A DNA stretch of 44,005 nucleotides, taken from IMG/VR virus record IMGVR_UViG_3300009151_000125, positions 1-44,005 of that record. The stretch is one strand, 5' to 3'. This DNA is from a virus. Of the stretch, positions 1 to 44,005 are shown in pieces. Position numbers and translations under genes: made by a program. The notes under the pieces were generated by a model, which was given only the letters and a program-made list of their open reading frames with translations, searched no databases and had not been told where the DNA came from. Numbering within the stretch: position 1 is the stretch's first letter; each line of letters opens with the position of its first letter.

Positions 1-318
1 TAATATCCATTTTCCTTCATACCAAAATAAAATACCTAATGAACCATCCAGTTTTTCAAATACTTCAAAAGGTTCATTTGGTATTTCTTCTGGTTTGTGT
101 TCTTCGATATTAAAAAACTTATCAAACCCTTTGGCAATAACATTCCCTTCTTGGTCTAAAATAAGACCACGACATTGTTTGGTGATTTCATCCCACTTAT
201 TTTCATACTGACAAGTACGAGAATAATTCCAAATAGAAATAGGAAGGGTCGGGTGGTTATTTTTAACCACCAAACCCTTCTCCAAATAATCATTTAATAT
301 GTTTAAATCAAATTTCAT
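1..318 (-). CDS. RNA ligase, T4 Rnl1-like (N-terminal part; gene runs off the left edge)
   Basis: The minus strand from the ATG at 318 reads open to base 1, giving 106 residues with no stop, so this is the 5' part of a longer gene. It contains CRGLI at residues 49-53, KFFN at 67-70 and FEKLDGSLG at 87-95. KxDG is nucleotidyltransferase motif I, in which the Lys (K89) takes the AMP. The Lys position is close to that of T4 RNA ligase 1 (K99) and unlike Rnl2 (K35). In the Rnl1 family the enzyme seals 5'-phosphate and 3'-OH RNA ends, classically cut tRNA. Its ATG overlaps the stop of the upstream gene (TAATG), so the two are translationally coupled. A kinase and a phosphoesterase follow in the same operon. 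The C-terminal motifs are not visible here. Confidence 0.85.
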   Translation of the reverse strand, partial: MKFDLNILNDYLEKGLVVKNNHPTLPISIWNYSRTCQYENKWDEITKQCRGLILDQEGNVIAKGFDKFFNIEEHKPEEIPNEPFEVFEKLDGSLGILFWYEGKWIL

Positions 319-530
319 TATTTTTTAATAACCATATTTGTGTTTGCCATTGGAAGACGTAATACCGGAGTTGATTTTTCAAATTCATCTTTTTGCATTA
401 CTTCATAAAATCCTTCCAATACTTTTACTGTTGGAACATTTTCATATTTGAATAATATTGTTGAAGTTTCTAAAGAACCTTCGGTTACTTTAACTGATTT
501 TGTTGTTGTGTTAAATTGTAATGTTTGCAT
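318..530 (-). CDS. hypothetical protein, 70 aa
   Basis: This is a small acidic/neutral protein lying between the P-loop kinase and the RNA ligase on the same strand. Its stop overlaps the ligase start. I recognise no family. It has no signal peptide or membrane segment and ends in a basic KK. The position suggests co-expression with the RNA repair genes, but no function can be assigned. The region just upstream (531-563) is T-rich on the plus strand and holds nothing else. Confidence 0.65.
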   Translation of the reverse strand: MQTLQFNTTTKSVKVTEGSLETSTILFKYENVPTVKVLEGFYEVMQKDEFEKSTPVLRLPMANTNMVIKK

Positions 531-563
531 GCGATTGTTTTTTTTTTGTTTTATTTTAATTTA

Positions 564-971
564 TTATAAAGAGATTTGAAATCTTTCTTTCATTTGTTTT
601 ATTTTTTCTTCAGGAACTCCATGAGTATTAACTCCTCCATGTCTATTTTCCACAATAATTGTATGAACTCTATACCCATATTTTTTTGCGATTATTTGAT
701 AAAATCTCATTTCCCATTCCTGAGTAAATGTATTAGATATTACAATATTACGAAAAAAAAGTGGTCTAAACAAGCTTGGGTGCATCCAATACTGAACTTT
801 TCTTTTGCACCAGTCATGGGCATCCTTAAGTTTTGAACCATCAAATTCATATTTACCATTTTTCATAAAGAATTGGTCAGCCTCAAATATTTGCCAAGGT
901 TTCCCCAAGGATTTTGCAATTGTGGATTTGCCAGCACCTGGTAATCCTCTAATGATATATAAATTTTTCAT
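564..971 (-). CDS. P-loop polynucleotide-kinase-like protein (AAA_33 / N4BP2L1-like)
   Basis: A 135-residue single-domain kinase fold. Walker A GLPGAGKST is at residues 9-17, followed by the acidic FEADQFF (about 29-35), AHDWC (51-55), and NTFTQEWEM near residue 80, a strand-helix typical of the NEDD4-binding-protein-2-like P-loop kinases related to the kinase part of T4 Pnk and bacterial Pnkp. Such enzymes phosphorylate 5'-OH nucleic acid ends. There is no fused phosphatase domain, but a separate metallophosphoesterase gene lies 380 bp upstream in the same operon and an RNA ligase lies downstream. Together they make a split Pnkp-like healing and sealing set. Substrate specificity (RNA or other) is inferred. 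Confidence 0.75.
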   Translation of the reverse strand: MKNLYIIRGLPGAGKSTIAKSLGKPWQIFEADQFFMKNGKYEFDGSKLKDAHDWCKRKVQYWMHPSLFRPLFFRNIVISNTFTQEWEMRFYQIIAKKYGYRVHTIIVENRHGGVNTHGVPEEKIKQMKERFQISL

Positions 972-973
972 TA

Positions 974-1297
974 TTAATCTAAACTATTTTTTATATTCCA
1001 TATATTAAAAAAATCAAATTCATTATCTTTTTCCCACCCGTGTAATCTCATACTAATTTCGTTTCGGGTTTCCAAGGATAATGCTTTTGCAATAACTTCT
1101 CTACTTATTGGATGAATCATTTGAACCATACTAATAAAATTACTTCCAGTATTTGGTAAATCAATTATCCTACCAATTTTTTCATCACGATAATCTTCAT
1201 CACTAAAAAAAATATTCCAAAATTTAATACAAACCTCCCTGAGTTCGTTAAACGATTCATCTTTGGGAGGTTTGTAAAATAATTCTATCGTATTCAT
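974..1297 (-). CDS. hypothetical protein, 107 aa
   Basis: Lies 2 bp upstream of the kinase gene on the same strand, so it is very probably co-transcribed. It is mixed alpha/beta in composition, rich in acidic and aromatic residues (for example FWNIFFSDEDY), with no signal peptide or membrane helix. I do not recognise a family. A TATATTTG box sits on the minus strand at 1328-1321, 31 nt upstream of the start, and may drive this gene and the repair cassette behind it. Confidence 0.65.
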   Translation of the reverse strand: MNTIELFYKPPKDESFNELREVCIKFWNIFFSDEDYRDEKIGRIIDLPNTGSNFISMVQMIHPISREVIAKALSLETRNEISMRLHGWEKDNEFDFFNIWNIKNSLD

Positions 1298-1348
1298 TAC
1301 TTATTTATTGATTGTGAAGACAAATATAACAAATTAACCAACAACTCC

Positions 1349-1993
1349 TTATATATCATCTAAATGATGATCACTTTTTAATGTGTTATATGATATGGGT
1401 CTTCCTGATAATTTCCTTACAATATCATCAATATCATACGGCATCAAATCATTACCGTCCATACCAACATCCATAGATCTACCAGTCATATACTTTCCTT
1501 CTTTAGGTGTGTGTAGATGACCAAACAAATGGAATACACCTTTCTTCATATCGTGCCAAGAACAGATAGGATAATGACACATAATAAACCTGTGTGTAGT
1601 TTTATTGGTATACTCCAAGTGTAAGTAGTTTTGAACACTCGTAAATAACTTTTGAATGTCTCCTCTATTTCTTTCTATATGCGTATCATGATTACCGAGC
1701 ACAAGATGTATTTCCTTACATATAATTCTATTACGAAACTCTTCAATCATTTCAAATCCACCAAAACTCCAATCTCCAAGATTTATTAAAATATCATCTT
1801 GACCAACCGCCTCATTAATGTTATTCACAATAGCGGCATTCATTTTATCCAAAGTGGCAAAATCTCTAGTTTGTTTTTCTGGTACATCACCATTTGGTAA
1901 CCTCCAATTAGTTATTCCTCGGCAGATATTTTTATGTGCATAGTGACAATCTGAAGTCAACCATACTTTTCTATCGTTATTAATCTTTATCAT
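1349..1993 (-). CDS. calcineurin-like metallophosphoesterase
   Basis: The full set of metallophosphoesterase motifs is present in order: SDCHYAH (DxH type, residues ~14-20), NLGDW (GD, ~71-75), LGNHDTH (GNHD, ~98-104), MCHYP (~138-142) and FGHLHTP (GHxH, ~157-163). At 214 residues it is a compact single-domain enzyme with two metals expected in the active site. Phage members act on phosphomonoesters or phosphodiesters. The neighbouring kinase and RNA ligase make removal of 2',3'-cyclic or 3'-phosphate ends from cut RNA a plausible role, as in the central domain of bacterial Pnkp, but this is inference. A TATCTTTG box lies exactly 12 nt upstream of the ATG. Confidence 0.85.
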   Translation of the reverse strand: MIKINNDRKVWLTSDCHYAHKNICRGITNWRLPNGDVPEKQTRDFATLDKMNAAIVNNINEAVGQDDILINLGDWSFGGFEMIEEFRNRIICKEIHLVLGNHDTHIERNRGDIQKLFTSVQNYLHLEYTNKTTHRFIMCHYPICSWHDMKKGVFHLFGHLHTPKEGKYMTGRSMDVGMDGNDLMPYDIDDIVRKLSGRPISYNTLKSDHHLDDI

Positions 1994-1997
1994 AAAG

Positions 1998-2005
1998 CAA
2001 AGATA
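1998..2005 (-). promoter_or_regulatory. host-type promoter box TATCTTTG, leaderless spacing
   Basis: Reads TATCTTTG on the minus strand, matching the Bacteroidetes -7 consensus TAnnTTTG. Its first base is 12 nt before the ATG of the metallophosphoesterase gene, so transcription should begin at or next to the start codon. Confidence 0.6.
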
Positions 2006-2009
2006 AGAA

Positions 2010-2264
2010 TTATTCTGAAATTAAAAAAACCGCATTTTGTTTACCGGCATAAAGACCGATAATGTTATAATCGTAAAACTCTTCAGCTTCACTCATTGTC
2101 ATAAGGTCTCTCTCACAAAGAATGGTGAGAATTTTCTGTTTTGAATATAAGATTCTTGGACCATTACCAAATTCTTCTACGATTCCAATAATTGCATCAT
2201 CAAGACCGTCTAATATAACGGCCCCTTCGGCAAATTCGTGAATATCGTAATTGTTTATTATCAT
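2010..2264 (-). CDS. hypothetical phage protein, 84 aa
   Basis: A small acidic protein whose sequence (LDGLDDAIIGI near the N-terminus, a central YSKQKILTIL, a C-terminal half with EAEEF and NIIGLYAG) resembles a small conserved protein seen in many large phages. I cannot name a function. It lies 17 bp upstream of the metallophosphoesterase gene on the same strand but is separated from it by that gene's own promoter box. No SD-like motif precedes its ATG. Confidence 0.65.
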   Translation of the reverse strand: MIINNYDIHEFAEGAVILDGLDDAIIGIVEEFGNGPRILYSKQKILTILCERDLMTMSEAEEFYDYNIIGLYAGKQNAVFLISE

Positions 2265-2327
2265 TTGTTGTTAAAATGTAGATTTAATTTATAAAAATGT
2301 CAAATAATAAAAACGCGAAATTGGAGG

Positions 2328-2335
2328 TATTTATA
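2328..2335 (+). promoter_or_regulatory. phage-type promoter box TATTTATA
   Basis: TATTTATA lies 21 nt upstream of the ATG at 2349, at the head of the plus-strand virion-protein block. The same octamer recurs before many genes in the window. Confidence 0.5.
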
Positions 2336-2348
2336 TAAAATAATAATT

Positions 2349-3545
2349 ATGAGAGGATATTTTGGATTAGGTCAATTATCACCATCAGAAAAATCTGATA
2401 TTTTAGACCAACACAAACATGTTTATAACGGATATAAATCAATGTTACCACAAGTTTCAAATACACAACCATTATATGTGCAAGATTATGCCAATGATAA
2501 AAATGGAATTACTGTGAACAATAAAGGTGAAGTTAAACATTATACAAACTTTGGAATTAATGAACAGGTTTCTAAAGAATCTATGTGTGAATGTGGTGGA
2601 ATGATGTATGAAGGCGTTTGTAATGAATGTGGATCAAGTTATATGGAAGAAGGGACAAATGAAGGTAGTGGTGAATCTGAAATGTGTGAATGTGGTGGAA
2701 TGATGCATGAAGGTGTTTGTAATGAATGTGGTTCAGGTTATATGGAAGAAGAAACTGGTCATTTAGATGACATTTATAATGTAGAAGATTTTGATCCAAA
2801 AGCAGGGTTTGATTATATTGAAGGTTCATCAAATGATGTAGATACTTTTGAAAAAAAGCATAAAAAGTTATCTAAAAATGGTGAAATGGAAGAACAAGGT
2901 GGTAATGCTGCAGATATGGATGTTGATGATGTTGATTCAGCATTTGATTTCGAATCAGAAGGACCAGGTATGGGAGATTCTTACCCTGTAACTGAAGAAG
3001 GAAATATGGATGACCCTGAAATTACTTACGATACTATGGAATCTGCTTGGATGGATGAAGAATTAGATGAAGTTGATATATCAGGATCTCAAGGAATATA
3101 TGCGGATATGGAACCAGCATATGATTTTGATAGTGGTGGAGCAGGACCAGCAGGACCTTATCAAAGAAGAAATGAACATGAATTTAGACCAAATGTTGAT
3201 TTAGGAAAATCTTTTGAAAAATTGAAAGATAAAAAAAGTGATAAACATGGTATAGAATCATTCTTTAAGAATAAATTAAAAAGTTCCACAGATGAGGAGT
3301 TTTCACCTAATGAACATGAATCTGGATACGAAGGTGAAGATGAAGATGCATATTGGGAAAAAGATTTGGCACCAGATGAGCTTGATTTAGATTTAGATAA
3401 ATTTAATCCTAAAGACAAATCTTGGGAAGAAATTAAATCTCATACCGGAGATTGGGATGAAATTGATGAAGATTTACAAGAATCATTTATACATCAAAAA
3501 AATAAAATCATGGAAATGATGAATAGAATGAAAGTTATAAAATAA
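2349..3545 (+). CDS. acidic probable virion protein with duplicated Cys4 module
   Basis: A 398-residue, very acidic protein. The N-terminus (LSPSEKSDIL then a His-rich stretch) resembles the short helical N-termini of several other genes here. It then carries GINEQV at residues 69-74, a possible prohead-protease site. Two near-identical units follow at about residues 79-102 and 112-135, each of the form CxC-x7-CxxC (CECGGMM then GVCNECG), probably one zinc site per unit. The rest is low-complexity acidic sequence that ends in a basic helix. First gene of a plus-strand run of five probable structural proteins. Function unknown; an internal or scaffold-like virion protein is my best guess. Confidence 0.7.
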   Translation: MRGYFGLGQLSPSEKSDILDQHKHVYNGYKSMLPQVSNTQPLYVQDYANDKNGITVNNKGEVKHYTNFGINEQVSKESMCECGGMMYEGVCNECGSSYMEEGTNEGSGESEMCECGGMMHEGVCNECGSGYMEEETGHLDDIYNVEDFDPKAGFDYIEGSSNDVDTFEKKHKKLSKNGEMEEQGGNAADMDVDDVDSAFDFESEGPGMGDSYPVTEEGNMDDPEITYDTMESAWMDEELDEVDISGSQGIYADMEPAYDFDSGGAGPAGPYQRRNEHEFRPNVDLGKSFEKLKDKKSDKHGIESFFKNKLKSSTDEEFSPNEHESGYEGEDEDAYWEKDLAPDELDLDLDKFNPKDKSWEEIKSHTGDWDEIDEDLQESFIHQKNKIMEMMNRMKVIK

Positions 3546-3605
3546 AATAGAAATTTTTATAACTTTTGATTTCTTTTAAAGTATTTTTTTATAAATTATT
3601 TCATT

Positions 3606-3908
3606 ATGGAAATTAAAGAAATTGTTAGTTATTTTTTAAACAGTGATTCAAACATTTTAGAAGTATCATTCAGAACTATTAATGATGAAGAAGATGTTTT
3701 AAGAACTGATAATATTGATTATTCTGTTGTTTCGGAATATGGTTTTGAGTTAGAGACAGAGTCCTTTAATTTTTTTAGTGAAGACTTTGAGGAAGATTTA
3801 GTTCTTGAAGAAGATAAGATAGAGTTAGATGAAGACGAACTCATATCTTTTCTTAACGAATATTATACAATCAATCAAGAATCTTTACCAAAATCAGAAT
3901 TTTATTAA
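3606..3908 (+). CDS. hypothetical acidic protein, 100 aa
   Basis: A short, strongly acidic protein (repeated E/D runs in its second half) with no cysteine, signal peptide or membrane helix. I recognise no family. It lies 60 bp after the Cys4-module protein, and its 3' end overlaps the 3' end of the convergent lipoprotein gene by 4 bp. The upstream spacer is AT-rich with an imperfect TATTTATA-like sequence. Confidence 0.6.
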   Translation: MEIKEIVSYFLNSDSNILEVSFRTINDEEDVLRTDNIDYSVVSEYGFELETESFNFFSEDFEEDLVLEEDKIELDEDELISFLNEYYTINQESLPKSEFY

Positions 3909-4456
3909 GGACCAGTACGAGTTAGACTGAATATGATTTTATATTCAGGACCATTTTTTCCGTATGGTGCAAAATCAAACCCTGATAACTGAAGACTTTC
4001 AGGTAAATCACTATCAATATGTAGTGTTATTCTTCTATATGACTTTTCATTAATTGGAATATAATCAAACTGAATTTTACCCAAGTCATAAGCATTGTAA
4101 CTATAAGGAACTCTATTATAGAATATTTCATTTGGAGATTCTCCATATTGCCATATATCTCGTAATGATCCTGTAGTTGTTCTCATTATCCAATTCATTC
4201 TGATTGATGCGTAATCAAAATGTATATAAAAATCATTAACTTTTATGTAATTAAATGGGTTTGGTAGCATTGAATCCCGAAAAATTGCATTGGATAGATA
4301 GGTACTATCTATCACAACAGCATGTGATGTTGTTATAATTGTCATTTTACTTACAACATATTTTCCACTTAAAGTTAAATCGCTAACATTTGTGGTATAT
4401 TTCTCACATGAAATGAAAAAGAAAGTAATTATTAAAAAAGATATAAGTTTATTCAT
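3905..4456 (-). CDS. predicted lipoprotein, 183 aa
   Basis: Begins with a classic signal peptide (MNKLISFLIITFFF) and lipobox ISC at residues 15-17, so it should be lipidated at Cys17. The mature part is beta-rich without a recognisable domain. Phage lipoproteins often act at the host envelope, for example in superinfection exclusion, but nothing here shows this directly. It is the only minus-strand gene within the 2349-9029 plus-strand block and has its own host-type box (TACCTTTG) 12 nt before the ATG. Independent expression, perhaps early, is therefore likely. Confidence 0.75.
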   Translation of the reverse strand: MNKLISFLIITFFFISCEKYTTNVSDLTLSGKYVVSKMTIITTSHAVVIDSTYLSNAIFRDSMLPNPFNYIKVNDFYIHFDYASIRMNWIMRTTTGSLRDIWQYGESPNEIFYNRVPYSYNAYDLGKIQFDYIPINEKSYRRITLHIDSDLPESLQLSGFDFAPYGKNGPEYKIIFSLTRTGP

Positions 4457-4460
4457 ATCG

Positions 4461-4468
4461 CAAAGGTA
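4461..4468 (-). promoter_or_regulatory. host-type promoter box TACCTTTG, leaderless spacing
   Basis: TACCTTTG on the minus strand starts exactly 12 nt before the lipoprotein ATG, matching TAnnTTTG and predicting an mRNA that begins at the start codon. Confidence 0.6.
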
Positions 4469-4491
4469 TGAGTTTTTGGTGAAATAAAAAA

Positions 4492-4499
4492 TATTTATT
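4492..4499 (+). promoter_or_regulatory. phage-type box TATTTATT, 11 nt before ATG
   Basis: TATTTATT begins 11 nt before the start codon at 4503, the spacing shared by the leaderless class in this window. Confidence 0.5.
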
Positions 4500-4502
4500 C
4501 AT

Positions 4503-4823
4503 ATGACTTTAGATGTAGATTTTTTAATTAATTTTTTAAAAAAATATACCGACAATAAAAATGGAGGTGAAATTAGAGAACAAGATTCTCCTGCAGCTGC
4601 TCCGGCACCTGAACCATCATCAGGGGGAAGTACTGCAGGATCATCTCCCTCAGGTAAGACACCTAAAAAGTGGTCAACAGGACTTACTAGAGGAAAGGCA
4701 AATCCAGTAGGTAACACAAAATGGGAAAGTGGAAGAACCTTAGGAAAAACATATATGAATGACCCTCATTACCAATGGACTTCAGGAAGACAAATGGGAA
4801 AAACAGGTGGATCCGATTACTAA
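4503..4823 (+). CDS. small protein with three W-x(2)-G-x(3)-GK repeats
   Basis: A 106-residue protein in three parts: a helical N-terminus with IREQD at 24-28, a Pro/Ala/Ser/Gly linker, and a C-terminal array of three copies of W-[ST/ES/TS]-G-x3-GK (WSTGLTRGK, WESGRTLGK, WTSGRQMGK) about 18-19 residues apart. The basic repeats suggest binding to DNA or to another virion component. I recognise no named family. It lies in the virion-protein block, and the IxEQ motif after a helical N-terminus resembles its neighbours. The start is fixed by the promoter-like box 11 nt upstream. Confidence 0.7.
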   Translation: MTLDVDFLINFLKKYTDNKNGGEIREQDSPAAAPAPEPSSGGSTAGSSPSGKTPKKWSTGLTRGKANPVGNTKWESGRTLGKTYMNDPHYQWTSGRQMGKTGGSDY

Positions 4824-4831
4824 AACCGATA

Positions 4832-4839
4832 TATTTATA
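4832..4839 (+). promoter_or_regulatory. phage-type promoter box TATTTATA
   Basis: TATTTATA lies 20 nt upstream of the ATG at 4852, between two closely spaced plus-strand genes. It could give the following four genes their own late transcript. Confidence 0.5.
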
Positions 4840-4851
4840 AAATAAACCATT

Positions 4852-6090
4852 ATGCAAGATTTGAGTTTTTACGTTTCAAAAAATGGAAGATATATGATGA
4901 TGGAAAGTTCTATCTATGATAGAGTTCACAATCAATATGCCGACATTAATAACTTAAGTTTTTCTGATCTAATTAATATTATTGGAGAAAATGTTGGGTT
5001 TATGACTCAAAATTTAAAATCTGACTTACGAGAACTCTCATCTTTTACAAGAAAAACCGCATATAACGTTTTTGAATCTTTTGAAGCCGATAAGAAATTA
5101 TCATTAATGATGGAATATGAAGTTAAATTTGGAACATCATTATTGAAAGAATCAATCTCAAATCCAAATCAAATTATAAAAGAAACATGGAATTGGATTA
5201 AAGAAAAAACACAACTTTTAGAACAAACTTATAATCCATTTAATAAAGATTTTTATTCAGGTTCAAATTGGAAAAAAGCTGGAGAAAATGTTGTAAATGA
5301 TGTTACAAGTACCGCTAAAAGTGTCGGTAATGCAGCATTACATCCTGTAGATACTGTGAATCAAGGAATTGATTGGGTTAAAAAAAATGGTATTGGTGGA
5401 GTAATGGAAAAAATTAGAGATGGACTTTATAGTGGTACAGGAACTGCAATTCAAATATTTTTACAGTTTACAGGAGTAGGTAATGTTGCAATTGGAATTG
5501 TATGGGGATCAATGTTAGTTTATGATCTTTATAAAGTTTTTTCCGGAAAAGATTGGAGTTGGTTAAATATTTTATTTGACACTTTAGGTGTAATTTCAGG
5601 TGGAGCAGTTAAAGCACTTAAAGGTGCTATGTCAGGACTCAAAATTGCTGAAGGAGGTGGAACTGCTGGTATGAAAGCGGGAATCACCAAATTAGCAGAA
5701 TCACCAGAAACAAAAGGATTTATGTCAATGATTTTGAATGGAATTTCAAAAGTTTGGGAGGGAATAAAAAGTGCCGGTACTTGGTTATCAGAAAAATTAG
5801 GATTAAAATGGGCATCGGATTTATTGGGTAAAGCTGAAACATTTTTATCTGAAAATATTTTAAAACCTATTGGAAATGGACTTGGATTAAAAAGTGTTGG
5901 AAGTAAAATGGTAGGTGGAGCAACAGCTGGTGAAGCTACTCGTCAGTCATTAATTGGTACGACAAAAAGTAAAATAATAAATAAAGGAATAAATAAAGGA
6001 ATTGATTTAGCTAGTGGAGATGCGACATCTGTTGCATCACAGGATATGTCAGCATCAATTGCCGATGAGTTTGCAAATTATGCATTTTAA
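4852..6090 (+). CDS. probable virion/ejection protein with hydrophobic segment, 412 aa
   Basis: The N-terminal ~100 residues are helical and charged, followed by LLEQT at 122-126. A long Gly/Ala-rich and hydrophobic segment follows (about 195-225, for example GVGNVAIGIVWGSMLVYDLY) and then WLNILFDTLGVISGG, which resembles the small helical hydrophobic domains that precede toxin or pore-forming domains. The C-terminus is Gly/Ser/Ala-rich. No catalytic motif is visible. It is followed after 9 bp by the peptidoglycan-binding protein. Together they could be internal proteins that enter the host envelope with the DNA, but that is inference. Confidence 0.65.
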   Translation: MQDLSFYVSKNGRYMMMESSIYDRVHNQYADINNLSFSDLINIIGENVGFMTQNLKSDLRELSSFTRKTAYNVFESFEADKKLSLMMEYEVKFGTSLLKESISNPNQIIKETWNWIKEKTQLLEQTYNPFNKDFYSGSNWKKAGENVVNDVTSTAKSVGNAALHPVDTVNQGIDWVKKNGIGGVMEKIRDGLYSGTGTAIQIFLQFTGVGNVAIGIVWGSMLVYDLYKVFSGKDWSWLNILFDTLGVISGGAVKALKGAMSGLKIAEGGGTAGMKAGITKLAESPETKGFMSMILNGISKVWEGIKSAGTWLSEKLGLKWASDLLGKAETFLSENILKPIGNGLGLKSVGSKMVGGATAGEATRQSLIGTTKSKIINKGINKGIDLASGDATSVASQDMSASIADEFANYAF

Positions 6091-6099
6091 TAGAAAAAT

Positions 6100-7326
6100 A
6101 TGAAAATTAATAAAAACAAAACATTAGAGAGAGTCTTACTAATGATGAAATATGACTTAAATAAAACTTTAAGTGAAAATTCAAATGTGGTTAAAAAAGA
6201 ATTTTCCGAACAATTAAATGAAGCACCTCCAAGAGTAAAACCAATAGCACCAAAAATGAATATAGGTGCTGCAAAAGTTGCAAGAACTTCATCAATTACT
6301 AGACTTAAAAATGCCGCACAAAATGGGCCTTTAAGCGCTGTACAAAGATCTCAATTTGGTAAAGATTTATTACAAAAACAAGTTCAGGTATATGCAAGTA
6401 CTAAATTACCTAATGGGTCATATCCAACAGTTGCTCAACAAAGAGCATATGCAAAACAATTAGTGTCAAATGGTACTATTACAAATCAAATAAATAAAAT
6501 TGCTGGAAAGAATGCGGGAACACCTGGAATTGTAACTACAGGAAACACTTCTAAAAATACAAAAACTCCAACACCAAAAGACGCAGGAATAATAACCCAA
6601 CTTAAACAATCATTTACCGGTGCTAACTGGAAAAAGATTTTTGCATATGCAGTCGGAATTGGAGGACTTAGCGCTGGTGTTTGGTATTTCTTTTTAAGAG
6701 ATACTGCCAATGTTAGTCTATGTTTATTAGATAGTTTAACAGATGAAGAAATTTTACAATTAAATGGTAGTACTACAGGTAATATAACAAGAACTAAAAT
6801 TGGTAATAAAATTGCCGATCTTAATGGAGGTCTTGTTTTTGGATTAGATAATGGTAAAGTAACCACCGGTAATGGAAAATATAAAGGTACCTATTCTTGT
6901 GATGGAAATAATATTAAAGTTGAAATTGCTGGAGCTGTATTTACAATTGTTGGAGGAAATGGTGGTGGAGGAAATGGTGGTGGAGGAAATGGTAGTCAAG
7001 GACAATATAAACAATGTTCTGAAACATTACCAATCGCTATGTATTGTAAAAACTCAACAGTTAGTAGAGTACAAGGATGCTTAAATATTAAACAAGATGG
7101 AGCATTTGGACCTTTAACATCTCAAGCATTAGTAAATAAAGGTGTTGATGGACAATCTATTACTCAAGCATCTATTGATAAAGTATGTGGTGGTGGATCT
7201 AGCGGACAACCCGAACAAGAAAAAGACCCATCAACTGCGTTATCTGATGATTTAAGTAGTCAACCGGCAACAGGAGTATCACAATCTACAACAGTTGCAT
7301 CAACACAAGGTGATCAAAATTTATAA
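6100..7326 (+). CDS. membrane-anchored peptidoglycan-binding protein (probable virion protein)
   Basis: 408 residues. A basic N-terminus carries FSEQLNEA at 35-42. A Lys/Thr/Pro-rich region, one transmembrane helix (about 181-199, VGIGGLSAGVWYFFL), a beta-rich segment with paired cysteines and a flexible GGNGGGG linker follow. A peptidoglycan-binding PG_binding_1-type domain lies at about 316-352 (VQGCLNIKQDGAFGPLTSQAL: the VQ..L...DG.FGP.T..AL signature). The C-terminus is disordered. The domain order suggests a protein that spans the inner membrane or virion lumen and docks on the host cell wall. An alternative in-frame start is the MM at residues 15-16. Confidence 0.75.
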   Translation: MKINKNKTLERVLLMMKYDLNKTLSENSNVVKKEFSEQLNEAPPRVKPIAPKMNIGAAKVARTSSITRLKNAAQNGPLSAVQRSQFGKDLLQKQVQVYASTKLPNGSYPTVAQQRAYAKQLVSNGTITNQINKIAGKNAGTPGIVTTGNTSKNTKTPTPKDAGIITQLKQSFTGANWKKIFAYAVGIGGLSAGVWYFFLRDTANVSLCLLDSLTDEEILQLNGSTTGNITRTKIGNKIADLNGGLVFGLDNGKVTTGNGKYKGTYSCDGNNIKVEIAGAVFTIVGGNGGGGNGGGGNGSQGQYKQCSETLPIAMYCKNSTVSRVQGCLNIKQDGAFGPLTSQALVNKGVDGQSITQASIDKVCGGGSSGQPEQEKDPSTALSDDLSSQPATGVSQSTTVASTQGDQNL

Positions 7327-7335
7327 TATTAAAAT

Positions 7336-8268
7336 ATGTCAAAGAAATTTATAATTAACGAAGAAGAAAAATCAGAAATCTTAAAAAAACATATTGATTT
7401 TAAAAAGGTCTTACAAGAAAAATTATCTAATTTAAATAGAGGATTGGTAAATGAGCAATTTAATACAGGAGTTACTAATGACCCATTATTAATGGCCGCT
7501 GAAAAAGCTAAATGTATTTCTGGTGGTAAATTCATTACTTGGGAAGGAAAACCTGGTTATTATAAAGTAGCAACCACAGATAGAGATGGGAGATACTCAA
7601 TTGGAGATAAACTTGTAATTTATAATGATTATACTTATGAGGTGTATCCTAAAGATCGTTCAAAAAGAAAACAATTTGTTTGGTCTTGTCCTCAAATTAA
7701 CCAAGATACTGAATTAAAAAAAGCTGAAGAACAACAAGGATTAACAACAAAACAAAAACAATTTAGTGACGGATTGGTTGCTCAAGGATATGTTATTGAT
7801 CCATCGCCATGGGATATCACATCTAAAAGACTTAAAAAAGCTGAAATAGAACAAATTCCAGGACTTGCAGATTTATTTCCAAATGGTTTAAATGTTTATT
7901 TTGACCCAACAAAAATAAAGGGAAGTAATATTACAGGATATAAAGACAGATCAGCATCAATGACACCTGACGTAAACTCTTGTAAAGATTTTGTTCAAAC
8001 ATATTTTAACGATTATAAAGGTGGCGGTGAAGGTAATCCACAAGATACCGAATTTGCTGACTTGAAAAATAAAGTTCAAGCTTGTGCAAATAAATGGTAT
8101 CCTAAATGGTCAGGATTATCAGGTGGTGTTTTAGGAATCGGATCAGGTCAAAATCATTTGGATGATATGATAGACGTTTTAACAGGAGTTAAAACAAATT
8201 ATGAAGGAGTTGGAATTCCATCAAGAACAACAGGTTGGGGATTAACACCTCCAAGAACAAAAAGATAA
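7336..8268 (+). CDS. hypothetical probable virion protein, 310 aa
   Basis: The N-terminus FIINEEEKSEILKKH followed by VNEQF at 38-42 repeats the pattern 'short acidic helix, then [ILV]xEQ' seen in neighbouring genes. The rest is a mixed alpha/beta domain with several cysteines (near 56, 116, 218 and 248), no membrane helix and a basic C-terminus. I recognise no family. It lies 9 bp after the peptidoglycan-binding protein and 8 bp before the next gene, so it is co-transcribed and probably in the same structural assembly. Confidence 0.65.
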   Translation: MSKKFIINEEEKSEILKKHIDFKKVLQEKLSNLNRGLVNEQFNTGVTNDPLLMAAEKAKCISGGKFITWEGKPGYYKVATTDRDGRYSIGDKLVIYNDYTYEVYPKDRSKRKQFVWSCPQINQDTELKKAEEQQGLTTKQKQFSDGLVAQGYVIDPSPWDITSKRLKKAEIEQIPGLADLFPNGLNVYFDPTKIKGSNITGYKDRSASMTPDVNSCKDFVQTYFNDYKGGGEGNPQDTEFADLKNKVQACANKWYPKWSGLSGGVLGIGSGQNHLDDMIDVLTGVKTNYEGVGIPSRTTGWGLTPPRTKR

Positions 8269-8276
8269 GAATTACT

Positions 8277-9029
8277 ATGAAATTAGATAAAGAAATTAAA
8301 AAGAAACTTTTAGAAACAAAAGAACAAAAAAATAAGTTAATTATTGAGCAAGAAATTGTTCGTAGTAGACTTATGATGATATTTGAAAGTGAAGATAATC
8401 TTAAAAATTGGGATAATTTATCTGATAAAAAAAGGTTTAAAATTAGTTGTAAGTTTTTACAAGAAGTATCCTTTCAACAACAAAATGGAGTCATTAGTGA
8501 ACAATTTTTAGATACTATTAAATCTATTTTTGGGTCAAGTGTTGGAGGTGGATTTGGTCAAGCAATATTAGAACCGGCTGTTAGCTGGATTTTATCAGGA
8601 TTAGGTATGGAAAGTAATTCATTCATTAAAAAGTTCGTAGTATCTTTTTTAACACAACAAGAAGGGTTTTGGAATTATTTGAAAGATTGTAAAACATTAA
8701 CAAAAGGTATTGCAGAATCTATTGCCAAGGCAACACTTATGCAAGTTCAACAAAGTACAGGTACTGGTGGATTTTGGATGGATGCGGTAAGAAATACTTT
8801 ATATAATTATTTAACACCAAAACCTGGTGATGATAGTGGATTTGTTGGAGGTATTGAAAAAGAAATTGAAGATAAGGTTTGTGGATATTGGAATAAAGCA
8901 ACAGGAAATGCAAAAAATGTTTTAACTAAACTAAATGGTGAAAAACAAGCACAAAGTACAGAAACAAACACACAAACAACTCCACCACCACCTGCAGGAA
9001 CAACTGCAGTATTTCCAACAGGTAAATAA
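8277..9029 (+). CDS. hypothetical probable virion protein, 250 aa
   Basis: I choose the ATG at 8277, just after the previous stop, rather than an earlier in-frame ATG inside the upstream gene. The N-terminal ~70 residues are a charged helix with IIEQ at 22-25. ISEQF at 73-77 follows, then an amphipathic or hydrophobic region (SSVGGGFGQAILEPAVSWIL) and a Pro/Thr/Gln-rich tail. Predicted helical with membrane-active potential but no clear transmembrane helix. No family recognised. Last gene of the block; a bidirectional terminator follows. Confidence 0.65.
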   Translation: MKLDKEIKKKLLETKEQKNKLIIEQEIVRSRLMMIFESEDNLKNWDNLSDKKRFKISCKFLQEVSFQQQNGVISEQFLDTIKSIFGSSVGGGFGQAILEPAVSWILSGLGMESNSFIKKFVVSFLTQQEGFWNYLKDCKTLTKGIAESIAKATLMQVQQSTGTGGFWMDAVRNTLYNYLTPKPGDDSGFVGGIEKEIEDKVCGYWNKATGNAKNVLTKLNGEKQAQSTETNTQTTPPPPAGTTAVFPTGK

Positions 9030-9092
9030 TATTGATTCTTAGTGAATCATATTTATAAATGAGGACTAAAACAAAAAAGGGGGTGTTCTAAA

Positions 9093-9127
9093 TCTAAAAA
9101 AAGAAGGGTTATTTACCCTTCTTTTTT
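9093..9127. terminator. bidirectional terminator between convergent genes
   Basis: The hairpin AAGAAGGGT/ACCCTTCTT with a TATTT-type loop is flanked by A-runs on one side and T-runs on the other, so it can terminate both the plus-strand block ending at 9029 and the clpP operon. The clpP stop codon lies inside the hairpin. Confidence 0.8.
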
Positions 9128-9789
9128 GTTTTAACAATCTCATCAATAATTCCATATTCTACAGCCTCTTCAGCACTTAACCAAAAATCACGAGCAGCAT
9201 CTTCCGTAACTTGTTCTGCGGATTTACCACAAAAACCACCTAATAACTCAAATAAAATTTTATTTGTCTTTTCCCATTCAACAAAATTAATTCTTGCATC
9301 TTGAATGTTACCTCCAGCACCACCTGAAGTTTGATGTAACATAGTCTTAGAGAATTTTAAAGAACTACGTTTACCTTTGGTACCTGCTCCAAGTAATACA
9401 GAACCCATTGATGCGGCCATACCTGTATTTACAGTTCTAATGTCACAAGAGATGTAGTTCATTACATCTACCATAGATAGTCCTGATTTAACACTCCCAC
9501 CTGGAGAGTCAATATGCATTGTGATATCAGTTTTATCTGAAGAATCTAAATACATTAATTGAGCTTGAACAACGGTAGACATTCTATCATCAACTCCGCC
9601 TGCGACCCATAGTAATCGGTCTCTCATTAATCTTGAGAAAATATCCATCTGAGTTACTCTCATTTCTCTTTCTTCCAAGATATAAGGAGTCATTGATGAT
9701 TCAATATGGTTTCCAATATTGTGTAAGTCTAATGAATTCTTCCCCAAATGTTTTACGTAATAATTTTGAAAATCTTGTCCTACTGTCAT
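9109..9789 (-). CDS. clpP: ClpP-type ATP-dependent protease subunit
   Basis: 226 residues, full ClpP length. The catalytic triad is complete: Ser127 in GMAASMGS, His152 in MLHQTSGG and Asp201 in ARDFWLSAEEAVEYG. The oxyanion/strand motif DSPGGSV is at 94-100, and the N-terminal region has R/E-rich REMRVTQMD before the handle. It should form a double heptamer that degrades substrates fed by an AAA+ unfoldase. A ClpC-like ATPase with a ClpP-docking loop is encoded on the same strand at 27907-29922, so the phage may carry both halves. It is the last gene of the operon before the bidirectional terminator. A TACTTTTG box lies 23 nt upstream of the start. Confidence 0.95.
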   Translation of the reverse strand: MTVGQDFQNYYVKHLGKNSLDLHNIGNHIESSMTPYILEEREMRVTQMDIFSRLMRDRLLWVAGGVDDRMSTVVQAQLMYLDSSDKTDITMHIDSPGGSVKSGLSMVDVMNYISCDIRTVNTGMAASMGSVLLGAGTKGKRSSLKFSKTMLHQTSGGAGGNIQDARINFVEWEKTNKILFELLGGFCGKSAEQVTEDAARDFWLSAEEAVEYGIIDEIVKTKKKGK

Positions 9790-9804
9790 AATTTATATTT
9801 TTTA

Positions 9805-9812
9805 CAAAAGTA
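9805..9812 (-). promoter_or_regulatory. host-type promoter box TACTTTTG upstream of clpP
   Basis: TACTTTTG on the minus strand fits TAnnTTTG and begins 23 nt before the clpP ATG, suggesting clpP can be transcribed on its own by the host polymerase. Confidence 0.45.
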
Positions 9813-9835
9813 ATATTTTTTTTTTATAAAAAAAA

Positions 9836-10126
9836 TTATTCTGTAATTTCTTTATTAGATTCTGGTTCTGTTGCTTTCATATTAACTCCTGTTCCTTCGG
9901 GAATGTCTTCTTCACACATATAAATGTGAACTTGTTCATTATTTTTAAAAACAATTACTTTTTTAACATTTTCTCCTAAATTAACATCTCCTGTAATATC
10001 AACGACAATTCCTTCATCATCTTTTAATATTAACCCTAAAGCTCTTGCAAAGATTAATGATGAGTTTAATAAATCTTGTGGATTTTGTCCTTGTCCGGCT
10101 TGATTTGGGTTTGTATAATTATCCAT
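9836..10126 (-). CDS. hypothetical protein, 96 aa
   Basis: A small acidic protein with a disordered N-terminus (NPNQAGQGQNPQD), a short amphipathic helix (SLIFARALGLIL) and a beta-rich middle (DDEGIVVDITGD, KKVIVFKNNEQVHIY). No cysteine cluster and no membrane helix. I do not recognise the family. It lies between the HNH endonuclease and clpP on the same strand, with 36-46 bp spacers. Confidence 0.6.
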   Translation of the reverse strand: MDNYTNPNQAGQGQNPQDLLNSSLIFARALGLILKDDEGIVVDITGDVNLGENVKKVIVFKNNEQVHIYMCEEDIPEGTGVNMKATEPESNKEITE

Positions 10127-10162
10127 AATTATTTTTTGTATTTTAAAGTTAATATTTTGTTT

Positions 10163-10651
10163 TTAATAAACAAATGATTTTTGATATTCATTCCAAACTT
10201 TTTGTAATCCATCTGTTTCATTTATTAATGATGGTATAAAGGGCTTATGTTTCATTACCAATTTGGCTTCTTCAGGAGTTTTACTTCCTTTTTTGAGATT
10301 ACATTTAAAACATGATGTAACCAAGTTTGTCCATTCATTTCCCCCACCTTTAGATTTAGGGATTACGTGGTCTAATGTTAGTTCTTTTTTTGACCCACAA
10401 TAAACGCATTCGTGTCCATCTCTTTTATAAATTCTTGATCTATTGGCCCTTAAATTTTTGGCTTGATGTTTAATATATTTTAATAATCTAATAATTAGTG
10501 GGCGCAAAAATGTTTTATATCCGCTAACAATAGGGTTATCATCTGATTTAATTAATTCAGCCCTACCTTTATCAACCAATACAAAACCCCGCCTAATAGT
10601 TGTTATATTAAGAGGGGTGTAGTCATAATTTAATACTAAAACACCGCTCAT
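10163..10651 (-). CDS. HNH endonuclease
   Basis: 162 residues with a zinc-structured HNH nuclease domain: CVYC (C82, C85), LDHVIPKSKGG (the catalytic His in DH at 94-95), N109 in WTNLV and CFKC (C114, C117). The N-terminal half (VLNYDYTPLNI) is the typical start of the HNH family found in Bacteroidetes and cyanobacteria and in their phages. Such proteins nick or cut DNA. Roles range from homing-like free-standing nucleases to assistance in DNA packaging. Distant from the terminase here, so a free-standing accessory nuclease is more likely. Confidence 0.88.
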   Translation of the reverse strand: MSGVLVLNYDYTPLNITTIRRGFVLVDKGRAELIKSDDNPIVSGYKTFLRPLIIRLLKYIKHQAKNLRANRSRIYKRDGHECVYCGSKKELTLDHVIPKSKGGGNEWTNLVTSCFKCNLKKGSKTPEEAKLVMKHKPFIPSLINETDGLQKVWNEYQKSFVY

Positions 10652-10698
10652 TACAATAATTTTTTACAATAATAGTTTATTTTATGATAAAAACAAAA

Positions 10699-10720
10699 AA
10701 GGGGTCAAAGACCCCTAATT
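10699..10720 (-). terminator. terminator after the 32-aa gene
   Basis: On the minus strand AGGGGTC-TTT-GACCCCT is followed by TTTTTTG. It lies directly downstream of the small gene at 10735-10833 and upstream of the HNH gene, so the small gene is its own transcription unit. Confidence 0.75.
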
Positions 10721-10734
10721 AATATACTACAGAT

Positions 10735-10833
10735 TTAGTAATAGTTTATGGTTTGAGGTTTTTTAATTCTCAATACATCCGAGTTCTCATACTTAATAAT
10801 CTCCAAAAGACTTTCTCTATTTCTGTTTATCAT
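10735..10833 (-). CDS. 32-aa small protein with own promoter and terminator
   Basis: The ATG at 10833 opens a 32-codon frame (MINRNRESLLEIIKYEN... ending INYY). It is supported by context: a TATTTATT box begins 11 nt before the ATG, as for other genes in the window, and a strong terminator hairpin follows 15 bp after the stop. The peptide is helical, charged and soluble. I recognise no family. Without this gene the 10652-10901 interval would hold only regulatory sequence. Confidence 0.55.
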   Translation of the reverse strand: MINRNRESLLEIIKYENSDVLRIKKPQTINYY

Positions 10834-10836
10834 AAT

Positions 10837-10844
10837 AATAAATA
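10837..10844 (-). promoter_or_regulatory. phage-type box TATTTATT, 11 nt before ATG
   Basis: TATTTATT on the minus strand begins 11 nt before the start codon of the 32-aa gene at 10833. Confidence 0.5.
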
Positions 10845-10856
10845 TCTAAAAAAATT

Positions 10857-10885
10857 TTGTGAAATCAATTATTATATTATCTTTG
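10857..10885 (+). promoter_or_regulatory. host-type promoter TTTG-N17-TATCTTTG
   Basis: TTTG at 10857-10860 and TATCTTTG at 10878-10885 are 17 bp apart, within the range known for Flavobacterium promoters. The ATG at 10902 follows, giving a short leader of about 12-15 nt for the three-gene unit 10902-12239. Confidence 0.7.
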
Positions 10886-10901
10886 TAAAAATTATTGAGA
10901 T

Positions 10902-11201
10902 ATGATTCATTTACCAACAGCAACAACTATGGGAACAAGTTTCCATGATACAACATTTAAATCAACTCCGAATCAATTAATTGAGGTATTAGGAGAAATC
11001 ACCTATAAAGGTAGTAGTGACGAAAAAAGCACTATGGAATGGGTTAGAGAATTGGATAGTGCGGATGTTTTCACCGTATATGATTGGAAGTATTATAGAG
11101 AACTTGAAATGGATGAAGAAATCCTATGGCACATTGGAGGAAAAAATAAATACATAACCGAACAGGCAAAAAAAGAAATTCTTAACCTTTTAAATAAATA
11201 A
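10902..11201 (+). CDS. hypothetical protein, 99 aa
   Basis: A small protein with N-terminal THxTxMGTSFHDTTF-like sequence, then helical segments (PNQLIEVLGE, EQAKKEILNLL). It looks like a soluble domain of unknown function found in phages; I cannot name it. It is preceded by a good host-type promoter and followed after 3 bp by the next gene, so it heads a small, probably early operon. Confidence 0.65.
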   Translation: MIHLPTATTMGTSFHDTTFKSTPNQLIEVLGEITYKGSSDEKSTMEWVRELDSADVFTVYDWKYYRELEMDEEILWHIGGKNKYITEQAKKEILNLLNK

Positions 11202-11204
11202 AAT

Positions 11205-11483
11205 ATGCCAGATTTTTATGTTGATACTATTACAGTAGATGCTTACGAGTATGTAACGAGTTGTACCAAGAGTGAAATTAAAGAATTAATTTCGGAATTA
11301 GTTGATGGTGATTACCTTCCATCATCAGTATTAAAATTAAATAAGGAAGGTAAGGTAGACGATGGACTTGGAAGATTACAATCTGATTTTGTAGAAAAAT
11401 TAGATAAATTATCTAAAGTTTATTATTCTTTATCTAAAGAGGATGAAGAATTTTTGCAAACAATTTTTAACAAATACATATAA
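11205..11483 (+). CDS. hypothetical protein, 92 aa
   Basis: A soluble, mostly helical acidic protein (MPDFYVDTITVDAYEYV start; TKSEIKELISELVDG; a C-terminal EDEEFLQTIFNKYI). The N-terminal beta hairpin followed by helices is seen in small phage proteins of unknown function. Only 3 bp separate it from the preceding gene and 9 bp from the lipoprotein gene behind it. No functional call. Confidence 0.65.
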   Translation: MPDFYVDTITVDAYEYVTSCTKSEIKELISELVDGDYLPSSVLKLNKEGKVDDGLGRLQSDFVEKLDKLSKVYYSLSKEDEEFLQTIFNKYI

Positions 11484-11492
11484 ATAAAAACT

Positions 11493-12239
11493 ATGAAAAT
11501 CAAACAAATTTTCCTTGCGGTAGCTATCACCTTATTAGCAATTTCTTGTACTAAACAGGATATCCCGGTACCACAACAAGATAATGTACTTCAAACTAAC
11601 TCAGTTGCTGCAACATCAAGTGTAACAACTGAAACAAATAATAAGGCATATATTTTTGTTGAACCAAATTCAAAATTCCAAACGGTTAAGACTTATTTAT
11701 CAAGTTTACCGAAAACACCTTTATACCCAATTAATTTTACAGGATTTTTTGGGGTTAATGCCAATGCTTGGAAATATACATATCAAAACTATGTAGATAT
11801 GCCTTATTGGAATAACGGAACACTTCCATCGATTATTGAATCCAATATCCCACAAACATCTGGTGGTGTTGATTCATACGGTAATGCTAAATTGGCTTAT
11901 TGTTTTGAGACAATTAAAATACCAAAAAATACCACAGTTGGAATGGCTTGGATTACAATTTTAGTCCCTGTTTCAGCAATGAACAACGATATTAAAAGAC
12001 TAAGGACGGTATATTCATATGAAAAAAATGCCACAACAGGAGTTCTTATAACAAATGGTAGTATTAAAGGTTGGACATATACTATGGATAATATCATCTT
12101 TAGTTATGTAATTAACTATCAAGGAAATAGACTTCCTAAAGGTCTTTACAGACTTTATAGTACATACCCAGATACAGGTTTAAAGGCTAACTTGAATGAT
12201 AAAAATGACTATTACTTAAAAGGTAATAGTATTGAATAG
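11493..12239 (+). CDS. predicted lipoprotein, 248 aa
   Basis: The signal peptide (MKIKQIFLAVAITLLA) ends in the lipobox ISC at 18-20. The mature part begins with a short acidic linker (TKQDIPVPQQDN), then Thr/Ser-rich sequence and a beta-rich domain of about 180 residues with many aromatic residues. It is probably exported and anchored in the host envelope. No named domain recognised. This is the second of three lipoproteins in the window (also 3905-4456 and 19844-20008). It ends the operon that starts at 10902. Confidence 0.75.
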   Translation: MKIKQIFLAVAITLLAISCTKQDIPVPQQDNVLQTNSVAATSSVTTETNNKAYIFVEPNSKFQTVKTYLSSLPKTPLYPINFTGFFGVNANAWKYTYQNYVDMPYWNNGTLPSIIESNIPQTSGGVDSYGNAKLAYCFETIKIPKNTTVGMAWITILVPVSAMNNDIKRLRTVYSYEKNATTGVLITNGSIKGWTYTMDNIIFSYVINYQGNRLPKGLYRLYSTYPDTGLKANLNDKNDYYLKGNSIE

Positions 12240-12267
12240 ACCAAATCCTAAATGGGACTCAAAAAAG

Positions 12268-12298
12268 TTTGAATTTTGAATATAATTTCTTATCTTTG
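12268..12298 (+). promoter_or_regulatory. host-type promoter TTTG-N19-TATCTTTG before tRNA-Thr
   Basis: TTTG at 12268-12271 and TATCTTTG at 12291-12298 with exactly 19 bp between. It starts the RNA that holds a hairpin leader (GTGTAGT at 12316-12322 with ACTACAC, enclosing GGGA/TCCC) and then tRNA-Thr. Confidence 0.75.
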
Positions 12299-12357
12299 AT
12301 AAAAGTGGATAAAATGTGTAGTAGCCACAGGGAAGGTACCTCCCACTACACTCTTAA

Positions 12358-12430
12358 GCCTCCTTAGCTCAACTGGTAGAGCAATAGTTTTGTAAATTAT
12401 AGGTTGTTGGTTCGATTCCGACAGGAGGCT
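12358..12430 (+). tRNA. tRNA-Thr(TGT)
   Basis: A full cloverleaf: acceptor GCCTCCT/AGGAGGC, D-arm GCTC/GAGC, anticodon stem ATAGT/ATTAT with loop TTTGTAA (anticodon TGT), T-loop TTCGATT. CCA is not encoded. First tRNA of the array. Confidence 0.93.
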
Positions 12431-12445
12431 CAAAAATTATTTATT

Positions 12446-12673
12446 ATGTTTTGGATTATTTATTTATTGTGTGCGGTTTATTGTTTTATTAAATTGCAAA
12501 AAAGTTACAAAAAAAGGTCTTTGGATGGTGTTATTGGTGTTTCTCCTGGTTTGGACGCCATAATGATAATTATATTATCTCCTGTGTTAGCAATTATTGA
12601 TGTTAGTTTAACTTGGATTAGGTTATATAAAGAAGCTGAACAATCAAGAATAGACCAAGAAAAAATATTATAA
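12446..12673 (+). CDS. small membrane protein, 75 aa
   Basis: I start at the ATG at 12446 because an upstream in-frame extension would overlap tRNA-Thr. Two hydrophobic helices are visible: residues 2-16 (FWIIYLLCAVYCFI) and about 36-55 (LDAIMIIILSPVLAIIDVSL), separated by a basic loop (KLQKSYKKR). The C-terminus is charged. Likely an inner-membrane protein of the host cell; function unknown. The next gene starts 2 bp after its stop. Confidence 0.65.
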   Translation: MFWIIYLLCAVYCFIKLQKSYKKRSLDGVIGVSPGLDAIMIIILSPVLAIIDVSLTWIRLYKEAEQSRIDQEKIL

Positions 12674-12675
12674 CT

Positions 12676-13023
12676 ATGGCTCATCCAAACTTACACGCAA
12701 AATCATCCGCAAAAAAATTTGGTGGAAAACCTGAAGATTATATCCATTTACATGAATGGTTAGATGAAACCAAGTCTTGGTTTGGAGATTCTTTACACAG
12801 GATGTTTAGACACCATAGTGAAGGTATTTTTGAGATGGAGAAAAGGTTTGGATCAGAATTTAAAAATAGTGATGGAAAGATAGTTTATACCAGATATGTG
12901 GGAGAACAGCATGTGAAAGAAGATTGTAATAATTATATTCCATCCGCAAAAGAATATATTAATAATATCTCAACAAATCAGCGTCCTCAATGGATGACGA
13001 GAACACTTAAACTGGAAGACTAA
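12676..13023 (+). CDS. conserved DUF6915-like protein, 115 aa
   Basis: The sequence begins MAHPNLHAKSSAKKFGGK and contains EDYIHLHEWLDETK, RHHSEGIFEMEKRFG, NSDGK and YVGEQHVKED. This pattern of conserved His, Gly and acidic residues is that of a widespread bacterial and phage family of unknown function that I believe is DUF6915. The conserved His and Glu residues suggest a metal or ligand site. It is packed between a small membrane protein and a larger unknown gene on the same strand. Confidence 0.7.
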   Translation: MAHPNLHAKSSAKKFGGKPEDYIHLHEWLDETKSWFGDSLHRMFRHHSEGIFEMEKRFGSEFKNSDGKIVYTRYVGEQHVKEDCNNYIPSAKEYINNISTNQRPQWMTRTLKLED

Positions 13024-13031
13024 TATTTATT
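13024..13031 (+). promoter_or_regulatory. phage-type box TATTTATT, 11 nt before ATG
   Basis: TATTTATT begins 11 nt before the start codon at 13035, immediately after the stop of the preceding gene. Confidence 0.5.
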
Positions 13032-13034
13032 GTT

Positions 13035-13763
13035 ATGAAAAGAGATGTTAATTCAATAAAGGTCTTATCACCTGACGACAAAAAATATTTAAAAAAAGTT
13101 TCCAATTATCTTAATTCATTGGGAATGCAAGATGGTACCATTGAACTTGATTTTAGTGGAGAACGTGTAAGATTATCAGATATAAATTGGAACAGAGAAA
13201 CCCATTTTACAAATAACTATAGCGCAGAAATTCCTGATGGACTATTACCAATTCTTCAAAAGATAATAAATTATATTGATGTAAATGATTTATACCAACA
13301 ACTTGATGAAGATGTAAACTATGAAAGAATAGAAATAGATATTGATACAAAAACAAAAGAAATATCTGTTTCTCATTTTTATTCATATTATGATAGGGGT
13401 AATGAAAATTCAGTTGAATTTGATTCCCAAGAAGATTTGGAACAATTTGATGGGTGGGTAAGTGATGAATTTGCAACAATAGATATACCTGAAACAGGAA
13501 TATTAACATTAAGGTATAATGGTGGTGGTGATTCAGGGTATATTGAAAATTCATTTGAAGAAAATGGTGACGCTGTTCCTGCTGAAATTGAAGATTGGTG
13601 TTATAGAGCCTTAGAACAAAACTTCGGTGGGTGGGAAATTAATGAAGGTTCCGATGGGGAATTCATTTTTGATTTTAATAATTCAATGGTTACTTTAAAC
13701 CATACTATGAATACAGAAGAAAATGCAAGTAATACTCTTTATGAAGAAAGTTTTGCTGATTAA
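13035..13763 (+). CDS. hypothetical protein, 242 aa (DUF6878-like C-terminal part)
   Basis: A soluble acidic protein. The second half carries a recognisable pattern, YNGGGDSGYIE, then VPAEIEDWCYRALEQNFGGWEINEGSDGEF, that I associate with a bacterial family of unknown function (DUF6878-like). The first half (LSPDDKKYLKKVSNYL; YDRGNENSVEFDSQ) looks like a related alpha/beta unit. No catalytic motif is obvious. It has its own promoter-like box and precedes another unknown gene after 59 bp. Confidence 0.6.
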   Translation: MKRDVNSIKVLSPDDKKYLKKVSNYLNSLGMQDGTIELDFSGERVRLSDINWNRETHFTNNYSAEIPDGLLPILQKIINYIDVNDLYQQLDEDVNYERIEIDIDTKTKEISVSHFYSYYDRGNENSVEFDSQEDLEQFDGWVSDEFATIDIPETGILTLRYNGGGDSGYIENSFEENGDAVPAEIEDWCYRALEQNFGGWEINEGSDGEFIFDFNNSMVTLNHTMNTEENASNTLYEESFAD

Positions 13764-13810
13764 TTTTATTTAATAAAAAAACAAAGTTTAGAGATTTTCG
13801 TATATATTTG

Positions 13811-13818
13811 TATTTATT
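13811..13818 (+). promoter_or_regulatory. overlapping promoter boxes TATATTTG and TATTTATT before 13823
   Basis: A host-type TATATTTG at 13803-13810 abuts TATTTATT at 13811-13818. The latter begins 12 nt before the ATG at 13823. The gene may be read from two start sites. Confidence 0.5.
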
Positions 13819-13822
13819 AGTA

Positions 13823-14680
13823 ATGACACGAATTATATCACTTACTGAATCTGAACTTATGAACGTTGTGAAAACAATTTTGGAACAAGTTAATCTTAAT
13901 GATTATATTGCAGAAGATTTTGTAGAAGTTTCTCTTCATTATTTTAGACCATGGATTAAACAAACTCACGGTGAAGAAATTGGTCAATATCCATTATCTT
14001 TTTTGATTAAAAAATATTTGGATGAATTTTGTGAAGACAAACATATTGATTTAGGTAGCACCTATTATTCTAATAATTATAATAAATTGGCCGCGGTTGG
14101 TAAATTAATTGTAAAAAAAGGACTTCATGAATTACCAAGCATGAAACCTAAAGGATTATTCACAGAAAAATATAAAAAAGGTATTACAGCACTACTTGAT
14201 CGTTTGGATATTCCTGATTATATGGAACTTAAAATTACCGAACCAGAACCTTATAATGTTAAAATAAAAACATATATTAAATTTGAACCATTATTAAAAT
14301 CTGAAAATAAATTATCGTCATCATCGGTAATTACAAACAAGTTAAGACAATCTTTTCAAGATTATTTGGGAGTTACCTATGGATTGCCATCTCATGGAGA
14401 ATTGAATTTATATATTGATGATACACCAGTATATCTTGGTCAGGATGAATGGGTTAAAAATGTTTTTAATAAAGAACTTAAGAAAAAAATTAAAGAACTT
14501 CCTGAGGCAAAATCAGTTTTACGTTCAATTAAACTTGATGTGAGTCCATATTTATATGCCACAATAAAATTAGGATTCAATAGCAGTTCAAGATGGAATA
14601 GTCAAAAAGAATTTAAAGTAAAAGTTATTGACCTTTTGAAAGAAATGGGATACAATACGTCAATATTAAAAGTAGAATGA
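13823..14680 (+). CDS. hypothetical protein, 285 aa
   Basis: The ATG at 13823 is preferred over an in-frame upstream start because a promoter-like box sits 12 nt before it. The N-terminus (ISLTESELMNVVKTILEQ) is a short amphipathic helix ending in ILEQ at 19-22, the pattern seen in several probable virion proteins here. The body is alpha/beta with many Lys and Tyr and no catalytic motif I recognise. A good terminator follows. Confidence 0.65.
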   Translation: MTRIISLTESELMNVVKTILEQVNLNDYIAEDFVEVSLHYFRPWIKQTHGEEIGQYPLSFLIKKYLDEFCEDKHIDLGSTYYSNNYNKLAAVGKLIVKKGLHELPSMKPKGLFTEKYKKGITALLDRLDIPDYMELKITEPEPYNVKIKTYIKFEPLLKSENKLSSSSVITNKLRQSFQDYLGVTYGLPSHGELNLYIDDTPVYLGQDEWVKNVFNKELKKKIKELPEAKSVLRSIKLDVSPYLYATIKLGFNSSSRWNSQKEFKVKVIDLLKEMGYNTSILKVE

Positions 14681-14691
14681 TTAAAACAATT

Positions 14692-14717
14692 AAATCCCTT
14701 TTATAGGGATTTTTTAT
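14692..14717 (+). terminator. terminator after 13823-14680
   Basis: AATCCC-TTTTATA-GGGATT is followed by a T-run, just after the stop codon at 14680 and before the next promoter. Confidence 0.8.
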
Positions 14718-14747
14718 TTGTATTTATCAATAAAACCCTTATCTTTG
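14717..14747 (+). promoter_or_regulatory. host-type promoter TTTG-N19-TATCTTTG before tRNA-Arg
   Basis: TTTG at 14717-14720 and TATCTTTG at 14740-14747 with a 19-bp spacer. A short leader hairpin (CACCT/AGGTG) lies between it and the tRNA. Confidence 0.75.
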
Positions 14748-14788
14748 TGGAAGAAATTACTCACCTATAATCTAAAGGTGGGGAATAC

Positions 14789-14888
14789 GGTTCGGTAGCT
14801 CAGCTGGATAGTAGCGACAGCCTTCTTGGTCTATATTTTAGTATTACCAAGAAGCTGTAGGTCATTGGTTCGAATCCAATCCGGATCA
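14789..14888 (+). tRNA. tRNA-Arg(TCT)-like, with a 25-nt hairpin inserted in the anticodon loop
   Basis: Acceptor GGTTCGG/CCGGATC, D-arm with GCT/AGC, variable loop AGGTC and T-arm ATTGG-TTCGAAT-CCAAT are normal. The anticodon stem ACAGC (14817-14821) pairs with GCTGT (14854-14858), but the loop between them is 32 nt instead of 7. It contains a perfect 8-bp stem TTCTTGGT (14823-14830) / ACCAAGAA (14846-14853) with a 15-nt loop. Removing 25 nt can leave a normal loop CTTCTAA with anticodon TCT, which reads AGA, apparently the commonest Arg codon here. Whether the insert is removed, or whether this is a decoy or a dead gene, is not known. Confidence 0.75.
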
Positions 14889-14931
14889 CAAATGGAAATA
14901 ATATTTTTTTAATCCATTTAAATATATTTAT

Positions 14932-14939
14932 TATCTTTG
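14932..14939 (+). promoter_or_regulatory. host-type promoter box TATCTTTG before a small RNA
   Basis: TATCTTTG without a good TTTG at the expected upstream position, followed within 1-10 nt by the 5' stem of the small-RNA candidate. Confidence 0.6.
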
Positions 14940-15030
14940 TTTTGTGATTGAAGACAACCTATTTAGATACAATCGGTCACAAAATTACGGGAAGGGACAA
15001 CAATTTAGATACCCTTCCTGTTTTATTTAC
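14940..15030 (+). ncRNA. candidate small RNA with two hairpins that share a loop motif
   Basis: Downstream of a TATCTTTG box. The first hairpin has TTTTGTGA (14940-14947) pairing with TCACAAAA (14977-14984). The second is a terminator stem GGAAGGG/CCCTTCC followed by TGTTTTATTT. Both loops contain ATTTAGATAC (14961-14970 and 15003-15012), each preceded by CAAC with at most 2 nt between. A promoter, ~90 nt of structure and a terminator with no open frame make a discrete sRNA likely. The shared loop may be a target-binding or protein-binding site. The terminator overlaps the 3' end of the convergent gene. Confidence 0.55.
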
Positions 15031-15430
15031 TCAAAATGAATTGGTCTTGAGCAGTTAATAATCCAAAATTTTCAGATGATGGAAAAATTGTAAGAATAAA
15101 TAATGACCAGTAATTGTCGTCAACTATTGTCGCAAGAATCGCACAATCAATTTTTGATTCTTTGTCTTTAATGGCAAACTTATCTCCATCAATAATATAT
15201 CCATTAATAATTGCTTCCGCAATATCTCTTTTATATTTTTCAATTACATCAATAATTTCTTGATTGGAAATAATTCTATTACTCAGTGCTTCCCTACCAA
15301 GATTTGACCTATCTCTTGTGTGTTTTGATGTAGAAACGTCAAATCCAAATGTTACTTGGAATGTATCAGACATTTGGGCAATTTTTCTTTCAAGTAATAG
15401 TGTTTCTTTAATAAGTTTTCTGAGGTTCAT
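15023..15430 (-). CDS. hypothetical protein, 135 aa (possible RNase-like fold)
   Basis: A soluble protein with an N-terminal helix (MNLRKLIKETLLLER). It then has STSKHTRDRSN, a long helix and a C-terminal beta sheet (FAIKDKESKIDCAILATI, YWSLFILTIF). The HxxxR followed by a helix and a beta sheet faintly recalls barnase/RelE-like toxin folds, but I see no reliable family match. A TATTTATT box lies 11 nt before the ATG. Its 3' end overlaps the small-RNA terminator on the other strand. Confidence 0.6.
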   Translation of the reverse strand: MNLRKLIKETLLLERKIAQMSDTFQVTFGFDVSTSKHTRDRSNLGREALSNRIISNQEIIDVIEKYKRDIAEAIINGYIIDGDKFAIKDKESKIDCAILATIVDDNYWSLFILTIFPSSENFGLLTAQDQFILSK

Positions 15431-15433
15431 AAA

Positions 15434-15441
15434 AATAAATA
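15434..15441 (-). promoter_or_regulatory. phage-type box TATTTATT, 11 nt before ATG
   Basis: TATTTATT on the minus strand begins 11 nt upstream of the start codon at 15430. Confidence 0.5.
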
Positions 15442-15472
15442 TTTGACAATTCGAAGATATTCCCTATCTTTG
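15442..15472 (+). promoter_or_regulatory. host-type promoter TTTG-N19-TATCTTTG
   Basis: TTTG at 15442-15445 and TATCTTTG at 15465-15472 with a 19-bp spacer, 24 nt upstream of the 32-aa reading frame. Confidence 0.72.
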
Positions 15473-15488
15473 ATATAATTATAATAAC

Positions 15489-15587
15489 ATGAACACTACA
15501 ATGCGTCATATAGTCTTTAGTAAACAACAAGAAACTTGTTGGTATCAGATTATGCCTTGTAGTTCAGATGGTGATTCTCAAAATTAG
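15489..15587 (+). CDS. 32-aa small protein with own promoter and terminator
   Basis: MNTTMRHIVFSKQQETCWYQ... ends in SSDGDSQN. The frame is short but sits between a textbook host-type promoter and a strong terminator, with an A/T-rich leader ending in AACATG. It contains two cysteines and one tryptophan. I recognise no family. An alternative is that the whole transcript is a small RNA and the frame is incidental. Confidence 0.45.
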   Translation: MNTTMRHIVFSKQQETCWYQIMPCSSDGDSQN

Positions 15588-15616
15588 TTAATTCCTGATG
15601 TATATTTATATACAAA

Positions 15617-15652
15617 CCCTGAACGACAGAAATGAAGTTCGGGGTTTTTTAT
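15617..15652 (+). terminator. strong terminator
   Basis: An eight-bp stem CCCTGAAC/GTTCGGGG (one G-T pair) followed by TTTTTT. It ends the transcript of the 32-aa gene. Confidence 0.85.
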
Positions 15653-15677
15653 TTTTGGCTCTTTGAAATATTGGTTG

Positions 15678-15685
15678 TATATTTG
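15678..15685 (+). promoter_or_regulatory. host-type box TATATTTG before the tRNA remnant
   Basis: TATATTTG lies 8 nt upstream of the degenerate tRNA. It may now drive the gene at 15759-15974 and the tRNAs behind it. Confidence 0.5.
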
Positions 15686-15692
15686 TAAAAAT

Positions 15693-15743
15693 GATCCTGT
15701 TGACTATCGGTTAGGTCATCAGGTTCCGATTCCTACAAGGACT
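15693..15743 (+). pseudogene. truncated tRNA (Glu-like) lacking the anticodon loop
   Basis: The 5' part resembles tRNA-Glu through the 5' strand of the anticodon stem: a D-arm GAC-TATCGGTTAG-GTC, then TCAGG. It is joined directly to a T-loop-like TTCCGATTCCTAC and a 3' end CAAGGACTACA. The element is about 51 nt; the anticodon loop, the 3' anticodon stem, the variable loop and the 5' T-stem are missing. The junction lies at AGGTT, so deletion between short direct repeats is a simple origin. The acceptor ends pair only partly. Confidence 0.55.
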
Positions 15744-15758
15744 ACAAAAATTAAAATT

Positions 15759-15974
15759 ATGAAATACGTTTTTAGAGGTCATGTTGTGTTTGAATACAAA
15801 CCAAATGATAAAAGAGATAAAGTGGTTCAAGGTAAGATTCATGATGCAATTCCAGCATTTGATTTTTGTCATATGATTCCTGAGGACTATAAATTGTTAG
15901 GAGAATTTTTCAACACAGTTTATAGGCATATTCAAGGAGAAGATGTACCTTTGGAAGATATAGAAGTGTATTAA
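15759..15974 (+). CDS. hypothetical protein, 71 aa
   Basis: The ATG at 15759 is chosen because the longer in-frame extension runs through the tRNA remnant. The protein starts MKYVFRGHVVFEYK, has KRDKVVQGKIHDAIP and ends acidic (GEDVPLEDIEVY). It is probably a small beta-alpha domain. No family recognised. tRNA-Phe begins 1 bp after the stop, so protein and tRNAs are probably on one transcript. Confidence 0.6.
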   Translation: MKYVFRGHVVFEYKPNDKRDKVVQGKIHDAIPAFDFCHMIPEDYKLLGEFFNTVYRHIQGEDVPLEDIEVY

Positions 15975-15975
15975 T

Positions 15976-16048
15976 GGTGCTCAAGCTAACTTGGTAGAAG
16001 CGAAAGACTGAAAATCTTTAGGACTCGGCTCGGAACCGAGGAGTACCA
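15976..16048 (+). tRNA. tRNA-Phe(GAA)
   Basis: Acceptor GGTGCTC/GAGTACC, D-stem GCT/AGC, anticodon stem AAAGA/TCTTT with loop CTGAAAA (anticodon GAA), T-stem CTCGG/CCGAG. The T-loop CTCGGAA departs from the usual TTCRANN. Confidence 0.88.
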
Positions 16049-16049
16049 C

Positions 16050-16121
16050 GGAGTCCCGAAATAACGGGAAACCCCCACTCCCATATGGCAGCCAGTCCGT
16101 TAACCTGGTGAAGTGGGGTAG
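16050..16121 (+). ncRNA. structured spacer between tRNAs
   Basis: This 70-nt spacer folds into nested hairpins: TCCCG/CGGGA with loop AAATAA, then CCCCACT/AGTGGGG (7 bp) enclosing CCAG/CTGG. There is no reading frame. It could be a processing element of the tRNA precursor or a separate stable RNA. Confidence 0.4.
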
Positions 16122-16123
16122 GA

Positions 16124-16225
16124 TGTTAAGTAGTGGATATGTAAGCGGGCTCAAGCTCGGTAAGTCAAAAAGGTTATGACGCTCTTTACGAGACCACGTT
16201 GTCGGTTCGAGTCCGACCTTAACAA
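16124..16225 (+). tRNA. tRNA-like element, isotype not assignable
   Basis: The ends are tRNA-like: acceptor TGTTAAG (16124-16130) pairs with CTTAACA (16218-16224), and the T-arm GTCGG-TTCGAGT-CCGAC is canonical. The 68 nt between do not make a normal D and anticodon arm. Instead they offer nested stems GTGG/CCAC, GTAA/TTAC and GTCA/TGAC, like one extended arm. It is 102 nt long, about 27 nt over a normal tRNA. Either an interrupted tRNA like tRNA-Arg above, or a tRNA-like RNA without an anticodon. Confidence 0.5.
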
Positions 16226-16226
16226 C

Positions 16227-16294
16227 AAAGACATCAACGGAGTATATTCACACTTAGGAAACTATGTAATGGTCAAAATTCTAATGATGTCTTT
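16227..16294 (+). ncRNA. spacer closed by a perfect 10-bp stem
   Basis: AAAGACATCA (16227-16236) pairs perfectly with TGATGTCTTT (16285-16294) across a 48-nt interior, between two tRNA genes. Likely a processing structure or stable RNA; no reading frame. Confidence 0.4.
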
Positions 16295-16298
16295 AAAT

Positions 16299-16380
16299 AG
16301 TCAGGTGGCGGAATGTTAGACGCAATAAGGTTGTTCCTACCCGAAAAGGAGCTTACAGGTTCGAATCCTTGTCCTGATTA
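16299..16380 (+). tRNA. type-II tRNA, Leu-like, aberrant anticodon arm
   Basis: Acceptor AGTCAGG/CCTGATT, a Leu-type D-arm (TGGCGGAAT...GACGC), a variable-arm stem GTTCCT/AGGAGC, and a T-arm containing TTCGAAT with one extra base in its 3' strand. Length 82 nt. I cannot draw a normal 5-bp anticodon stem with a 7-nt loop between the D-arm and the variable arm, so the anticodon is uncertain. Probably a damaged or divergent tRNA-Leu. Confidence 0.55.
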
Positions 16381-16387
16381 CAAAATT

Positions 16388-16461
16388 GACTTCGTAGCTC
16401 AGTTGGTTAGAGCACTTCACTTTTAATGAAGGAGTCCCGAGTTCGAATCTCGGCGGGGTCA
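16388..16461 (+). tRNA. tRNA-Lys(TTT)
   Basis: Acceptor GACTTCG/CGGGGTC (with G-T pairs), D-arm GCTC/GAGC, anticodon stem CTTCA/TGAAG with loop CTTTTAA (TTT), T-loop TTCGAAT. Reads the very frequent AAA codon. Confidence 0.95.
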
Positions 16462-16477
16462 CAAAAAAAAATATGTT

Positions 16478-16711
16478 ATGAAAGCAGTTTTAGAATTTAA
16501 TTTACCTGATGACCAACAGGATTTTGACTTGGCAACTAAAGGTTTGAAATTTTGGTCTGTGTTGTGGGAATTAGACCAGTCTTTAAGGGCTAAGACAAAA
16601 TATGCGTCTGATGATTTACCACAAGATAAGTATGATGCTTATCAAGAAATTAGAGATGAACTTCGTGAGTTAATGTCAGATAATAATCTTAGTTTTGATA
16701 TGGTTCATTAA
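16478..16711 (+). CDS. hypothetical protein, 77 aa
   Basis: An acidic helical protein: a short N-terminal strand (MKAVLEFNLPDDQQDF) then helices (LKFWSVLWELDQSLR; DAYQEIRDELRELMSD). The pattern LWELDQxLR followed by ELRELM resembles small phage proteins of unknown function. It sits between tRNA-Lys and another small gene, 17 bp after the tRNA. No function assigned. Confidence 0.65.
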   Translation: MKAVLEFNLPDDQQDFDLATKGLKFWSVLWELDQSLRAKTKYASDDLPQDKYDAYQEIRDELRELMSDNNLSFDMVH

Positions 16712-16727
16712 TAAAAAAACATATATT

Positions 16728-16943
16728 ATGGAAAGAACATTTAATAGTGATGAGCTGTCTTGGATTGCATTTAGTTTACTAGAATATAGTCGCTCAATGG
16801 ATTATGAAGGTGATTTAAGTGATTGTGGTAATGAAATTGGGCATATGGTTGGGAGTAAATATAAAAATATGACTGAGGGTGAGATTGAAGATTTCATTAC
16901 TGGAATAAGACATGGGATTTCATTAACAAATGGAACCCATTAA
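16728..16943 (+). CDS. hypothetical protein, 71 aa
   Basis: I use the ATG at 16728; an earlier in-frame start would overlap the preceding gene. The protein is acidic and helical (SDELSWIAFSLLEYSRSM; MTEGEIEDFITGIRHGISL). No cysteine cluster or membrane helix. No family recognised. It is followed after 5 bp by tRNA-Cys, so it is part of the mixed tRNA/protein transcript. Confidence 0.6.
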   Translation: MERTFNSDELSWIAFSLLEYSRSMDYEGDLSDCGNEIGHMVGSKYKNMTEGEIEDFITGIRHGISLTNGTH

Positions 16944-16948
16944 AATAA

Positions 16949-17020
16949 GGTCGGTTGGCCGAGTGGTTTAGGTGTTTGTCTGCAAAACAAATTAGTCCAG
17001 TTCAATTCTGGAACCGACCT
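16949..17020 (+). tRNA. tRNA-Cys(GCA)
   Basis: Acceptor GGTCGGT/ACCGACC (perfect), anticodon stem TTTGT/ACAAA with loop CTGCAAA (GCA), T-stem TCCAG/CTGGA with loop TTCAATT. Confidence 0.93.
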
Positions 17021-17021
17021 C

Positions 17022-17171
17022 ATGACAGAAAAACAAATTAAACAACAGATTGAATCCATCCAAAAGGTGACAAAAGATGTCTGTAAAAGTAAAGAAACCG
17101 CTCGTCAATTTTTAATTGACGCAGGAATTATTAAAGTTAAAAAAATGAAAAAGAAATTTGATAAGCATTAG
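17022..17171 (+). CDS. 49-aa basic small protein
   Basis: The ATG at 17022 begins 2 bp after tRNA-Cys and opens a 49-codon frame (MTEKQIKQQIESIQKV..., ending VKKMKKKFDKH). It has a helical N-terminus and a strongly basic C-terminus. Composition and codon use match neighbouring genes, and it fills the gap before the next gene. Function unknown; nucleic-acid binding is possible from charge alone. Confidence 0.55.
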   Translation: MTEKQIKQQIESIQKVTKDVCKSKETARQFLIDAGIIKVKKMKKKFDKH

Positions 17172-17186
17172 GTAAACACCTAATGT

Positions 17187-17393
17187 ATGACCAGAAAAGA
17201 ACAAAAAATCAAACAGATGAAGCGGTTATATAACTACTGTTTCATCTGTAATAAAAGAAGTGGAAGTTGGTATTATGATTGCCATCCAAGTAGTTGGAAA
17301 ATTAAACGACACGGAAGTGGAAAACCTATATATTTTCATAAACAAAGAGAATATCAAAGTTGGAAACATAATCGTAATACCCAATGGAAATAA
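17187..17393 (+). CDS. small basic Cys/His protein, 68 aa
   Basis: A very basic protein with CFICNKRSGSW (CxxC near residues 18-21), then DCHP and a His-rich, Trp/Tyr-rich remainder. One CxxC plus a nearby C/H pair could hold a zinc ion. It looks like a small nucleic-acid-binding zinc protein, but no named family fits securely. tRNA-Trp begins 4 bp after the stop. Confidence 0.6.
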   Translation: MTRKEQKIKQMKRLYNYCFICNKRSGSWYYDCHPSSWKIKRHGSGKPIYFHKQREYQSWKHNRNTQWK

Positions 17394-17397
17394 AAAA

Positions 17398-17470
17398 CGC
17401 GTGTATGATGTAACGGTAGCATGAATCTCTCCAAAAGATTTCGTTCCTGTTCGAATCGGGATATGCGCGC
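17398..17470 (+). tRNA. tRNA-Trp(CCA)
   Basis: Acceptor CGCGTGT/ATGCGCG, D-stem ATG/CAT, anticodon stem AATCT/AGATT with loop CTCCAAA (CCA), T-stem TCCTG/CGGGA with loop TTCGAAT. Confidence 0.93.
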
Positions 17471-17477
17471 AAAGGTT

Positions 17478-17558
17478 GATTGGGGAATGATGTGTGTTAG
17501 CCTGTTGGTGGTATGGCCGAACACATCGGAGTTAAAACCAACATTAGTAATGCCAATC
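17478..17558 (+). ncRNA. structured RNA with a possible pseudoknot
   Basis: Between tRNA-Trp and tRNA-Tyr. A closing stem GATTGG (17478-17483)/CCAATC (17553-17558); an inner stem GATGTGT (17489-17495)/ACACATC (17521-17527); a short GCC/GGC hairpin within it; and GTTGGT (17504-17509) in that loop is perfectly complementary to ACCAAC (17537-17542) outside the inner stem. This is pseudoknot geometry. No reading frame on this strand looks genuine. I know no RNA family that it matches. Confidence 0.5.
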
Positions 17559-17561
17559 ATA

Positions 17562-17604
17562 AAAGGAGATGTCCACTCAACCATCTTCTCCTTTCCTGTT
17601 TTTT
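17562..17604 (+). terminator. hairpin with T-run before tRNA-Tyr
   Basis: AAAGGAGA (17562-17569) pairs with TCTCCTTT (17587-17594), followed by CCTGTTTTTT. It has terminator form, but tRNA-Tyr starts immediately behind it with no promoter that I can see. It may be an attenuator or processing hairpin instead. Confidence 0.5.
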
Positions 17605-17686
17605 GGGAGTATCGCCTAGTGGCAATGGCAGGACACTGTAGATGTCCCCTCTTTTGAGTTCGTTGGTTCGAGTCCAGCTGCTCCCA
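17605..17686 (+). tRNA. tRNA-Tyr(GTA)
   Basis: Acceptor GGGAGTA/TGCTCCC, anticodon stem GGACA/TGTCC with loop CTGTAGA (GTA), a type-II variable arm (CCTCTTTTGAG), T-stem GTTGG/CCAGC with loop TTCGAGT. 82 nt. Confidence 0.94.
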
Positions 17687-17701
17687 CAAAAATGTTCCAG
17701 C

Positions 17702-17770
17702 AGTTCTCTGAATAGAGGACTATAAAGAAAAGAAACGATGCATAGTTTCACGATAGGAGGGTCACCTATC
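17702..17770 (+). ncRNA. three tandem perfect hairpins between tRNA-Tyr and tRNA-Met
   Basis: AGTTCTCT-GAAT-AGAGGACT (8 bp, one G-T), GAAAC-GATGCATA-GTTTC (5 bp) and GATAGG-AGGGTCA-CCTATC (6 bp) stand side by side and fill the whole spacer. There is no reading frame. Such regular packing suggests selection for RNA structure. Confidence 0.5.
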
Positions 17771-17775
17771 AAAAT

Positions 17776-17849
17776 GGACTTGTAGCTCACTCGGTTAGAG
17801 CGGCACACTCATAATGTGAAGGTAATAGGTTCGATTCCTATCTGGTCCA
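17776..17849 (+). tRNA. tRNA-Met(CAT) (elongator, or tRNA-Ile2)
   Basis: Acceptor GGACTTG/CTGGTCC with one T-T mismatch, D-arm GCTC/GAGC, anticodon loop CTCATAA (CAT), T-arm ATAGG-TTCGATT-CCTAT. The G1-C72 pair argues against initiator tRNA. Lysidine-modified tRNA-Ile cannot be excluded. Confidence 0.88.
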
Positions 17850-18052
17850 CACGTTCCGAAACACAACAACGGATAATATGCCCAATATGATGAGAAATGG
17901 AGTGATGTCCGTATGGGAACCTACATTGGAGTGGATGGGGATAACTTCAGGGAATATCATCCCGACCTCGTTAGGACGAAATGATTATTTCTAACTTGCC
18001 TTAGCAAGGACAGCCAAGATACCTGTAGTTGAATAAAATAGGGTATCATTTA
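17850..18052 (+). ncRNA. 200-nt structured region between tRNA-Met and tRNA-Gln
   Basis: No convincing reading frame. Hairpins seen: GTTCC near 17853 with GGAAC near 17920; GAAAT-GATT-ATTTC (17978-17991); CTTGC-CTTA-GCAAG (17995-18008); GATACC (18018-18023)/GGTATC (18042-18047). It may hold one larger stable RNA of unknown type or serve as a precursor spacer. Confidence 0.4.
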
Positions 18053-18053
18053 T

Positions 18054-18124
18054 TGTATAGTAGTGTAACGGTAACACAACTTCCTTTGACGAAGTTATTT
18101 TAAGTTCGAATCTTAACTATACAT
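18054..18124 (+). tRNA. tRNA-Gln(TTG)
   Basis: Acceptor TGTATAG/CTATACA (perfect), D-stem GTGT/ACAC, anticodon stem ACTTC/GAAGT with loop CTTTGAC (TTG), T-stem TTAAG/CTTAA with loop TTCGAAT. The methyltransferase ATG follows 2 bp later. Confidence 0.93.
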
Positions 18125-18126
18125 CA

Positions 18127-18771
18127 ATGAAGAAAGAAATTATAAATAAGGATTTCAGAGAATGTGAAATACCTGAAGGATTGGTTATTACCGATCCACC
18201 ATACAATCAAGGATATTCATATAATGAATATAAAGACACCATGAGTGAAGAGGATTATATTGAGTTACTCTCAAAAATCCCAACACCATGTGTAATAATT
18301 CATTATCCCGAAGAAACCATTAATTTACTACCAAAAGCATTAAAGGCAAAATGCGAACAAGTAGTTTGTTGGGTGTATAACTCAAATACGGGAAAACAAA
18401 GTAGATTGATTAGTTGGTGGGGATGTAAACCTGATTTTAGGAAGGTTAGACAAGAATATAAAAACTTGAAAGATAAAAGAATTCAAGCCAGAATTGCTGA
18501 AGGTAAAACAGGTGCTAAACTATATGATTGGTGGGAGATAAATCAGGTAAAGAATGTTAGTAAAGAAAAAACTGAACATCCTTGTCAAATACCTGAAGAA
18601 TTGATTAAAAAAATTATATTAACCACCGCCAAAGAAAATCAAACAATAATTGATGTTTTTGGAGGTAGCGGAACAACAAGTAAAGTTGCAAGTGATTTGG
18701 GATTTGATTCAATCAGTTATGAGATTGATGAAAAGTATTGTGAAATCATTAAAAATAGACTAAATAAATAG
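18127..18771 (+). CDS. DNA methyltransferase, N6-adenine/N4-cytosine class (beta-type order)
   Basis: 214 residues with catalytic motif IV DPPY at 23-26 and the AdoMet-binding motif I DVFGGSGTT at about 178-186, i.e. motif IV before motif I as in beta-class amino-methyltransferases. DPPY is most often found in N6-adenine enzymes. A HPCQIPEELIKKII segment before motif I is typical. There is no separate target-recognition domain, so it is a compact solitary phage enzyme, probably protecting phage DNA or mimicking host modification. No restriction partner lies nearby. It is embedded between tRNA-Gln and tRNA-His with almost no spacer. Confidence 0.9.
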   Translation: MKKEIINKDFRECEIPEGLVITDPPYNQGYSYNEYKDTMSEEDYIELLSKIPTPCVIIHYPEETINLLPKALKAKCEQVVCWVYNSNTGKQSRLISWWGCKPDFRKVRQEYKNLKDKRIQARIAEGKTGAKLYDWWEINQVKNVSKEKTEHPCQIPEELIKKIILTTAKENQTIIDVFGGSGTTSKVASDLGFDSISYEIDEKYCEIIKNRLNK

Positions 18772-18777
18772 TTTTAT

Positions 18778-18849
18778 GGTGTTTGAAGCATTAAGGTGAT
18801 GCACTAGTTTGTGGAGCTAGAAAAGACGGGTCGGTACCGTCCTTACACC
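18778..18849 (+). tRNA. tRNA-His(GTG)
   Basis: Anticodon stem CTAGT/GCTAG with loop TTGTGGA (GTG). An 8-position acceptor includes the His-specific extra G(-1) opposite C73, with two T-T mismatches at the inner end. T-stem GACGG/CCGTC with an unusual loop GTCGGTA. Confidence 0.85.
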
Positions 18850-18874
18850 CATATTTTTTTTCTTAGTATCATAC

Positions 18875-18882
18875 TATTTATA
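18875..18882 (+). promoter_or_regulatory. phage-type box TATTTATA, 11 nt before ATG
   Basis: TATTTATA begins 11 nt before the ATG at 18886. Confidence 0.5.
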
Positions 18883-18885
18883 TGT

Positions 18886-19347
18886 ATGGAAAAAAAAGTA
18901 ACTCTAACCAAAGAACAATTATTCAAGGTGATGAACTTGAATGAGGCTGAAAATAAAAAAGAAAAAAATGAAACATCTGATGTTGTTGATATGATTGCAA
19001 CATTACTTCATTCAAGAAGCCAAGCTCATATTTTTCATTGGCAAACAAAATCACAATCATCATTTGCTGAACATATGGCATTAGGAACTTATTATGATGA
19101 AATTGTTGGACTAATTGATGGTATTGTTGAAAGTTATCAAGGAAAATATGAAATAATTACAGGATACAAAACAGTTGAAATGGTTGATTACAAATCAACA
19201 GAACAATTAATAAGTTACTTTAGAGAATTAGATAGCAATATTGAAAAAAATAGAAAGGGGATTAAAGAATCTTATATTCAAAATCAAATTGACGGACTTC
19301 AAGAGTTAATTTTTTCTACATTATATAAATTAAGATTCTTGAAATAA
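18886..19347 (+). CDS. ferritin-like (Dps-like) phage protein, DUF5856-like
   Basis: 153 residues from the ATG at 18886, chosen by the promoter box 11 nt upstream. An N-terminal VTLTKEQLFKVMNLNEAE leads into a four-helix ferritin-like core: HSRSQAHIFHWQTKSQSSFAEH, then YYDEIVGLIDGIVE and QGKY. His48, His51, His63, Asp71, Glu72, Asp78 and Glu82 are in the positions expected for Dps-type metal ligands (compare HW..., H..., D..., E... of Dps). I believe this is the phage family DUF5856. It could protect or compact DNA or bind iron. LNEA at 18-21 resembles other possible prohead cleavage sites. Confidence 0.7.
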   Translation: MEKKVTLTKEQLFKVMNLNEAENKKEKNETSDVVDMIATLLHSRSQAHIFHWQTKSQSSFAEHMALGTYYDEIVGLIDGIVESYQGKYEIITGYKTVEMVDYKSTEQLISYFRELDSNIEKNRKGIKESYIQNQIDGLQELIFSTLYKLRFLK

Positions 19348-19370
19348 GAATTAATTATTAAATAATTGAA

Positions 19371-19406
19371 AATCCCTCTAAATTAGTTGTTTAGGGGGAT
19401 TTTTTA
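19371..19406 (+). terminator. terminator after the Dps-like gene
   Basis: A twelve-bp stem AATCCCTCTAAA/TTTAGGGGGATT with one mismatch, loop TTAGTTG, followed by TTTTT. Its T-run merges with the next promoter box. Confidence 0.85.
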
Positions 19407-19414
19407 TATATTTG
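19407..19414 (+). promoter_or_regulatory. host-type box TATATTTG before the 19421 RNA
   Basis: TATATTTG directly follows the terminator T-run, 7 nt before the 5' closing stem of the structured RNA. Confidence 0.5.
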
Positions 19415-19420
19415 TATTCA

Positions 19421-19571
19421 GAGAGACAGAGAAGTTCTACAGAAGTAGATAGGGCGTCGCATAATATCGGGGTGGAACACAGGGTTCCTATACGTGATGT
19501 AACCCGAGCCGTAAACCATTGTTATCCTTGTGATGACCGAATAAATAATCGGTTGGTTCTGTCTCTTTTTA
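19421..19571 (+). ncRNA. ~150-nt structured RNA with own promoter and T-run, unknown class
   Basis: AGAGACAGA (19422-19430) pairs perfectly with TCTGTCTCT (19558-19566), which is followed by TTTTATT. Inside are TCTAC-AGAA-GTAGA (19436-19449), GGGTT (19482-19486)/AACCC (19501-19505) and ACCGA-ATAAATAA-TCGGT (19536-19553). This is a closed multi-branched fold with a promoter box just upstream and a terminator-like 3' end. No reading frame is credible. I looked for tmRNA, RNase P and tRNA features and found none. tRNA-Ile starts 2 nt behind the T-run. Confidence 0.6.
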
Positions 19572-19572
19572 T

Positions 19573-19644
19573 TGAAACGTAATTCAGTGGTAGAATGCTA
19601 TTCTGATACGATAGTCGTCGGCGGTTCGAATCCGCCCGTTTCAA
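19573..19644 (+). tRNA. tRNA-Ile(GAT)
   Basis: Acceptor TGAAACG/CGTTTCA (perfect), D-stem ATTC/GAAT, anticodon stem CTATT/GATAG with loop CTGATAC (GAT), T-stem GGCGG/CCGCC with loop TTCGAAT. Confidence 0.92.
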
Positions 19645-19649
19645 CATTC

Positions 19650-19737
19650 GGAGAGTTGGGTGAGTGGTTTAAACCAGCAGTTTGCTAAACTGCCGTATCT
19701 CTAAAGGATACCATTAGTTCAAATCTAATACTCTCCG
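19650..19737 (+). tRNA. tRNA-Ser(GCT)
   Basis: Acceptor GGAGAGT/ACTCTCC with discriminator G, anticodon stem GCAGT/ACTGC with loop TTGCTAA (GCT), long variable arm GTATC/GATAC, T-stem ATTAG/CTAAT with loop TTCAAAT. Last tRNA of the array. Confidence 0.95.
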
Positions 19738-19791
19738 CAAAAAATTAGATAAAATTCACATAAAAATTGACTAAAACCAAAACTTTTACTA

Positions 19792-19799
19792 TATTTATA
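19792..19799 (+). promoter_or_regulatory. phage-type box TATTTATA, 52 nt before a lipoprotein gene
   Basis: TATTTATA lies upstream of a long A-rich leader for the small lipoprotein gene at 19844. Confidence 0.4.
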
Positions 19800-19843
19800 G
19801 TCTATTAAGTTTAAAAAACATTAAAAACAAAAAACAAACATTT

Positions 19844-20008
19844 ATGAAAAAAATCGTAGCATTATTTGCAATCGTAGCATTAGTTTCTTGCGGAAACGGA
19901 ACATCAACTCAAGTAAAATCTGATTCTTCTACTGTTGTAGTAGATTCAACTAAAACTGACTCTACAGTAGTTAAAGTAGATTCTGCAAAAGCCGAAAAAG
20001 TTAAATAA
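19844..20008 (+). CDS. small lipoprotein, 54 aa
   Basis: MKKIVALFAIVALVSCGNG is a compact signal peptide with lipobox VSC and the lipidated Cys at 16. The mature 39 residues are Ser/Thr/Val/Lys/Asp-rich low complexity (VVVDSTKTDSTVVKVDS), like the many tiny lipoproteins of Flavobacteria, so host origin is plausible. The A-rich leader and a terminator right after the stop mark it as a monocistronic gene. Likely role at the host envelope; nothing more specific can be said. Confidence 0.7.
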   Translation: MKKIVALFAIVALVSCGNGTSTQVKSDSSTVVVDSTKTDSTVVKVDSAKAEKVK

Positions 20009-20030
20009 TATAACTTTTTCTTAAAACAGA

Positions 20031-20057
20031 AAACCCATCTTACGATGGGTTTTTTTA
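20031..20057. terminator. terminator between convergent genes
   Basis: AAACCCATC-TTAC-GATGGGTTT followed by TTTTT on the plus strand, preceded by an A-rich stretch (AAAACAG), so it may also work for the minus-strand gene ending at 20055. Confidence 0.8.
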
Positions 20058-21269
20058 TTTTAATAAGTTTTTAATTCTTTCTATATTTTCATCAATTTTT
20101 TTACTACTCATACTATTTTTATTAAAGAAATTTTTAAGTTTAGGTTCTCCTCCCTTAGTCATTGATGGTATTTTATCATTTATTTTTTTACCTAACCCAA
20201 GTATTTTTTTACCTATCCATGGGTAAAATGGATCATAATATTCTGTTTCTTTTTTATCCTTATCTTTGTCCTTATCTTTATCATCATCTTTCTTTTTATT
20301 TATATTATTAGTTGAAATTTCTTTATCTAAAATTATAGGTAAATTTAATTTAGTCCATGATTTATCGTATAATGAAACTGTTACATCAGAAGATGTTTTT
20401 CCTAAAATATCTCCCTTAAATATTTTTTGACCATCTCTAACTTCAGGGTTAGATATACCACAAAATAATAAATAATAAGTCTTATCTTCAATAGAATGTT
20501 GAATTGTTATTTGATTAGGACAACGACCTTCAGAATGATAGTTATTAATTACACCATTAGTTGGTGATTTTATCTTAGTATTCGTACTACTTGGGATAAT
20601 AATTGAAGTATTATTACTTGAAATTCTATCACCTAATTTTGAATATATTTTTTCTTCTTTTATTCCGAGTTGTGATGCGGTATTTTGCAATGCTTTAACT
20701 GTTGCATCATTATAGTCTATATGACTAGTTCCGAATTGGTCATCGTTTGGTTGTTGTGTTGTTCCGGATTGTGTTGTTCCAGATTGTGGACTAGTTGCGA
20801 CTGAGTTTCCTCCATTTGTGTTAGATACGTGAACATGATTATCATGACCTTTAAATCCAAACGTTAAAACAGCTTTAGGATTTCCTGTTTCTGAATTTTT
20901 TACATATCCCATTTTAACCAATGCATTTACAAATTGGTCTGCATCTGATCTATTTGCGAGACTAACATTTTTACCATTAATCATTGCAATATCAACTGCA
21001 TTTCCACTTGGATGTCTTGAAGGAAGACTTTCATGACCTGATTGAGCTGTAGTAATACTAACATTAACATTCGCGGCTTTAGCTGCGTCTTGGACATCTT
21101 TTAAAAGTTGTTGATTAATATTATCTCTTGATGGATAACTATTTGCTCCGTCTCTAAAATCTACATTGGGACCAGGGTCAATAGCTTCTGTTGCCAAGTC
21201 TTTTTTAAAATCTCTTTTTAAATCTGAAAGAATATCGTAAGTCTCATTAATTTTTTTAATTTCAATCAT
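20055..21269 (-). CDS. M15-type peptidoglycan peptidase fused to an M23-like domain
   Basis: 404 residues. Residues ~35-155 form a peptidase M15-like domain: SRHPSGNAVDIA at 84-95 (zinc His86 and Asp93) and HVH at 145-147 (third zinc ligand), the layout of phage endopeptidases and D-Ala-D-Ala carboxypeptidases. After a Gln/Thr linker, ~215-315 looks like an M23/LytM beta domain (IKSPTNGVI, NQITIQHS, VRDGQKIFKGDILGKT), but the final HxH is absent (VTVSLYDK), so that half is probably a non-catalytic binding module. A KD-rich linker and a basic tail follow. Likely a virion-associated or lysis enzyme cutting peptide cross-links. A TATTTATT box sits 11 nt before the ATG. Confidence 0.75.
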   Translation of the reverse strand: MIEIKKINETYDILSDLKRDFKKDLATEAIDPGPNVDFRDGANSYPSRDNINQQLLKDVQDAAKAANVNVSITTAQSGHESLPSRHPSGNAVDIAMINGKNVSLANRSDADQFVNALVKMGYVKNSETGNPKAVLTFGFKGHDNHVHVSNTNGGNSVATSPQSGTTQSGTTQQPNDDQFGTSHIDYNDATVKALQNTASQLGIKEEKIYSKLGDRISSNNTSIIIPSSTNTKIKSPTNGVINNYHSEGRCPNQITIQHSIEDKTYYLLFCGISNPEVRDGQKIFKGDILGKTSSDVTVSLYDKSWTKLNLPIILDKEISTNNINKKKDDDKDKDKDKDKKETEYYDPFYPWIGKKILGLGKKINDKIPSMTKGGEPKLKNFFNKNSMSSKKIDENIERIKNLLK

Positions 21270-21272
21270 ATT

Positions 21273-21280
21273 AATAAATA
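21273..21280 (-). promoter_or_regulatory. phage-type box TATTTATT, 11 nt before ATG
   Basis: TATTTATT on the minus strand begins 11 nt upstream of the M15/M23-like gene start at 21269. Confidence 0.5.
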
Positions 21281-21300
21281 CTACGATATTAGATAAAAAA

Positions 21301-21320
21301 AAACCGAGGTAACTCGGTTT
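21301..21320 (-). terminator. terminator after the DUF2061 gene
   Basis: On the minus strand AAACCGAG-TTAC-CTCGGTTT is followed by a T-run, overlapping the stop codon region of the gene at 21319-21681. Confidence 0.82.
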
Positions 21321-21681
21321 ATCTATTTGAAGAATAATTTAATACTTTCTTTTGTGTTGGTTGATTCAAATTAGTAGGTTCTTTACTAAATGTTTCAGAT
21401 TGAACTTGGTCTAATACTTTTGTCTCAACCTCATTTAATTGAACCTTTTTTGACTTTGGTTTTTTATCCTCAATTAAACCAAATTTAATCCATCTATACC
21501 ATATCCTTTCATGAAAATAATATATTACAGGTTTAAATATCATTTCAGCAACTCCAAACGCCGCTCCAATTTTAATACTACCAGTTATACACCACATAAT
21601 TAAAAATCCGGCAAATGTGCTAATAATTCTATAACTTATTGTTTTTCCTATATGCCTTTTGGTTGATACTTTATAACTCAT
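21319..21681 (-). CDS. DUF2061 membrane protein, 120 aa
   Basis: The N-terminal 70 residues match the DUF2061 pattern: RHIGKTISYRIISTFAGFLIMW, then GSIKIGAAFGVAEMIFKPVIYYFHERIWYR, with two short membrane helices and the conserved HERxW. The C-terminal 45 residues are hydrophilic and Lys/Glu/Gln-rich and are probably cytoplasmic. DUF2061 proteins are common in marine bacteria and in some phages; function unknown. A folded RNA element lies in the presumed 5' leader (21722-21784). Confidence 0.8.
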   Translation of the reverse strand: MSYKVSTKRHIGKTISYRIISTFAGFLIMWCITGSIKIGAAFGVAEMIFKPVIYYFHERIWYRWIKFGLIEDKKPKSKKVQLNEVETKVLDQVQSETFSKEPTNLNQPTQKKVLNYSSNR

Positions 21682-21721
21682 ATTGAATAATTATCATGAA
21701 AATTGAATTATGTGTTCACGG

Positions 21722-21784
21722 ACTGGTGAGATATTATATTTCGGAGTGAACTTTCTTTCACCGACGCAGTCGATTACCACCAGT
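21722..21784 (-). promoter_or_regulatory. structured leader element upstream of the DUF2061 gene
   Basis: On the minus strand ACTGGTG and CACCAGT form a perfect 7-bp closing stem around a second hairpin TCGG-TGAA...TTCA-CT-CCGA with loop AGAAAG. It lies ~40 nt upstream of the DUF2061 start, in a 119-bp gap without genes. Could be a cis-regulatory RNA or an independent small RNA. It matches no riboswitch I can name. Confidence 0.45.
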
Positions 21785-21800
21785 TTAACCATTTTGAAAT

Positions 21801-21989
21801 TTAAGACTTTTTATTTTCCTCCATCTCAATTCTGTTTTTTAAATCTAATTCAATAATTTTATTTTTCCACTCTTTCCAAATCTCAAAATCTTGTAAATTT
21901 TGAATTGTCTTCTCATGTAGTAAAACAAATCCCTCAGGAGCAACTCCTGAATATCTATTCTTAACTATCTCATTTATTGATATCTTCAT
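21801..21989 (-). CDS. hypothetical protein, 62 aa
   Basis: A small charged protein: MKISINEIVKNRYSGVAPEGFVLLHEKTI, then a helix (QDFEIWKEWKNKIIELDLKN). The start overlaps the 3' end of the HAD phosphatase gene by 20 bp in another frame, so translation is probably coupled. No family recognised; no membrane helix. Confidence 0.55.
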   Translation of the reverse strand: MKISINEIVKNRYSGVAPEGFVLLHEKTIQNLQDFEIWKEWKNKIIELDLKNRIEMEENKKS

Positions 21990-22578
21990 TTAATTTTTTG
22001 ATTATTTTATCTTTTAACCCTGTTTGTTTTAATCCTTCTCCACTCTTAGTTAAAAAGAAATTGTCAACTGGTTTTAATCCACCTTGTCTTAAATCCAAAT
22101 CGTCAATTGCGATGAATTCAGTTACATTATAATCCTTAACAAATTTATCAACCTCAAAAAATCGATTTCTTTCTAAATCAAAAGATGATTTTAAATTTTC
22201 GGTTACAAATTTAGGTGAACGGATTACACCATTTTCCTTAAAAATAGTGTCTAATTGTGATAAATCCCAATGTAATTTCCAATCTGAACTAAGAACGATG
22301 ACCGCTTCAGTTTTCTCTAATATTTCGTTAAAAACTTTAACACATCCTTTATCAAATCCGTACGGTACTCTTAATTCTTTCGCCCAATCATTGTTTTGAC
22401 TAAATTTATTTCGGTTTCCCATAAATTGTTTATCGGTAGCCAATACACCATCTATGTCTAAAAATATTACTTTCATATTTGTTAATTTTTGTATATGTTC
22501 ACTAATAGTAAGTTCTTCACATTTCCAACACCATTCATTATCTTGTGTGTCCCAAATATGTCTATCGCATTTTGCCAT
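21970..22578 (-). CDS. HAD-family phosphatase with N-terminal zinc-ribbon-like motif
   Basis: 202 residues. The N-terminus has CDRH (C4, H7) and CWKC (C17, C20), a possible zinc site. The HAD domain begins at ~36: FLDIDGVL (nucleophile D41 and acid D43, motif I), VLSSDWK (motif II) and AIDDLDL (motif IV). The pattern fits HAD phosphatases, including the kind fused to 'Swiss army knife' RNA-repair proteins, so a role in RNA end or nucleotide dephosphorylation is possible but unproven. The longer start is favoured by a TATCTTTA box exactly 12 nt upstream; an internal ATG at the HAD start is the alternative. Confidence 0.78.
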   Translation of the reverse strand: MAKCDRHIWDTQDNEWCWKCEELTISEHIQKLTNMKVIFLDIDGVLATDKQFMGNRNKFSQNNDWAKELRVPYGFDKGCVKVFNEILEKTEAVIVLSSDWKLHWDLSQLDTIFKENGVIRSPKFVTENLKSSFDLERNRFFEVDKFVKDYNVTEFIAIDDLDLRQGGLKPVDNFFLTKSGEGLKQTGLKDKIIKKLNEDINK

Positions 22579-22582
22579 AATG

Positions 22583-22590
22583 TAAAGATA
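22583..22590 (-). promoter_or_regulatory. host-type box TATCTTTA, leaderless spacing
   Basis: TATCTTTA on the minus strand begins 12 nt before the ATG at 22578. One base away from TAnnTTTG. Confidence 0.5.
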
Positions 22591-22654
22591 CGATATTTAT
22601 ATTAAAATACCAAGGTTATTTAACCTATAAAATTTAAACAGTAATAAATGGAAG

Positions 22655-22879
22655 ATGGAGATAAACAGAAAAACGTGGAGAGGAACCTTTCAGGAGAATC
22701 TTTCTCAAATATTTTTAATGCTGGCACTGTTTTTCAATCCTTTTGGATTCGATGCCGTTCAATATTCCCTAATATTACTGACAGGCAGTTTATGGAAAGC
22801 GAACTTCGTCTTGTATTGTATAGCGGGAGTATTTTTTGGTTGTTATATCTACTTTCGCAGATTATCTAAAAAAAATTAA
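22655..22879 (+). CDS. small two-helix membrane protein, 74 aa
   Basis: Two plus-strand frames overlap here. I choose the one from 22655 because it makes a sensible membrane protein: polar MEINRKTWRGTFQENLS, a helix (IFLMLALFFNPFGFDAVQ), a second helix (ANFVLYCIAGVFFGCYIYF) and a basic end RRLSKKN. The helix-NPFGFD-helix arrangement is typical of small phage or bacterial inner-membrane proteins. Function unknown. It overlaps the 3' end of the convergent gene by 4 bp. The TATTTATA at 22594-22601 may be its promoter. Confidence 0.65.
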   Translation: MEINRKTWRGTFQENLSQIFLMLALFFNPFGFDAVQYSLILLTGSLWKANFVLYCIAGVFFGCYIYFRRLSKKN

Positions 22880-24369
22880 AGAGCTCTTAATTCACCATTT
22901 TTAAATGATTCAAAATTTGGACCAGGTATTATAATAAAACGTCTACCTTCTCTTTTGTATTGGATAATACCTGCCAAAACAGCGGCAGAAAAGAATGATG
23001 AATATTGACCATCCCACCTACTTGCCGCTGAAAATTCAGAACTTCCTGGTCTGGCATATTCTTTTTTACCATCAACAACTCTTGATTTAAGAGTACCGAT
23101 ATATTCCAAGAAATCTAATTTTGTTCCATTATCATATCCCGCATCTAAATAATCAACCATTTTTTTAATCATTCCTTTGTTTTTACCAAAGGTATAACCG
23201 CTATTTGGTTTGTTCCAAACTTTTGATGTTTCTGTACCAGATGCTTTTCGAACAAGTTTTGGGTTATTTTGAACATGTGTTAATATTCTGCTGCCAATAT
23301 GTTTTCTAATTCCTTCGGCCATTTGAGAAATAGTGTTTTGAATAATGTAAGTTGAATCAATTCCCCATTCTTCTAAACCGAGGTCTACATGATATGGTGT
23401 ATTATCGTCACTCATAAACCCTATACTAGCAGTAAATGACTTAGTATCTTTAGTATCATATTTAATAAACATTTGATATTCATCAAAGAATCTGTTAGTA
23501 CTCTTTGAATCAATTAATGATACTGTAACCATACCTCCAGAACGTCCAAAATCAAAATTAGGAATATTTTCAAATCCTCTTACAAATACTGATAAAGTAT
23601 AAGTTGATTGTAAATAATTTTTAATGTCTACTGAGGTGTAACCCATTGAGTTAAAAACTGATATTAATAGTTTGGAAGTACCACTTGTTCTAATTATTTC
23701 ATAATCTTTGTTAATTGCATCTATTATTTCAGGAAATGCGTAATTCATAACATCAATTTCTCTTTGGTTCATTGGTACGTCTTGAGAATCATAATATCTT
23801 GTATGTCCTTCATTATCAAAATGAATTGCAATTTTTGAATAAGTTCTGTTTGTGGAATTGTCTTTGTTAATAATAAAATAAAGGGCTTGGTTACCTTGAG
23901 TATATCTTCCAAAATGTCCTGAGCTATGTGAGGATACACACCATTTTGTGTTGTAACCGTATTTACAGGAAGCTTCCTCGGTTTTTGGTTTTATAACTAA
24001 AAACTTATTATCTTCGTAAATCTTATCAGCTTGTTTTTCTAATTCTTTCTCTTTTTCTTTCTCATGAAATGGTTTTAAAGCTTCTTCCAATTCAGAAAAA
24101 GTATTGTATTGATTGATATCTTTCTTTTTTAATTGAGATTGGTATTTGTCAAAATCTTTTACTAAATCAACGGCAATATCAACATTCATGTCAATATCCG
24201 AATTTGGGTCTAAAACCTTTAAGATAAAATCTGTGTATTTGTGATTAAAATCTTGTAAATCAGAAATACCCAACACAAAGTCTAACACTTCATCATCAAA
24301 CTTGCTTGAATATTTTTTCTTTAAATCTTCTTTTCTACCTTCTTTAACAAGGATTGATATTAATTTCAT
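22876..24369 (-). CDS. hypothetical protein with TKWC motif, 497 aa
   Basis: A soluble protein of 497 residues. An N-terminal helical part ends in a Lys/Glu-rich coiled segment (HEKEKEKELEKQ). The central segment YGYNTKWCVSSHSSGHFGRY...ALYFIINKD is a recognisable motif (GxxTKWC followed by a Gly/Tyr turn and a beta hairpin) that recurs in unknown proteins of large phages. The C-terminal half contains two beta-rich regions and ends in a possible winged-helix-like segment (AASRWDGQYSSFFSAAVLAGIIQYKREGRRF). No catalytic call. A TATTTATT box lies 11 nt before the ATG. Confidence 0.65.
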   Translation of the reverse strand: MKLISILVKEGRKEDLKKKYSSKFDDEVLDFVLGISDLQDFNHKYTDFILKVLDPNSDIDMNVDIAVDLVKDFDKYQSQLKKKDINQYNTFSELEEALKPFHEKEKEKELEKQADKIYEDNKFLVIKPKTEEASCKYGYNTKWCVSSHSSGHFGRYTQGNQALYFIINKDNSTNRTYSKIAIHFDNEGHTRYYDSQDVPMNQREIDVMNYAFPEIIDAINKDYEIIRTSGTSKLLISVFNSMGYTSVDIKNYLQSTYTLSVFVRGFENIPNFDFGRSGGMVTVSLIDSKSTNRFFDEYQMFIKYDTKDTKSFTASIGFMSDDNTPYHVDLGLEEWGIDSTYIIQNTISQMAEGIRKHIGSRILTHVQNNPKLVRKASGTETSKVWNKPNSGYTFGKNKGMIKKMVDYLDAGYDNGTKLDFLEYIGTLKSRVVDGKKEYARPGSSEFSAASRWDGQYSSFFSAAVLAGIIQYKREGRRFIIIPGPNFESFKNGELRAL

Positions 24370-24372
24370 ACA

Positions 24373-24380
24373 AATAAATA
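24373..24380 (-). promoter_or_regulatory. phage-type box TATTTATT, 11 nt before ATG
   Basis: TATTTATT on the minus strand begins 11 nt upstream of the start at 24369. Confidence 0.5.
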
Positions 24381-24390
24381 TACCAATAAG

Positions 24391-24741
24391 TTACTTCCAA
24401 AGAAATTGGATTGATAATATTATAAAACATAAGAATAGACATACTGATGTTTTTAATGTTAAAGGTTCTTTGAGTAGAAACCAAGACATTGCAGTAAAAA
24501 CTATAACACCCAAACTAAACCCTATTAGACGATTTGGCCACGTTTGTCCTCCCCACAGTTCGACCATTGTTCTGCTTGCCATAATGACGTAATACCCTAT
24601 AGGAATCCCTAATATTGCCATAATCATTGGGTTGTCTTTTATCCATTTATTAAAGAGATGTCCTTGTAGTTGGTAAAATGTGAAAACTTGCGACACTAAA
24701 TAAACAAATAAGACAAAAAAAATTGATGATACCTTATTCAT
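24391..24741 (-). CDS. four-helix membrane protein (DMT/SMR-like), 116 aa
   Basis: I start at the ATG at 24741; a longer frame would run back through a terminator into the tmRNA. Four hydrophobic helices are seen at about 5-25, 38-52, 69-85 and 96-113. The segment IMASRTMVELWGGQTWPNRLIGF separates helices 2 and 3, and LLKEPLTLKTSVCLFLCFIIL forms the last. Size and spacing resemble small multidrug resistance / drug-metabolite transporter half-molecules, including the conserved 'EPLT' near the last helix. Possibly host-derived. Transport substrate unknown. Confidence 0.65.
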   Translation of the reverse strand: MNKVSSIFFVLFVYLVSQVFTFYQLQGHLFNKWIKDNPMIMAILGIPIGYYVIMASRTMVELWGGQTWPNRLIGFSLGVIVFTAMSWFLLKEPLTLKTSVCLFLCFIILSIQFLWK

Positions 24742-24770
24742 TTTGTAATGATAATAAAATAAATGAAATA

Positions 24771-24800
24771 AAAAAGGGTTCAAAATAGAACCCTTTTTTA
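24771..24800 (-). terminator. terminator of the tmRNA
   Basis: AAAAAGGGTTC (24771-24781) pairs with GAACCCTTTTT (24788-24798) around a 6-nt loop. On the minus strand it follows the tmRNA 3' end within 8 nt. Confidence 0.85.
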
Positions 24801-24805
24801 TTATG

Positions 24806-25201
24806 TGGTGGAGGTGCAGGATTCCGCCTCCTGGTCTTGTTCGCCACACCATAGATGGACTACACGTTTAGTACAACATCGGTTCTCAATGTTACGAAAT
24901 ATTAGGTTTGATATAAGTGAGAAACTAACCTACAAACAACTTGGTCTCAGAGTTATTTTAGAGGAGCTCTGACCTGTGACCCCTTTGACTCATTTCTGTT
25001 CCAAGGTACGTATGAGAAACCCCGTGGTTGTTCTCTACAATTAAGCAGCAACAACAACAGCTTCTCTAGTTAAACCTAAAGTAGCCATTTTAGACAATGT
25101 ATTGTCATTTGAATTTTATCATCATAGATTTAAGTCATAGATGAAGTTTGACTACGTGCCCATTTACCATATAAACGCCAATCAATGCTAACGTCACCCC
25201 C
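24806..25201 (-). ncRNA. ssrA: tmRNA (ssrA), tag ending AVVVAA
   Basis: On the minus strand the 5' end GGGGGTG (25201-25195) pairs with CACCTCC (24816-24810), leaving discriminator A and an encoded CCA at the 3' end. A short frame ends GTT GTT GTT GCT GCT TAA (stop 25043-25041) and encodes ATLGLTREAVVVAA (25085-25044). The stop is followed by a stem GAGAA/TTTCTC, as in helix 5. CACGTAGT near the 5' part is nearly complementary to ACTAAACGTG near the 3' part (helix 2). The T-arm stem CAGGA/TCCTG is intact, but its loop GGCGGAA lacks the usual TTC. 396 nt total. tmRNA with SmpB frees stalled ribosomes and tags the product for proteolysis. The first tag codon is inferred. Confidence 0.85.
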
Positions 25202-25220
25202 ATATGTTAAAGAACTTATT

Positions 25221-25251
25221 CAAAGATAAGTATAAATATTGAAATTCCAAA
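25221..25251 (-). promoter_or_regulatory. host-type promoter TTTG-N19-TATCTTTG of tmRNA
   Basis: On the minus strand TTTG (25251-25248) and TATCTTTG (25228-25221) are 19 bp apart. The tmRNA 5' G lies 20 nt behind the box, leaving a short 5' precursor for RNase P. Confidence 0.8.
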
Positions 25252-25260
25252 TAAAACCGG

Positions 25261-25268
25261 TATTTATA
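25261..25268 (+). promoter_or_regulatory. phage-type box TATTTATA, 14 nt before ATG
   Basis: TATTTATA lies 14 nt upstream of the ATG at 25275 and decides this start over an earlier in-frame TTG at 25239. Confidence 0.5.
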
Positions 25269-25274
25269 AACAAT

Positions 25275-26315
25275 ATGGCATCATTTGACACATTTATGGC
25301 TTTGAGGGATTACGTTAAAGGTAAAATCCAAAAATCAGAATTAGAGGATTCTGATCCAGACATTTATCATGTTCGAGAAGACAGGTCTAACCGTGGACAA
25401 AGCGTTATTAAAATAGGTTTTAATGATGATAAATTTTGGGAAAAAGTAGGTTTACACGAAGATGATGTTTGGTTTATGAAGATGCTTAAATCACCTTATT
25501 CGGATTATGAGTTTAGGGATTCGTATAGTGTTACTGATGATTTTAGAAATGGGTATATCATTTTTTATGACTTTAATGAGGATAATATTGAAAAATTAAA
25601 ACGAATATCAAGATACATTTATCCTAAAAAATTTGACTTGGAGAATGAAGATTTTAGGTGTGACTTTGCCGACAAATTATTAAGTTCATTTAAAAGTCAA
25701 ACTCAAGATATTATTTACGACTACCAAACTGAAAAAAATAGGGAAATGACACAAGTTGCTGAAGAAAGCATTGATAAAGAGTTAAATAACTATTTTAATG
25801 AATTTGGGTTTACCTTTGTAGCTGACGATGAATTTACAACAACTGTCGCAAATCTCATGATGTGGTATATCAGGGAAAATTCATTACAACTCTCAATTTC
25901 AGAATTATTACCTAAAATTTTTAGTTCAAGTAAACTTTCAATAGGTGGATGGCAAGAAAATTCTTATGAATTTCAAGATTCTGAAAAATTTGATAGTATT
26001 TCATTTAATAATTATGCTGAACGTAAATTAGATGAAATAATTGAAAAGATTGAAGATGGTGCGGATGATGATTTTAATATGCAAGATTATATTGCTATGA
26101 TAGATAGAGTTAGTAAAAAGTTTGAGGTCGGTAGATGGTATAATTTACCAAAAAAGAAAGATATTAGGTTTTATGTTGAAAATTTTGAAATGAACCCAAA
26201 TAAGGTTGTCGTTAAACTTTCTAGGGCACTCCAACAAAAAAAATTAAAATTAAGTGAAGAGAATTTTTACCACTTACTTTATCAACCTACATTATTTAAT
26301 TTGGAAGAAATATAA
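25275..26315 (+). CDS. hypothetical protein, 346 aa
   Basis: Begins MASFDTFMALRDYVKGK. A soluble, acidic, helix-rich protein with many Asp/Glu/Tyr/Phe (for example DDVWFMKMLKSPYSDYEFRD). No cysteine cluster, signal or membrane helix. Regular helical segments such as FNNYAERKLDEIIEKIEDG suggest a multi-helix bundle. No family recognised. A host-type promoter separates it from the M20-like peptidase gene that follows after 20 bp. Confidence 0.65.
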   Translation: MASFDTFMALRDYVKGKIQKSELEDSDPDIYHVREDRSNRGQSVIKIGFNDDKFWEKVGLHEDDVWFMKMLKSPYSDYEFRDSYSVTDDFRNGYIIFYDFNEDNIEKLKRISRYIYPKKFDLENEDFRCDFADKLLSSFKSQTQDIIYDYQTEKNREMTQVAEESIDKELNNYFNEFGFTFVADDEFTTTVANLMMWYIRENSLQLSISELLPKIFSSSKLSIGGWQENSYEFQDSEKFDSISFNNYAERKLDEIIEKIEDGADDDFNMQDYIAMIDRVSKKFEVGRWYNLPKKKDIRFYVENFEMNPNKVVVKLSRALQQKKLKLSEENFYHLLYQPTLFNLEEI

Positions 26316-26323
26316 TTTTTTTG

Positions 26324-26331
26324 TATCTTTG
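26324..26331 (+). promoter_or_regulatory. host-type box TATCTTTG, leaderless spacing
   Basis: TATCTTTG begins exactly 12 nt before the ATG at 26336. An apparent upstream TTG start lies inside this promoter and is rejected. Confidence 0.65.
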
Positions 26332-26335
26332 TTAT

Positions 26336-27178
26336 ATGATACAAGATTTACAATTACTTAAAGACGTTTTAAGCGTCCCCACCAAAACATATCAAGAAGA
26401 CCTAATGGTTCAATACTTGGTTAATTGGTTAACAGAAAACAATATCGAGTATTTTGTTGATGAATATAAGAATGTTTATGCAACAAAACAAGAATCGGTA
26501 TTAATTCCAGAAAATTTCTATTTTCCGTGTGTGGTTGCGCATACAGATACTGTTCACAATATTGATGTAATCAATATTCGAGAAGAAATGTTACCAAATA
26601 CTCAAGGTGAGTTAAAGTTGTCTTATAAGGCATATAATGACGATCAACTCCCAACAGGTATTGGTGGTGATGATAAATGTGGTGTATTTGCGTGTTTAAC
26701 TCTACTAAAAGAATTACCTTATTTAAAGGCGGCATTTTTTGTATCTGAAGAAACAGGTTGTCATGGTTCCATGAAAGCGAAAGAAGAATTTTTCACAAAT
26801 GTTGGATATGGTATTCAGTTTGATGCTCCTGAAAATTGGATGATTACTGAAAAATGTTTTGGACAGGTTTTATTTGATAGAGATTCTGAATTTTTTGAAG
26901 CTTGTGATAAAGTATTAACTGAAGGAATGGTTAATGAAGATATGCAATATATGGTTCATCCATATACCGATGTTTATGCTTTAAGAGGAAAATTCAATTT
27001 TTCTTGTATTAATTTTTCAATAGGATATTATAGATATCATACTGCTAATGAGTATGTAGTTGTTGAAGATGTGTTTAACGGAATTAATATGGGTCGTAAG
27101 ATGATATCAAATCTTGGATACAAATTACACTACAAAGAGGCTAAAGTATATGATTGGAAAAGTAGAAGTGTTTTTTAA
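26336..27178 (+). CDS. M20-family zinc aminopeptidase-like protein (PepT-like)
   Basis: 280 residues. Metal-site motifs in order: VVAHTDTVH (His69, Asp71), GIGGDDKCGV (Asp112/113, bridging ligand), VSEETGCHGS (Glu138/139, catalytic base and ligand), a late D in HPYTDVYAL, and GYYRYHTANEYV (final His). These follow the M20 / PepT di-zinc peptidase layout. It lacks the full inserted dimerisation domain of bacterial PepT (~400 residues), so it is a compact phage form. Expected to trim small peptides, perhaps recycling Clp products, or to act on a cell-wall peptide; substrate inferred only. Overlaps the convergent metallopeptidase gene by 4 bp. Confidence 0.8.
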   Translation: MIQDLQLLKDVLSVPTKTYQEDLMVQYLVNWLTENNIEYFVDEYKNVYATKQESVLIPENFYFPCVVAHTDTVHNIDVINIREEMLPNTQGELKLSYKAYNDDQLPTGIGGDDKCGVFACLTLLKELPYLKAAFFVSEETGCHGSMKAKEEFFTNVGYGIQFDAPENWMITEKCFGQVLFDRDSEFFEACDKVLTEGMVNEDMQYMVHPYTDVYALRGKFNFSCINFSIGYYRYHTANEYVVVEDVFNGINMGRKMISNLGYKLHYKEAKVYDWKSRSVF

Positions 27179-27855
27179 ATAAAATCTTCTAACTTATCTA
27201 AATATTTTTTTACCATCGGGTGATCGGCAATATCTGAATATTCCTCACCCGATTTTTTTATTTGTTTTATTTGGTCAATTATTTGTCTTAACGACATTTC
27301 AACCATTCTGGACATAGATGGATAATTTTCAATGTAAGAAGACAACTTAAATTGACTCTTTGCGAATTCTATTGGGATATTAAGTTTAATCACTAATTTG
27401 GCAACCATTTGTTTTGCGAATCTATCTGCATCTAATTCTAGATTCCAATATTCTTCATATAACTTTTCAAAGTCTTCTAAATCACCCGTTAATGGGTTTT
27501 CTAATTTGAACTTAGTCATTTGTTCTTCGTGTCTTATTTCGTGAAATATGGTATAAAGAAAATCACCTATTGTAATCATATTTCTAGGTGCACAGATAAT
27601 GATTTGGTCTCTTGTTCTTACACCTGAATATCCAGGACAAGCGTTCAAGAACTTAATCGTGAAGTTATTTTCTTGTATATAATTTTTAACAAAGTTTTTA
27701 ATTTCCGAAACTTTTTCTTTTTGGTCTATAGGAAAGCTTCGTTTAAAATGATTCACTAATCTATCAAAATTAGAAATTTTTGGTGTATTATCATGTCCAC
27801 TTGATTCTAAATTTGTGACAGATTCTAATAAAACTTTTCTGATTAAATATTTCAT
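27175..27855 (-). CDS. HExxH zinc metallopeptidase, 226 aa
   Basis: The motif FHEIRHEEQ (His105-Glu106-xx-His109) sits on a helix, and NLELDADRFA at 138-147 offers a downstream Glu/Asp third ligand (ExxxD pattern), as in gluzincin or minigluzincin peptidases. The N-terminal ~95 residues form a leader of helices and a strand (FTIKFLNACPGYSGV, DQIIICAPRN) resembling the beta sheet edge before the active-site helix. No signal peptide, so cytosolic or virion. Target unknown. TATTTATA begins 12 nt before the ATG, and the terminator of the ClpC-like gene lies just upstream. Confidence 0.78.
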   Translation of the reverse strand: MKYLIRKVLLESVTNLESSGHDNTPKISNFDRLVNHFKRSFPIDQKEKVSEIKNFVKNYIQENNFTIKFLNACPGYSGVRTRDQIIICAPRNMITIGDFLYTIFHEIRHEEQMTKFKLENPLTGDLEDFEKLYEEYWNLELDADRFAKQMVAKLVIKLNIPIEFAKSQFKLSSYIENYPSMSRMVEMSLRQIIDQIKQIKKSGEEYSDIADHPMVKKYLDKLEDFI

Positions 27856-27859
27856 TAGT

Positions 27860-27867
27860 TATAAATA
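27860..27867 (-). promoter_or_regulatory. phage-type box TATTTATA, 12 nt before ATG
   Basis: TATTTATA on the minus strand begins 12 nt upstream of the HExxH gene start at 27855. Confidence 0.55.
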
Positions 27868-27872
27868 TAACA

Positions 27873-27896
27873 AACCCCCACATTTCTGTGAGGGTT
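27873..27896 (-). terminator. terminator of the ClpC-like gene
   Basis: A ten-position stem AACCCTCACA/TGTGGGGGTT on the minus strand with one mismatch and loop GAAA, followed by TGTT, 11 nt after the ClpC-like stop. Confidence 0.7.
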
Positions 27897-27906
27897 ATGT
27901 TTTAGG

Positions 27907-29922
27907 TTATTTACCTTTCTTCTGTATCTTGATTTCTTCACCTTCTACTTTTATTGTATAAGTTTTACCTTCAATCATTTTACCTGTTAATACTTCTTCG
28001 GATAATAGGTCTTCGACCTTATCTTGAATTGCTCTTTTAAGAGGTCTTGCTCCATAAGATTCGTCAAATCCTACTTTTGCAAGATATTCAATCAAGGTAT
28101 CATCATAAGTGATGGTGTATTTCATGTCTTTAAGACGATGCACCAATTTCTTAAGTTCAATATCAGTAATTTTCTTAATATCTTCAGGACTTAATGAATT
28201 GAATATAATTGTATCATCAATACGGTTCAAGAATTCAGGAGAGAAGAAATTTTTCATTTCTTTCATCAATACTTGTTTTTTAGCTTCCTCATTTGCATAT
28301 ACATTATTTGAGAAACCAATACCTGTACCAAAGTCTTGTAATTTTTTAACACCCAAGTTTGAGGTTAAAATAATTAATGTGTTCTTGAAATTAATTTTTC
28401 TACCAAGACTATCTGTTGCGTGTCCATCATCCAAGATTTGTAGTAAGATAGAAAACACATCTTTATGTGCTTTTTCTACTTCATCAAATAAGATTACTGA
28501 ATATGGTTTGTTTTTAACTTTTTCAGTTAATTGCCCACCTTCTTCATATCCAACATATCCTGGAGGAGCTCCCACCAATTTGGATATTGTATGTTTTTCT
28601 TGGTATTCACTCATATCCACACGGATTAAGGAATCTTCAGAACCAAACATTTCTTTTGCCAATTGTTTTGCCAAGTGTGTTTTACCTACACCAGTTGAAC
28701 CTAAGAATATAAATGAACCAATTGGACGGTTAGGGTCTTTAATTCCCAATCTGTTTCTTTTGATTGATTTTGCAATCTTGATAACTGCGGCATCTTGACC
28801 AATTACCTTACCCATTAATTCTTTATCTAAATTAATTAATGCGTTTTTATCATCAACATTCATTCTATTCACAGGAATTTTTACCATACTAGATACAACA
28901 TCATATACGTTTTCAAGTGAGATTATTTTCTTGTCTTTTGATTGTTCTTCTTCAAACTTATTTTTTTCGCTTTCAAGTTTGGTCAACAATTTCTTTTCTT
29001 TATCGCGTAAATCTGCAGCTTGTTCGTAGTTTTGTTTTTTAACTACATCAATTTTTAATTGCTTAAGTTCTAATGCCTTTCTTTTTAAATCTTCAATTAT
29101 TTCAGGAACTTTTATGTCGGTTTGCATACGAGCTCCAACTTCATCCAAGACATCAAATGCTTTATCAGGAAATTCACGTTCAGTAATATATCTGTCTGCC
29201 AATTTCACACAAGCTTCAATAATTTCATCAGAATAAGATACTTTATGAAATGTTTCGTATTTTTCACGAACATTTTTAAGAATTTGAATTGTTTCTACAA
29301 CCGTAGATGGGTCAACAATTACCTTTTGAAACCTGCGTTCCAACGCTCCGTCTTTTTCAATATTTTTGCGGAATTCATCAAGAGTTGTTGCTCCGATACA
29401 TTGTAATTCACCACGAGATAATGCTGGTTTGAAAATATTGGAACCATCCATTGAACCTGCCGAATTACCTGACCCAACAAGAGTATGTATCTCATCAATG
29501 AAGATGATGATGTTTGGGTTTGCCTGAAGTTCTTCAATAATTACCTTCATTCTTTCTTCAAACTGACCACGATATTTTGTGCCAGCAACAACTGAAGTTA
29601 AATCAAGATTTACGATTCTTTTATCAATAAGATTTTTTGGACATTCTCCACTTACAATCTTCATCGCCAAACCTTCAACAATTGCAGTTTTACCACAACC
29701 AGGTTCTCCTATAATAATAGGGTTATTTTTCTTTCTACGAGATAAGATTTGAGCTATTCTCAAAATCTCTTTATCACGTCCAATAACAGGATCTAACTTA
29801 CCGGCTTCAGCCAATTTATTTAAATCCCTACTGAAATTATCCAATACAGGTGTGTTACTGTCTGAATTTTGTTTTTCTTTTTTACTCATTATTTTGTCGT
29901 CATCATCAATAATATCATTCAT
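27907..29922 (-). CDS. ClpC-like AAA+ unfoldase without the Clp N-domain
   Basis: 671 residues with two AAA+ modules. D1 has Walker A GEPGCGKT (72-79) and Walker B IIFIDEIHTL; D2 has Walker A GSTGVGKT (~405-412) and Walker B VILFDEVEKAH. Between them is a UVR-type coiled segment (NYEQAADLRDKEKKLL, ~300-315), a mark of ClpC. D2 carries GTGIGFSN (~533), the IGF-type loop that docks on ClpP. The ~140-residue N-terminal Clp_N domain, which in ClpC binds adaptors, is absent; an acidic 30-residue tail replaces it. Expected to feed proteins to ClpP, here perhaps the phage ClpP at 9109. It is divergent from hsp20 over a region rich in palindromes. Confidence 0.93.
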   Translation of the reverse strand: MNDIIDDDDKIMSKKEKQNSDSNTPVLDNFSRDLNKLAEAGKLDPVIGRDKEILRIAQILSRRKKNNPIIIGEPGCGKTAIVEGLAMKIVSGECPKNLIDKRIVNLDLTSVVAGTKYRGQFEERMKVIIEELQANPNIIIFIDEIHTLVGSGNSAGSMDGSNIFKPALSRGELQCIGATTLDEFRKNIEKDGALERRFQKVIVDPSTVVETIQILKNVREKYETFHKVSYSDEIIEACVKLADRYITEREFPDKAFDVLDEVGARMQTDIKVPEIIEDLKRKALELKQLKIDVVKKQNYEQAADLRDKEKKLLTKLESEKNKFEEEQSKDKKIISLENVYDVVSSMVKIPVNRMNVDDKNALINLDKELMGKVIGQDAAVIKIAKSIKRNRLGIKDPNRPIGSFIFLGSTGVGKTHLAKQLAKEMFGSEDSLIRVDMSEYQEKHTISKLVGAPPGYVGYEEGGQLTEKVKNKPYSVILFDEVEKAHKDVFSILLQILDDGHATDSLGRKINFKNTLIILTSNLGVKKLQDFGTGIGFSNNVYANEEAKKQVLMKEMKNFFSPEFLNRIDDTIIFNSLSPEDIKKITDIELKKLVHRLKDMKYTITYDDTLIEYLAKVGFDESYGARPLKRAIQDKVEDLLSEEVLTGKMIEGKTYTIKVEGEEIKIQKKGK

Positions 29923-30119
29923 AGTTAATTAATTTTTACAAAGGTGTATCAAATTTGGGACATTACCAAATTATTAGACAAATTGTCGGTAATATTTTTT
30001 TTAACTGACATATTGTCGTATTTGTGATTCGATAACTGAAAATTTTTCAGTTTATTTATGGTGGTATATAGTTTGATTATGTAAAGATAATCAAATAAAT
30101 AAAAAAAAACAAAACAATT
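29923..30119. promoter_or_regulatory. palindrome-rich divergent control region of clpC-like and hsp20
   Basis: Within 197 bp: AATTTGG-N7-CCAAATT (29952-29972), GACAAATTGTC (29977-29987), a similar GACATATTGTC (30007-30017; centres 30 bp apart), a perfect 19-bp palindrome AACTGAAAA-T-TTTTCAGTT (30034-30052), and TTTGATTAT-N6-ATAATCAAA (30072-30095), which would fold in the hsp20 leader. The two GACAwATTGTC sites look like operators of one regulator. None matches CIRCE or CtsR sites. A weak minus-strand frame here is not credible. Confidence 0.5.
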
Positions 30120-30515
30120 ATGATTTACGGTACTACAAATTTTAATGACATGATAGACCATGTTTTTGGTAGACAACCAAATAACTATTATGCAACTTCA
30201 GTAACAACTAAAACATCTGATGATGAGAACTATGAGATAAACCATACTAAAGATGGTGCATATCTTTTCTTCAAAGCCGCGGGCTTTAATAAATCAAATC
30301 TAAAAGTTGAAATGGAAAGTGGTATTATCCATATCGAAGGAAAAAGAGTTTATAAATTAAATGGTGAAGAAAAAACCAAATCAATTTCTAAACAATTTAA
30401 AATCGGAGATACATATAACCCAACTTCCATCGAGGCAACCATCGAAGATGGACTTTTAACGGTATTCGTACCTAATTACAAAAAACAAGAAAAGAAAAGA
30501 ATAAACCTTCTCTAA
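30120..30515 (+). CDS. small heat-shock protein, Hsp20 / alpha-crystallin family
   Basis: 131 residues, with the alpha-crystallin domain over about 37-128: NYEINHTKDGAYLFFKAAGFNKSNLKVE, then GIIHIEGKR and a C-terminal DGLLTVFVPNYKKQEKKRINLL, i.e. the usual beta strands ending in the GxLxVxxP motif. The short N-terminal arm is normal for phage Hsp20. It holds unfolding proteins in a refoldable state; T4-like cyanophages also carry it. Here it diverges from a ClpC-like unfoldase, so both may be induced together. A leader hairpin (30072-30095) could affect expression. Confidence 0.92.
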   Translation: MIYGTTNFNDMIDHVFGRQPNNYYATSVTTKTSDDENYEINHTKDGAYLFFKAAGFNKSNLKVEMESGIIHIEGKRVYKLNGEEKTKSISKQFKIGDTYNPTSIEATIEDGLLTVFVPNYKKQEKKRINLL

Positions 30516-30533
30516 TCGATCTCATTAACAGAT

Positions 30534-30563
30534 AAACCCTCATCATTTTTTTGGTGGGGGTTT
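30534..30563 (+). terminator. probable terminator after hsp20
   Basis: Eleven-bp stem AAACCCTCATC/GGTGGGGGTTT (with G-T pairs) and a T-rich loop, but only a short T-run behind it. Lies 18 nt after the hsp20 stop. Confidence 0.55.
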
Positions 30564-30564
30564 A

Positions 30565-30572
30565 TATTTATG
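30565..30572 (+). promoter_or_regulatory. phage-type box TATTTATG, 12 nt before ATG
   Basis: TATTTATG begins 12 nt before the ATG at 30577; the last base differs from the usual A/T. Confidence 0.45.
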
Positions 30573-30576
30573 TTTA

Positions 30577-30912
30577 ATGAAACCATTTGAAAAATTTTTA
30601 GAACATAGCACATCATTAAGAGAATTATTGGACACTTATCTTGAATTAAGACAACATTTCCAAGAACTTGGATTTAGTGAAGAAGATTTAATTAGTCCAC
30701 CAACATATACTCAAAAAATGATGTCTTTATATCATAAATTTGATACCACACAAAAGGCTTTATTTCAACAAGTAAAAGACTATGGTTTTAATATAAATCT
30801 GAATGATTTTACTGGTTATACCACAAAATTATTATCTAAAATTGATAAATTAACACCACTTAAAGAAAATGGCAATAACAAAAGAAGAAATCAAGGGGAC
30901 AAAGATTATTAA
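30577..30912 (+). CDS. hypothetical helical protein, 111 aa
   Basis: A soluble helical protein (MKPFEKFLEHSTSLRELLDTYLELRQHFQEL; QKALFQQVKDYGFNINL) with a basic end. No family recognised. Its last 44 bp overlap the KTSC-domain gene in another frame, so the two are translationally linked. A promoter-like box lies 12 nt before the start. Confidence 0.62.
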   Translation: MKPFEKFLEHSTSLRELLDTYLELRQHFQELGFSEEDLISPPTYTQKMMSLYHKFDTTQKALFQQVKDYGFNINLNDFTGYTTKLLSKIDKLTPLKENGNNKRRNQGDKDY

Positions 30913-31111
30913 CGAAATCAAATCGTCCAATATTAAGAAAACAGAATACGATATAGAAACCAAAAAATTGATTGCAGAATTCAATAATGGTTTAAAATAT
31001 CAATACGATAATGTACCTCATCAGGTATATACAGCCTTCAGAAAGGCCCAATCTCAGGGTCAATTTTTCACTACAGATATTTCAAAGAAATATACTTATA
31101 AAAAAGTGTAG
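30869..31111 (+). CDS. KTSC-domain protein, 80 aa
   Basis: The core SSNIKKTEYDIETKKLIAEFNNGLKYQYDNVPHQVYTAFRKAQSQGQFFTTDIS matches the KTSC domain (a ~60-residue domain also found near lysyl-tRNA synthetase homologues and as stand-alone proteins in phages): S-x-I..., then GxxYxYxxVPxxVYxxFxxAxSxGxxF. Function of the domain is not established; nucleic-acid binding has been suggested from context. The start lies inside the upstream gene, with ATGGCA as first codons. Confidence 0.82.
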   Translation: MAITKEEIKGTKIINEIKSSNIKKTEYDIETKKLIAEFNNGLKYQYDNVPHQVYTAFRKAQSQGQFFTTDISKKYTYKKV

Positions 31112-31120
31112 CTTATTGAG

Positions 31121-31128
31121 TATTTATA
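31121..31128 (+). promoter_or_regulatory. phage-type box TATTTATA, 12 nt before ATG
   Basis: TATTTATA begins 12 nt before the ATG at 31133. This spacing favours that ATG over the adjacent upstream GTG. Confidence 0.5.
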
Positions 31129-31132
31129 TGTG

Positions 31133-31885
31133 ATGAGTAATACCCAAAAAATTCTTGATAGTTTTTCCGTAAAAGAAACTCTTAACCCAAAAGTATGGGA
31201 AAATTGTGAAAGCGCAGAAAATGCAACAATGAAACCCAAAGTTAGACAGGCTCTTATGCGTATTGCAGAAGAATTTATTGAAGATTTGGGTGATGATGTA
31301 TTTGTTGAAGAAATTTATCTTATGGGATCATTAGCAAATTTTAATTGGTCAGAATATTCTGATTTTGATTTACACGTTATTGTTGATTTTGAAAGATATG
31401 GAAAACAAGAAGACCTTTATAAAGAACTTTTTGATTTAAAAAAGAAACTTTTTAACGACAAACACAATATTAAAATTTTTGGATATGACGTTGAAGTTTA
31501 TGCTCAAGGAACTTCCGATGAAGCTCATAGTGATGGTGTTTATTCTGTTATGAATAACGAATGGATTCACAAGCCAAAAAAGACACATAAAAATTTAGAT
31601 ATGTCAGTTTTAAAAACCAAAATAAAAAGTTGGACAGATAAAATTGATGACTCAATTGAAGAAGCAAAATCTGAAGGAAATACTGAAACTTTAAAGAGGT
31701 TAAAAGATAAACTAAAAGAGTATAGACAATCAGGGTTAGATAAAGATGGAGAGTTTTCTTATGAGAATTTGGTTTTTAAATATTTAAGAAGATCAGGTCA
31801 TATCGGTAAACTTTTTGACGAAAAAACTAAAATAAAAGATAAAGAGTTGTCTATAGAAACACAAATTCAAGAAATCCGTAAATAA
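31133..31885 (+). CDS. predicted nucleotidyltransferase (Pol-beta superfamily)
   Basis: 250 residues. IYLMGSLANFNWSEYSDFDLHVIVDF at 61-86 is the diagnostic nucleotidyltransferase motif: GS (65-66) on the turn, then DxD (Asp77, Asp79) for the metals. A later DVEVYAQ (~123) supplies the third acidic residue. The C-terminal part is helical with a Lys-rich coil. Family members transfer nucleotides to proteins, RNA or small molecules (MNT/HEPN toxin partners, CCA-adding enzymes, aminoglycoside transferases). No HEPN partner is seen. Possible roles include modifying host factors or tRNA ends; this is inference. Confidence 0.75.
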   Translation: MSNTQKILDSFSVKETLNPKVWENCESAENATMKPKVRQALMRIAEEFIEDLGDDVFVEEIYLMGSLANFNWSEYSDFDLHVIVDFERYGKQEDLYKELFDLKKKLFNDKHNIKIFGYDVEVYAQGTSDEAHSDGVYSVMNNEWIHKPKKTHKNLDMSVLKTKIKSWTDKIDDSIEEAKSEGNTETLKRLKDKLKEYRQSGLDKDGEFSYENLVFKYLRRSGHIGKLFDEKTKIKDKELSIETQIQEIRK

Positions 31886-31900
31886 TTAGTATAAATCATA

Positions 31901-31908
31901 TATTTATA
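31901..31908 (+). promoter_or_regulatory. phage-type promoter box TATTTATA
   Basis: TATTTATA lies 25 nt before the ATG at 31926, at the head of the packaging/prohead module. Confidence 0.5.
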
Positions 31909-31925
31909 AAGAAAAAAAAACTTAG

Positions 31926-32153
31926 ATGCCAAGTCCAACTCCAACACCAAGTTCAACACCTTTTTATACAGGTATATCAGTAAACGCTATTTACGAATAC
32001 ACTAATGATATGTTTGGTTCTTTTAGTGGTGGAACTTGGCAACCATCTTACGGTCCAGTACCACATGCAATATATACCAATAATAATGGTACCGAAGCTG
32101 TCGTTCAATTAAACGCAATATCTCTTGGAGGATTTAACGGATTAAATAATTAA
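31926..32153 (+). CDS. small protein with Pro/Thr/Ser start, 75 aa
   Basis: Begins MPSPTPTPSSTPFYTG, an extended proline-rich arm, then a beta-rich Gly/Asn/Ala segment (FSGGTWQPSYGPVP; NNNGTEAVVQLNAIS). The S-P-T-P-T-P arm is common at the N-termini of small phage decoration or tail proteins, but no family is certain. It is followed after 21 bp by the 32175 gene. Confidence 0.55.
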   Translation: MPSPTPTPSSTPFYTGISVNAIYEYTNDMFGSFSGGTWQPSYGPVPHAIYTNNNGTEAVVQLNAISLGGFNGLNN

Positions 32154-32174
32154 AAAAATTTAAAAATACAAAAT

Positions 32175-33410
32175 ATGTCAGATTTAAAAGCAATAGGAAG
32201 TGAAAAACTTACAGGCCAAAATAAATTAAATAGAATAATGGAAATTGCTCGTTTTAATGAAGTGATTCCATCTAAAGTTAATGAAACCTCAAATTCAGAA
32301 TATAGTATTTCTCTTGCAGATGGTTATAAATATGAAATCGTAAAAGAAAGACAAGGATATATAATTAAAAAAAATATTAATGAATCTGAAGCTGATTATA
32401 TTGAACCAATGAAAAATAGAAAATATTATTCTTCATATTCACAAGCTCTAAAAAGATTAAATTTATTAACTAAAGAAGTTAATAGGATTAATGAAAATGA
32501 AGAAGGTATTTCTTTATTTGGTGAACAAAAAAAGTTTACTTTAAAATTACCAAAACCAGCTCCATCTCCTGAAGTTGCAGCTGCTCCACCAGCAGAACCT
32601 CCAGCGGTTCCATCACCAGAATTACCTCCATCACCTGATATGGGTACGGGTGCTGATATGGGAGGTGAAGATGTAAATGTTGATATGAATACTGATATGG
32701 GAGGTGAAGATGTAAATGTTGATATGAATGATGATATGAGTGCTAATACAGGATCAGGAGACTCCGAAGAACACGTAACATTTAAAACAATTCAAAAACT
32801 TACAGGTAAATTAACACAAAAAATTAGAACATTAGATAATGAAGAAGGAATGACTTCTGAAAATATCAAATATGTTATTAACATGGTTTTATCATCTTTA
32901 GAATTAAAGACTTTATCTGAAGAAGATAAAGAAGATATCATATCTAAATTTGATGAAGATTCTGAAGATTTAGGTGGAGATGATATGGGAGGCAAAGATA
33001 TGACCGATGATTCTGAAGTTGAAGATATTCAAACAGATATGGACGTTCCTATTGAAGGAGGTGACGGTTCTGAAATGACAGAATATGGTAACGGAGCAAT
33101 AATGGATAGTATCTTCAAAGAATCTAAAGTCGATAAAGTAATTTCAAAATATTTTGAAGTAACAAAACAAGAAATAAGAGAATCTGCAAATAAAAAAGCT
33201 CAAAAACAAATTAAAATTAACTCTGACGTTAAAAAGAAAATGAATTCAGTTATTAAATTAACAGAAACAATTGAGCAAGAATTAGCAGCTAAGAAATTTT
33301 TAGAGAAAAATTCTAACTATAACTTTATTGGACTTACCAATAAGAAAAATTTAGTTTTTGAAAATAATGGTAAACAAAAAAGAATTTCGATAGAAGGAAA
33401 TGTTATATGA
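32175..33410 (+). CDS. acidic structural-module protein, 411 aa
   Basis: Three parts: a mixed alpha/beta N-terminus (1-120) that ends in LFGEQKK at 114-120, then a Pro/Ala-rich linker, then acidic repeats rich in MGGEDVNVDMN and D/E. A helical region with SEEDKEDIISKF and a basic C-terminal domain (KKKMNSVIKLTETIEQELAAKKFLEK) follow. The repeat GGEDVNVDMNxDM occurs twice in tandem. Position 4 kb before the terminase suggests an internal/scaffold or head protein. No family recognised. Its stop overlaps the next ATG (ATGA). Confidence 0.62.
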   Translation: MSDLKAIGSEKLTGQNKLNRIMEIARFNEVIPSKVNETSNSEYSISLADGYKYEIVKERQGYIIKKNINESEADYIEPMKNRKYYSSYSQALKRLNLLTKEVNRINENEEGISLFGEQKKFTLKLPKPAPSPEVAAAPPAEPPAVPSPELPPSPDMGTGADMGGEDVNVDMNTDMGGEDVNVDMNDDMSANTGSGDSEEHVTFKTIQKLTGKLTQKIRTLDNEEGMTSENIKYVINMVLSSLELKTLSEEDKEDIISKFDEDSEDLGGDDMGGKDMTDDSEVEDIQTDMDVPIEGGDGSEMTEYGNGAIMDSIFKESKVDKVISKYFEVTKQEIRESANKKAQKQIKINSDVKKKMNSVIKLTETIEQELAAKKFLEKNSNYNFIGLTNKKNLVFENNGKQKRISIEGNVI

Positions 33411-33802
33411 GTAATTTAATCTACGTAAACGGTTTAGGACCTAATTATAAAGGAGATAATCTTTACGAGTTTATTTTTTCTGATAAAACTGATGTGTGGG
33501 GGGAATTTTGGGAAAGTAAACCATCTAATGGTTATCCAACTCCACCTGAATTAAAATATATTAAGAAGGTAGGAGTTTTGAGAAATACTGATATAAAATT
33601 GGAATTGATTCAAAACTCCGATTTTTTTTGTATGGTAGATGCAATAGATGATGTTGTTGCATTAGCATGGGAAACAGAAGAATCTGAAGGACAAAAAAGA
33701 ATGGTGTTTAGATTTGGAGAAACAGAACAAAAAATAAAAGACAAACTCTACGAAAGAGATTTGATTCTAGAATTTGAAAAGAAATTTGTGTATGAAAACT
33801 AA
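33407..33802 (+). CDS. hypothetical protein, 131 aa
   Basis: Beta-rich soluble protein: MSNLIYVNGLGPNYKGDNLYEFIFSD, then VWGEFWESKP, VVALAWETEESEGQKRMVFRFG and a helical end. It is coupled by overlap at both ends (ATGA with the gene before, 11 bp with the gene after), which is typical of a phage morphogenesis operon. No family recognised; a small chaperone or connector role would fit the location but is unproven. Confidence 0.65.
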   Translation: MSNLIYVNGLGPNYKGDNLYEFIFSDKTDVWGEFWESKPSNGYPTPPELKYIKKVGVLRNTDIKLELIQNSDFFCMVDAIDDVVALAWETEESEGQKRMVFRFGETEQKIKDKLYERDLILEFEKKFVYEN

Positions 33803-34832
33803 TATAAAAGCCCTTGAACTAATTGAAAAAGGAATGACAGCTAAAACTGTTTCTAAATTAACTGAATCTCAAGTTAATATTTTACATTCAAAATTACTTG
33901 GTGAACAAGGATCTCCGTCAGGAAAAGGTGTTACAACTATAAGTAGTAAAAACCCACAAGCATCTCAAATTGCAAAAAACTTGAATTCACAAGGTGTTAA
34001 TGTTTCAATGACTGAAATTGAGGAAGATGAAACTGATGACTTAACTGACTCTGATGCATTAGCATCTGATGTATTACAAAATGTTACAGGTCAAGACACT
34101 CCTCATGATAATAATGATGAGGCTCCTGATGGAATGGATGATGACTCAGATGATAATAGAAAGATGATGGGTATGGCTGAAGCCAACGATAAAGAAAACA
34201 AACCAAATCCTTGGGCGATATGCCATACACAAGTTGGTCCTAAAAAATCAAGAAAGTGGGAAAGATGTGTAAGAGAAGTAAAAAAACAATTGGGAGAAGG
34301 AAAAAATCCCGTATCTTTATTTTTAGAAAATGAAATTATGAAAATTGTTGAAAGAAATATATTACCAAGAATTACTAAGGGAGATTTAATTAAACATCTT
34401 AATGAGGGAGAAAATTTTGCAACAAAACATATTCAATCGTTTGGAACAAAATCATCTCCAAAAAATAAAAAAGAAGTTGATGAATCAGAACCTGCGGTAT
34501 CACCAACAAAACCAAAAACAAAACCGACAACTGATCCTGGTACAAAACCAAAAAAACCTTCACATCCAGGAAAAAATCCTAATCCAGGTGAAAATCCCTC
34601 ACCGAAAGCTAAAGTAAAGAAAGAAGTTGATGAACAAAATCCATCACCAGCTCCTACAACAAAACCAGCTCCTACAAAGCCAGGTACTAAAAACCCTACA
34701 AAACCAAGACCAAGTCATCCTGGAAAAAATCCTAACCCTGGTGAAAATCCTTCACCAAAGGCTAAGAAAATTTCACCTGAAAATGCAAAAAATGAGGTAA
34801 TTGATGTTATTATTAAAATGTTAGAAAAATAA
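33792..34832 (+). CDS. Pro/Lys-rich repeat protein with NPWAICH motif, 346 aa
   Basis: Start at the ATG at 33792, overlapping the preceding stop. The N-terminus (IKALELIEKGMTAKTVSKLTESQVNIL) is helical, with LLGEQG at 35-40. A conserved motif NPWAICHTQVGPKKSRKWERCVREVKK follows near 136-162; this NPWAxC...KxERCVxxVKK pattern recurs in unknown proteins of many environmental phages. The C-terminal half has two copies of the 19-residue block PSHPGKNPNPGENPSPKAK plus KKEVDE repeats. Probably a flexible virion or scaffold protein. No enzymatic call. Confidence 0.65.
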   Translation: MKTNIKALELIEKGMTAKTVSKLTESQVNILHSKLLGEQGSPSGKGVTTISSKNPQASQIAKNLNSQGVNVSMTEIEEDETDDLTDSDALASDVLQNVTGQDTPHDNNDEAPDGMDDDSDDNRKMMGMAEANDKENKPNPWAICHTQVGPKKSRKWERCVREVKKQLGEGKNPVSLFLENEIMKIVERNILPRITKGDLIKHLNEGENFATKHIQSFGTKSSPKNKKEVDESEPAVSPTKPKTKPTTDPGTKPKKPSHPGKNPNPGENPSPKAKVKKEVDEQNPSPAPTTKPAPTKPGTKNPTKPRPSHPGKNPNPGENPSPKAKKISPENAKNEVIDVIIKMLEK

Positions 34833-34837
34833 ATAAA

Positions 34838-36160
34838 ATGGCAAAGAAATTAAAAGAACAAGTAGAATACGGTAATAGACCTGAAAGAATGGATCCTAAT
34901 TTAGAAAGAAAATTAGGAGACCCTGAAGGTTTATATGCAAAGAATCCTGCAATGAAAAAAGGGTCTCAAGATGTTCAAAGATTGGTAAGCCAAAGATTTG
35001 GTAAAGTTGCCGATAAACTTAAAGAAGTTACGGGTAATAGAAATATTAGTTCTCAACAAGTTCAAGGAATGATTTATCAAGAAATGATGAGGAAACTTCC
35101 AAATATTATGAGAATTGAAAGCGCTCATAAAGAAGAACTTGAACAATTGGCTATTGATGCATCTTTAGAAGAAGGTGAAGTACCTGAAGGATGGTATCAG
35201 ATTGATGCTAAATTGGGTATGCCGGATACTTCTAATTTTAGGTTTAATCCTGAAGAACCAGAAGATGACGAGGAAGAAGATGATGAAGAAGGTGAAGAAA
35301 AACTTCAAATACCTTCATTTGATGTTGAAGATTTGACAGATGAAGAACAATTAGAATTAGAAAAACATAAAAGAAATATTATAAATGCGATTATTCAAGG
35401 AGCAGCAAAAAAAGGACATTACCTTTTCCAAAAGCCCGATGTAAAAGCAAGATTAGATGCTATTGACCCTTCTCTTTACAGAGATTATTTAGGAATTATG
35501 GCAATCAATGATTTCATGTATTTTACAATGGAACAAATGATTGAAATGATGAGTGAAACAGGTCAAGGTGTTGCTGGTAAAGTAGAATTAGGTGATTCAG
35601 ACGATGAAGGAGAAGAAGGTGGAGAAGGTGGAGAAGAAACACCTGACACAAAAATTACAGCTACAGGAATGATTTTCCCAATATTATGTCACGAAATAAT
35701 TAAAGGATTAGAAGAGGCAAAAGGAAGACACGGTCTTCCAACAGATTCTGAAATGAGACAAAAAGTTCAAGGACAAGTTGATACTTTAGCTAACGAACCA
35801 ATGCAATTAAGAATAGGCCCTGAAATTGTAGAAAAACTTAGACACGCTCTACCAGACGCAATGTTTGACGAATCAAACAAAGGTCTAATAAACTGGTTCC
35901 ATATCTTGTTATACCAAATACCAGCCCAAGAATTCTTGGAAATTATAGGAAACGCCATCTCTCAAGATGAATCTAAAGTAAGAAAGGCTACTTCAAAATT
36001 TGAAGAAATTATGAAAGAAGCTCAAAATATGAAAGGTGAATTTGAGGATTATAAAGAAGAAAATGATATCGATTCTGATGATTCTGACGAAAATGACGAA
36101 GATGATGAAGACGGATTAGATGATTTCTTAGGTAGTTTGGGGATATCAAGACCCAAATAA
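34838..36160 (+). CDS. hypothetical acidic head-module protein, 440 aa
   Basis: Begins MAKKLKEQVEY. Helical throughout with two strongly acidic linkers (EEPEDDEEEDDEEGEEK near 140-160 and GDSDDEGEEGGEGG near 250) and an acidic tail (DSDDSDENDEDDEDG). Middle domains (MEQMIEMMSETGQGVAGK; MIFPILCHEIIKGLEEAKGRHG) look globular. It lies 5 bp after the repeat protein and 6 bp before the terminase. In T4 this place is held by gp16 (small terminase) and tail genes, but gp16 is much smaller and I see no matching motif, so I do not call it. Confidence 0.62.
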   Translation: MAKKLKEQVEYGNRPERMDPNLERKLGDPEGLYAKNPAMKKGSQDVQRLVSQRFGKVADKLKEVTGNRNISSQQVQGMIYQEMMRKLPNIMRIESAHKEELEQLAIDASLEEGEVPEGWYQIDAKLGMPDTSNFRFNPEEPEDDEEEDDEEGEEKLQIPSFDVEDLTDEEQLELEKHKRNIINAIIQGAAKKGHYLFQKPDVKARLDAIDPSLYRDYLGIMAINDFMYFTMEQMIEMMSETGQGVAGKVELGDSDDEGEEGGEGGEETPDTKITATGMIFPILCHEIIKGLEEAKGRHGLPTDSEMRQKVQGQVDTLANEPMQLRIGPEIVEKLRHALPDAMFDESNKGLINWFHILLYQIPAQEFLEIIGNAISQDESKVRKATSKFEEIMKEAQNMKGEFEDYKEENDIDSDDSDENDEDDEDGLDDFLGSLGISRPK

Positions 36161-36166
36161 TAATAT

Positions 36167-37927
36167 GTGACTAAAGAACAATTAATTATAGAAGTTACGA
36201 AGTGTATGAGGAACACTCCTTATGCACTTCGTACTTATTTACAGACATTCGATAATACCGTATCCAAATACGTTCCATTAGATTTATTTCCAGACCAAAT
36301 TACCTTAATCGAAGATTACGATAATTACAATGAAAATGTTGCTCTGAAATACAGACAGGCAGGAGTTTCTACAGTTACTGCCGCATGGGCATCAAAAAAA
36401 CTTGCATTCGCAAAAAAAAGTAAGCCAGAAAAGATTCTGATTATTGCCAACAAATTGGATACTGCCGTGGAAATGGCAAACAAGGTTAGAGGATTTACCG
36501 AACAATGGCCAGCATGGGTTGGAATTGGATTCTCCCAAGAAAAAAATTCACAAAGACATTTCAAACTTAATAATGATTGCGAAGTTAAAGCCGTTGCAAC
36601 TTCAAAGGATGCCCTTCGTGGATATACCCCAACCATATTGATATTTGATGAGGCAGCCTACATTGAAGCAGATAGTGATTTCTGGTCTGCCTGTATGGCC
36701 TCACTATCTACGGGTGGTAAGGTTATTGTTGTATCCACACCAAATGGATATGATCCAATCTATTATGAAATTTATGACCAATCATTACGAGGAATGAATG
36801 ATTTCAAAATCTCTGAAATGTATTGGTATAAAGACCCAAGGTATACAAAAGATTTGTATATGGTTAAAACCCCTGATTTAGTTCATTTTTTATTAAACAG
36901 AGAAGATTACCCTAAAGATAGTATTGTTAGTTTACATAATGAAAATCCGTATGAAAGAGACTTACAAATTGTTAAAGACTATATAGACCAAGGGTATAAA
37001 CCATGTTCAACTTGGTTTGAAGGGATGGTTAAAAAGTTAAAGTTTGATAGAAGAAGAGTGGCACAAGAGTTGGAATGTAACTTTTTAGGATCAGGAGATA
37101 ACGTATTCGATTCTGATTTAATGCAAAACATTTCTAAAAATCAATTAAGAGACCCTCAAGCCAAAATGATGGGTGGAAATCTTTGGATATTTAAAGAACC
37201 TGAAAACGGACATAAATACGTCATGGGTGTGGACGTATCAAGAGGGGATTCTGAGGACTTTACTTCAATTCAGATAATTGACTTCGACACGAGAGAACAA
37301 GTCCTTGAATATGTCGGAAAAGTACCTCCAGACGTAACCGCAGAGATTGCTTATAAGTGGGGAACAATGTATAATGCGTATTGTGTTGTAGATTTGACAG
37401 GAGGAATGGGAGTTGCAACGGCAAGAAAAATGCAAGAATTACAATATGCTGGTGGAATGTATGTTGACAATGTTGATACAAGTAATAAGTGGAAATATGA
37501 TCCAAAATTAAATGAAAAAATTCCTGGTATAAATTTTAATAATAAAAGGGTTCAAATTATTGCTTCTCTTGAAGAAGCCGTTAGACATGAATTTAAAGTT
37601 TATTCACATAGGTTATATAATGAAATGAATACCTTCATTTATGTAAATGGAAGACCTGACCATCAAAAGGGTCATCATGATGACTGTATTATGGCAATAT
37701 CTATGGCAATTTATGTTGCAGAAAAATCTTTCCAATCTCTTACAAAGGTAGTTAATCATACCAAGGCTATGCTAAATTCTTGGTCTACAGTAGTTACTGA
37801 AAACAAAAACTCTTCAGAATTTTTCAATCCAATGGTTCCACAAATGGGACGAGATAGTAGACAATATAATTCTGGTCCTACAAAAAAAGACTACGAAACA
37901 TATGGATGGTTATTTGGGGTTAAATAA
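36167..37927 (+). CDS. terL: large terminase subunit (T4 gp17-like)
   Basis: 586 residues (T4 gp17: 610), start GTG. The ATPase has an adenine-binding region near FPDQITLIED, Walker A-type KYRQAGVSTVTA (61-72), Walker B TILIFDEAAYIE (~154-165) and a coupling motif VVSTPNG. The RNase H-like nuclease has GVDVSRGDSEDF (~353-364), VVDLTGGMG and HHDDCIMAISMAI (~503-515), which supply the metal-binding acids. It powers DNA translocation through the portal and cuts the concatemer. The portal gene follows directly, as in T4. Near 100% certain as TerL; the GTG start is the first in-frame codon after the preceding stop that has a plausible position. Confidence 0.97.
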   Translation: MTKEQLIIEVTKCMRNTPYALRTYLQTFDNTVSKYVPLDLFPDQITLIEDYDNYNENVALKYRQAGVSTVTAAWASKKLAFAKKSKPEKILIIANKLDTAVEMANKVRGFTEQWPAWVGIGFSQEKNSQRHFKLNNDCEVKAVATSKDALRGYTPTILIFDEAAYIEADSDFWSACMASLSTGGKVIVVSTPNGYDPIYYEIYDQSLRGMNDFKISEMYWYKDPRYTKDLYMVKTPDLVHFLLNREDYPKDSIVSLHNENPYERDLQIVKDYIDQGYKPCSTWFEGMVKKLKFDRRRVAQELECNFLGSGDNVFDSDLMQNISKNQLRDPQAKMMGGNLWIFKEPENGHKYVMGVDVSRGDSEDFTSIQIIDFDTREQVLEYVGKVPPDVTAEIAYKWGTMYNAYCVVDLTGGMGVATARKMQELQYAGGMYVDNVDTSNKWKYDPKLNEKIPGINFNNKRVQIIASLEEAVRHEFKVYSHRLYNEMNTFIYVNGRPDHQKGHHDDCIMAISMAIYVAEKSFQSLTKVVNHTKAMLNSWSTVVTENKNSSEFFNPMVPQMGRDSRQYNSGPTKKDYETYGWLFGVK

Positions 37928-37928
37928 C

Positions 37929-37936
37929 TATTTATA
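37929..37936 (+). promoter_or_regulatory. phage-type promoter box TATTTATA
   Basis: TATTTATA just after the terminase stop and 37 nt before the portal ATG. Confidence 0.5.
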
Positions 37937-37965
37937 TTATTAAAGTAACAACTTAAAATTATATT

Positions 37966-39792
37966 ATGAGTGATCAAAATCTAACCGTTTGGCAACGTTT
38001 GTCCAAAACTTTTGGCCCAAATTCTTTGCTGAATCAAGATTATCCAACTTTTAAGTTTGATAAAAAAGAATTATTACGTACACCTAATCGTGATGAATAC
38101 GAAAAAGAAAAATTACAAGCACAACAAACTTTTTATTTATCATCCCAATGGGCTAAAGTTGAGAATAATATGTATTCTCAAGCAATGTATTATGAACCGA
38201 CAAGGCTTTCCGCACAATATGATTATGAATCAATGGAATATACTCCTGAGATTTCAGCAGCATTAGATATCTATGCCGAAGAATCAACAACAACAAATGA
38301 AGATGGATTTATTTTACAAATTTATTCTGAATCAAAACGTATCAAATCTGTATTAGCCGATTTATTTAATAACTCTTTGGATATCAATACTAACTTACCA
38401 ATGTGGACAAGAAACACTTGTAAGTATGGTGATAATTTTGTTTATTTAAAACTTGACCCTGAAAAAGGTATTGTTGGGGTTCAACAACTTCCGACAATTG
38501 AAATTGAAAGACATGAAGCGGGAGCAAGTGCAAAAATAACTGTTAACGTTGAAAAACCAGAAAAACCAAAGGCATTAGAATTTACTTGGAAAAATAAAAA
38601 TATGACTTTTCAATCATGGGAAATTGCTCACTTTAGATTATTAGGTGATGATAGAAAACTTCCGTATGGTACTTCTATGTTAGAAAAAGCAAGAAGAATT
38701 TGGAAACAATTATTATTGTCTGAAGATGCAATGTTAATTTATCGTACATCAAGAGCTCCCGAAAGAAGAATGTTTAAAGTATTCGTGGGAAATATGAACG
38801 ATGATGATGTTGAAGCATATGTTCAACGTGTTGCCAACAAATTCAAAAGAGAACAAATTGTTGACCAAAAAACAGGTAATGTGGATATGAGGTTCAACCA
38901 AATGGCTGTTGACCAAGATTATTTTATTCCTGTAAGAGATCCAGCGGCTCCAGATCCAATTACAACCCTACCAGGTGCAACTAACTTATCTGAAATTGCT
39001 GATATTGAATATATTCAAAAGAAATTATTAACAGCTCTTCGTGTTCCAAAAGCATTCTTAGGATTTGAAGAAGTTGTTGGAGATGGTAAAAATTTATCTT
39101 TACAAGATATTAGATTTGCTCGTACAATTAACAGGATTCAAAAAAGTATGTTGCAAGAATTAAATAAAATTGCAATTGTACATTTATTTTTATTGGGATT
39201 TGAAGACGAACTTTCAAATTTTACATTAGGACTTAGCAATCCATCTACACAAGCCGATTTATTAAAGATTGATGTATGGAAAGAAAAAGTTTTACTTTAT
39301 AAAGATCTTGTTGCAGATCCAGGAAATGGTATTCAAGCCACTTCATCAACATGGGCCAAAAAACATATTTTTGGATGGTCTGATGATGAAATTAGATTGG
39401 ATTTACAACAACAAAGAATTGAAAGAGCCGTAGGAGAAGAACTTAAAGCAACTCCAACAGTTATTACTAAAACAGGAATATTTGATAACATAGACAAATT
39501 ATATGGTTCATCTTCAGGAGGAACTGCACCATCAACTTCTACAGCAACTGAGCCACCACCACCAAGTGGAAATTTAGGTGGAGGTGATTTAGGATTACCA
39601 CCGCCACCAGAAGGAGGAACTGAAGCACCTCCACCTGCTGAAGGTGCGGTAACACCAGAATCAAGGATGGACAGTCTCAATATTTTAGTTGAAAATAACT
39701 TAATTGAGGGTACACAATTCTTAGATTTAGGTCAAGGTCAAGATTCTTTAGGAGAAATTTCAAAAGAATTGGATAAGTTATTAAATTCATAA
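37966..39792 (+). CDS. portal vertex protein (T4 gp20-like)
   Basis: 608 residues (T4 gp20: 524), with gp20-type signatures: YEYTPEISAALDIYAEES near 85-105, RTSRAPERRMFKVFVGNM near 260-280, and KAFLGFEEVVGDGKNLSLQDIRFARTINRIQK near 360-395. The C-terminal ~100 residues are a Gly/Pro/Thr linker (EPPPPSGNLGGG) and an acidic helix, which explains the extra length. Twelve copies form the head portal that binds the terminase and starts prohead assembly. It follows the terminase by 38 bp and precedes the prohead core and protease genes, the T4 order. Confidence 0.95.
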   Translation: MSDQNLTVWQRLSKTFGPNSLLNQDYPTFKFDKKELLRTPNRDEYEKEKLQAQQTFYLSSQWAKVENNMYSQAMYYEPTRLSAQYDYESMEYTPEISAALDIYAEESTTTNEDGFILQIYSESKRIKSVLADLFNNSLDINTNLPMWTRNTCKYGDNFVYLKLDPEKGIVGVQQLPTIEIERHEAGASAKITVNVEKPEKPKALEFTWKNKNMTFQSWEIAHFRLLGDDRKLPYGTSMLEKARRIWKQLLLSEDAMLIYRTSRAPERRMFKVFVGNMNDDDVEAYVQRVANKFKREQIVDQKTGNVDMRFNQMAVDQDYFIPVRDPAAPDPITTLPGATNLSEIADIEYIQKKLLTALRVPKAFLGFEEVVGDGKNLSLQDIRFARTINRIQKSMLQELNKIAIVHLFLLGFEDELSNFTLGLSNPSTQADLLKIDVWKEKVLLYKDLVADPGNGIQATSSTWAKKHIFGWSDDEIRLDLQQQRIERAVGEELKATPTVITKTGIFDNIDKLYGSSSGGTAPSTSTATEPPPPSGNLGGGDLGLPPPPEGGTEAPPPAEGAVTPESRMDSLNILVENNLIEGTQFLDLGQGQDSLGEISKELDKLLNS

Positions 39793-39800
39793 TATTTATA
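39793..39800 (+). promoter_or_regulatory. phage-type promoter box TATTTATA
   Basis: TATTTATA directly after the portal stop, 23 nt before the ATG at 39816. Confidence 0.5.
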
Positions 39801-39815
39801 TCAAAACTATCACTA

Positions 39816-40511
39816 ATGACTTTCGGACAAGTAAAATCCATAATTGAAACAAGTTTAATTGAATCCTACAAGAATGAGTCGGATTTCAAAAAATCTTTAA
39901 GAGAATTCAAACATAATGTATTGAGTAATAAAACTATGTCAAAGGTATACTCATTATATGACCAGTTAACTACTCCACAGGGGTTATCTGAATCTGATGC
40001 CAAAGATTTTTTAGAAGAAGGTATTAATGTTATCCAAAAATTATTAAAGGATATTAAATTACCTAAAACAGTTTCCGAATCAAGAAATGAATATTCTGAC
40101 ATTGATACATTAGTTTATATTAATAAAATTAATTTATTGGAGAGAGTAACTTCAAAGAAAAAAATTATTAATATTTTAACTTCAGAAAAAAAGACGTTAA
40201 AAGAAACAATTAATATTCCAATTAAATCAATGGTTAGTATTGCTAATCAAACTCTTAGAAGTTATATTGAAAATTTGAGTGAGAATGATAAAAAAGAATT
40301 TTTACAATTAATTTCTGAAGATACTAAAACTTTAGAAACTAAATTTGAAACACTTCGAGAAAGTACTATAGTTAAATTAAATTCTATTTTAGAAAAAGAA
40401 GAAGAATTTGAAATAAAAACAAAAATTTCTGAAACAATTGATAGAATCAAAAATGAAAAATTTGATCAATTAAACTTCTTAAAATTAAAAAATTTAGAAA
40501 ACTCTATTTAA
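39816..40511 (+). CDS. probable prohead core-type protein, 231 aa
   Basis: A highly charged helical protein (SLIESYKNESDFKKSLREFKHNVL; FDQLNFLKLKNLENSI) with no cysteine, membrane helix or enzyme motif. In T4 the gap between portal (gp20) and protease (gp21) holds the small core proteins gp67 and gp68, so a core or assembly role is suggested by position only. Its final 18 bp overlap the 3' end of the convergent bS21 gene. Confidence 0.6.
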   Translation: MTFGQVKSIIETSLIESYKNESDFKKSLREFKHNVLSNKTMSKVYSLYDQLTTPQGLSESDAKDFLEEGINVIQKLLKDIKLPKTVSESRNEYSDIDTLVYINKINLLERVTSKKKIINILTSEKKTLKETINIPIKSMVSIANQTLRSYIENLSENDKKEFLQLISEDTKTLETKFETLRESTIVKLNSILEKEEEFEIKTKISETIDRIKNEKFDQLNFLKLKNLENSI

Positions 40512-40688
40512 TTTTTTACTTTGAATATATTTCGCTTTTAAAATTTCGGTTCTTCTTAGAACCGATTTCTTTTTATACTCTTTCCTCTCAAATAAAATTT
40601 GATTCTGTTTTGTTTTAATTATTTTAGACTTTAATTTTTTAAGAGATTTCTCAATGTTTTCATTATTTTTTATTTCAACTATTATCAT
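40494..40688 (-). CDS. rpsU: phage-encoded ribosomal protein bS21
   Basis: 64 residues, the size of Bacteroidetes bS21. The pattern fits: IIVEIKNNENIEKSLKKLKSKI (compare 'I.V..gEnId.ALKr.Krk' of bS21), a basic middle KKSVLRRTEILKAKYIQSKK (compare 'kPSv.rR.e...AqYiq'), and net charge strongly positive. bS21 sits at the 30S platform near the 16S 3' end, and in Bacteroidetes it helps hide the anti-Shine-Dalgarno sequence. A phage copy could replace host bS21 and shift initiation towards phage mRNA. It is the only minus-strand gene in the head module, overlaps the 3' end of the gene before it by 18 bp, and has no strong SD upstream. Confidence 0.85.
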   Translation of the reverse strand: MIIVEIKNNENIEKSLKKLKSKIIKTKQNQILFERKEYKKKSVLRRTEILKAKYIQSKKLNRVF

Positions 40689-40781
40689 ATATTAAAAATA
40701 TCTCATTTTTTATAAAAATTTGATTGTGGAGAATATATTTGTTATTTTTTAACAAATAAACGTATAATAATATGAAAATTA

Positions 40782-41216
40782 ATGAAAAAGGGTAAAAGTG
40801 TAAAAATAAATCTGTATTATCCAATTAAGTCCACTTATGGAACTGTGGATTCGAAAAATTTAAAATCAGTCTACATAAACATCCAATCATGGGTTACACC
40901 AAAATTTGAACAAGATAATTGGAACCGAATTGTAGGAAATTTAAATAGAGAGATAAAACATTCAGTTTTTAATTCAATCCCATTATCAATCTTTAAAGAA
41001 AAAAGTATTGTTGATTTAGATTTACGAACAAGCGGGATATCACATGGAAAAAAATCATTTTTTAATTTAGAAGTTAATTTATATACAACAATTGAAGTTG
41101 ATTTTAAATCTCAAGAAATTAAAGAATCAATAAAAAAGATTATTAAAAATATATTCAATAATAACATAAATGAAAACAAATATTTTGAGTTTTCAATATC
41201 AAAAAAAATAAACTAA
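40782..41216 (+). CDS. hypothetical protein, 144 aa
   Basis: A basic beta-rich protein (MKKGKSVKINLYYPIKSTYG; YINIQSWVTPKFEQDNW; NLEVNLYTTIEVDF) with a Lys/Asn-rich helical end. The ATG at 40782 is used; an ATG at 40772 belongs to a frame that stops after seven codons. No family recognised. Located between bS21 and the prohead protease in the head module. Confidence 0.62.
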   Translation: MKKGKSVKINLYYPIKSTYGTVDSKNLKSVYINIQSWVTPKFEQDNWNRIVGNLNREIKHSVFNSIPLSIFKEKSIVDLDLRTSGISHGKKSFFNLEVNLYTTIEVDFKSQEIKESIKKIIKNIFNNNINENKYFEFSISKKIN

Positions 41217-41259
41217 TCAATAAACTATTTATTATTAGATATTTATTTTAAAACCCTTG

Positions 41260-41976
41260 ATGAAAAATCTTAGAATATTAGAAGCGAACGAACTTGGTCA
41301 TGGTATCCTAGTTGAAATGGATGCTGGTTATGTCTCACCAAAAGACAAACATAATTCCAAATTTTTAAAAGAATCTGCAAATTTAGATTATAGAAATCCA
41401 TTTGAATTTTATGCTGTTCTTCAAAAATTTGACACACCAAATAGAAATGGTAGATTTTATCCTGAAAGAATCCTTAAAAGAGAATCTGAAAATTATAAAA
41501 AAACTATTGCTAAAGGTTTATCGACCTCAGAACTAAATCATCCAGAATCTTCTCTTATTGATTTAGATAGAGTATCTCACATCATAACAGATATATGGTG
41601 GGATAAAAATATATTAATGGGTAAGTTAAAACTATTAACTTCACCAGGATTTCATGAAACTGGAGTAGTATCTACAAAAGGGGATATTGCTGCAAATTTA
41701 ATGAGACAAGGTGTTACTTTAGGTATATCATCTCGTGGAGTTGGATCACTTAAAAAAGTTGGAGAAAGAAATGAAGTACAAGATGATTTTGAATTAATTT
41801 GTTTTGACTTGGTATCATCTCCATCAACTCCAGGAGCTTACTTATTTTCAAACCCTGAAGATAGAAATAAATACGAAGAAAATTTAGATGAAGAAAAAAA
41901 TCGTAAAGAACCAAATCAATTTGTTGATAAGTCTGTTGACTTAATGAAAAAATTAAACGATTTTTTAGGCAAATAA
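41260..41976 (+). CDS. prohead maturation protease (T4 gp21-like)
   Basis: 239 residues from the ATG at 41260 (a TTG directly before it is possible). Key sites of the gp21-type serine protease family are visible: GRFYPERIL (65-73), STSELNHPESS (catalytic His94), and GISSRGVGSL (nucleophile Ser157/158). T4 gp21 cleaves after Glu in (L/I)-x-E sites of core, capsid and internal proteins during head maturation. Many virion candidates in this window carry [ILV]xEQ after a helical N-terminus, which fits such a protease. The gene lies between portal and the gp22-like core gene, as in T4. Confidence 0.9.
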   Translation: MKNLRILEANELGHGILVEMDAGYVSPKDKHNSKFLKESANLDYRNPFEFYAVLQKFDTPNRNGRFYPERILKRESENYKKTIAKGLSTSELNHPESSLIDLDRVSHIITDIWWDKNILMGKLKLLTSPGFHETGVVSTKGDIAANLMRQGVTLGISSRGVGSLKKVGERNEVQDDFELICFDLVSSPSTPGAYLFSNPEDRNKYEENLDEEKNRKEPNQFVDKSVDLMKKLNDFLGK

Positions 41977-41982
41977 ATAAAT

Positions 41983-42192
41983 ATGGAAGAAAAATATTTT
42001 GTAGCAAAAATTCAGTATGACTTACCTGATGAAAACTCAGGAAAAATTAAAAAAATTAGAGAAGAAAAACTTGTTAAAGGTTATTCTGTTACCGATGTTG
42101 AAGCAAAGGTCACTAAAAAGTATGAAGGATTTACCCATGATTGGAGAATAACTTCAGTATCTGAAAGTAAAATTGATGAAGTAATTGAGTAA
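41983..42192 (+). CDS. DUF4494-like small protein, 69 aa
   Basis: MEEKYFVAKIQYDLPDENSGKIKKIREEKLVKGYSVTDVEAKVTKKY resembles the DUF4494 family of Bacteroidetes and their phages: a strand with K(V/I)xY, a KKxxE(K/P)xLV segment and (S/F)TxxEA before the second helix. Function unknown. It lies 6 bp after the protease stop and before a strong terminator, so it closes this transcript. Confidence 0.7.
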   Translation: MEEKYFVAKIQYDLPDENSGKIKKIREEKLVKGYSVTDVEAKVTKKYEGFTHDWRITSVSESKIDEVIE

Positions 42193-42207
42193 AATCAATC
42201 AATTAAC

Positions 42208-42237
42208 AAAAAAAGTGGTCTATGACCACTTTTTTTG
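42208..42237 (+). terminator. strong terminator before the core-protein gene
   Basis: AAAAGTGGTC-TAT-GACCACTTTT followed by TTT, 15 nt after the DUF4494-like stop. The core gene behind it has its own promoter box. Confidence 0.88.
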
Positions 42238-42336
42238 TTTTATGGAAATATTTATTATAAATAAATAATTTACGTGTCTTATTGTAAAATAAGTTGCTTT
42301 GTTATCGTATAACATAAACTTTTTTCAAGTTGGCAC

Positions 42337-42344
42337 TATTTATA
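42337..42344 (+). promoter_or_regulatory. phage-type promoter box TATTTATA
   Basis: TATTTATA lies 28 nt before the ATG at 42365, between a strong terminator and the core gene, so it must start that transcript. Confidence 0.6.
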
Positions 42345-42364
42345 AGTTAAATAAATAATTTTTC

Positions 42365-44002
42365 ATGCAAGAAAATAAAAATTTAGTACAAGAGGCTCTT
42401 ATTCAAATGAAACAAGTTGAAGAAGCTATTGCCGAAAATGCAAAAGGAATACTTCATTCTACAATGAAAGAAGAAATCAATCAATTAGTAAAAGAATCTC
42501 TCTCAGAACAAGATGATGAAGAAGAGATTGATCTAGATACAGACATGGACGACACAGATGTAGATACTGATGTTGACATGAATGTAGATAACGATGAAAT
42601 GGATATGGATGTAGATACAGACATGGACATGGATTCAGAAGAAAGTCCTATAGATTTAACTGACGCATCTGATGAAGAAATTCTGAAAGTGTTCAAAGCT
42701 ATGGGTGAAGAAGATGGTATCATTGTTAAAAAAGATGGTAACAATATTCACCTAACAGATGATGACTCTGATACAGAATATCTTGTTAAGCTTGGTGAGT
42801 CTGAAGAAGACGAAGAAATAAACATGAATGAAATGGATGAAATTATGAACCAAGAAACAGACGAATCAGTACAAGACGTTATTGATGCTATTTTCTCTAA
42901 AAACGGAGACACATCAGAAGTTGATATGGATGATGTAAAATCTGATGATGATTCTGAAGAAGTCGTTTACGAAATTCATTTAGATGATGATGATGAAGAA
43001 TCGGATATGGACGAAGAAATGGACGAAGAAATCGACGAACAAGACGAAGATGATGAAGAATGGGAAATGGACGAAGAAATGGACGAAGAAATGGACGAAG
43101 AAATGGACGAAGAAATCGACGAACAAGACGAAGATGATGAAGAATCAGACATGGATGAATCTTACATTAGAGAAGGTAAATCAACCATTAAACCTAAAGG
43201 TGTTGGAATTGGATCAGGACCTAAATTCGCTTACAAAAAATCTGCTGGCGGATTTAAAGAGGACAAAAAACAAGGTCCTAAATCAGTAGGTACTGGTAAA
43301 GCAAAATTTGAATACAAGAAAGGTGGTAACATGGAAGGTAAATCTAAAGTTGTTAAAGCTGAAACTAAAGAAGGTCAAGGATACAAAGATAAAGAAGACG
43401 AAAGATTGGCGATGAAGCACGGTAAAATTGCTTCAAAAGATCTTAAATCTACTAAAGCTCGTAGAGATGACGCTGGTTTTGAAAAAAAAGAAACTAAAGA
43501 AGCTGCAAGAACTTACGGTATGGGTTCTAAAGAAGGTAGAGGTTTAAGAAAAGGTATTACAAACAACAGAAATTACGTTTATAGTAATTCTGGTGTTAAA
43601 GTAGAATCTACACAAGCAGAAGTTAGTATGTTGAGAGAAAAGAACGAAGAGTATAGAAAAGCATTAAATGTTTTCAGAGAAAAACTTAATGAAGTTGCTA
43701 CATTCAATTCAAACTTAGCTTATGCTACGAGATTGTTCACAGAACATTCAACAACTAAAAAAGAAAAAATAAATATCCTTAGGAGATTTGACGGAGTTGA
43801 AACTTTAAAAGAATCAAAAAGTCTTTACAAATCAATAAAAGACGAATTAACTAAAGGAGATACACAACCAATTACAGAATCGGTTGAAACAAAATTAAAC
43901 AAACAAGTTTCTACAGGTTCATCAGTTAATCTAATTGAGTCTAAAACATATGAAAATCCTCAGTTCTTAAGAATGAAAGATTTGATGTCTAAATTAGGTT
44001 AA
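42365..44002 (+). CDS. prohead core/scaffold protein (T4 gp22-like by position and composition)
   Basis: 545 residues. The N-terminus (MQENKNLVQEALIQMKQVEEAIAENAKGIL) is helical, with SLSEQD at 45-50. Long acidic repeats (DMDVDTD; EEMDEEMDEE; twice IDEQDEDDEE) span about 55-260. A basic region (KPKGVG, KFEYKKGG, KDKEDERLAMKHGK) and a C-terminal coiled-coil (STQAEVSMLREKNEEYRKALNVFREKLNEVATFNSNLAYATRLF) typical of gp22-type core proteins follow. The C-terminal helix plus its place directly after the protease and, in T4 order, before the capsid gene support a scaffold role. The acidic repeats are much longer than in T4 gp22. Only 3 bp of the window follow its stop. Confidence 0.75.
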   Translation: MQENKNLVQEALIQMKQVEEAIAENAKGILHSTMKEEINQLVKESLSEQDDEEEIDLDTDMDDTDVDTDVDMNVDNDEMDMDVDTDMDMDSEESPIDLTDASDEEILKVFKAMGEEDGIIVKKDGNNIHLTDDDSDTEYLVKLGESEEDEEINMNEMDEIMNQETDESVQDVIDAIFSKNGDTSEVDMDDVKSDDDSEEVVYEIHLDDDDEESDMDEEMDEEIDEQDEDDEEWEMDEEMDEEMDEEMDEEIDEQDEDDEESDMDESYIREGKSTIKPKGVGIGSGPKFAYKKSAGGFKEDKKQGPKSVGTGKAKFEYKKGGNMEGKSKVVKAETKEGQGYKDKEDERLAMKHGKIASKDLKSTKARRDDAGFEKKETKEAARTYGMGSKEGRGLRKGITNNRNYVYSNSGVKVESTQAEVSMLREKNEEYRKALNVFREKLNEVATFNSNLAYATRLFTEHSTTKKEKINILRRFDGVETLKESKSLYKSIKDELTKGDTQPITESVETKLNKQVSTGSSVNLIESKTYENPQFLRMKDLMSKLG

Positions 44003-44005
44003 TTA

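Follow-up and report, generated by a model that had tools for sequence, protein, structure and literature searches.

A recurrent hairpin insert in the anticodon loop of phage tRNA-Arg(TCT) genes, probably a mini-intron

The stretch of DNA analysed here (the window), a phage contig of 44,005 bp from IMG/VR, carries a tRNA-Arg(TCT) gene whose anticodon loop is interrupted by a 25-nt hairpin. This raises the question of whether the insert is an intron that is taken out of the RNA. tRNA introns are an archaeal and eukaryal trait and not a bacterial one, self-splicing group I introns aside. An earlier note on this DNA had proposed a tiny intron, with a decoy for anticodon nucleases or a pseudogene as alternatives. 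The best matches of the window's terminase in named collections, at 25–27% identity, were from uncultured huge phages, a Microcystis phage and Flavobacterium phages.

The gene occupies positions 14789–14888 of the + strand. Rfam model RF00005 scored 45.3 bits over this interval (gathering 29), and the intron-aware caller ARAGORN, run with introns allowed, reported tRNA-Arg (tct) with a 25-nt intron; with introns disallowed it made no call for this gene. The acceptor stem (GGTTCGG/CCGGATC) has 7 pairs, two of them G-U, the variable loop is AGGTC, the T-arm has 5 bp, the discriminator is A and CCA is not encoded. By sequence and fold, the anticodon stem is ACAGC (14817–14821, +) paired with GCTGT (14854–14858, +) over 5 bp. 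The arms had all been described as normal, which holds for the acceptor, anticodon and T arms but not for the D-stem, which has one additional base (GCTC / G-T-AGC); the same oddity occurs in an intron-less phage tRNA-Arg (L083). Besides its cloverleaf, the gene has tRNA-Arg(UCU) features in the GGA of its D-loop (A20) and its TCT anticodon, A20, C35 and U36 being arginine identity elements. Elsewhere in the window, a weak twelfth tRNA (18779–18849; RF00005 32.4 bits) was not called by ARAGORN.

The anticodon loop measures 32 nt (14822–14853), and sequence and fold confirmed the perfect 8-bp hairpin reported in it. It opens with C32 U33 U34 C35 U36 (CTTCT, 14822–14826, +), continues with the 25-nt insert, our proposed mini-intron (14827–14851, +; insertion point by analogy with Aeromonas phage phiAS5, below), and closes with A37 A38 (14852–14853, +). 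The 5' arm of the helix (14823–14830, +) is made of U33–U36 and insert positions +1 to +4, the 3' arm (14846–14853, +) of insert positions -6 to -1 with A37 and A38, and 8/8 pairs are perfect. The insert has AG at its 3' end, which base-pairs with C35 and U36. In the fold, only a bulged C32 separates the hairpin from the anticodon stem on which it stacks; the energy is -32.5 kcal/mol (z = -3.93), with 0/200 shuffles equally stable. Excision of the 25 nt leaves CTTCTAA, as the earlier note had worked out, and this is the loop of the intron-less phiAS5 allele. The same tRNA gene is present in a 110,935-bp IMG/VR contig (99.98% identical over 12,855 bases compared) and, with an apical loop 1 nt longer, in a 165,509-bp contig (L088); assembly error was ruled out by this recurrence.

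Pattern scans and synteny showed that phage tRNA-Arg(TCT) genes carry such a loop in 16 different sequences, the window's included (L116 is counted among the hairpin versions by its 3' part only). Apart from the window, the carriers are 24 public phage records, several being nearly identical. The window's own family consisted of four contigs, all known before, and a search for further members added none. Scanning viral contigs for tRNAs with consensus D-arm, consensus T-arm and a long gap gave 78 contigs, among which L021 held a second tRNA-Arg(TCT) with a very different hairpin at the same position. In one scan for CTTCT loops, 16/40 stretches were hairpin tRNA-Arg(TCT) genes, and the remaining 24 failed to parse so. 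Searches for cultured relatives of L163 and L111 gave no match, and named phages matched L134 partially only; they also matched L159 only partially, and the three matches examined show ordinary or no tRNA-Arg. A pattern scan of the genomes of 84,980 species, whose pattern forces GCCTTCT...AGAAGC and would let inserts of other make escape, returned 13 stretches; 9 do not parse as tRNAs and 4 are tRNAs, all archaeal. On these comparisons the window insert is no private accident.

Related phages L021 and L107/L134 have an identical 26-nt insert at the same locus within very different tRNA bodies, which suggests that the insert is mobile, or that recombination exchanges tRNA halves on either side of a conserved anticodon arm. 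G003 and G004 also differ by a swap of tRNA bodies, at a locus lacking the hairpin. Entire tRNA-Arg bodies are replaced at one phage locus between relatives (L172 and L173; L021 and L134).

Cultured Aeromonas phages allowed the insertion point to be located. Eight of them (PX29, which is L084, AsFcp_1, AsFcp_2, AsFcp_4, Ah1, avDM12-TAAL, Aeh1 and phiWae14) have the hairpin at one locus, in five distinct insert sequences, and the tRNA-Arg adjoins gp57B. At the orthologous locus phiAS5 has the intron-less allele CCTTCT|AAGC, and PX29, Ah1, Aeh1 and relatives are 26–28 nt longer. By comparison with the phiAS5 allele, U36 and A37 flank the insertion (site 36/37), and its removal leaves CTTCTAA. 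The earlier note had located the insert at the site of archaeal and eukaryal introns, and this had to be corrected, as their canonical site is given as 37/38 (PMC4090602), one base away from that of the phage inserts. Existing annotation of the locus is uneven: in GenBank the hairpin gene is labelled tRNA-Glu (105 nt) in Aeh1 and tRNA-Lys in PX29, there as two joined pieces, as if intron-bearing. No tRNA is listed at the locus in Ah1, avDM12, AsFcp_4, phiWae14 and AsFcp_2, and the AsFcp_1 record is without annotation.

Two further observations concern this Aeromonas locus. The elements AACACATTG / CAATGTGTT flank the tRNA-Arg (L093–L098, L100, L101), with or without the hairpin, and could extend the acceptor stem. 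The gp57B product (L093 2123–2620, L097 2129–2623, L096 2092–2589) is named 'RNA ligase' in RefSeq; it matches Pfam Acb1 (anti-CBASS) at 114–123 bits, and the ligase annotation looks wrong.

Alignment of the locus across related phages, which the earlier note had proposed, revealed one recurring plan in addition to the intron-less allele. Inserts are 24–30 nt long, with one of 38. The pairs U33-A38, U34-A37 and U36/-2 can form in 16/16 Arg versions and 35/-1 in 15/16, the exception being L086 (C-A mismatch), whose minimum-energy fold departs from the plan. A single bulged base C32 is seen in the fold of 15/16, and the helix runs in register from U33-A38 upward into the insert. Anticodon stem and hairpin thereby fold as one rod of about 17–22 pairs with some mismatches. 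Without the insert the loop is again 7 nt long and contains U33, and the versions parsed retain their acceptor, D, anticodon and T stems (L116 by its 3' part only).

Pairing within the insert was counted in 14 representatives, leaving out near-duplicates (L088, Aeh1, L129, L116), identical copies and L192 (shifted register). From +1/-3 to +8/-10, 92/112 cells were paired (49/56 at +1 to +4, 43/56 at +5 to +8), a value reached in 0/20000 shuffles of the 3' letters (mean 54.7; the shuffles ignore relatedness). For 11 representatives, 71/88 cells were paired in register, compared to 30–43/88 in four slid registers. Across families, the 14 loci compared, a set that lies outside L159, L163 and the Aeromonas loci, have in common only the tRNA or short pieces. 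Within the window's family, TGGT/ACCA in the window corresponds to CAGT/ACTG in L118, two stem pairs being altered on both sides with apical bases nearly unchanged. Internal loops begin at about +5 in the window's own family, PX29 and L163. In-register pairing was 0.67–1.0 in 16/16 phage CTTCT candidates and 0.33–0.50 in four archaeal tRNA-Arg(TCT) introns, and a structural scanner run on reversed sequence gave no long-loop candidate. Comparison thus shows one conserved structural plan with covariation of the insert pairs; free decay of the hairpin in related phages, an outcome by which the earlier note would have been refuted, is contradicted by this covariation.

The same scanner, applied to 284 loci, returned 443 distinct ordinary tRNAs and 64 long-loop candidates. 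Together with the matches listed from an isotype-free scan, it brought out a tRNA-Thr(TGT) (L256; Rfam 60.4 bits) and a tRNA-Ile(TAT) (L235; 60.5 bits). The last two insert bases are AC and AT, respectively, as against AG in Arg: the 35/-1 pair is G-C in Thr, A-T in Ile and C-G in Arg, and 36/-2 is T-A throughout. Among the 9 Arg versions whose AG was not forced by the way they were discovered, 35/-1 pairs in 8/9 and 36/-2 in 9/9. The Ile and Thr cases stand outside these nine because helix score guided their choice. They were picked from 44 long-loop candidates not starting CTTCT, of which the remaining 42 do not fit the plan. Shuffled inserts gave a mean of 0.018 such cases, and two cases arose in 0/5000 runs. 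All exact cases (Arg, Thr, Ile) read A-starting codons with U34. The comparison shows that the 3' end of the insert is matched to the anticodon in three isotypes. A tRNA-Glu(TTC) (L192 8548–8647) has a 12-bp anticodon-loop hairpin with its register one base off, which would not produce the same stagger, and is possibly a variant of this class.

Several other odd tRNA-like elements were met. Those of one separate family (L015 11033–11126; similar in L026, L028, L033, L045, L051, L063, L068 and L080) have a 46–59-nt anticodon region, contain in most cases a CAGCAAC- or CTGCAA-like motif and lie mostly on large phage contigs. Others (L013, L030, L055, L072, L075; L032, L069, L074; L017, L046) combine a normal acceptor and T-arm with a 'GGTGAAGGACCAAATGCC'-type middle. 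Identical tRNA-like genes in L023, L038, L039, L048 and L049 have a 41-nt anticodon loop that folds as a hairpin (-9.5 kcal/mol), not in the U33-A38 register of the phage inserts. In L156, L157, L161, L085 and L092, phage genes resembling tRNA-Arg(TCT) have a variable arm of unusual length and no anticodon-loop insert. The 138-kb viral contig of L159, also bearing a hairpin tRNA-Arg, encodes a selenocysteine tRNA (6412–6498; RF01852, 59.8 bits).

A pattern search for intron-less tRNA-Arg(TCT) genes, which would overlook deviating T-loops, found none in 16/18 hairpin records, including 11/11 of those of at least 100 kb. The two records with an intron-less gene beside the hairpin copy belong to one family (contigs of L116 and L129). 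Hairpin-less comparison records had an intron-less tRNA-Arg(TCT) in 4/4, two having been picked in that knowledge. The hairpin gene thus appears to be the sole tRNA of its kind in most carriers examined, which argues for a working product and, through it, for removal of the insert. Within the 30 ORFs of the window, AGA accounts for 224/322 Arg codons.

Taken as a whole, the insert is probably best explained as a mini-intron, and we infer with good confidence that its removal occurs in the RNA and yields an active tRNA. The gene would be transcribed with its insert, the RNA cut between U36 and A37 and the halves sealed to tRNA-Arg(UCU), which would read AGA, the commonest Arg codon in the window phage. 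The substrate would be a rod composed of the anticodon stem, in most cases a bulged base 32, the pairs U33-A38, U34-A37, 35/-1 and 36/-2, and the insert pairs. The two junction cuts would lie two bases apart, because the insert sits at 36/37 and U36 is paired to -2, and each product would carry a 2-nt 3' overhang. RNase III-type enzymes leave 2-nt 3' overhangs; the stagger here follows from site and pairing and is no independent proof of RNase III. We tentatively name host RNase III as the cutting enzyme, at rather less than an even chance. A cut of the RNase III type would give 5'-phosphate and 3'-OH ends, directly joinable by a phage Rnl1-type RNA ligase, and this ligase, where present, has about an even chance of being the sealer.

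The earlier note had pointed to an RNA ligase, a polynucleotide-kinase-like protein and a phosphoesterase in the window, and Pfam and PHROG matches bear out their presence. All three lie on the - strand: the first 106 aa of a T4 Rnl1-type RNA ligase with a KLDGSLGI motif, cut at the window edge (1–318; PF09511 43.4 bits, phrog_562 82.6 bits); a P-loop kinase, polynucleotide-kinase-like (564–971; PF13671 38.7 bits, phrog_2071 ATPase 128.3 bits and, weakly, phrog_505 polynucleotide kinase 28.8 bits); and, in the same cluster, a calcineurin-like metallophosphoesterase (1349–1993; PF00149 27.7 bits, phrog_547 146.5 bits). The ligase copy in the near-identical contig (G001 38830–39381) has an open frame of 364 aa. 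A HAD-family protein of the Pfam 'Swiss Army Knife RNA repair' type is encoded at 21970–22578 (- strand; PF18143 76.5 bits). The ligase is a candidate sealing enzyme, the kinase a possible end-healing enzyme and the HAD-family protein a possible 3' phosphatase.

Hairpin carriers were not clearly richer in this ligase. PF09511 was found in 13/15 hairpin records of at least 100 kb and in 11/25 tRNA-bearing controls of that size (p = 0.0095), many of the 15 being relatives; counted by lineage, the figures were 5/7 and 11/25 control records (p = 0.39, not significant), and the association was rejected as proof. Two large hairpin contigs, both possibly fragments, gave no match: G006 (170 kb, that of L134) for PF09511, PF09414 or RtcB, and G037 (147 kb, that of L163) for PF09511. 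Smaller hairpin contigs, which are fragments, were mostly without PF09511. RtcB was found in 0/15 records, 14 of them hairpin carriers, and was rejected as the phage sealer. The archaeal/eukaryal tRNA-splicing endonuclease (PF01974) was found in 0/17 hairpin phage records; the control search for it was positive in 4 archaea of 14 genomes.

We compared the inserts with known systems. Like archaeal bulge-helix-bulge (BHB) introns and eukaryal nuclear introns, they are short, lie in the anticodon loop, would restore a 7-nt loop on removal and would need cutting and ligation; in eukaryal tRNA introns, too, the anticodon pairs with the intron. In contrast to the BHB, in which a 4-bp helix lies between two 3-nt bulges, one on each strand, the phage helix is in register with usually one bulged base (32), and no BHB motif was present in the folds of 16/16 Arg versions, L086 included. 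The archaeal tRNAs L141, L144, L148 and L149 begin CTTCTAA, compatible with 37/38, and are without the in-register helix. Unlike in archaeal and eukaryal splicing, the carriers, phages of bacteria, are without PF01974 in the 17 records searched, and an archaeal-type intron was ruled out by anatomy and by this absence from the phages. Bacterial group I tRNA introns share the anticodon-loop site and an exon ending in U, but their core takes about 200 nt or more, whereas the phage inserts have 24–38 nt, and searches of the window and 14 loci with the Rfam group I models gave no match.

The intervening sequences (IVS) of 23S rRNA are, like the phage inserts, hairpins on a stem, and double-strand-specific cutting is plausible for the inserts, whose two-base offset is geometrically compatible with excision by RNase III as in the IVS. 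The IVS are described as 100–200 nt or more, with the rRNA left broken (PMC8708148, PMC4990558), whereas a tRNA would need resealing. T4 Pnkp and Rnl1 restore a tRNA-Lys cut in the anticodon loop (PMC3400036); there, as in our proposal, Rnl1 seals an anticodon-loop break, and the same ligase family occurs in many carriers, but the T4 enzymes mend host damage and the phage enzymes would act in removal of an encoded insert.

Novelty had been claimed for the insert and is borne out in part. The literature searched, with most subscription journals outside its scope, held no paper describing the present hairpins, but introns in phage tRNAs have been reported before, as predictions in Lak megaphages, where they are called 'enigmatic', with enzymes unknown (PMC6784885, Devoto 2019); this was the one report on phage tRNA introns in the literature searched. 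Five of the 33 tRNAs of Lak-A1 were compared, and the two longest are without an in-register helix from U33. One of these (111254–111357; L166) has an 8-bp hairpin between D- and T-arm in another placing and possibly belongs to the 'enigmatic introns' of that report. The anatomy of the phage inserts fits no known intron class tested; a kinship with the Lak introns, judged from five Lak-A1 tRNAs, is possible.

Other explanations were weighed against the proposed course. The same intron could be removed by a metal-independent nuclease of the anticodon type, whose two cuts would leave 2',3'-cyclic phosphate and 5'-OH ends for repair by phage kinase, phosphatase and Rnl1. The kinase-like protein and the ligase are neighbours at the window's left edge, two phosphoesterase-like proteins lie elsewhere in the window, and T4 Pnkp/Rnl1 restore PrrC-cut tRNA-Lys (PMC3400036). 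Against this, no candidate nuclease was found, PF01974 being absent from all 17 hairpin records searched. Moreover, both junctions sit in helix in the versions folded (L086 excepted), which disfavours an anticodon nuclease because such enzymes cut single-stranded loops, and we regard this route as unlikely. If instead the hairpin stayed in place, the tRNA would be armoured or a decoy, hiding its anticodon from host anticodon nucleases or soaking them up, with no decoding. Two records do hold an intron-less copy beside the hairpin one, and it has been proposed that phage tRNAs escape tRNA-cutting defences through altered anticodon loops (PMC10264068, in which a term search met no mention of insertions or introns). 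This alternative, which the earlier note had named, is weakened by the 16/18 hairpin records that have no other tRNA-Arg(TCT) by pattern, though AGA dominates in the window, and by the anticodon matching: there is no evident reason for a decoy's insert to complement positions 35–36 with its final two bases in Arg, Ile and Thr, or to lie at the very point from which excision gives back a 7-nt loop. With at least 8 extra pairs, furthermore, the anticodon arm should not fit the ribosome. We grade a decoy as improbable.

Group I introns have an exon ending in U and an intron ending in G, and the Arg versions resemble them in having U36 before the insert and, in 15/16, G at its end. Together with the identical 26-nt insert in the differing tRNA bodies of L021 and L107/L134, this could point to a mobile DNA palindrome homing into the anticodon site and tolerated via RNA repair, or to the relic of a group I intron retained at the same site. 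A length of 24–38 nt is too short for a group I core, however, no group I match above gathering was obtained in the window or 14 related or hairpin-bearing loci, and the final base is T in the Ile insert and C in the Thr insert; we consider this origin very improbable. As for a pseudogene or a chance palindrome, the authors of the Aeh1 genome counted 3 tRNA pseudogenes and no Arg UCU tRNA (PMC1524935), but the stems kept in parsed versions, the covariation of the insert stems and the reversed-sequence control rule out decay and chance, and the pseudogene alternative of the earlier note, contradicted by covariation, is hardly credible.

The mini-intron reading therefore stands in part as first put forward: comparison supports it strongly, through the plan, the intron-less allele, the compensatory changes and the three isotypes, and corrects its site, its case for the ligase and its claim to be the first of its kind. 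The insert is real, recurrent and structurally conserved, and very probably represents a mini-intron class that has not been described. That it forms a new class of spliced introns in the full sense, with 24–38-nt hairpins at 36/37 in phage tRNAs for A-starting codons with U34 (Arg UCU, Thr UGU, Ile UAU), an RNase III-type staggered cut guided by anticodon-intron pairing and sealing by a phage ligase, is as yet a doubtful proposition. If true, dependence on a phage ligase would confine tRNA activity to infected cells and would keep the anticodon hidden from host nucleases until splicing. The hairpin insert accounts for the annotation gap at the Aeromonas locus, from the tRNA-Glu of Aeh1 and the two-piece tRNA-Lys of PX29 to the lack of any entry in several relatives. 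Carriers include cultured, long-sequenced phages (Aeh1, PX29, Ah1), which makes the proposal immediately testable. A small class recurring in phages, with a site and a structural rule of its own, would extend the known kinds of RNA splicing by one, and phage RNA ligases could gain a routine job beyond repair.
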